A stretch of DNA of 34,202 nt from an uncultured Pelagibacteraceae bacterium. GTDB taxonomy: Bacteria > Pseudomonadota > Alphaproteobacteria > Pelagibacterales > Pelagibacteraceae. How positions within the stretch are numbered: the first letter of the stretch is position 1; every line of letters starts with the position of its first letter. Positions 1 through 34,202 of this stretch are shown piece after piece. Position numbers and translations under genes: made by a program. The notes beneath the pieces were generated by a model, which saw nothing but the letters and a program-made list of their open reading frames with translations, was not told the DNA's origin and did not search any database. The stretch is taken from positions 1 to 34,202 of the forward strand of contig CABXYU010000008.1 of assembly GCA_902516625.1 (NCBI GenBank), written 5' to 3'.

Positions 1-2417
1 ACAATTTCAATATTCAATCTTTTAAGTTCTTCATAAAACTCACTAAGTTTATTTTGATTTGAAATATCCATTGTCATTGACGCAGCAATAAATTCTTTTG
101 GATAATAAGTTTTGAGAAACGCCGTTTGATAAGAAATAATAGCATATGCTGCTGCATGACTTTTATTAAATCCATATTCTGCAAAAGGTTCGATCTTTAA
201 AAAAATTCCTGCAGCCACTTCTTTATTGATTCCATTTTTGACTGCTCCAGCTATAAAATTTTGTTTTTGTTTCTCCAGTTCTGCTCTTTTTTTTTTACCC
301 ATTGCTCTTCTTAAAATATCTGCTTGTCCAGCGGTGAAACCAGATAATTTTTGAGCAATTTGCATTACTTGTTCTTGATAAATTATAACGCCATAAGTTG
401 GTTTTAGTATTTCTTCGAGTAGTGGGTGCAAATAATCAGGTTCCTGCCTTCCATGTTTACAATCATTGTAGGTAGGAATATTGCTCATTGGTCCTGGTCT
501 ATAAAGAGCCACCAATGCGATAATATCTTCAATATGGTTTGGTCTCATTTGAGTTAGCGCTTCTCTCATACCAGAGCTCTCAATTTGAAAAAGGCCAACT
601 GTTTTTCCTGAAGATAATAAATCAAAAACTTTTTGATCTTCAAAATCAATATTTTCAATATTAAAATCCGATTTTTTTTTTCTAATAAGCTTTTGAGTAT
701 TATTTATAACTGTTAAAGTTTTTAACCCCAAAAAATCAAATTTTATTAATCCAGCATTTTCTGCTGAGTACATATCAAATTGTGTAGAAGGTAATAGTAA
801 ATCAGTAGCCACATCTTTATACAATGGGACAACATCTGTGAGTTTCCTATCAGCTATAACTACGCCAGCAGCATGAGTGGCTACATTTCTATTCAAACCC
901 TCTAATTTTAATGACAGTTCGGTGAGTTTTCTTACTCTAGGATCTTCATTGATCAATTTTTGTAACCTTGGTTCGCTAGCAATACATTCCGTCAAATTCT
1001 GAGGTCTAGAGGGATCAAAAGGTATCATTTTTGAGATACTATCTACAAACCCATAAGCTAAACCTAAAACTCGACCAACATCTCTTATAACCATTCTAGC
1101 TTTTAATTTTCCGAACGTAATAATGTGTGCAACACTATCCTTGTATTTTTTTTTTAAATATTCAAACACCAGGTCTCTTTTTTCTTCGCAAAAATCAATA
1201 TCAAAGTCTGGCATTGAAATACGGTCTGGATTTAAAAATCTTTCAAAAATTAAATTAAATTTGATTGGGTCAACATCAGTGATTGATAAACACCAAGCAA
1301 CTAATGAGCCAGCTCCAGAACCTCTACCAGGACCAACAGGAATATCATTTTCTTTTGCCCACTTAATATAATCCGACACTATCAAAAAGTAACTAGCATA
1401 TTTCATCTCAATTATAATATCTAATTCGTGGTCTAATCTATCTTTATAATTTAAAAAAGATTTATCTGTCAGGAGATCTTTCTCTTGAACTTTTAAAGTT
1501 TTTATAAATTTATTTTGCAATCCCTCTAAAGATAATCTTTTTAATATTTCTTCAGCATTACCATCTTTATCAGAACTTATATTAGGCAATATAGGTTTTG
1601 AGAATGATGGTCTAAAATTACAGCGGAAAGGAAAGTTATAATTATTTTCTAATGCTTCGGGCAAATCAGCGAATAGTTCTGACATTTCTAAATGATTCTT
1701 TAGATAATGTTGGTTTGTGAATTTAATTCTATTTTTTTCATTTACATAGGTTTTATTTTTTATACATATCAATGCGTCGTGAGCTTCATGCATATTTTTA
1801 TCTAGATAATAAACTTCATTTGTGGCTATTACTGGTATCTCTAATTTTATAGACTGGGATAAGTTAAATTTTTCAAAGGAAATTTCATTTTGATCCCCAT
1901 GTCTTTGAATTTCTATATAAAATCTGTCAGAATATTTAGATTTTAATTTTGAATATAAGTCATTTATTTCTTTGAATTTTCCTTTATCAAAAAGTTGACC
2001 AAAAAACCCATTTACGGTTCCTGACATAATTGCGACACCTTCCGTTTTATCAAGTAAATTTTGAAAATTTAAATGCGGTTCTGTAGTTTGATCATTTTCA
2101 AGATAGGACAATGATGATAATTCAATAATTCGCTTATAACCATTTTCATTTAAAGCAAATAAGGGCAAGAGGCCCGTTGTATCGTCTATCTTAAAATTTA
2201 TTTGAGTCCCAATTATGGGCTGGGTTCCGGCTTTAGATATTTTTTCTGAGAATTCTAAAGCTCCACACAAATTTACTGAATCACATAAAGCTAGAGATCT
2301 AATTTTATTTTCTTTCGAACGCTCTTTTAAGTCATCAATTTTTATTGCACCTTCACATATAGAATATTGTGAATGTATCTTTAGATGATTAAAAATTTGA
2401 TTTGTAGACTCAGACAT
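1..2417 (-). CDS. dnaE: DNA polymerase III alpha subunit, 3' part missing (runs off left edge)
   Basis: Replicative polymerase catalytic subunit (C-family DNA polymerase). The ATG is at 2417 and 805 codons are open to the window edge; the family is usually about 1150 residues, so the C-terminal third (tau-binding and OB regions) is outside. The N-terminus carries the PHP-domain signature HLKIHSQYSI. The palm motif MPDFDIDF lies near plus-strand position 1212 (residues about 398-405), matching the two catalytic aspartates D401/D403 of E. coli, and FDFLGLKTL near 742 supplies the third aspartate. The fingers motif ALYRPGPMSNIPTY and the YGFNKSHAAAYA segment follow. The start codon overlaps the end of lolD by 8 nt, so it is probably translated from the same message. 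No frame break was seen. Confidence 0.96.
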   Translation of the reverse strand, partial: MSESTNQIFNHLKIHSQYSICEGAIKIDDLKERSKENKIRSLALCDSVNLCGALEFSEKISKAGTQPIIGTQINFKIDDTTGLLPLFALNENGYKRIIELSSLSYLENDQTTEPHLNFQNLLDKTEGVAIMSGTVNGFFGQLFDKGKFKEINDLYSKLKSKYSDRFYIEIQRHGDQNEISFEKFNLSQSIKLEIPVIATNEVYYLDKNMHEAHDALICIKNKTYVNEKNRIKFTNQHYLKNHLEMSELFADLPEALENNYNFPFRCNFRPSFSKPILPNISSDKDGNAEEILKRLSLEGLQNKFIKTLKVQEKDLLTDKSFLNYKDRLDHELDIIIEMKYASYFLIVSDYIKWAKENDIPVGPGRGSGAGSLVAWCLSITDVDPIKFNLIFERFLNPDRISMPDFDIDFCEEKRDLVFEYLKKKYKDSVAHIITFGKLKARMVIRDVGRVLGLAYGFVDSISKMIPFDPSRPQNLTECIASEPRLQKLINEDPRVRKLTELSLKLEGLNRNVATHAAGVVIADRKLTDVVPLYKDVATDLLLPSTQFDMYSAENAGLIKFDFLGLKTLTVINNTQKLIRKKKSDFNIENIDFEDQKVFDLLSSGKTVGLFQIESSGMREALTQMRPNHIEDIIALVALYRPGPMSNIPTYNDCKHGRQEPDYLHPLLEEILKPTYGVIIYQEQVMQIAQKLSGFTAGQADILRRAMGKKKRAELEKQKQNFIAGAVKNGINKEVAAGIFLKIEPFAEYGFNKSHAAAYAIISYQTAFLKTYYPKEFIAASMTMDISNQNKLSEFYEELKRLNIEI

Positions 2418-3087
2418 TAATGGTTTTTATATTACCATTAACTAATTCCATCAAGCAATCTGCCTTATTAGCAAAATATCTATTGTGGGTTGCAAAAATT
2501 ATTATTCTATTAGAATTTATTTGTTTTTTAAGTAATCCAAAAATTCCTTTTGCTGTTTCTAAATCTAAACTTCCAGTAGGTTCATCTGCTAAAATAATCT
2601 GCGGATCATTAATTAATGCTCTAGCTATCGATATTCTTTGTTTTTCTCCTCCAGATAATTGAGATGGGTAATGTTCTGATCTATTTAAAAGTCCAACTTT
2701 TTTAAGTAGAATTTTTGCTTTAGATATTGATAAAGATTTATTATTCCCTGCTGCCAAACTTGCCAAATAGATATTTTCTAGTGCTGTAAAATCATGTAGC
2801 AAATTATCTTGTTGATAAATAATACCAATTTTATTTGCTCTCAAAATATCATTCTTATTTAAATCATTGAAGTTTATATTTTTATTTTCAATTTTTATTA
2901 GACCTGAGCTTGGTCGATCAATTAATGAGAGTAAATTTAGAAGAGTGGATTTTCCAGAACCTGAGGGGCCAATTAAAGAATAAATCTTCCCTTTTTTGAA
3001 TTTAAAAGAAATTTTCTTTAAAACTTTAATGTTATTCAATTCATTGAAAGATTTATTTAGATTTAAAATTTCTATTAAATTATTCAT
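2410..3087 (-). CDS. lolD: Lipoprotein-releasing ABC transporter ATP-binding subunit LolD
   Basis: ATPase that powers extraction of outer-membrane lipoproteins from the inner membrane towards LolA. The 225-residue protein has Walker A GPSGSGKST (40-48), a Q-loop near YQQ (91-93), signature LSGGE (144-148), Walker B IILADEP (164-170) and the switch histidine H201. These place it in the LolD/MacB/FtsE group of ABC ATPases. The adjacent LolC/E-type permease, overlapping by 8 nt at 3080-3087, identifies the Lol system rather than MacB or FtsE. The ATG at 3087 is the natural start. It ends 8 nt inside dnaE. Confidence 0.93.
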   Translation of the reverse strand: MNNLIEILNLNKSFNELNNIKVLKKISFKFKKGKIYSLIGPSGSGKSTLLNLLSLIDRPSSGLIKIENKNINFNDLNKNDILRANKIGIIYQQDNLLHDFTALENIYLASLAAGNNKSLSISKAKILLKKVGLLNRSEHYPSQLSGGEKQRISIARALINDPQIILADEPTGSLDLETAKGIFGLLKKQINSNRIIIFATHNRYFANKADCLMELVNGNIKTINV

Positions 3088-4309
3088 ACTTCAAGGCCTT
3101 AATTGGATCTAGTTTAGCTGCTTTAAGTGCTGGAAATATTGAGACAATAATAGTTATAAATATTGAACATAATGAAATAATCAATATTGAGAAAAAATTA
3201 ATTTCTGATGGCATCGTACTTAGAAAATATATTTCCTCTGGAAATAAACTTATATTAAATATTGTACTTAAAAATTGTCTTATTTTTTCTACATATATTG
3301 AAAATGTAATTCCCAAAAAAATACCAAAAATTGTAGCAGAGCTGCCAATTATTATTCCAACTAAAAAAAATATTTTTACTATAGATTTATTTAAAACACC
3401 TATAGATTTTAAAATCGCTATTTCTCGTGTTTTATTTTTCACAAGAATTGTTAATCCTGAAATAATATTAAAAGCTGCAACAATAATTATTAATGATAAA
3501 ATTATAAACATTACGTTTCTTTCAACTTTTAAAGCTGAAAATAAAGACCTATTCATATCTGACCAGCTATAAACAAAATCTTTTGGAAAATTATCTTGAA
3601 CAATAGCTTTTTGATAATCAATATTTTGAGGATTATGCAAATATATTTCTAAATTTCTGTCATTCTCATCTAAATTAGAGAAATCCTCTAGAGTTTCTAA
3701 ATTTATAAAAGCTATATTATTATCAAATTCTGCCATGCCACTCTCAAAAATAGACGAAACAAAAAAGGTTTTTTGCTTTGGTAAATTACCAATAATTGTC
3801 TCAACACCTGCAGATGACATTAAGGTGACGCTATCACCTATATTGAGGTCGAGAGTAAAACTTAACTCTTTGCCGATAGAAATATCATTCTTTGATAATT
3901 TTTTATTGTCGCCTAAAAAAAGTTTGTTTTCAAAAACCTTTAATTTAGAAAAGTCACTACTTTTGTATCCTCTTAATAGGATACCTTTAGATGTTTCACT
4001 TTTAATGATTATAGCCTCTCCAGAATTACTCAAGATCAAATTTTTTGAAATACGTTTTAAACTCTGGTTAACAGTATTTATTTTAATTTTACTGTTATAT
4101 GGATCGACTGTTAAATGTGAATTAAAACCTACAATTTTATTTATAAGTTCTGTACGAAAGCCGTTCATGACAGACATAACAATTATTAAAACTGCAACGC
4201 CAAGACTTATGCCAATAAAAGAAAAAATAGATATGATATTTAAAAAACCATCTTTTTTTCTGGCTTTTAAAAATCTAAACGTTACTTCTTTTTCTAATGT
4301 TGAAATCAA
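3080..4309 (-). CDS. lolC: Lipoprotein-releasing ABC transporter permease LolC/E, TTG start
   Basis: Inner-membrane permease of the Lol lipoprotein-release system, 409 residues, MacB/FtsX fold. One helix lies at about 24-48, then a periplasmic domain of about 220 residues, then three helices in the C-terminal FtsX domain (about 266-291, 310-340, 374-397). The N-terminus with KARKKDGF and VMSVMNGFRTE is characteristic of LolC/LolE. The only usable start is TTG at 4309: an in-frame stop lies five codons upstream and the next methionines (46 and 49) would remove the first helix. The TTG overlaps the proS stop as TTGA. Only one permease gene is present, so the complex may be a homodimer; whether it is closer to LolC or LolE cannot be decided here. 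Confidence 0.9.
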   Translation of the reverse strand: MISTLEKEVTFRFLKARKKDGFLNIISIFSFIGISLGVAVLIIVMSVMNGFRTELINKIVGFNSHLTVDPYNSKIKINTVNQSLKRISKNLILSNSGEAIIIKSETSKGILLRGYKSSDFSKLKVFENKLFLGDNKKLSKNDISIGKELSFTLDLNIGDSVTLMSSAGVETIIGNLPKQKTFFVSSIFESGMAEFDNNIAFINLETLEDFSNLDENDRNLEIYLHNPQNIDYQKAIVQDNFPKDFVYSWSDMNRSLFSALKVERNVMFIILSLIIIVAAFNIISGLTILVKNKTREIAILKSIGVLNKSIVKIFFLVGIIIGSSATIFGIFLGITFSIYVEKIRQFLSTIFNISLFPEEIYFLSTMPSEINFFSILIISLCSIFITIIVSIFPALKAAKLDPIKALKYE

Positions 4310-5640
4310 ATTTTTGCTTTTTGTTCATTAAGAATTTTAATAATTTCAGCTATCTTAATTTTTCTTGGTTCTTTTCCAATTTCTTTAAACTCTAATAAAT
4401 CACCTTCTGTTTGTTTGCCAATTATAATTTGATATGGCGCCCCAATGAGATTCATCTTTTTAACTTTTGACGATAAATTTTCATCTGTATCATCAATTAT
4501 TGTTTCGATATTACTTTTCCTTAATTCCATATCAATATTATTTGCTTTGTCTAATGCTGATGTGTCATTTTTATTCATCATAGGAATTATAGAAACTTCA
4601 TATGGTGCAACAGATATTGGCCATTTCATGATTTCATTTTTTTCGTCATATTTAGCCTCGATTATTGCCCCCACTAATCTAGATACCCCTATTCCATAAG
4701 ATCCCATCTTAACGAAATCTTTCTTTCCACCAGGTAAATCTACCGAGGCATTCATTGGTTTAGAGTATTTGTCTCCAAAATAAAAAATATGACCAACCTC
4801 AATTCCTTTTGTTTGAAGTCTATTTTCTTCAATTACTTTTTTTTCAAATTCTTTCTTATCAAATTTTTCATCAGTTACAGAATAAAATTCCTCAAATTTT
4901 TCTCTTAAATGTTTCAAAGAATTTTTCTCTAATTGCGTGTTATCACTATTTAATTCAAAAATTCTTTTATCTGTATAAATTTTGCTTTCACCTGTTTCAG
5001 CAAGAATAATAAATTCATGAGAAAGATTTCCTCCGATTGGGCCAGTATCTGCTGCCATAGGTATGGCTTTGAGGTCTAATCTTTTGAATGTCCTTAAATA
5101 AGATAAAAAAAATTTATTATAAGAGAAATTTGCATCTTCGTCCGTAATGTCAAAAGAGTAGGCATCTTTCATAAAAAATTCTCTACATCTCATTATTCCG
5201 AACCTAGGTCTTATTTCATCTCTAAATTTCCATTGAATATGATATAAAAGTTGGGGAAGAGATTTATAAGATTTTACCGATGACCTAAAAATATCAGTTA
5301 CTAATTCTTCATTGGTTGGTCCATAGAGCATTTCTCGATTTTGACGATCTTTAATTCTAAGCATCTCTTCACCATAATCTTCATAACGACCACTCTCTTT
5401 CCAAATTTCACTTGATTGTATTGTTGGCATTAAAATTTCCTGAGCACTAATTTTATTTTGTTCTTCCCTCACTATTTGTTCAATCTTTTTCATAACTTTC
5501 AAGCCTAGAGGAAGCCATGAATAAATTCCGGCCGAAGATTGTTTGATCATTCCAACTCTGAGCATAAGTTGATGAGATTTTATTTTTGCTTCAGACGGGT
5601 TATTTTTTAAGATTGGAATAAATGATTTTGAAATATACAT
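4306..5640 (-). CDS. proS: Prolyl-tRNA synthetase, short form without editing insertion
   Basis: Class II aminoacyl-tRNA synthetase that charges tRNA-Pro. The 444-residue protein shows the ProRS N-terminus (LRVGMIKQSSAGIYSWLPLG), the GPTNEE signature (108-113), class II motif 2 FRDEIRPRFGIMRCREFF (139-156), TGPIGG (199-204) and motif 3 GSYGIGVSRLVGA (313-325), followed by the anticodon-binding domain. Bacterial ProRS is usually about 570 residues because of an inserted domain of about 180 residues between motifs 2 and 3; here only some 65 residues (about 220-285) fill that place, as in other Alphaproteobacteria. It starts 1 nt after the DUF1467 gene and shares 4 nt with lolC. Confidence 0.96.
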   Translation of the reverse strand: MYISKSFIPILKNNPSEAKIKSHQLMLRVGMIKQSSAGIYSWLPLGLKVMKKIEQIVREEQNKISAQEILMPTIQSSEIWKESGRYEDYGEEMLRIKDRQNREMLYGPTNEELVTDIFRSSVKSYKSLPQLLYHIQWKFRDEIRPRFGIMRCREFFMKDAYSFDITDEDANFSYNKFFLSYLRTFKRLDLKAIPMAADTGPIGGNLSHEFIILAETGESKIYTDKRIFELNSDNTQLEKNSLKHLREKFEEFYSVTDEKFDKKEFEKKVIEENRLQTKGIEVGHIFYFGDKYSKPMNASVDLPGGKKDFVKMGSYGIGVSRLVGAIIEAKYDEKNEIMKWPISVAPYEVSIIPMMNKNDTSALDKANNIDMELRKSNIETIIDDTDENLSSKVKKMNLIGAPYQIIIGKQTEGDLLEFKEIGKEPRKIKIAEIIKILNEQKAKI

Positions 5641-5641
5641 G

Positions 5642-5887
5642 TTAATTGATTATATTTCTTAAATTTAAATATTCAAATTTCATTAATAGATAAATGAAAA
5701 TGAATAAAACTGTTGTAATTCCAGTGCAATAAATGAATTTTTTAGGCATTTTAGGATTTTCAGGTGATCCTGGGTCTTCCCCTTCTATCTTTTGAATTTT
5801 TTTTCTTTCTACATCTATTGGTAAAATAGCAAAAAAAACAATCCACCAGATTATTATATAAATTATAGCTAATCCAGTAGGGCTCAT
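5642..5887 (-). CDS. DUF1467 family small membrane protein
   Basis: An 81-residue protein with two predicted helices (about 5-23 and 52-70) joined by a polar loop containing EGEDPGSPENPKMPKK. The WWIVFFAILPI helix and the DPGSPENP loop match what I know of DUF1467, a small alphaproteobacterial family of unknown function found near proS and rnj. The ATG at 5885-5887 shares one base with the rnj stop codon, and the gene ends 1 nt before proS. Many alphaproteobacteria carry a methylmalonyl-CoA epimerase gene in this interval; it is absent here. Family assignment is from recognition of the pattern only. Confidence 0.82.
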   Translation of the reverse strand: MSPTGLAIIYIIIWWIVFFAILPIDVERKKIQKIEGEDPGSPENPKMPKKFIYCTGITTVLFIFIYLLMKFEYLNLRNIIN

Positions 5888-7545
5888 TAAATTTTGATTA
5901 AGTTTATATTTGTAAAAGGTTTTTTACCTGTTTTGTCTTTTGTAAATTTTCTACAAGCAATTTTAAGGGCATCAATCAAGTTATGTTCTTGTTGCTTGCT
6001 GCCTAATTTAAATGATCGTGAAGTTTTTTCAATTTCGTATTCTAAGCCATATACAAATTCATCCTTATCATAAACAGGCAATCCTCTAAAAGAGGTAATT
6101 GGATTATTATGAATATTTCCTTTTGGAGTAATTAATATTGTCACCTCTAAATATCCGTTTGTACCAAGGTTTTTTCTATCTTTTATTGATTGTGAATCTT
6201 CTTCTACACTTACATTTCCATCTAAGTACAATCTTCCACTTGGAGCCTTATCATAAACTTCAGGTTTATTTCCGGGATATAATCTAACTATATCACCGTT
6301 TTCAACTTGTACAGGATGAGGTACCTGCATTTCTTTTGCAAAACTAATATGCTCAATCATATGTCTATGTTCACCATGAACTGGAATTACACATTTTGGT
6401 TTGACCCACTGATACATATCTTTCAAATCTTCTCTATTAGGATGTCCTGAGACATGTATGAATTCCGTTTCCTCAGATATAACTTCGATACCATCTTTGA
6501 CTAGCTGATTGTGTAATTTATAAAGTTTTTTTTCATTTCCTGGAATTATTTTTGATGAAAAAATTACAGCATCACCTTTTTCTATGAATATATCCGGATG
6601 TGTATAATTAGATATTCTCATCATTGCACCCATTGGTTCACCCTGGCTTCCAGTGCATAGATAAACTATCTTTTCTCGAGAAAAATTTTTGGCCTCTCTT
6701 GGATCAATAGGTTCTATAGTGTTCTTTAAATAACCACATTGTCTTGCAGCTTTAAAAATTCTATGCATAGATCTGCCAACTAAAGAAATCTGTCTTCCAG
6801 TTTTTTCCGCACAATAAAAAGCTGTTTCCATCCTCGCCACATTTGACGCAAATGAGGTAATTATTACTCTTTTTTTTAATCTACTCATGATATTCAATAA
6901 GTTTTTTCTCACATCTAGTTCTGAGCCTGATCTTCCAGCACTTAAAACATTTGTTGAGTCACAAATCATTGCTAAAACACCCTCATCACCTATTTCTTTT
7001 AATCTTTTGGAATTTATTTCATCTCCTATTAAAGGATTTGGGTCAACTTTCCAATCACCTGTATGCAAGACTACTCCAGCTGGTGTTTTAATTCTCAATC
7101 CATTTGGCTCTAAAATTGAGTGTGTTAATGTAATATATTCTATATCAAAAGGGTCTAACGAAACTTTACCGTTTAATTGAACAATTTTTAATTCATTTGT
7201 TATGTCGATATGTTTTTCTTTGAATTTTTCCTTAATAAGTATAGCTGTAAATGGTGTAGCATAAATATTGCATTTTAATTGAGGCCATAAATGAGCAATG
7301 GCTCCAATATGATCTTCGTGTGCATGGGTAAGAATAATACCTAAAAGATTCTCTTTTTTTTCAACAATAAAACCTGGGTCTGGATAAATAAGATCTACTC
7401 CTGGAATAGTATCATCTGCAAAAGTTACTCCAATATCAACCATGATCCATTTATGGTCACCTGGCTGTCCATAACCAAACAAATTCATGTTCATTCCAAT
7501 TTCTCCAGATCCTCCTAATGGGCAAAATAATAATTCGTCTTTCAT
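5887..7545 (-). CDS. rnj: Ribonuclease J (metallo-beta-lactamase/beta-CASP RNase)
   Basis: Zinc-dependent ribonuclease with 5'-3' exonuclease and endonuclease activity in mRNA decay and RNA processing. The 552-residue protein begins with the RNase J pattern LGGSGEIGMNMNLF (10-23). It has the metal-binding motif THAHEDH (73-79), the HTGDWKVDP motif, the beta-CASP segment with VSGHPNREDL and the PVHGEHRHM motif, and then the C-terminal domain. This is the alphaproteobacterial single-copy RNase J type. Its ATG directly abuts the coaX stop codon. Confidence 0.94.
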   Translation of the reverse strand: MKDELLFCPLGGSGEIGMNMNLFGYGQPGDHKWIMVDIGVTFADDTIPGVDLIYPDPGFIVEKKENLLGIILTHAHEDHIGAIAHLWPQLKCNIYATPFTAILIKEKFKEKHIDITNELKIVQLNGKVSLDPFDIEYITLTHSILEPNGLRIKTPAGVVLHTGDWKVDPNPLIGDEINSKRLKEIGDEGVLAMICDSTNVLSAGRSGSELDVRKNLLNIMSRLKKRVIITSFASNVARMETAFYCAEKTGRQISLVGRSMHRIFKAARQCGYLKNTIEPIDPREAKNFSREKIVYLCTGSQGEPMGAMMRISNYTHPDIFIEKGDAVIFSSKIIPGNEKKLYKLHNQLVKDGIEVISEETEFIHVSGHPNREDLKDMYQWVKPKCVIPVHGEHRHMIEHISFAKEMQVPHPVQVENGDIVRLYPGNKPEVYDKAPSGRLYLDGNVSVEEDSQSIKDRKNLGTNGYLEVTILITPKGNIHNNPITSFRGLPVYDKDEFVYGLEYEIEKTSRSFKLGSKQQEHNLIDALKIACRKFTKDKTGKKPFTNINLIKI

Positions 7546-8292
7546 TTATTTGATAAGTTTAGAAATTTTAATAAGACCTTTAACAGTAATATCTTTGTCT
7601 TGTATAAGTTTGTTTTTAATTGATCCTTTAAGTAAATTTGAAAATCCTCCAGTTATTACTAATTTAAAAGATTTTCCAGTCTCTTTCTTAATCAAATTAA
7701 CTATATTGTCAATTAAACCAGAATAACCCCAAAAAAAACCTGATCTGACTGCTGATATTGTGTCAATACCAATTACTTTTTTTGTTCTTTTTAAATCTAC
7801 TTTTGGAATCAATGTCGCTTTATCCGACAAAATATTTAAAGAAATTTTGACACCAGGGGCTATAATACCTCCCTTATATGTTTTTTTAATCAATACATCA
7901 AAAGTAGTTGCCGTACCAAAGTCTAAAATTATAAAATTATCTTTATTGTTTTGTAAACTTATTGCGTTTGTTATTCTATCAGAACCTACCTGCTTATAAT
8001 TTACTTTAATATCAATTAACGATCTTAGATTTAAATCTTTTACTTCATAACATTTTTTTTTGGTTTTAGAATATAAAAATTTTTTAATAGAGCGGAATGA
8101 TGTTGGTACTACACTACAAAATAAAATTTTTTTTATTTTATTAAAATCCTTTGTTAAATTTTGAAATTTAGATTTTAAAAATTTATAATTTGTATTTTTT
8201 GATGAAAAACTAATATTTTTTTTAATTCTATATTTATTATCAAGCAAAAAAATTTTGGTTTCAGAATTTCCAATATCACCAAGAATATACAT
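7546..8292 (-). CDS. coaX: Type III pantothenate kinase
   Basis: Catalyses the first step of coenzyme A synthesis, ATP-dependent phosphorylation of pantothenate, by the ASKHA-fold CoaX enzyme. The 248-residue protein shows the phosphate-binding start GDIGNSETK (5-13), CSVVPTSF (59-66), GSDR (103-106), the catalytic DFGTATTFDV (124-133) and GGIIAPGVKIS (141-151). The family usually starts with DxGNT; here it is DIGNSET, a mild variation. It lies between birA (7-nt gap) and rnj (0 nt) in the conserved alphaproteobacterial order. Confidence 0.92.
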   Translation of the reverse strand: MYILGDIGNSETKIFLLDNKYRIKKNISFSSKNTNYKFLKSKFQNLTKDFNKIKKILFCSVVPTSFRSIKKFLYSKTKKKCYEVKDLNLRSLIDIKVNYKQVGSDRITNAISLQNNKDNFIILDFGTATTFDVLIKKTYKGGIIAPGVKISLNILSDKATLIPKVDLKRTKKVIGIDTISAVRSGFFWGYSGLIDNIVNLIKKETGKSFKLVITGGFSNLLKGSIKNKLIQDKDITVKGLIKISKLIK

Positions 8293-8299
8293 AAAAAAT

Positions 8300-8830
8300 T
8301 TACTTTTCTAATTTAGTCAATTTCAATTCAAATATTTTTTTTAATTTATTTTCAATTTCGCTTATTGATACTTTTTGACCTATTAAATCATAAAGATTAG
8401 TGCTAGGGTAATTATTTATATTTGGATGTTTCTCTAAATTAATTCCAATACCAACAATTAAATACATTTTATCGGTTTTTTTTATAGTTTCTTGCAATAT
8501 TCCACAAATTTTTTTTTTATCTATTAATAAATCATTAGGTTTTTTATATGTAATTTTTTTTTTGTAATATAACGATAATAATTTTTTCACCAGTAAGCAG
8601 TTTATTTTTGTTAATGTTTTTAACGACACAGTAAGATTATTTAATTCATAAAAAAAACTTACAAATAAATTACCTTTAAGTGAAATCCATTTTTTTCCAT
8701 ATTGCCCCCTACCTTTTTTTTGACTCTCTGATATAATCATCCCAGATCTTAAATTTCTTTTTTTTATAAAGTTAATTGCAGTATGATTGGTGCTATTTAT
8801 TTTTTTAAACTTGAATTTTTTAAATTTCAT
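8300..8830 (-). CDS. birA: Biotin-[acetyl-CoA carboxylase] ligase, catalytic domain only
   Basis: Attaches biotin to the carboxyl-carrier lysine of biotin-dependent carboxylases. I chose the ATG at 8830 (176 residues); a TTG one codon upstream is also in frame, but the ATG overlaps the nuoN stop as TGATG. The biotinyl-AMP loop appears as KGRGQYGKKW (39-48), followed by KGNLFVSF. A KKPND segment (96-100) takes the place of the usual KWPND, and KKKICGILQE (105-114) and GIGINLE (127-133) complete the active site. The N-terminal helix-turn-helix of E. coli BirA is absent, so it should not act as a repressor, and the C-terminal SH3-like domain is also missing or minimal. Confidence 0.88.
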   Translation of the reverse strand: MKFKKFKFKKINSTNHTAINFIKKRNLRSGMIISESQKKGRGQYGKKWISLKGNLFVSFFYELNNLTVSLKTLTKINCLLVKKLLSLYYKKKITYKKPNDLLIDKKKICGILQETIKKTDKMYLIVGIGINLEKHPNINNYPSTNLYDLIGQKVSISEIENKLKKIFELKLTKLEK

Positions 8831-10248
8831 CAAATTATGTTTATTCTAGAGGCAACTTCAATTAATTGGCTTGGAGATATGAAGTATAAAAGAATTAATA
8901 TTGTCGAGGCTGACAAAGAAAATTTCAACCACAGACTATGATCTGTGTCATATTTTTCTATCTCTTTATCAAAGTACATTATCTTAATTATTCTTAGATA
9001 ATAAAATGCTGCAACAACAGTTGATAATAATCCTACAATAGCTAAAAAATACATAGATTGTTCAAGCACTGATTTAAAAATATAAAATTTAGCAAAAAAT
9101 CCTGCGAGTGGTGGAATGCCAGCTAAAGAAAATAGAATTACTAATAAAGAGAGTGATAACAAAGGATGATTTTTTGATAGTCCAGACAAATCATCTATAC
9201 TTTCATAATATTGATTATTTCGCTTCATCATAAGTAGACAGGAAAATAAACCTAAATTCATTATTATATAAATAGTAATATATATGACGGAACTTTGTAT
9301 TCCTTCATTAGTTCCTGTTGCTAATCCAGCTAAAATATACCCAACGTGCCCTATAGAGGAATAAGCAACTAGTCTTTTTAAATTTGTTTGTCCAATTGCA
9401 GCGATTGCGCCAAATAACATTGATGCTATTGATAAAAAAACTAAAATCATTTGCCATTGATCTATTAAATTTAAAAACGGAACGTATAAAAATCTTATAA
9501 ATACAGTAAGCGCTGCAATTTTGGGCACCATAGTAAAAAATAAAGTTACTGATGTTGGCGAACCTTCATAAACATCTGGGGCCCACATATGAAATGGAAC
9601 GGCAGATATCTTGAAGGCTAAACCAACTAATATAAAGACAATTCCAAAAGTAAGAACATATTCGTTTGAATTCAGCTGTTCTGCTATAACATTAAAATTA
9701 GTTGAGCCAGTAAAACCATAAATTAAAGAGCAGCCATATAATAATAAGCCCGAAGATAATGCACTTAAAACAAAATATTTGAGTCCTGCTTCAGATGATT
9801 TGAGTTGATCTCTATTAAATGTTGCTAAAACATATAAAGCCAAAGATTGAAGCTCAAGCCCCATATAAAAAACAATTAAATCATTCGAACTAATCATAAT
9901 AATCATCCCCAAAACAGAACTTAAAATCAATATTGGATATTCAATTTTAAAAATTTTAAAAGTTTTTAAATAATTCGATGAAATTACTAAAACAAAAAAA
10001 GCAGACAAAAGAGTTATTATTTTCATTAAAGATGACAAATAATCTATAATTATGCTATCATTAAACAACATTATTTCAACCTTGCCAAAAGTTTCATTAA
10101 AAATCAAAACTGATGTGATCAATAAAACAATTAATGAAAGGTTCTGAATTATCTTTGAACTATCTTTTTTAAAAACTCCCAAAATCAACAAAAACATGAT
10201 TGATAATGCGAGAAATAACTCCGGAAAAATTAATTCAAAATTAATCAT
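8830..10248 (-). CDS. nuoN: NADH-quinone oxidoreductase subunit N
   Basis: Antiporter-like membrane subunit of complex I, one of three proton-channel modules, here 472 residues with about 14 hydrophobic helices. The key helix glutamate is in MGLELQSLALYVLATF (E132), and the AVPFHMWAPDVYEGSP segment corresponds to the broken-helix region of the Mrp-antiporter fold. The length matches the family. The gene follows nuoM after 2 nt and its stop overlaps the birA ATG by one base. Confidence 0.96.
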   Translation of the reverse strand: MINFELIFPELFLALSIMFLLILGVFKKDSSKIIQNLSLIVLLITSVLIFNETFGKVEIMLFNDSIIIDYLSSLMKIITLLSAFFVLVISSNYLKTFKIFKIEYPILILSSVLGMIIMISSNDLIVFYMGLELQSLALYVLATFNRDQLKSSEAGLKYFVLSALSSGLLLYGCSLIYGFTGSTNFNVIAEQLNSNEYVLTFGIVFILVGLAFKISAVPFHMWAPDVYEGSPTSVTLFFTMVPKIAALTVFIRFLYVPFLNLIDQWQMILVFLSIASMLFGAIAAIGQTNLKRLVAYSSIGHVGYILAGLATGTNEGIQSSVIYITIYIIMNLGLFSCLLMMKRNNQYYESIDDLSGLSKNHPLLSLSLLVILFSLAGIPPLAGFFAKFYIFKSVLEQSMYFLAIVGLLSTVVAAFYYLRIIKIMYFDKEIEKYDTDHSLWLKFSLSASTILILLYFISPSQLIEVASRINII

Positions 10249-10250
10249 TA

Positions 10251-11732
10251 TTAATTATTTGTTAAATTAATATTATACATTGTAATTAAATCACTTATTG
10301 AAACTTCAATTGTATTTATTAAAGGATCAGGATAAAAACCGAAAAATAAAATTGGAAAAGCTAAACAAGATAATATTAACAATTCTGATTTATTTAAATC
10401 TACCATTTGTCTAAGTTCTGAGTTGATAATTTTTCCAAAAATGACCCTTTTATATAGCCAAAGTATATATGCTGCGCCTAATATGACTCCTACACTAGCC
10501 ACAACGGCAACTAAAAAATTGTCTTTAAATGTGCCCATTAAAATTAAAAACTCTCCAATAAAACCACTTGTTCCCGGTAAACCTAATGAGGCTAACACAA
10601 ATATCATAAACAATACTGAATATTTTGGAATTATATTTACTAAACCTCCATATGTGCTTATTAATCTCGAGTGCATACGATCATAAACCACTCCTACACT
10701 TAAAAATAAAGCTGCTGAAACTAGTCCATGACTGATCATTTGTATAATGCTTCCCTCTATACCCTGTTGTTGAATTGTAAAAATACCAAGTGTAACAAAG
10801 CCCATATGGGCAACAGAGGAATAAGCAATTAATTTTTTCATGTCTTCCTGCATTAAAGCAATTAATGATGTGAAGATTATAGCAATTACACTTAAAGTAT
10901 AAATTAATGGGGTAAATATTTCTGAGGCAACAGGAAATAGTCCGAGTGAGAATCTAATAAATCCATAGCCAGCCATTTTAAGCAAAATAGCAGCTAGTAA
11001 AACTGATCCTGCAGTTGGAGCTTCAACATGTGCGTCTGGTAACCACGTATGAACTGGCCACATAGGTGTTTTTACAGCAAATGAACTAAAGAAAGCTAAC
11101 CATAAAAGATTTTGATATTTTACATCAATTCCTATTTCATATAATTTTACTATATCGGTAGTACCATTGATCCAATAAATAGAAATTATAGCTACCAACA
11201 TTAATACCGAGCCTAAAAGTGTATATAGAAAAAATTTAAATGCTGAGTAAACTCTTCTTGACCCACCCCAAATTCCTATAATCAAAAACATTGGAATTAA
11301 CCCTGCTTCAAAAAAGAGATAAAACACAACAAGATCTAACGAACAAAAGACACCAATCATGAATGACTCCATTATTAAAACAGCAATTAAAAATTCAGCT
11401 AACCTATTTTTTATGGAATTGTTTACAGAAATAATGCAGAGAGGTGTAATAAATGTTGTTAATAAAATAAATAAAATTGAAATACCATCAACGCCAACTT
11501 TATAGTTTATAAGATCTTCAATCCATACTCTTTCTTCAACAAATTGAAAAGCTGAAGTTTCATGATCAAATAAAATCCATAAATAAATAGATAAAAAAAA
11601 ATTTACAAGTGATGTAAATAATGAAACATATTTTATAGTTTTTTGATTTCCTTTTTCACTTCTAATGAAAAGCAAAAAAAGGGCTCCAATAGATGGAAGC
11701 AATATGAGAGAGGATAAAATTGGAAAATTCAT
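10251..11732 (-). CDS. nuoM: NADH-quinone oxidoreductase subunit M
   Basis: Antiporter-like proton-pumping subunit of complex I, 493 residues, about 14 helices. The essential glutamate lies in FFEAGLIPMFL (E142). The channel lysines lie in AVKTPMWPVHTWLPDAH (K221) and ILLKMAGYG (K252). The protein is complete, and its ATG overlaps the nuoL stop as TAATG. Confidence 0.96.
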   Translation of the reverse strand: MNFPILSSLILLPSIGALFLLFIRSEKGNQKTIKYVSLFTSLVNFFLSIYLWILFDHETSAFQFVEERVWIEDLINYKVGVDGISILFILLTTFITPLCIISVNNSIKNRLAEFLIAVLIMESFMIGVFCSLDLVVFYLFFEAGLIPMFLIIGIWGGSRRVYSAFKFFLYTLLGSVLMLVAIISIYWINGTTDIVKLYEIGIDVKYQNLLWLAFFSSFAVKTPMWPVHTWLPDAHVEAPTAGSVLLAAILLKMAGYGFIRFSLGLFPVASEIFTPLIYTLSVIAIIFTSLIALMQEDMKKLIAYSSVAHMGFVTLGIFTIQQQGIEGSIIQMISHGLVSAALFLSVGVVYDRMHSRLISTYGGLVNIIPKYSVLFMIFVLASLGLPGTSGFIGEFLILMGTFKDNFLVAVVASVGVILGAAYILWLYKRVIFGKIINSELRQMVDLNKSELLILSCLAFPILFFGFYPDPLINTIEVSISDLITMYNINLTNN

Positions 11733-13645
11733 TATTTCACTATTAAAAAAGTTAGTAATGCAGAAAATCCCACTAACATTACAAAAGCATATTGATATAT
11801 ATATCCACTTTGAAATTTATTCGCTTTTAAAGAAAATTTCTTAATTAAAGTGGAAATACCATCTGGTCCAAAACCATCTATAATTTTTATATCAAAGAAC
11901 TTCCACAGAATAAGGCCAATTTTTTTTGATGATTTTATAAAAACGATTTCATATAGCTCATCAAAATACCATTTATTTAACAAAAATTCATATAAAGGCT
12001 TATTTACATTTACAATCCTTTTAGGAAGATCTTTATTTTTTACAAATAAGTAATAAGCAAAAGGAATTGATATAATTACTAGTATGGGGGTGAGAATTAA
12101 AAACCAGAAAGGGGGATGATCACTACTTAAAGGTTCTAAAAAGAAAATTGAATTTTGCCAGAAATTATTTTGTTCACCATGACCTATAAATAATTCTTTA
12201 AAAACAAATCCAGAAAAGATAGCACCGATTGAAAGTATAGCTAACGGTAATAACATTACTAATGGGGACTCGTGTGTTTCATCAATGCTCATGTCTTTGT
12301 TATTAAATTCACCATGAAAAGTTTTGAACATTAATCTCCAAGAATAAATCGAAGTAAGGAACGCAGTCAAAATTCCTATTCCAGCAGCATAATAACCTGC
12401 TGTATTTCCTCTTAAATATGCAAACTCAATTATTGCATCTTTTGAATAAAAACCTGATAAAAAAGGAAACCCAGTTAAAGCTAAAGTTCCAATTATCATA
12501 AATGAGTATGTGTATGGTAATTTTTTCCATACTCCTCCCATTTTTTCAATATTTTGTTCATCCTTGAAGGCATGGATGATGGATCCCGATCCTAAAAACA
12601 ATAATGCTTTAAAAAAAGCATGTGTAAATAAATGAAACATTGCAACATTATAAGCTCCAACTCCAGTAGCGAAAAACATATAACCTAATTGGCTGCAGGT
12701 AGAGTATGCTATAATTTTTTTAATATCTGTTTGGACTACTGCCACAGTTGCTGCAAAAAAAGCAGTGCTCATTCCTACAATCGTGATTATATTAAGAGCC
12801 AGCTCAGAATACTCGTAAATAGGTGAGCATCTTACAACCAAAAACACACCAGCTGTCACCATTGTTGCTGCATGAATTAAAGCTGATACAGGAGTTGGTC
12901 CTTCCATAGCATCTGGCAACCAAGTATGAAGCAAAATTTGAGCTGATTTACCCATTGCACCTACAAATAGAAGTAAACAAATTAAATCTATGGCTTTTAA
13001 ATCAATGCCTAAAAATGAAATTTTTTTATCAACAATCGAGGGTATTTGATCAAAAACTTCAGAGTAATTTACTGTACCAAATAAATAAAAAATTAGAAAT
13101 ATTCCTAAAGCAAAACCAAAATCACCAACTCTATTTACTATAAAAGCTTTTATCGCAGCTGTATTTGCAGTATCTTTCTTAAACCAAAAACCTATTAAAA
13201 AATAAGAACAAAGACCAACGCCTTCCCATCCAAAGAATAGTTGAATGAAATTATCCGATGTTACCAACATCAGCATTGCGAAAGTAAATAAAGATAGATA
13301 TGCCATGAACCTTGGTTTATGAGGATCATGAGACATGTAGCCTATGGAATAAATATGAACTAAAGATGACACTGAGGTAACTACTACCAACATAATAGCT
13401 GACAGTGCATCAATTTTCATTGACCAGTTTACGTTTAGCGTACCAGAGTTAATCCAGGTTGCAATTATGATATTATCTTCATACTGATTGAACATAACTT
13501 CATAAAGTACCAAAATTGATAATATCGCTGATATACTTACAAATAAACTTGTAATAATTTCAGAATTTCTATCGCCTAAATATTTTCCAAAAAAACCTGA
13601 AATGATAGATGCAATCAAAGGTAGGGCTATAATTAGTATTTCCAT
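11732..13645 (-). CDS. nuoL: NADH-quinone oxidoreductase subunit L
   Basis: Distal antiporter-like proton-pumping subunit of complex I, 637 residues. Key residues are in place: E141 in FFGWEGVGLCSYFLIGFW, K233 in VGAMGKSAQILLHTWLPDAM, and H338 and K346 in FHLFTHAFFKALLFLGSGS. The long C-terminal part fits the lateral amphipathic helix that runs along the membrane arm and the final anchoring helix (LVGFSALLTFLIVK). It starts 1 nt after nuoK. Confidence 0.97.
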   Translation of the reverse strand: MEILIIALPLIASIISGFFGKYLGDRNSEIITSLFVSISAILSILVLYEVMFNQYEDNIIIATWINSGTLNVNWSMKIDALSAIMLVVVTSVSSLVHIYSIGYMSHDPHKPRFMAYLSLFTFAMLMLVTSDNFIQLFFGWEGVGLCSYFLIGFWFKKDTANTAAIKAFIVNRVGDFGFALGIFLIFYLFGTVNYSEVFDQIPSIVDKKISFLGIDLKAIDLICLLLFVGAMGKSAQILLHTWLPDAMEGPTPVSALIHAATMVTAGVFLVVRCSPIYEYSELALNIITIVGMSTAFFAATVAVVQTDIKKIIAYSTCSQLGYMFFATGVGAYNVAMFHLFTHAFFKALLFLGSGSIIHAFKDEQNIEKMGGVWKKLPYTYSFMIIGTLALTGFPFLSGFYSKDAIIEFAYLRGNTAGYYAAGIGILTAFLTSIYSWRLMFKTFHGEFNNKDMSIDETHESPLVMLLPLAILSIGAIFSGFVFKELFIGHGEQNNFWQNSIFFLEPLSSDHPPFWFLILTPILVIISIPFAYYLFVKNKDLPKRIVNVNKPLYEFLLNKWYFDELYEIVFIKSSKKIGLILWKFFDIKIIDGFGPDGISTLIKKFSLKANKFQSGYIYQYAFVMLVGFSALLTFLIVK

Positions 13646-13646
13646 T

Positions 13647-13958
13647 TTATCCCTTTAATTTATCTATATCCTCTACACGAATTGTCCCAGAATTTCTGTA
13701 ATAGACAACTATAATTGCAAGTCCTATAGCCGCTTCAGCTGCTGCAACTGTTAAAATGAATAATGTAAAAACTTGACCAGATAAATCGTTTAAATAGATT
13801 GAAAAAGAAACTAAATTTATATTAACCGCTAACAGTATCAATTCTATACTCATAAGGATCACTATAATATTTTTTCTATTTAAAAAAATTCCAATAACAC
13901 CAATCGAGAAAATCACTGCCCCAAGTGTTAAATAGTGTCCCAACCCTATTTCAATCAT
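13647..13958 (-). CDS. nuoK: NADH-quinone oxidoreductase subunit K
   Basis: Small three-helix membrane subunit of complex I (ND4L homologue), 103 residues. I chose the ATG at 13958; a TTG directly upstream is in frame but less likely. Conserved membrane glutamates are in [16 protein letters not shown] and [14 protein letters not shown], both needed for proton transfer in the family. It overlaps the end of nuoJ by 8 nt. Confidence 0.95.
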
Positions 13959-14583
13959 CAATTTTTACCCCCTTATTAGAAGAAACTTCTAATACTTCAA
14001 CACCTTCAGATCTTTCTCTTGAAATCTGCTTAATATAACTTTGCTTTTTAACACCCTCTCTTTGTCTATAAGTAAGTACTATTGCTCCAATCATCGCTAT
14101 TAATAAAATCATTCCACTAATTTGAAAAATGTGGATATAGTCAGTATATAAAACCTGACCAAGTAAATGGGTATTACTAATTTCATTAATTTTAGAAAAA
14201 TTATTTGTTTCAACTAAATTTGGTTTATATTTCCAACCACCCACCACTATTATTAATTCAAAAAAAATTATGGCACTTATTATGAGTCCAACAGGTATAT
14301 GTTTTGAGCTTGATTTAGATGCAAACCATTGATTTTTTTGTTGAGCCACATTTAACATCATCACAACAAATAAAAATAAGACTGCAACTGCCCCTACATA
14401 TACTATCAACATTATCATCCCTAAAAATTCTGCTCCAATCATTATAAAAAGACATGAAATACTTATAAAATCTAAGATAAGAAAGAAAACTGAATGAACA
14501 GTATTTTTCGAAGCTGTTACCATGATTGCAGAAATAATAGCGATAATTGAAAAAAAATAAAAAAAAATTGAATGTGCTATCAT
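13951..14583 (-). CDS. nuoJ: NADH-quinone oxidoreductase subunit J
   Basis: Five-helix membrane subunit of complex I (ND6 homologue), 210 residues. The signature helix [23 protein letters not shown] contains the pi-bulge region with the conserved tyrosine-valine-glycine-alanine run. The C-terminal tail (about 175-210) is polar and charged, with [20 protein letters not shown]. It starts 3 nt after nuoI and overlaps nuoK. Confidence 0.95.
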
Positions 14584-14586
14584 TAA

Positions 14587-15072
14587 TTATCTATATGGAT
14601 TATCTGTCTTTATATTTGCAGCTAAAATATTTTCCCATCTATCACCATTATCAAGAAGCTTATCCTTTGTATAATAAAGTTCTTCTCTTGTTTCTGTTGA
14701 AAATTCAAAATTTGGTCCCTGAACAATTGCATCTACGGGACAGGATTCCTCACATAAGCCACAATAAATACACTTCATCATATCTATGTCGTAACGTGTA
14801 GTTTTTCTACTTCCGTCTTCTCTTTGAGCAGATTCGATTGTGATTGCTTGTGCAGGACAAACAGCCTCACACAACTTACAAGCTATGCATCTCTCTTCTC
14901 CATTTGGGTATCTTCTTAAAGCATGTTCTCCTCTATATCGAGGGCTAATTTTTCCTTTTTCAAACGGATAATTTATTGTTTTTTTTGTTTTAAAGACTTC
15001 TTTAATCGCGATCAGCAAACCAGTTATGAAATCAATCATGAAAACAGTTTTAAGAAATCTTGAAATTTTCAT
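14587..15072 (-). CDS. nuoI: NADH-quinone oxidoreductase subunit I (two 4Fe-4S clusters)
   Basis: Ferredoxin-like subunit of complex I carrying clusters N6a and N6b, which pass electrons towards NuoB. The 161-residue protein has two classic CxxCxxCxxxCP motifs: C62, C65, C68, C72 ([12 protein letters not shown]) and C101, C104, C107, C111 ([12 protein letters not shown]). The N-terminus has the amphipathic, membrane-associated segment usual for this subunit. It abuts nuoH with no gap. Confidence 0.97.
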
Positions 15073-16071
15073 TTAAATAGTTGGTAGAAGGTTAAAATAA
15101 AATAAATAACTTGCAGTTAGAACAACATATATCAATGAAAAGGGTAAAAAGATTTTCCAACCCAATCTCATTAATTGATCATATCTATATCTTGGAACTA
15201 TAGCTTTAACTAATGCAAATAATAAAAACAGAAATAATATCTTAAAAATTAACCATATGGCTCCAGGTATTAGATTAAATGGATATATTTCTATTGGAGA
15301 TAACCACCCACCTAAAAATAAAATTGAGCCTAAAGCACACATAAGTAAAATATTGGCATATTCTCCTAACCAGAACATTGCATACATCATTCCAGAATAT
15401 TCTGTTTGATATCCAGCTACCAATTCAGCTTCAGCCTCAGGAAGATCAAACGGTGGTCTATTGGTTTCTGCTAGAGCAGAAATAAAATAAATAACGAACA
15501 TTGGAAATAATGGAATTACGAACCACATTTTTTCCTGAGCTAATACAATATCATTCAAATTAAGTGACCCCACACACAACAGCACATTAATGATTATAAT
15601 TCCAATAGATACTTCATAAGAAACCATTTGTGCTGCAGATCTAATTGATCCTAAAAATGGATACTTAGAATTAGAGGCCCAACCACCCATTATTATTCCA
15701 TAAACTCCTAAAGAAGAAACCGCAAATATATATAAAATTCCCACATTTATATCTGCAAGAACTTGGTTATTACTAAAAGGGATTACAGCCCAAGCAATTA
15801 ATGCAAGAGTCATTGTTATTATAGGGGCTAAAATGAAGATTACTTTATTAGAACTTGCTGGAATAATTATTTCTTTAAATATATATTTTAAAGCATCTGC
15901 CAATGATTGTAATAAGCCAAAAGGACCAACAACATTGGGTCCTTGCCTTTTTTGAACAAATGCCCAAACTCTTCTATCCAGCCACACAATCATCGCAACA
16001 GAAACTAAAACTGGAATTAATAAAAACAAAATTTTATAGACCTCATGAAAAATGGTTGTTAAATAATCCAT
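15073..16071 (-). CDS. nuoH: NADH-quinone oxidoreductase subunit H
   Basis: Membrane subunit of complex I (ND1 homologue) that forms the quinone-entry chamber together with NuoB and NuoD, 332 residues, about 8 helices. Diagnostic motifs are [20 protein letters not shown] (33-52) and the acidic loop [20 protein letters not shown] (201-220), followed by YQTEYSG. Its start lies 3 nt after the nuoG stop. Confidence 0.97.
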
Positions 16072-16074
16072 TTT

Positions 16075-18108
16075 TTATCCCTCTGTTCCTGTAAGTTTAA
16101 TTTCTAGCTTTGAATTGTGACACTCAAGCATAGTTTTTGAAGAACGAGCTACAACATTTGAGAAATAATAATTCTTTAATTTTAATTTTAATTCCTCATC
16201 AACAAATTCTTGATGAATTATATCTTTTTTAAAATCTAATTTTTGTTTTTCTTTTTTTAAATTCAAAAAATTAAACATACTGCTTACAAGCTCTTCCTTG
16301 TCATTAAAGAGTTTTCTATTATTTATTTCCTCAGCAATTTCATTAATAATCTGCCAATCTTCTTTGGCATCTCCTGGTGGATATGACGCCTTAAAGGCTT
16401 TTTGAATTTTTCCCTCTAAATTTGTATAGTGTCCTGATTGCTCAGTATAAGCCGATCCTGGCAAAATTATATCAGCAATTTCAGCTCCTTTATCTCCATG
16501 GCTTCCCTGATATATAATAAACTCATCTTTTTTTTTAAAATTTAATTCGTCTTGTCCGAGTAAAAAAACTAATTCAAACTTATTTTCGCTTAAATCTTTT
16601 ATAAGATCTTTTTTTTCGTTAATTATACCTAAATCCAAATTACCTACAGTCGCCGCATCATTAGATAAAATATTTAATGGGTTCCAGTCATCTAAGAATT
16701 TATTATTTTTATATAAAAATTCTTTAATAGTATTAAATAAAAAATCAGCGTATTTCAAATTTAGAAAAGATTCACCCAATATAATCATTGGTTTTTTTGA
16801 ATTTAAAATTTGTTGTGATATTTTGTTATTGTTTTGAAAAATTTCTTTAATTGTTTTAGTTTTACCATCCAATTTAATATAAGGATAAGTCAAATCTCCA
16901 ACTTCGTTTAGAGAGATGATTTGTGTTTTATTTTTTAAATATGCTTTTCTAATTCTTGCGTTTAAAATTGTTGCCTCATATCTTGGGTTTGCACCAATTA
17001 AAATTATCAAGTCTGTCTCTTCAATCCCATTGATTGTAGAATTAAAAAGATAATTTTCCCTTTGCGATACATCTATAAATTTTTGAGATAATCTTGACTC
17101 AAAATTATTATTATCTAAAGTTCTTTCAAAAAATTCTTTAAGAATAAAGCCAGTTTCCATGTTTGCGAGGTCTCCAATAAATGCACAAATTTTTTCTTTA
17201 TTTGTATTTTTAACTTTTGATTTAATAATTTTGTAAGCCTCATCCCATGAAGCCTTTTCAAATTTGTTATTATATTTTATATATGGACTATCCAACCTTT
17301 GATTGAGCAAACCATCACAAGCATATCTAGTTTTATCTGATATCCACTCTTCATTTATATCCTCATTTATTATAGGTAAAACTCTTTTGACTTCCCAATC
17401 ATAAGTATCAACTCTTATATTTGACCCAACGGCATCCATGACATCAATTGTCTCTGTTTTTTTTAACTCCCAAGGTCTCGCTTCAAACACATATGGTTTA
17501 GATGTTAGCGCTCCTACTGGACAGAGGTCTATTACATTCCCGGAAAGTTCTGATTGAATAGATTTTTCTAAGTAAGTTGTTATCTGCATATCTTCGCCTC
17601 TTCCAATAGCACCAAGCTCTGGCACCCCGGCAATTTCTGTTGCAAACCTAATACATCTTGTGCAATGAATACATCTTGTCATTTGAGTTTTAATTAAAGG
17701 ACCCATATTTTTATCTGGCACAGCTCTTTTATTCTCTTTAAATCTTGATTTATCGATTCCATAAAACATAGATTGATCTTGAAGATCACACTCACCGCCT
17801 TGATCACAAACAGGGCAATCTAAAGGATGATTAGCCAACAGAAATTCCATCACACCTTTTCTGGATTTTTCTATCTTAGGTGTATTCGTCCTAATAACCA
17901 TTCCATCAGCCGCAGGCATTGCACATGAAGCTATTGGTTTTGGAGACTTCTCCATCTCTACTAAACACATTCTGCAGTTACCAGCAATTGATAATTTTTC
18001 GTGATAACAAAATCTTGGAATTTCGACTCCAGCTTTTTCACAAGCTTGTAGCACCGTTAAACCTTCTTCAACTTCAATTTCAGTATCATTTACTTTTAGT
18101 TTAAGCAT
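16075..18108 (-). CDS. nuoG: NADH-quinone oxidoreductase subunit G
   Basis: Large peripheral iron-sulfur subunit of complex I, 677 residues. Ligands for three clusters are visible: 2Fe-2S N1b at C34, C45, C48 and C62; a His/Cys 4Fe-4S cluster at H94, C98, C101 and C107; and another 4Fe-4S cluster at C146, C149, C152 and C196. The remainder is a molybdopterin-oxidoreductase-like domain. I saw no CxxCxxxC set at the start of that domain for the additional N7 cluster of E. coli and Thermus, so this looks like the mitochondrial/alphaproteobacterial type. It overlaps nuoF by 8 nt. Confidence 0.96.
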
Positions 18109-19429
18109 TTTTATCCAATAAATGTTGATCTACTAAGTAAGGAATATTTTTATTTTCTTTAACTATAGGATCAAATTTGTTTCTTTTTTTAATTTCATCT
18201 TTAAAATGTCTTAGCAACCCTTGTACAGGCCAAGAAGATCCCTCACCAAAAGCACAAATAGTATGTCCCTCAATTTGTTTTGTCACATCGCTAAGCATAT
18301 CAACTTCATCTTTTGAAGCTTCACCTTTAGCCATTCTTTCTAACATTCTCCACATCCATCCTGATCCCTCTCTACAAGGAGTGCACTGACCACAACTTTC
18401 GTGCTTATAAAATCTTGCAATTCTTGCCATACATTTAATTATGTCTTGGTCTTTATTAATTACAACAACTCCGGCTGTTCCTAATCCACTTTTTTCAGCC
18501 ATCAAAGAATCAAAATCCATAGTTAATGTTTCACATTTTTCTTTAGGTATTAATGGCATCGATGAACCGCCAGGAATGACGGCTTGTAAATTATCCCAAC
18601 CACCAATCACACCCCCTGCGTGAACTTCTATTAACTCCTTTAATGGAATATTCATTTCTTCCTCAACATTACAAGGTGTGTTTACGTTTCCAGAAATACA
18701 GAAAATTTTTGTTCCTGTATTTTTTTCCCTACCTAATGAAGCAAACCACTTACCACCTCTTCTCAAAATAGTTGGCACTACTGCAATAGTTTCAACATTA
18801 TTAATTATTGTAGGACATCCATAAAGACCTATTAATGCTGGAAATGGTGGTTTCAATCTTGGTTGTCCTTTATTACCCTCTATACTTTCAAGTAGAGCAG
18901 TCTCTTCTCCACAAATGTAAGCCCCAGCTCCATAATGTATAAAAATATCTAAATCCCACCCAGTACCTGAAGCATTTTTGCCAATCAAATTCTTTTTATA
19001 AGCTTCATCAATAGCATTTTGAAGTTTTTGTCCATCAACAAAATATTCACCTCTGATATATATGTAACAAACATGAGCTTGTACCGCATAAGAGGCAATC
19101 AAACATCCTTCTATTAACTTGTGTGGTTCAAATCTCAATATATCTCTATCTTTACAAGTACCTGGTTCCGACTCGTCACCATTGATCACTAAATAATGAG
19201 GTCTTGATCCAACTTCTTTAGGTGCAAATGACCACTTTAATCCTGTAGGAAAACCAGCGCCACCCCTTCCTCTTAGCTGAGAGTCTTTAATTTCATTTAT
19301 TATCCACTCCCTTCCTTTAGAGATAAGTTCTTTGGTGTTTGCCCAGTCACCTCTTTTTTGAGCTGATAGAACATCTGACCCCAAATCATTGTACAAATTT
19401 TTAAAAATTCTATCTTTATCTTGAAGCAT
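18101..19429 (-). CDS. nuoF: NADH-quinone oxidoreductase subunit F (NADH/FMN site)
   Basis: Subunit that binds NADH and FMN and starts electron transfer in complex I, 442 residues. The flavin/NADH-binding glycine-rich segment is [14 protein letters not shown] (53-66), with [12 protein letters not shown] (84-95) and [13 protein letters not shown] (167-179). Cluster N3 ligands are C346, C349 and C352 ([12 protein letters not shown]) and C392. It overlaps nuoE by 14 nt and nuoG by 8 nt, indicating coupled translation of the NADH-dehydrogenase module E-F-G. Confidence 0.97.
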
Positions 19430-20030
19430 TTTTTAAATCTAAAAGTGTTTTTCTGTTATTTTCAGGCTCGTTATTTACTCTTCCTCTATAAGATCCTGGT
19501 TTAGGTGTTTCTCCATTTAAAACTTTGTCTAAAATCTTAAGAGTTTTTTCTTTATTAAGATCCTCAAAATAATCATCATTTATTTGCATCATTGGAGCAT
19601 TAACACAAGCGCCTAAACACTCAACCTCTATCCATGAGCAGCTTTTATCATTAGATAATTCAGACTCATTTTCTGAAATTTTTTCTTTACAAGCTTCAAC
19701 AAGCTTGTTTGCACCTCTAATCATACAAGGTGTTGTAGTGCAAACCTGAACGAAAAATTTTCCTACTGGAGATAAGTTATACATAGAATAAAACGTTGCA
19801 ACTTCATAAACTTTTATGTAAGGCATATTCAAAAATTTTGCGATGTATTTCATTGCTGCTAAAGGTATCCAATTATTATTTTGTTTTTGAGCAATATAAA
19901 GTAATGCCATAACTGCACTTTGCTGTTTACCTTCAGGATATTTTGCAATAATCTTGTTTGCGGCATCTAGTGATGATGAGCTAAATTGAAAACTTTCTGG
20001 TTGTTCTTTGGCTGGTCTTCTTAAACTCAT
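19416..20030 (-). CDS. nuoE: NADH-quinone oxidoreductase subunit E (2Fe-2S thioredoxin-like)
   Basis: Thioredoxin-fold subunit of complex I carrying the 2Fe-2S cluster N1a, 204 residues. The four ligands are C97 and C102 ([12 protein letters not shown]) and C138 and C142 ([12 protein letters not shown]). An N-terminal helical bundle of about 90 residues ends in [12 protein letters not shown]. The ATG overlaps the nuoD stop as ATGA. Confidence 0.96.
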
Positions 20031-21202
20031 CTGTCAACCTCCCCGAAAACTATATCCAAAGAACCAAGCACCGCCGGAACATCAGCTAACATGTGTCCTT
20101 TAATTAAATAATCCATTGATTGTAGGTGAGAAAATCCTGGAGCTCTTATCTTACATTTATAAGGCTTACTTGATCCATCAGAAATTAAATATACTCCAAA
20201 TTCACCCTTGGGTGCTTCAACAGCTGTGTAAATTTCATCCTTCGGGACACGATACCCCTCAGTAAATAATTTAAAATGATGAATTAAAGCCTCCATAGAC
20301 TGTTTGATCTCCTTTTTTGATGGAGGAGTAATCTTTCCATCAAATGTTTTAACTGGTCCTTTTTCCATCTTTGATAAACATTGTTTGATTATGGAAACAC
20401 TTTCCTTCATTTCTTCAATTCTACACAGGTATCTATCGTAACAATCACCATTTTTTCCAATTGGTATTTTAAATTCCATTTGTTCATAACAATCGTAAGG
20501 TTGTGATTTTCGAATATCCCAAGGAACTCCAGAACCTCTAATCATAACTCCACTAAATGAGTAATTTAGTGCATCCTCTTTTGTCACAATGCCAATATCA
20601 ACATTTCTTTGTTTAAAAATTCTGTTGTCAGTTAATAAATTTTCCAGATCATTAATAATTTTTGGAAAATTATCGCAGAAAGTTGCAATATCATTTTCTA
20701 GGCCTGCTGGCAGATCTTGATGAACCCCGCCTGCTCTAAAATAATTAGCATGAAGCCTAGAGCCAGATGCTCTTTCGTAAAAACTCATCAAGGTTTCTCT
20801 TTCCTCGAAACCCCATAATGAGGGTGTTAAAGCTCCAACATCTAAAGCTTGAGTGGTAACATTTAGAATATGACTCAGAATTCTTCCTATTTCACAGAAC
20901 ATTACTCTAATAAGCTGTGCTCTTATTGGAACGTCAATCTTTAAAATTTTTTCAATTGCAATAGCAAATGCATGTTCCTGATTCATCGGCGCAACATAAT
21001 CAAGTCTATCAAAATAGGGAACTGCTTGCATGTAAGTCTTATTTTCAATTAATTTTTCTGTTCCTCTATGAAGTAAACCTATGTGCGGATCTGCTTTTTC
21101 AACAACTTCTCCATCCAGCTCAAGTATAAGTCTTAGAACGCCATGAGCTGCGGGATGTTGTGGTCCAAAGTTTAAATTTAGGTTTTTAATTTTTTTTGTC
21201 AT
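20027..21202 (-). CDS. nuoD: NADH-quinone oxidoreductase subunit D
   Basis: 49-kDa-type subunit of complex I, related to the [NiFe] hydrogenase large subunit, lining the quinone pocket. The 391-residue protein has [16 protein letters not shown] near the N-terminus, whose histidine contacts the quinone headgroup in the family, then [24 protein letters not shown], and the C-terminal RAPGFSHLQ and DIVFGEVDR. The hydrogenase Ni-binding cysteine pairs are absent, as expected. The start overlaps nuoC by 17 nt. Confidence 0.97.
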
Positions 21203-21791
21203 CGTTATCTGATTGTTCTTTTATATATTTTGTTCCTTCCCAGGGGCTTTCATAATCAAAATTTCTATAGTTTTGCTCTAATTTTACTGGCTCGCTGATA
21301 ACCTTTTTTTTGTCCTCGCTGTATCTAACTTCTGTATGACCAGTTAAAGGAAAATCTTTTCTTAAAGGATGTCCTTCAAAACCATAATCGGTTAATATTC
21401 TTCTTAGATCAGGATGATCTTTGAACTTTACTCCATACATATCAAAAACTTCTCTTTCCATCCAATTTGCAGCAGGGAAGATTGAGGTTAATGATGGAAT
21501 TATTTCATTTTCAGTTATCGAATAAGATAATATCATTCTTTGATTAAATTCATGACTAAGAAATAAATAAACAATTCTAAATCTTTGTGTCTGTTCAGGG
21601 TAATCAACGACCGTAATATCAATCAATTGTCTAAATTTAGTATCTTTATTTGTTTTAACGAATAGTACAGTATCAATTAAATCATCTTTATCTATTTCAA
21701 CATAAATTTGATTATGTCTAATTTCAGATTTATTAATTTTAGTAGTTAATTCTGAATTAATTTTTTTTTCAAGATCAATTAAATTTATCAT
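21186..21791 (-). CDS. nuoC: NADH-quinone oxidoreductase subunit C
   Basis: 30-kDa-type peripheral subunit of complex I. I set the start at the ATG at 21791 (201 residues, [10 protein letters not shown]). The reading frame can be extended upstream to a TTG at 21896, but that would put 35 extra residues inside nuoB; the chosen ATG lies one base after the nuoB stop. The signature is [20 protein letters not shown], followed by [20 protein letters not shown], with the final [13 protein letters not shown]. NuoC and NuoD are separate here, unlike the fused NuoCD of E. coli. Confidence 0.96.
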
Positions 21792-21792
21792 T

Positions 21793-22308
21793 TTATCTAT
21801 TGAAAGAACCTTTGTTTCTGATTTTTTTTTGTAATTGCATAATTCCATATAATAAAGCTTCTGCAGAAGGAGGACAGCCAGGAACATAAATATCAACCGG
21901 AACTATTCGATCACATCCCCTCACAACTGAATAAGAGTAATGATAATAACCGCCACCATTTGCACAGCTACCCATTGAGATTACATATCTAGGTTCTGGC
22001 ATTTGATCATAAACTTTACGTAAAGCAGGTGCCATTTTATTAGTTAACGTTCCTGCAACAATCATAACATCAGATTGGCGTGGCGAACCTCTGGGAGCTG
22101 CTCCAAATCTTTCAAGATCATATCTTGGCATCGCAGTCTGCATCATTTCCACAGCACAACAGGCAAGACCAAATGTCATCCAATGAAGTGAACCAGATCT
22201 TGACCAATTTATTAAATTATCTAACGAAGTTGTAATAAAACCATTCTTACCAAAATCTTCGGCAAGTTTTTTAAATTCTTCAGGGACATTATTTAACTTA
22301 TTATTCAT
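21793..22308 (-). CDS. nuoB: NADH-quinone oxidoreductase subunit B (cluster N2)
   Basis: Subunit carrying the terminal 4Fe-4S cluster N2, which reduces quinone at the NuoB-NuoD-NuoH junction, 171 residues. The cluster ligands, including the unusual tandem pair, are C50 and C51 ([10 protein letters not shown]), C115 ([10 protein letters not shown]) and C145 ([10 protein letters not shown]). It follows nuoA after 12 nt, the largest gap in the whole 22-gene run. Confidence 0.97.
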
Positions 22309-22320
22309 TTAATTGTTGTA

Positions 22321-22689
22321 TTATTCCCAATCTAAAGCACCTTTTTTCCACTCATAAATAAAACCTATTGTAAGTATGAATAAGAAAATCATCATTGAGG
22401 TAAAACCTAATATTCCAATATTGCCGAGGGAAATTGCCCACGGAAATAAAAATGCAATTTCAAGGTCGAAAATTATAAACAATATTGCGACTAAATAAAA
22501 TCTTACATCAAATTCCATTCTTGAGTCTTGAAAAGGTTCAAAACCACACTCGTATGCGGATAGCTTTTCAGGATCAGGATTTTTTGGAGATAAAATAAAA
22601 TTAATAACTATAAATGCACAGCTCAATCCTAAAGCGATAATTAGGAATAAAATTATTGGCAAATAATCTTTTAAAAAATCCGCAGTCAT
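22321..22689 (-). CDS. nuoA: NADH-quinone oxidoreductase subunit A
   Basis: Three-helix membrane subunit of complex I (ND3 homologue), 122 residues. The long first loop carries the conserved [20 protein letters not shown] segment, including the cysteine that becomes exposed in the deactive form of mitochondrial complex I. The second helix has [11 protein letters not shown]. It is the first gene of the nuo run, with a promoter about 50-80 nt upstream. Confidence 0.96.
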
Positions 22690-22738
22690 AAAGTTAATAC
22701 TATTAATCTTTGAATAAGAAAATTCTGATAAGATTCAT

Positions 22739-22767
22739 ATTATAGTTGTTTTTTTTGCAAAATTAAA
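22739..22767 (-). promoter_or_regulatory. Putative promoter of the nuo operon
   Basis: On the minus strand a perfect -10 hexamer TATAAT (22739-22744) lies 17 nt downstream of a weak -35-like TTTAAT (22762-22767), with an A-tract in the spacer. Transcription would begin near 22732 and give a leader of about 43 nt before the nuoA ATG. It is the only convincing promoter I found ahead of the 22-gene run. Confidence 0.5.
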
Positions 22768-22876
22768 GTTTTAATATCTTGTTATTAAGGATGATTTATA
22801 TAGATGTTTTTTGACTTATTTATAGTGCAAATTGGTCACGTTTTTTGTGGCTAATTCATTAAGAGAATTATTGAAT

Positions 22877-22891
22877 TGAGAATCATTATCA
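22877..22891. promoter_or_regulatory. Fur-box-like 7-1-7 palindrome
   Basis: On the minus strand the 15 bases TGATAATGATTCTCA differ from the E. coli-type Fur consensus TGATAATnATTATCA at one of 14 defined positions. The site lies 5 nt past the tRNA-Asp 3' end and about 135 nt upstream of the putative nuo -10. Alphaproteobacterial iron regulators often use other motifs and AT-rich DNA gives chance matches, so function is unproven. Confidence 0.3.
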
Positions 22892-22896
22892 TTTTA

Positions 22897-22973
22897 TGGC
22901 GGGAGTGAAGGGACTCGAACCCTCGACCTATCGCGTGACAGGCGATCGCTCTAACCAACTGAGCTACACCCCC
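22897..22973 (-). tRNA. tRNA-Asp (anticodon GTC)
   Basis: 77 nt including an encoded CCA. The acceptor stem GGGGGTG pairs with CACTCCC with one G-T pair, the D-arm is AGCTCAGTTGGTTAGAGC, the anticodon loop reads CTGTCAC with GTC, and the T-arm is GGGTTCGAGTCCC. It lies 14 nt downstream of tRNA-Val on the same strand, so the two are probably one transcript. No intrinsic terminator follows. Confidence 0.97.
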
Positions 22974-22987
22974 ACAAATGACACATC

Positions 22988-23063
22988 TGGTGGGCAGTAA
23001 AGGACTCGAACCTTTGACCCCCTCGGTGTAAACGAGATGCTCTACCAACTGAGCTAACCGCCC
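22988..23063 (-). tRNA. tRNA-Val (anticodon TAC)
   Basis: 76 nt including an encoded CCA. The acceptor stem GGGCGGT pairs with ACTGCCC, the D-arm is AGCTCAGTTGGTAGAGC, the anticodon stem-loop CTCGTTTACACCGAG contains TAC, and the T-arm is AGGTTCGAGTCCT. It is the first gene of the tRNA-Val/tRNA-Asp pair, with a promoter just upstream. Confidence 0.97.
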
Positions 23064-23094
23064 TTGTTATTTCTAACCACCAAAATCAAAGAGT

Positions 23095-23123
23095 TTATTA
23101 TCTTTCTCATTCAATTTAGTCAA
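23095..23123 (-). promoter_or_regulatory. Promoter of the tRNA-Val/tRNA-Asp pair
   Basis: On the minus strand TTGACT (23118-23123) is followed after 17 nt by TAATAA (23095-23100), or after 15 nt by GATAAT (23097-23102). The expected start near 23089 gives a leader of about 26 nt before tRNA-Val. The element fits between the methyltransferase stop (23129) and the tRNA. Confidence 0.6.
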
Positions 23124-23128
23124 CAAAT

Positions 23129-24064
23129 TTAATCTTTATTAACATTGTAAACATGTAAACCTGACGGTAATATTTTATCTTGTTTTCTTGTAGTTTTTTT
23201 ACTTAATTCTTCCAACGATAAATATGCATAATCGTTAGACATTACTTTTTCTGATTTAATTTTTTTTTGTATTATAATCCCCTCGTTCAAAAAAAATATT
23301 CTCCCAATATTTTTGTATTTAATTATTTTTTCCATTTCCTCTTTAATTAACATGTCTGATTGAGTATTGTGAATATAAAAAGACAAATATGAAACAATAT
23401 TTTTTTGATAACTTAATTTAGGGTCACCACCACCTCCACTTAAATAAGAATACCATAAATCCTCTATTATATAAACTCCACCATCATTTAATTTTTCAAA
23501 AAAAATCTCAAAATTACTAATTTGATTTTTAGGCAAATGACTACCGTCATCAATTATTAAATCTAAATTCCCAATTTGATTCGAAATTTCACTCATTTTA
23601 GATTTATCACCTTCATTACAAATCAGTGTTTTAACAGACCTGGAATCTAAAAAAGATTTTTCCATAATATCGATGGCATAAATATATGCATTTTTGAAAA
23701 AAAATTTCAAACCGCGCAAAGTTTCTCCACCAATATACTCGTGTTGGTGTCCACCAATACCAATTTCTAAAATTTTTTTTACACTTTTTCTTTCAATCAA
23801 GTTTTCTAGAATTATATAAATATCATATAATTTTTTTCCCTTTGTATCATTTGTTGTTATAAATAATAATTCTGCTAATTTTTTTTTAAATAAAAAATAA
23901 TACAATATCCTTAATCTAACATTGTGAAAAAAATTTCTGATTGTAAATCTTGCAAACTTTCTAAGCTTTTTTTTAATTTTGTAATTTGAAGTTTTATTTT
24001 TAATTGTTGCGTCTATAATTTTATGAATTTTTTTTGAAAAAAAAATGATCACTCTTTTTAACAT
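23129..24064 (-). CDS. SAM-dependent methyltransferase, macrocin O-methyltransferase type
   Basis: A 311-residue protein with a basic N-terminal region of about 90 residues and a class I methyltransferase core: motif I LEIGIGG (99-105), GGETLRG (112-118), YAIDI (129-133), GDKSKM (152-157), IDDGSH (171-176) and YIIEDLW (198-204). The GG-ETLRG, DDGSH and IEDL combination is what I associate with the metal-dependent sugar O-methyltransferases TylF/MycE (demethylmacrocin O-methyltransferase family), whose relatives often sit in glycan or natural-product loci. The substrate is unknown. No glycosyltransferase or sugar-synthesis gene is adjacent; it stands alone between lon and the tRNAs. The coding sequence looks even richer in A/T runs than its neighbours, consistent with (not proof of) later acquisition. 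Confidence 0.75.
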   Translation of the reverse strand: MLKRVIIFFSKKIHKIIDATIKNKTSNYKIKKKLRKFARFTIRNFFHNVRLRILYYFLFKKKLAELLFITTNDTKGKKLYDIYIILENLIERKSVKKILEIGIGGHQHEYIGGETLRGLKFFFKNAYIYAIDIMEKSFLDSRSVKTLICNEGDKSKMSEISNQIGNLDLIIDDGSHLPKNQISNFEIFFEKLNDGGVYIIEDLWYSYLSGGGGDPKLSYQKNIVSYLSFYIHNTQSDMLIKEEMEKIIKYKNIGRIFFLNEGIIIQKKIKSEKVMSNDYAYLSLEELSKKTTRKQDKILPSGLHVYNVNKD

Positions 24065-24096
24065 ATATCAATTAAAATGTTAATTTTTATATTTTA

Positions 24097-24123
24097 GACT
24101 AATAAGGTCAAGATTAATTAGTC
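24097..24123. repeat. 7-bp inverted repeat upstream of the methyltransferase
   Basis: GACTAAT (24097-24103) and ATTAGTC (24117-24123) form a perfect inverted repeat with a 13-nt loop, in the 80-nt gap between the methyltransferase start and the 39-residue ORF. On the minus strand a TTGACC sequence lies within the loop region. It could be a weak hairpin or an operator; it has no T-tract, so it is not a convincing intrinsic terminator. Confidence 0.35.
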
Positions 24124-24144
24124 GTTTAAAAACAAAGAAAATGT

Positions 24145-24264
24145 CTAAAAACCACCTCTCCAATTATTTTTAGATTTAAAATTTTCTTCTTCTTTTTTGG
24201 ATATTGGTCTTGTTAAATATATAATAACCAATGACAAACATAACAGAATTAAGATAATTTCCAT
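24145..24264 (-). CDS. 39-residue single-helix membrane peptide downstream of lon
   Basis: ATG at 24264, TAG stop at 24145. The translation starts MEIILILLCLSLVIIYLTRP, a strong transmembrane helix (about 2-17), followed by a charged tail SKKEEENFKSKNNWRGGF. It begins 10 nt after the lon stop on the same strand, so it would be co-transcribed with lon. The clear membrane-plus-charged-tail layout supports a real gene, but its length is below usual annotation limits and I know no family. Many proteobacteria have hupB after lon; it is not present here. Confidence 0.5.
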   Translation of the reverse strand: MEIILILLCLSLVIIYLTRPISKKEEENFKSKNNWRGGF

Positions 24265-24274
24265 GATAAATTTG

Positions 24275-26653
24275 TTATTGAATGCTTGCTTGAGATTTAT
24301 CGTCTTTTTTTGTTATATCAACCTCAACCCATTCTGTTTTTTTTAATTCTTTAGTTAAAGCAATTTTTAAAACTTCATCTGCAAATTCTACTGGTGTTAT
24401 TTTTATTTCATCAACAATCTTTTTTGGCATATCAACTAAATCTTTTTCATTTTCTTTAGGAATTAAGACTTGTTTTATACCAGCTCTATGAGCTGCTAGT
24501 AATTTTTCTTTTAGACCACCGATTGGCAAAACTTGGCCTGTTAAAGTTACTTCACCTGTCATGGCTACGTCTCTTCTCACAGGAATATTTGTTATTGAGG
24601 ACACTATCGATGTGACCATTCCTATTCCAGCAGAAGGTCCATCTTTAGGAGTTGCACCCTCAGGAACATGTATATGAAAATCTTTTTTTTCAAAAAGTGG
24701 AGGAATTATTCCATATTCTAAACATTTAGATCTTACAAAAGATTTTGCTGCTTTTACCGACTCTTGCATGACGTCGCCTAATTTACCTGTAATTTGCATT
24801 CTTCCTTTACCAGGCATTGTCACAGTCTCTATTTTTAAAATTTCTCCACCATATTCCGTCCATGCAAGCCCTGTTACTATTCCAACCCTATCCTGATTTT
24901 CTAATTCTCCAAATTTAAATTTTGGAACACCTAAAAAGTCGGACAAGTTTTTTGTATCAATATTAACTTCTTTCTCTTCACCAGCTACTACTTTTTTAAC
25001 AACTTTTCTTGCGACTTTAGAAATTTCCCGCTCAAGATTCCTTACACCTGACTCTTTTGTGTAACTTCTTATAATTTCTTTTATGATGTCATCACCCAAC
25101 TTCATTTCTTTCTCTTTAACACCATTGTCTTTTATCTGTTTAGGAAGAAGATACTTATTAGCAATACTTATTTTCTCATCCTCTGTGTAACCAGGTAATC
25201 TTATTACTTCCATCCTGTCTAATAATGGTGGTAATATATTTAGCGTATTAGCCGTTGTTACAAACATTACATCAGATAAATCGTAATCAACCTCTAAGTA
25301 GTGATCATTAAATGTTGTATTTTGCTCTGGATCTAGAGCTTCAAGTAATGCCGAAGATGGATCTCCTCTATAATCATTTCCAATTTTATCTATTTCATCA
25401 AGTAGAATAAGCGGATTTTTTGTTCCAGCTTTTTTCATCATTTGAATAATTTTTCCAGGTAACGATCCAATATAAGTTCTTCTATGTCCTCTAATTTCCG
25501 CTTCATCTCTCATACCACCTACAGACATTCTCACAAATTCTCGATTAGTAGCTTTCGCAATTGATTTTCCTAAAGAAGTTTTTCCTACTCCTGGTGGTCC
25601 TACCAAACATAAAATTGGCCCTTTTATTTTTTCCATTCTTTTTTGTACCGCTAAGAACTCAATAATTCTCTCTTTTACTTTCTCTAAACCAAAATGATCT
25701 TTATCTAATATGTTTAATGCCTTTGTTAAATCAATATCTACTTCACTTTTTTTATGCCATGGAAGATCCGTCATCCAATCTAAATAATTTCTTACAACAG
25801 TTGCCTCTGCTGACATAGGACTCATGTTTTTTAGCTTTTTAAGTTCTTGTAAACATTTTTTTTCTACCTCTTTTGGCATTTTTGCTTTTAAGATTGCTTT
25901 ATTTAAACTTGTGCTTTCGTCTTTACCGTCTTCAATTTCACCTAATTCTTTTTGAATAGCTTTAAGTTGTTCATTTAAATAATATTCTCTCTGAGTTTTT
26001 TCCATCTGGGTTTTAACTCTACCCCTTATTCTTTTCTCAACACCAATAATGCTTGTTTCGTTTTCCATAATTTTAATAATTGCATTTAGTCTTTTTTTAA
26101 CATCAACAGTTTCAAAGATTTGTTGTTTTTCAGAAATTGTCGCAGTTATGTGAGAAGCAATATTATCAGCAATTTGTGAAGGTTCTTTAAGTTGCTTAAT
26201 TGTATTAATCGTATCACTAGAAATCTTTTTGTTTATTGAGGTGAGCTTTTCCAATCTTCTTACAGCTGTTGCTGCTAATGGATATAAATCCTCTTCATTT
26301 TCAATTATATCTTTATAGGGAGAATAATCACAGGTAATATATTTTTCATTATCTTTAAAATCCAGAATTTTTACTCTTCTAATGCCTTCAACTAAAATTT
26401 TAACAGTTCCATCTGGTAACTTTAATAATTGTAAAATGCTTCCTTCACATCCATACATAAATATGTCGGTTTTTTTTGGATCATCAATTTCTGAATTTTT
26501 TTGAGTAACTAAAATGATTTTTTTATCTTTTTTCATTACCTCATTCAAAGCCAATATAGATTTATCTCTTCCTACAAAAAGAGGAATAACCATGCTTGGA
26601 AAAACAACGATGTCTCTTAGTGGTAATAACGGTAATGATATTTTGACTTCCAT
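24275..26653 (-). CDS. lon: ATP-dependent protease Lon
   Basis: Cytosolic AAA+ serine protease that degrades misfolded and regulatory proteins, 792 residues (E. coli 784). It has the N-terminal substrate-binding LON domain (PLLPLRDIVVFPSMVIPLFVG), Walker A GPPGVGKTS (352-360), Walker B LILLDEIDK (415-423), and the C-terminal protease domain with the Ser-Lys dyad: S674 in KDGPSAGIG and K717 in GGLKEKLLAAHRAG. It is complete and follows clpX after 61 nt. A TATAAT at 26670-26675 on the minus strand could serve as an own -10, though I see no good -35. Confidence 0.98.
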   Translation of the reverse strand: MEVKISLPLLPLRDIVVFPSMVIPLFVGRDKSILALNEVMKKDKKIILVTQKNSEIDDPKKTDIFMYGCEGSILQLLKLPDGTVKILVEGIRRVKILDFKDNEKYITCDYSPYKDIIENEEDLYPLAATAVRRLEKLTSINKKISSDTINTIKQLKEPSQIADNIASHITATISEKQQIFETVDVKKRLNAIIKIMENETSIIGVEKRIRGRVKTQMEKTQREYYLNEQLKAIQKELGEIEDGKDESTSLNKAILKAKMPKEVEKKCLQELKKLKNMSPMSAEATVVRNYLDWMTDLPWHKKSEVDIDLTKALNILDKDHFGLEKVKERIIEFLAVQKRMEKIKGPILCLVGPPGVGKTSLGKSIAKATNREFVRMSVGGMRDEAEIRGHRRTYIGSLPGKIIQMMKKAGTKNPLILLDEIDKIGNDYRGDPSSALLEALDPEQNTTFNDHYLEVDYDLSDVMFVTTANTLNILPPLLDRMEVIRLPGYTEDEKISIANKYLLPKQIKDNGVKEKEMKLGDDIIKEIIRSYTKESGVRNLEREISKVARKVVKKVVAGEEKEVNIDTKNLSDFLGVPKFKFGELENQDRVGIVTGLAWTEYGGEILKIETVTMPGKGRMQITGKLGDVMQESVKAAKSFVRSKCLEYGIIPPLFEKKDFHIHVPEGATPKDGPSAGIGMVTSIVSSITNIPVRRDVAMTGEVTLTGQVLPIGGLKEKLLAAHRAGIKQVLIPKENEKDLVDMPKKIVDEIKITPVEFADEVLKIALTKELKKTEWVEVDITKKDDKSQASIQ

Positions 26654-26714
26654 ATCTAAGAATATGGATATTATAAACTAATTTGCAATATCTTTTTCGT
26701 ATTTATTAAGGATA

Positions 26715-27983
26715 TTAAGCCGCTGATGTCTTGTCTTGCTTGGATTTACTGTCTGTTTTAGAGTGAACTATTATGGGCTGAGATTGCCCTTTTGCTGCTG
26801 ATGCATCAACAATAACCTCCTCTATATTATCCTGACTTGGTAAATCATACATTGTTTTAAGCAAAATATTTTCTAAAATTGATCTTAACCCTCTCGCTCC
26901 AGTTTTTTTTCTAATTGCTTTAAGAGCTATCTCTTTTAAAGCATTGTCTTTAAAGATTAGTTTTGCCCCATCAAGTTTAAATAATTCTTGATACTGTTTT
27001 ATTAAAGAGTTTTTTGGTTCCTGAAGTATTTTAATTAATGATTTCTCATCTAAATCTTCTAATGTTGCGATCATTGGTAATCGACCAATAAATTCTGGAA
27101 TTAAACCATATTTTAATAAATCCTCTGGCTCCAAACCTTTCATCCATTCCCCTGTTTTTTTGTCTTGAGTATTTTTTACATCTGCTCCAAAACCAATAGA
27201 AGTTCCTTTGTCTCTTTGAGAAATAATTTTATCTAAACCTGCAAAAGCTCCTCCACATATAAACAATATATTTGTTGTATCGACTTGCAAAAATTCTTGT
27301 TGCGGATGTTTTCTTCCACCTTGAGGAGGAACACTGGCAATAGTTCCCTCCATAATTTTTAATAATGCTTGTTGCACACCTTCGCCAGAAACATCTCTAG
27401 TAATTGAGGGATTTTCTGATTTTCTACTTATCTTATCTACTTCGTCGATATAAACGATACCTCGTTGCGCTTTTTCCACATTATAATCAGCAGCTTGTAA
27501 TAATTTTAGAATTATGTTTTCAACATCTTCTCCTACATAACCAGCTTCAGTAAGAGTTGTTGCATCAGCCATTGTAAATGGAACATCAAGTATTCTAGCT
27601 AAAGTTTGAGCTAACAAAGTTTTTCCACATCCGGTTGGGCCAACTAACAAAATATTTGATTTTGCTAACTCAACATTTTTACTAGTTTTATTTTCATAAT
27701 TTAATCTTTTATAGTGATTGTGAACCGCTACTGATAAAACCTTTTTGGCATGAGATTGACCAATTACATAATCGTCTAAAACTGAACAAATTTCTTTTGG
27801 TGAAGGAAGACCGTCCTGATGTTTTACAAAAGTATCTTTGCTTTCTTCTTTGATAATATCCATACATAATTCAACGCACTCATCACATATAAACACTGTA
27901 GGTCCAGCTATTAATTTTCTTACCTCGTGCTGGCTCTTTCCACAAAAAGAGCAGTAAAGAATATTTTTATTATTTGTATTCAT
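26715..27983 (-). CDS. clpX: ATP-dependent Clp protease ATP-binding subunit ClpX
   Basis: AAA+ unfoldase that feeds proteins to ClpP, 422 residues. It has the N-terminal zinc finger C11, C14, C33, C36; Walker A GPTGCGKT (115-122); the pore loop GYVG (148-151); Walker [10 protein letters not shown] (176-184); and an IGF loop (SIGFGAD) for docking on ClpP. It is complete, 89 nt downstream of clpP. Confidence 0.98.
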
Positions 27984-28014
27984 AAAATTATAAACGAATC
28001 AATCTAATTACTTT

Positions 28015-28020
28015 ATTATA
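28015..28020 (-). promoter_or_regulatory. Possible -10 element for clpX
   Basis: A TATAAT hexamer in the 89-nt clpP-clpX gap, about 32 nt before the clpX ATG. The nearest -35-like sequence on the minus strand (TTGATT) is only 13 nt away, shorter than the usual spacer. I could not fit an alphaproteobacterial RpoH heat-shock promoter to it. Confidence 0.3.
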
Positions 28021-28072
28021 GATGACTCTAACTAATCAAGTTTCTATTAATGAAACACCAATATATAGTATA

Positions 28073-28684
28073 CTATGTTCTTTTCTCTACAACTTGATCT
28101 ATTAACCCAAATGATTTAGCAGACTCAGCGGTCATAAAATTATCTCTTTCTAATGCAGATTTAATCTCTTCAACTGATTTACCTGTATGTTTTGAGTAAA
28201 TTTCATTAAGTCTTTTTTTAAGAGACAACACCTCATTAGCATGTATTTCTATATCAGTTGCCTGTCCCTGAAATCCAGCAGAAGGTTGATGAACCATTAT
28301 TCGAGAATTAGGTAATGAAAATCTTTTACCTTTTGTGCCAGCTGCTAATAAAAAAGATCCCATTGAGGCTGCTTGCCCAATACACAAAGTTGAGATCTCA
28401 GGTTTGATATATTGTATGGTATCGTAAATTCCCAATCCTGCTGTCACTAAACCTCCTGGACTGTTGATGTATAAATAAATTTCTTTTTTCGGATCCTCAG
28501 CTTCAAGAAATAAAAGTTGAGCAGTTACTAATGAAGCTACGTTGTCATTTATCTGACCAGTCAAAAAAATTATTCTTTCTTTCAACAGCCTTGAGTAAAT
28601 ATCATAAGCTCTCTCTCCCTTGCTTGATTGTTCGACAACCATAGGCACTAAATTACTCATGTGTTCAAAAATTTTATTTGTCAT
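28073..28684 (-). CDS. clpP: ATP-dependent Clp protease proteolytic subunit ClpP
   Basis: Barrel-forming serine peptidase, 203 residues from the ATG at 28684. The catalytic triad is S107 (GQAASMGS), H132 (IMVHQPSAG) and D181 (LERDNFMT), with the same spacings as the E. coli enzyme. A second ATG at 28660 (residue 9, [11 protein letters not shown]) would give the shorter N-terminus common among relatives; no Shine-Dalgarno sequence separates the two choices. It lies between tig (32-nt gap) and clpX, the usual proteobacterial order. Confidence 0.97.
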
Positions 28685-28716
28685 AAGTTGATTCGCTTTA
28701 CTTATACAACTTGAGA

Positions 28717-30150
28717 TTACTTTTTGCTAACTTTTTTTGACTTTTTAACTACAGATTTAGCTTTTGTCGATTTTGGCTTTGTTTTGTTCTCAGAAGATTT
28801 TTTTACTTCAACCTTTTTTTCAGGTTTTCTTTGATCTTTAAGTTCTTGATCAAGCTGTTGTTTTTGAGATTGTTTTAAAATTTTTTCAGCTTCCTCTTTT
28901 GAAATTTCTTTTTTATTAGATTTAGATTTTTCCTTTATCAAATTTATTATTTTTTCCTCATAAACAGTGCCTCTTAAGCTTGCTACTGCTGATGGATTTT
29001 TCTGATAAAAATCCATAACCATTTTTTCTTGACCAGGCATCATTCTTATTTGTTTTTGTACTTCTGCTTGTAATTCTTGCTCAGTTACTTTTATTTTATT
29101 TTGTTCTCCAAACTCATTTAAGATCAAACCAACTTTTATTCTTTTATTTGCTATTTCTTCAAAATTTTTTCTACTTTTTTTAGCATCCTCTTCTGACATG
29201 CCTTGAGATAGAATCTTTACTTCTTCTTCAATAAGGTTTTCAGGTATTTCACTTACCTTAAATTTCTCAAGTTCCTTTATTATTTGGTTTTTTGTCAGTC
29301 TATCCAAAGAATTCTTATATTCATCGTTAATTTGTTTAGATATTAATGATTTAAGATCGCTTAAATCTTTAGCTCCCAAATTTTTTGCAAATTCATCATT
29401 TATTTTTGTTTCCTCTGGATTTTTTATACTTGTAATTTGACATTTAAATTTTGCAATTTTATTTACTAATTCCTTTTCTGGAAAATTCTCTGGTAATTTT
29501 GCTTCAACTACTTTTTCATCACCCTTCTTAACTCCAATTAATTGTTTATCAAAACCTTTCAAAAATAAATCTTTTCCTAAAGTGAGTTGAGTATTTTTTC
29601 CCTCACCCCCTTTAAAAACTTTATCGTCTACAGTTGCAGTGTAATCAAAAACTACTAAATCTTTATCTGCTGCTTTAGCTTGATCAGATGCTTCTTTGAA
29701 ATTTGGTTGATTCTTTGCAATTTCTTGAATTCTTTTATCTGCTTCTTTTGGATCAATTTTTACTGTATAATCATCATACTTTATACTCTCAACAGATTTT
29801 ACTTCAATTTTTGGAAGTTCAGTTACTGAGATTACATATTCAAGTTCTTTATCTTCTCCATAAGTTTTTAAATCAAGTTTTGGCTGACCGGCTGGTTTAA
29901 TCTTGTTTTCCGATAAAGCTTTTGTTGAGGTATCTTTTAAAACTTTATCAAGTACTTCACTAAAAACAGCCTTGCCAAATTGTCTTTTTAAAATTTCTCT
30001 TGGAACTTTTCCTGGTCTAAAACCTTTTAAATTTACTGTTCCTTTAATTTCCTCATACTTTTCATCCATGTATGAGTTCATTGTCTTTTTATCGACAAAA
30101 ACTTTTACATCTTTATTTAGACCTTTTTTATTTTCTACAGTTACTTTCAT
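28717..30150 (-). CDS. tig: Trigger factor
   Basis: Ribosome-bound chaperone with peptidyl-prolyl isomerase activity, 477 residues. The ribosome-binding loop GFRPGKVP (43-50) matches the GFRxGKxP signature. An FKBP-type domain occupies about 150-245 (starting near [14 protein letters not shown]), and the helical C-terminal cradle follows. The final 60 or so residues (about 415-477) form a lysine-rich tail ([21 protein letters not shown] and onward), longer than in E. coli TF (432 residues). The ATG lies only 10 nt after tRNA-Leu, so tig is probably transcribed together with it. Confidence 0.97.
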
Positions 30151-30160
30151 AAGTTGTATG

Positions 30161-30245
30161 TGGTAGGGCGAAAAGGACTCGAACCTTCACAGATTGCTCT
30201 ATCGGTTCCTAAGACCGACGCGTCTACCAATTCCGCCATCGCCCC
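30161..30245 (-). tRNA. tRNA-Leu (anticodon TAG)
   Basis: 85-nt class II tRNA with encoded CCA. Acceptor GGGGCGA pairs with TCGCCCT (one G-T at the end). The D-region is TGGCGGAATTGGTAGACGC, the anticodon stem-loop CGGTCTTAGGAACCG contains TAG, there is a long variable arm, and the T-arm is AGGTTCGAGTCCT. The 3' end is 10 nt before the tig start codon. Confidence 0.97.
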
Positions 30246-30259
30246 ACGAATTTAGAAGT

Positions 30260-30287
30260 TTTATATATGATTGAAACAATTTGTCCA
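30260..30287 (-). promoter_or_regulatory. Promoter of tRNA-Leu (and probably tig)
   Basis: On the minus strand TGGACA (30282-30287) and TATAAA (30260-30265) are separated by 16 nt and each match the consensus at five of six positions. The expected start near 30252 leaves about 7 nt before tRNA-Leu. Because only 10 nt separate tRNA-Leu from tig, this is the likely promoter for tig as well. Confidence 0.6.
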
Positions 30288-30328
30288 ATAAATTAAAAAA
30301 TGTTATTTTCTGTAAAAAAAATTAAAAG

Positions 30329-30502
30329 ATGAGTAATAGTTCTAAAGTAATAATTGTTTACATAATTGGCTTGATATTTGGAGCTTTATTTTTAGATATT
30401 TGGGATGCTGAGACAAGTATATTTAAAGCACTATTAGGACTCGGGTGGACTGCATTACTTTTAATCGGTTTATTTTTTGCTGAGAAAAATGAAAATAACT
30501 AA
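30329..30502 (+). CDS. 57-residue two-helix membrane protein
   Basis: ATG at 30329, TAA at 30500-30502. Two hydrophobic helices (about 7-23 and 33-51) are joined by a short acidic link, DIWDAETS, and a charged tail AEKNENN follows. The last 14 nt overlap the start of the next gene, an operon-like arrangement that supports a real gene. It is divergent from tRNA-Leu with 83 nt between. I do not recognise the family; the two-helix hairpin recalls small inner-membrane proteins. Confidence 0.6.
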   Translation: MSNSSKVIIVYIIGLIFGALFLDIWDAETSIFKALLGLGWTALLLIGLFFAEKNENN

Positions 30503-30917
30503 AATTTTAATTTTTTTTCTTTCGATATTTTTTATTTTACCAATTCATAATCTTAGATCAGAAATAATAATAATGAGCGCATGTGATGATAAACAAGATG
30601 AATTCTTAAAAAACGAATATGTTTTAAATCTTGATGAACTAATCATGACAAGAAATTATGTGTATAAAGAAAAAACTTACCAAAAATACAGAATTACTGA
30701 TCTAAGTGTTAAAAAATCTAATACTTACGTGAGGAATATTTATAAAGAGGGCGGAAAAATTTTAACGCATAAACACGGATATCCACAATTTTATACTCAA
30801 ATTCTATTCGAGATTGGAAAACCTGAGGTATTTATGAAAACTGTTTTAAATGATGAGGAGGGTATTACTAAAATTTCAAATTGTAAGAAAATTGAAAGAT
30901 TTGAGAAAGAAAGTTAA
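30489..30917 (+). CDS. Exported protein of unknown function
   Basis: 142 residues from the ATG at 30489; the frame extends four codons further to a TTG, but the ATG gives a clean signal peptide (MKITKILIFFLSIFFILPIHN). After the signal comes SEIIIMSACDDKQDEFLKNEY, then a lysine/tyrosine-rich region with KEGGKILTHKHGYPQFYTQ. The mature protein has only two cysteines, one in SACDD and one in ISNCKK, so a disulfide in the periplasm is possible. It overlaps the 57-residue gene by 14 nt, so the two are likely co-expressed. I recognise no family. Confidence 0.75.
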   Translation: MKITKILIFFLSIFFILPIHNLRSEIIIMSACDDKQDEFLKNEYVLNLDELIMTRNYVYKEKTYQKYRITDLSVKKSNTYVRNIYKEGGKILTHKHGYPQFYTQILFEIGKPEVFMKTVLNDEEGITKISNCKKIERFEKES

Positions 30918-31039
30918 ATCTTTTTCTTAATCTTTGAAGAGTTCTTTCTTTTATAAGAAAATCTACTGTTTGTAATATTGCTTCTATGTTTTGCATAAGC
31001 TTGCTTTTGCGCTTGTTTCATGGCTCGTTTTGAAGACAT
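30914..31039 (-). CDS. 41-residue highly basic small protein
   Basis: ATG at 31039, TAA at 30914-30916. The sequence has 10 lysines and 4 arginines among 41 residues and no aspartate or glutamate, and begins MSSKRAMKQAQKQAYAKHRS. It starts 5 nt after the stop of the histidine phosphatase on the same strand and its stop overlaps the convergent exported-protein gene by 4 nt. The charge pattern suggests binding to nucleic acid or the ribosome, but this is inference; it could also be a chance frame. Its use of GCG, GCC and GCA codons is less A/T-driven than random intergenic sequence here. Confidence 0.5.
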   Translation of the reverse strand: MSSKRAMKQAQKQAYAKHRSNITNSRFSYKRKNSSKIKKKI

Positions 31040-31044
31040 ATAAT

Positions 31045-31602
31045 TTAATAATTTATTTCTATACTTCCTATTATATTGAAATTTTTGTCAGAAACAACTA
31101 TTTCACCAGATGATGGGCCGTAATTCAAAACCTCAGATATTAACACATAATGAGTTACTAAAATTAGATTTTTCTTACCTTTAAAATTTTTAATATATTT
31201 TTTTAGTGCCTGAATTTGTTTATCTTTATTTTTTGCATATTCTAAACTGTAAAAAGAATTCAAGAAACTATTTGTAGAATAGTCATTGAATGCTATCTTC
31301 GCTGTTTCTTGGCACCTGCACCATTCGCTAGATAAAACTTTATCTGTCTTAATCTTATTTCTTTTAAAAAAAGCACCGATATATTGAGCTTGTTTTTTAC
31401 CATCTACACTTAAATTTCTTTGGGTTGAACAATCGTTTAAATTGAAATTATCTGGATCTCCGTTGCCAGGCGCATACGCATGTCTTATAAATATTAATTT
31501 TTCACCATCTTCAAGTTGATTTATTAAATTTTTATTTGAATCTGCTTTAATAGATGTGGTTAAAGATATAAATATAATTATTAAAAATTTTACAAATTTC
31601 AT
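31045..31602 (-). CDS. Exported histidine phosphatase superfamily protein
   Basis: 185 residues with an N-terminal signal peptide (MKFVKFLIIIFISLTTSIKA). The phosphatase core has the RHA motif with nucleophile H41, followed by the APGNGDPDNFNLNDCSTQRNL stretch (positions 44-64) typical of a periplasmic branch, SSEWCRCQET with R96, and the second catalytic histidine H151 in LVTHYVLI, then SGEIVV. It probably removes phosphate from a small periplasmic substrate, which cannot be named. It is divergent from the uracil-DNA glycosylase gene with only 3 nt between the two ATGs. Confidence 0.85.
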   Translation of the reverse strand: MKFVKFLIIIFISLTTSIKADSNKNLINQLEDGEKLIFIRHAYAPGNGDPDNFNLNDCSTQRNLSVDGKKQAQYIGAFFKRNKIKTDKVLSSEWCRCQETAKIAFNDYSTNSFLNSFYSLEYAKNKDKQIQALKKYIKNFKGKKNLILVTHYVLISEVLNYGPSSGEIVVSDKNFNIIGSIEINY

Positions 31603-31605
31603 TTT

Positions 31606-32286
31606 ATGGATATTAGATTAATCAATTTAAATAAAACAATAGTAAATTGTAAGAAATGTCCAAGATTGATTAAATTTGTTAACAAAGTAAGTACTATAAA
31701 AAGAAAACAAAATATTAATGAAGTTTATTGGGGTAAGCCAGTTCCTGGATTTGGAAATCTAAACTCAAAACTAGCTATCATTGGTCTGGCTCCTGCCGCT
31801 CATGGAGGTACAAGAACAGGAAGGGCTTTTACCGGTGATAAATCTGGAGATTTTTTATTTAAATGTTTATATGAAGTAGGAATTTCTAATTCTCCATTTT
31901 CAAGAAATTTAAATGATAATTTAAAATTAAAATCCACTTATATTACAAATATTCTTAAATGTGTCCCTCCTGAAGACAAACCCTTAAGTAATGAAATTTC
32001 AAATTGCTCTAATTTTTTTGATGAAGAAATATTATCCTTAAAAAAACTAAAAGTTATAGTTACATTAGGAAAAGTAGCTTTTGATAATTGTATCAAATTA
32101 TATAAACAAAAATTTGATATGAAACAAAAATTTATTTTTAAGCATGGGAAAACTCAGTTATTGCCCAATGGTTTAATAATACTTTCAAGTTATCACCCTA
32201 GCCCCAGAAATGTAAATACAAAAGTAATTTCGGATAAAATGATGATTGACTTATTTAAAAAAGCAAAAAAACTTGCTAAGTTTTAA
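31606..32286 (+). CDS. Uracil-DNA glycosylase, iron-sulfur family 5 (UdgB) type
   Basis: Base-excision repair enzyme that removes uracil (and often hypoxanthine) from DNA, 226 residues. The 4Fe-4S ligands fit C15, C18, C119 and C134. Motif A reads GLAPAAHGGTRTGR (60-73) and continues to FTGDKSGDF; this alanine-rich form is typical of family 5 (UDGb) and lacks the acidic residue of family 4. Motif B is SYHPSPRN (195-202). No family 1 Ung is visible in the window. The gene's 3' end overlaps the convergent thioesterase gene by 11 nt. Confidence 0.9.
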   Translation: MDIRLINLNKTIVNCKKCPRLIKFVNKVSTIKRKQNINEVYWGKPVPGFGNLNSKLAIIGLAPAAHGGTRTGRAFTGDKSGDFLFKCLYEVGISNSPFSRNLNDNLKLKSTYITNILKCVPPEDKPLSNEISNCSNFFDEEILSLKKLKVIVTLGKVAFDNCIKLYKQKFDMKQKFIFKHGKTQLLPNGLIILSSYHPSPRNVNTKVISDKMMIDLFKKAKKLAKF

Positions 32287-32698
32287 TTGTGTCACAAAAA
32301 AAGGGTTTAAATTTTAAGTAAATTTCATAAGGTATTTTTATTGGTTTTCCCTTTTTATCAACAAATACCAAATGAACTTGGGCTTCAACAATTGTATCAT
32401 TACCTTTTGTGATTATTTGATTCATAAAAAATGATGTTTTAGTAATAGATTTTACAAAAGATCTTATATTTAATTCGTCTTCTAGATATGCAGATTTTTT
32501 ATACTCAATATTGCAAGACTTAACTATAATTAATGCGTCAAATTCTTTTTGGATCTTGATATTACTGTACCCAATTGAAAATAAAGCCTCTGTTCTTGCT
32601 CTTTCCAAATATCTTAGATAGTTAGCGTAATAAACTACACCACCTGAATCTGTATCCTCATAATAAACTTTTATTTTATGGAAAAAATTTTCATGCAT
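32276..32698 (-). CDS. ybgC: Acyl-CoA thioesterase, YbgC/4-hydroxybenzoyl-CoA thioesterase type
   Basis: Hot-dog-fold thioesterase, 140 residues. The signature VYYEDTDSGGVVYYANYLRY (11-30) includes the catalytic aspartate and is followed by LERARTE, as in YbgC. YbgC genes usually accompany tol-pal; here none of those genes is near. The DUF3047 gene lies 17 nt upstream on the same strand, so the two may be co-transcribed. Confidence 0.88.
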   Translation of the reverse strand: MHENFFHKIKVYYEDTDSGGVVYYANYLRYLERARTEALFSIGYSNIKIQKEFDALIIVKSCNIEYKKSAYLEDELNIRSFVKSITKTSFFMNQIITKGNDTIVEAQVHLVFVDKKGKPIKIPYEIYLKFKPFFCDTIKT

Positions 32699-32715
32699 TA
32701 CTAATTCATATCAAA

Positions 32716-33366
32716 CTATTTAGATGAAAAATAGATATTCTGAAAATAGGCAATTGTCTTTAATTTTGAGTTATCTGTATCGGACATAATTGCTAGCCCA
32801 TCTAACTCATTAACGTTTAGATTGTGGAATCTTTTAAAATCCTCTTTAACATTAGCTTTAACTGTCACCCATTTATCAAAATCATCTTTAGTTGTAGACA
32901 AAACATTATCGATTGATTTTTTTGTATATGGACTTGGTGAATAAAATCCAACATCATTATTGCTTGAAAATACATAGTTGATTGCTCTATTTGAGAGAGG
33001 GGTAGCACCTGTTTTTTTTATCACAAAAACTCTAGCTGCGTAATCGTGTGCTTTTTTTGTGTTCTCATTAATACCAGACAAATCTTTTTCAATTTTCCAA
33101 GTAATGTTAATAAAAGGCGTTTTATTTAAATCAATTTTAATCTCTTTACCAAGGCCAGATGCAGCATTATCAGCTACAGATTTTAGAAAATTTCCGTTTT
33201 CATTATTTCCAATAGAGTAAAGAGTGCTGTTATCTGCCCCTCTTACTTTCCTTACTTGTAATTCTGAAAGCTCAGTTTCAGTAAATTCAAAAACTTTTAC
33301 TTCATTTGCTACTAATTGGCCTACAGCTAAAAATAAGCTTAATAAAACTTTTATAATTATTTTCAT
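32716..33366 (-). CDS. Exported DUF3047 family protein
   Basis: 216 residues from the ATG at 33366; a TTG two codons upstream is less likely. An N-terminal signal peptide (MKIIIKVLLSLFLAVGQLVA) precedes the DUF3047-like body: ARVFVIKKTG, the AINYVFSSNNDVG segment, WVTVKANVKEDFKR and the C-terminal GLAIMSDTDNSKLKTIAYF. Proteins of this family are periplasmic or secreted and of unknown function, with a predicted beta-sandwich fold. The family assignment comes from recognition of these motifs. Confidence 0.82.
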   Translation of the reverse strand: MKIIIKVLLSLFLAVGQLVANEVKVFEFTETELSELQVRKVRGADNSTLYSIGNNENGNFLKSVADNAASGLGKEIKIDLNKTPFINITWKIEKDLSGINENTKKAHDYAARVFVIKKTGATPLSNRAINYVFSSNNDVGFYSPSPYTKKSIDNVLSTTKDDFDKWVTVKANVKEDFKRFHNLNVNELDGLAIMSDTDNSKLKTIAYFQNIYFSSK

Positions 33367-33451
33367 GAACAATATTAAAAAAAATTGTTAATACATTATT
33401 TTGACAAAATTTAAACATTCAAAATTCAACTTTTAGTTCTATATCTAAATT

Positions 33452-33589
33452 ATGAAGACAATTTCCATTTTTTTACTGCTTATTTACTGGTCAATAATGA
33501 TTTTTGCACCAGTTATGTCTAAAGATATTAAATTTAGTAGAGCAAAAATTAATAACATCAAATTAGCTGACCAAAAGCCTCGAAGCTAA
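33452..33589 (+). CDS. 45-residue membrane or secreted peptide
   Basis: ATG at 33452, TAA at 33587-33589. The peptide starts with a hydrophobic segment (MKTISIFLLLIYWSIMIFAP), either a signal peptide or a single helix, followed by a basic tail KFSRAKINNIKLADQKPRS. It is divergent from the DUF3047 gene (85-nt gap) and its stop overlaps the end of the short-chain dehydrogenase by 4 nt. No family is recognised; support comes from the leader-like start and the tight packing. Confidence 0.45.
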   Translation: MKTISIFLLLIYWSIMIFAPVMSKDIKFSRAKINNIKLADQKPRS

Positions 33590-34202
33590 TAAGTTGATCG
33601 ACCACCACTAATATCAAATACAGCAGCAGTTGAGAAGGTATTCTCCTCAGATGCAAGCCAACAAACTAAAGAAGTAAATTCCTCAACTTCTAGAAATCTT
33701 CCCCTTGGAACTTTGGAAAGCATTCTTTGTACATGCTCTTTAGTCATTTGGTCTAAAATTCTTGTTTTTGCTCCTGCTGGAGTGACTGCATTCACAGCAA
33801 TATTTTTATCAGCAAGCTCCTTTCCTAAAGATTTTGTCAATCCTATAGCTCCAGCTTTTCCAACGCTATAAGCACTAGCGTTAGCATTGCCGTCTTTTCC
33901 AGCAACTGATGCTACATTGACAATTCTTCCATAATTATTCTTAATCATATTGGGCACTACTGATCTGCAACAATTAAAAGTTCCCATTAAGTTTATATCT
34001 ACAACTTTTTTCCACATTTCAATATCGTATTCCCATAATGGTGCTGTAGGACCTGTTATTCCAGCATTATTAATCAAAATATCTATTTTTGAAGTTTTGA
34101 TAATTTCCTTGGTAGCGCTTTCAACATCTTTAAAATTTGATACATCAACAATTTTTAAACTTAAATTAGGATTATCTATTTCATTTATAGCTCTATCGAT
34201 AG
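33586..34202 (-). CDS. Short-chain dehydrogenase/reductase (FabG-like), 5' end outside window
   Basis: NAD(P)-dependent oxidoreductase; 204 C-terminal residues are in the window and the frame stays open to the right edge, so the true start and the glycine-rich dinucleotide-binding motif lie outside. Visible motifs, numbered from the edge, are NNAG (44-47), the catalytic serine S98 in NVASVAG, and YSVGK with Y111 and K115, then the FabG-like ending AAVFDISGGRSTY. The substrate cannot be told; candidates are 3-oxoacyl-ACP and sugar alcohols. An internal TTG at 34077 is not the real start because coding sequence continues upstream. Confidence 0.9.
   Translation of the reverse strand, partial: IDRAINEIDNPNLSLKIVDVSNFKDVESATKEIIKTSKIDILINNAGITGPTAPLWEYDIEMWKKVVDINLMGTFNCCRSVVPNMIKNNYGRIVNVASVAGKDGNANASAYSVGKAGAIGLTKSLGKELADKNIAVNAVTPAGAKTRILDQMTKEHVQRMLSKVPRGRFLEVEEFTSLVCWLASEENTFSTAAVFDISGGRSTY

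Follow-up and report, generated by a model that had tools for sequence, protein, structure and literature searches.

The locus considered here raises the question of how a protein-coding message can begin when the tRNA gene ahead of it leaves next to no room in between. In the window, by which we mean the whole 34,202-nt stretch analysed (contig CABXYU010000008.1 of an uncultured Pelagibacteraceae bacterium, GenBank assembly GCA_902516625.1), the minus strand carries, in this order, a putative promoter, tRNA-Leu(UAG), CATACAACTT, tig, clpP, and clpX, with the individual features being as follows.

30283..30288, minus strand: putative -35 element TTGGAC of the tRNA-Leu/tig unit (conserved columns)
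30260..30265, minus strand: putative -10 element TATAAA, 17 nt from the -35 element
30161..30245, minus strand: tRNA-Leu(UAG) with encoded CCA (ARAGORN, as tRNA-Leu(tag), and sequence)
30151..30160, minus strand: 10-nt spacer, the presumed tig leader and predicted endonuclease cleavage site (sequence)
28717..30150, minus strand: tig, trigger factor, 477 aa (ORF; Trigger_N, FKBP_C, and Trigger_C)
28685..28716, minus strand: tig-clpP spacer, 32 nt, with the inverted repeat AAGTTG...CAACTT (window copy and relatives)
28073..28684, minus strand: clpP, the next gene of the presumed operon (ORF)
26715..27983, minus strand: clpX, the gene after clpP (ORF)

Here, the tig ATG is located at 30150, and the spacer CATACAACTT (30160-30151) makes up the entire gap, directly following the encoded CCA. 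This ATG is very probably the correct tig start, since the Trigger_N match begins at residue 1. As for clpP and clpX, these are named from their sequences. The answer that we argue for is that tRNA-Leu(UAG) and tig make up one unit, that an RNase E-type cut separates the two, and that a near-leaderless tig mRNA would result, an account which, taken whole, we consider reasonably likely.

To place the junction within SAR11, we used the best 80 of 546 tig matches, whose titles name Pelagibacteraceae, Pelagibacterales, or Pelagibacter; as the best-scoring of the 546, these 80 loci are therefore close relatives and not independent of one another. Among these best 80, there are 75 in which tRNA-Leu(tag) lies on the same strand and 8-14 nt ahead of tig, with the gap being exactly 10 nt in 48 of the 75. 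The distance of 10 nt between the tRNA-Leu CCA and the tig ATG, as given in the initial annotation, is thus borne out both in the window (30151-30160) and by the narrow range in its relatives. To judge from these sequences, the tRNA-Leu/tig junction is more than chance and no local oddity, and because the gap is only 8-14 nt, a promoter or terminator hardly fits into it. Among the open-licence PMC papers listed in searches, none describes a tRNA-Leu/tig transcript in its title or the beginning of its abstract.

The exceptions among the best 80 loci are the prophage-like L018 and L079, and three loci with longer gaps (L004, L028, and L049). In the latter, a divergent tRNA-Leu(tag) is found 113, 115, and 73 nt, respectively, from the tig ATG, and palindromic tRNA-like remnants occupy the stretch between the two (at about 2885-3000 of these loci). 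L018 and L079 each have a whole tRNA-Leu, oriented like tig and 160-167 nt ahead of it, after which come the 3' portion of the host tRNA, a spacer of the usual kind, and tig itself. This upstream structure looks like a prophage end, and at about 2650-3000 of both loci probable prophage ends lie in the tRNA-Leu(UAG) gene. Moreover, a search with L079 (not L018) gave a 119-nt match to the integrase of pelagiphage HTVC025P (77%), and the upstream tRNA in L079 has an 85% match to the stretch just after the HTVC011P integrase. Prophage insertion at tRNA-Leu(TAG) beside tig is already on record, as passages of Chen et al. (2019; PMC6811365) describe phages in tRNA-Leu(TAG), trigger factor adjoining a prophage, and phage-borne tRNA-Leu. 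For the present question, judging by L018 and L079, tig may be able to persist when severed from the host tRNA promoter.

Upstream of the tRNA, we searched 81 regions (the 80 loci and the window) for a 32-nt block, using a consensus written from inspection and accepting up to 8 mismatches. This promoter-like block was found in 79 of the 81, with the misses being L018 and L079. Throughout the 79 block-bearing loci, the columns of the -35 element (TTGGAC) are 99-100% identical and those of the -10 element (TATAAA) 96-100%. Over 36 columns, running from TGTC via TTGGACAAATA to TATATAAAAC, 26 columns are at least 95% identical, and in the six columns directly past the block identity drops to 53-77%. 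From the block start to the tig ATG, 76 loci measure 137-145 nt; the three with long gaps measure 207, 245, and 249 nt, and all three keep the conserved block ahead of their tRNA. In G114, the sole genome scanned (one contig), the 36-nt consensus matched this locus with 2 mismatches, and the runner-up had 9. The block ahead of the tRNA is a putative promoter and the sole conserved transcription signal seen, from which a transcription start would be expected near 30253. A TGTC-N4-GACA dyad straddles the -35 element in 71 of the 79 loci; its left TGTC arm is missing in the window (30260-30293), and we therefore claim no regulator for this would-be operator. Taken together with the short gap, co-transcription of tRNA-Leu and tig from the tRNA promoter appears highly probable.

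A rather different reading is that tig has its own primary start within the tRNA gene or the spacer, in which case the tRNA would be a mere neighbour. We find this quite improbable. When 29500-32000 was scanned mechanically for sigma-70 sites, none was listed on the minus strand within the tRNA or leader, and the promoter of the tRNA was missed as well; with 15 sites against 13.1 in shuffles (sd 3.4), that is, no more than in shuffles, the scan is powerless here. To the initial annotation, the one good promoter was that ahead of the tRNA, a placement upheld by the conserved block and not by the scan, which fails to recover even this block. Indeed, sigma-70 rules may not be those of SAR11, and in leaders with 91% A+T an ill-defined -10 box could occur. 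Set against this, a start in the spacer should put the -10 box in the G+C-rich acceptor stem, and at positions -10 to -6 the spacer is no more alike among relatives than chance would have it. Specifically, identity there is 0.38-0.43 among 34 distinct 10-nt leaders, versus 0.41 expected from composition, and therefore no conserved -10 box is present there and the sequence is free to vary.

The leader could be measured in 78 of the 81 loci (80 relatives and the window), with lengths of 10 nt (50 loci), 9 nt (12), 13 nt (9), 11 nt (3), 12 nt (2), 8 nt (1), and 14 nt (1). At first sight, a length held so nearly fixed at 10 nt might pass for proof of selection. This argument is weakened by the neighbouring spacers, as tig and clpP are 32-35 nt apart in 81 of 81 loci and clpP and clpX 87-91 nt apart in 79 of 80; being about equally constant, these spacers make clear that constant length alone proves nothing. 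In its sequence, the tig-clpP spacer is unlike the one between tRNA and tig, with an identity of 0.87 (24 distinct versions of 59 32-nt copies). Its inverted repeat AAGTTG...CAACTT is present in the window copy also.

More conspicuously, T is found at -1 in 77 of the 78 tig leaders, which, the loci being related, are not independent events, in comparison with 210 of 462 G114 genes having 15 free nt upstream. At -2, T is found in 67 of the 78. A U at -1 may pair with A37 of the initiator tRNA. Neither AGG nor GGA occurs in any of the 78 leaders read, including that of the window, and so the statement that the leader has no Shine-Dalgarno sequence holds, though this is ordinary for SAR11. In fact, we rejected the missing motif as something special, since it is rare both in G114 (142 of 973 called genes versus 58 in a control window) and at tig across the class sample described below (19 of 104 loci with enough leader). 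The predicted fold of the window precursor has no clean cloverleaf at minimum energy (z -1.43), and the leader is predicted to pair weakly, and in part, with the tig start.

How far back the arrangement reaches was judged from a class sample of 114 genomes, 109 of which have tig, and from which 108 loci besides the window were examined. In 98 of the 108, tRNA-Leu(UAG) is directly upstream of tig on the same strand, at a gap of 7-384 nt (median 66), although single gaps may be off, given that the tig starts were set by alignment and a nearest-start rule (one locus, L186, is without a standard start codon). No tRNA-Leu(UAG) was seen ahead of tig within the stretch read in the other 10. The gap is 24 nt or less in 9 of the 17 genomes not exceeding 1.4 Mb, versus 2 of 81 larger ones, and gap and genome size have a weak rank correlation (rho 0.28, p 0.006). 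For the phylum, we took the best 30 loci of 59 genomes with a match, 29 of these being new and 24 from outside the class. Among these 24 of the best 30, tRNA-Leu(tag) is upstream on the tig strand in 10, and in 8 of the 10 it comes after at least one tRNA for Pro, Arg, His, or Lys. The remaining outside-class loci comprise 3 with only other tRNAs of the Pro/Arg/His/Lys group, 1 with a cluster on the opposite strand, and 10 with none. As seen in the phylum loci (L190-L218), Pro-Arg-His-(Lys)-Leu tRNA clusters often precede tig outside the class. From this distribution over class and phylum, the tRNA-Leu/tig gene order is old, and its tight gap probably arose through genome reduction.

Such a history could be all that there is to it, with an ancient tRNA-tig order simply squeezed by genome reduction and devoid of regulatory meaning. 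We give this an even chance, and it is compatible with processing of the transcript. It agrees with the order being common to 98 of the 108 class loci, with short gaps being concentrated in small genomes (9 of 17 versus 2 of 81), and with the general compaction of G114. What it leaves unexplained is the T at -1 in 77 of 78 leaders, along with the 3-4 nt gap between tRNA-Gln and the gene for the CCA-adding enzyme, which we found in 30 of 30 loci.

In G114, one contig (953 kb of a 1.2-Mb genome) holds 23 tRNAs and a tmRNA. A same-strand CDS comes next after 12 of the tRNAs, and in seven of these junctions the gap is at most 17 nt: Gln (3 nt), Leu(UAG) (10), Pro (7), Glu (17), Leu(UAA) (2), Met (5), and Trp (14); the other five gaps are 32-178 nt. 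The CDS 14 nt past tRNA-Trp was read by hand and is presumably secE. Between same-strand CDSs in G114, the median gap is 3 nt, and 69% of 727 are at most 20 nt. Accordingly tight tRNA-CDS gaps fit the compaction, or streamlining, of SAR11, which weakens the case for a special role.

With the CCA-adding enzyme, a match was obtained in 52 of 61 genomes, and 30 loci were fetched, all from the genus of the window. Between the CCA of tRNA-Gln(UUG) and the start of the gene there are 3 nt in 27 of the 30 and 4 nt in the other 3. All 30 have T at -1 and no stop among the first 20 codons; the L315 copy has stops further along. Its identity is indicated by PolyA_pol and tRNA_NucTran2_2 domains in L297, and the gene was not found in the incomplete genome of the window itself. 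Likewise, in 18 of the 23 genus loci fetched, tRNA-Leu(UAA) is followed at 3-7 nt by an in-frame start of nadK (identified by NAD_kinase_C in L267), one of these starts being GTG. In L279, tRNA-Leu(UAA) is directly ahead of nadK, with no in-frame start there and a stop within the gene, and the junction is missed in L269 (the window's own genome), L271, L274, and L277. In L271, a different ORF starts 4 nt after tRNA-Leu(UAA). In the sister family, nadK is tight after tRNA-Leu(UAA) in 0 of 7.

These close junctions bear on whether any cut is needed. If tig were co-transcribed with the tRNA and translated off the uncut precursor, processing of the tRNA would be unnecessary, and co-transcription by itself calls for no cut before translation; moreover, tig tolerates gaps of 113, 115, and 73 nt in L004, L028, and L049. 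We nonetheless consider this unlikely, as a folded tRNA so close to the AUG (10 nt for tig, 3-4 nt for the CCA-adding enzyme) should, going by ribosome footprints, clash with the initiating ribosome. A message starting 3 nt after a tRNA would hardly be readable before a cut, and therefore processing is the likely route for genes that abut a tRNA so closely. That the 5' end of tig itself is a processed one seems likely too, slightly more so than our account as a whole.

Which enzyme would make this end? An exonuclease, as one of the two possibilities offered by the initial annotation, fails in its logic: attacking in the 3'-5' direction, it has no means of generating a 5' end on the mRNA that lies downstream, and hence an endonuclease is needed to free tig. 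We surveyed the enzymes in 61 genomes (37 of the genus, the window's included, and 24 of a sister family) using profile models with cut-offs. RNase Z, the other suggestion, was above the model cut-off in 0 of 61, with weak partial matches in 49; in control genomes, the same model gave any match in 14 of 14 and one above cut-off in 9 of 14. Many of the weak matches in the sister family fall in a frame of ~357 aa, some spanning both ends of the profile, and those of the genus are in ~258-aa frames and cover only its first half. Since 5 of the 14 controls are also below cut-off, the relatives may have a divergent or unusual RNase Z homologue. An encoded CCA normally blocks RNase Z. On account of this encoded CCA and the 0 of 61, read with the 5 controls that miss as well, RNase Z was rejected as the first choice. 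RNase PH exceeded its cut-off in 23 of the 24 genomes from the sister family, as against 0 of the 37 from the genus, where the weak matches are mostly to ~690-aa frames that we take to be probably PNPase. For RNase D, any match was seen in 57 of 61 and one above cut-off in 0 of 61.

The RNase E/G domain, by comparison, is found in 52 of the 61 relatives, including 18 of 18 that are at least 90% complete; in the genome of the window, which is 65% complete, no RNase E was found. As the endonuclease clearly present, RNase E would be the best candidate, which we put at about even confidence. In excerpts of published work, E. coli RNase E is reported to cleave a tRNA precursor at 2 nt past metU (PMC4191395), and P. 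acnes, said to be without an obvious tRNase Z, to have endonuclease-made 5' ends a few nt past CCA-encoding tRNAs, with the authors regarding RNase E as unlikely for other cuts inside the CCA (PMC3848588). Similarly, a passage on Caulobacter gives 375 leaderless mRNAs that are translated as well as others (PMC4117421), and part of a review states that translation of leaderless mRNA needs a 5'-phosphorylated AUG, which an RNase E cut at or near the AUG would supply (PMC4611024).

The comparison shows the gene order, spacing, promoter conservation, leader drift, and enzyme inventory. On this footing, we infer for tig a sequence of steps, from co-transcription and the cut to the enzyme and the translation mode. 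The tRNA-Leu(UAG) and tig would be read as a single transcription unit from the promoter at about 30260-30288, and RNase P would process the tRNA on its 5' side. The AU-rich spacer would then be cleaved within a few nt of the CCA by an endonuclease, most likely RNase E, thereby freeing the pre-tRNA for 3' trimming. The remaining tig mRNA would carry a 5' monophosphate and no more than some 10 nt of leader, with U at -1. Finally, this near-leaderless mRNA would be translated with no Shine-Dalgarno sequence ahead of its AUG.

More tentatively, SAR11 could be using tRNA punctuation regularly, for tig, the CCA-adding enzyme, nadK, secE, and others, whose mRNAs would get their 5' ends from tRNA 3' processing and, as near-leaderless 5'-monophosphate messages, would be supplied in step with tRNA transcription and maturation; we hold this broader possibility to be somewhat doubtful. 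With its gene 3-4 nt after tRNA-Gln, the CCA-adding enzyme could be in a feedback loop on the repair of tRNA 3' ends. If tRNA-Leu and tig are co-transcribed, the tie that the initial annotation draws between tRNA transcription and the supply of chaperone would follow, though it may reflect mere genome compaction. If true, very abundant ocean bacteria would make some proteins, a ribosome-bound chaperone among them, from tRNA precursors, chaperone supply would be tied to tRNA output without a dedicated regulator, and blocking tRNA 3' processing would silence specific proteins. It would also be a parallel in free-living bacteria to mitochondrial tRNA punctuation, and prophage insertion at a known attachment site (tRNA-Leu) would rewire a host chaperone gene.

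Animal mitochondria, with their tRNA punctuation, rely on RNase Z (ELAC2) for the cut and add the CCA later. The likeness lies in an mRNA that abuts a tRNA, has little or no leader, and is thought to get its 5' end from tRNA 3' processing. Unlike in mitochondria, the CCA at the tig locus is encoded, RNase Z is not above cut-off (0 of 61, with 49 weak matches and controls at 9 of 14), and only some SAR11 genes are so arranged, so that a mitochondrial type of RNase Z cut with later CCA addition is not what we find. Mixed tRNA-mRNA operons of bacteria, such as E. coli thrU-tyrU-glyT-thrT-tufB and tRNA-Trp-secE, have longer leaders with ribosome sites. As in these, a tRNA stands upstream of a translation-related protein gene on the same strand, and the 10 nt between the two here (8-14 nt in 75 of 80 relatives) would not accommodate a terminator. 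A single promoter for both may be provided by the promoter-like block seen in 79 of 81 loci. The difference is a SAR11 tig leader of 8-14 nt without a ribosome site.

In processing, the locus would resemble the E. coli argX-hisR-leuT-proM and metT operons, for which excerpts of PMC4191395 describe RNase E processing, in that the predicted cut is a few nt after the tRNA. The enzyme is present in 52 of 61 relatives (with no match in the window's incomplete genome). Past the CCA, the 78 leaders are 91% A+T, but part of the window's leader is paired in the predicted fold. Here, the downstream product would be a functional mRNA and, unlike in those E. coli precursors, not a tRNA or discarded trailer. 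A cut right after the CCA would leave tig a leader of 10 nt. As with the leaderless mRNAs described in passages on Caulobacter (PMC4117421) and Sinorhizobium (PMC3616915), the AUG would then be at or near the predicted 5' end with no Shine-Dalgarno sequence, though in these accounts such mRNAs mainly begin at the transcription start, whereas the tig end would be a processed monophosphate.
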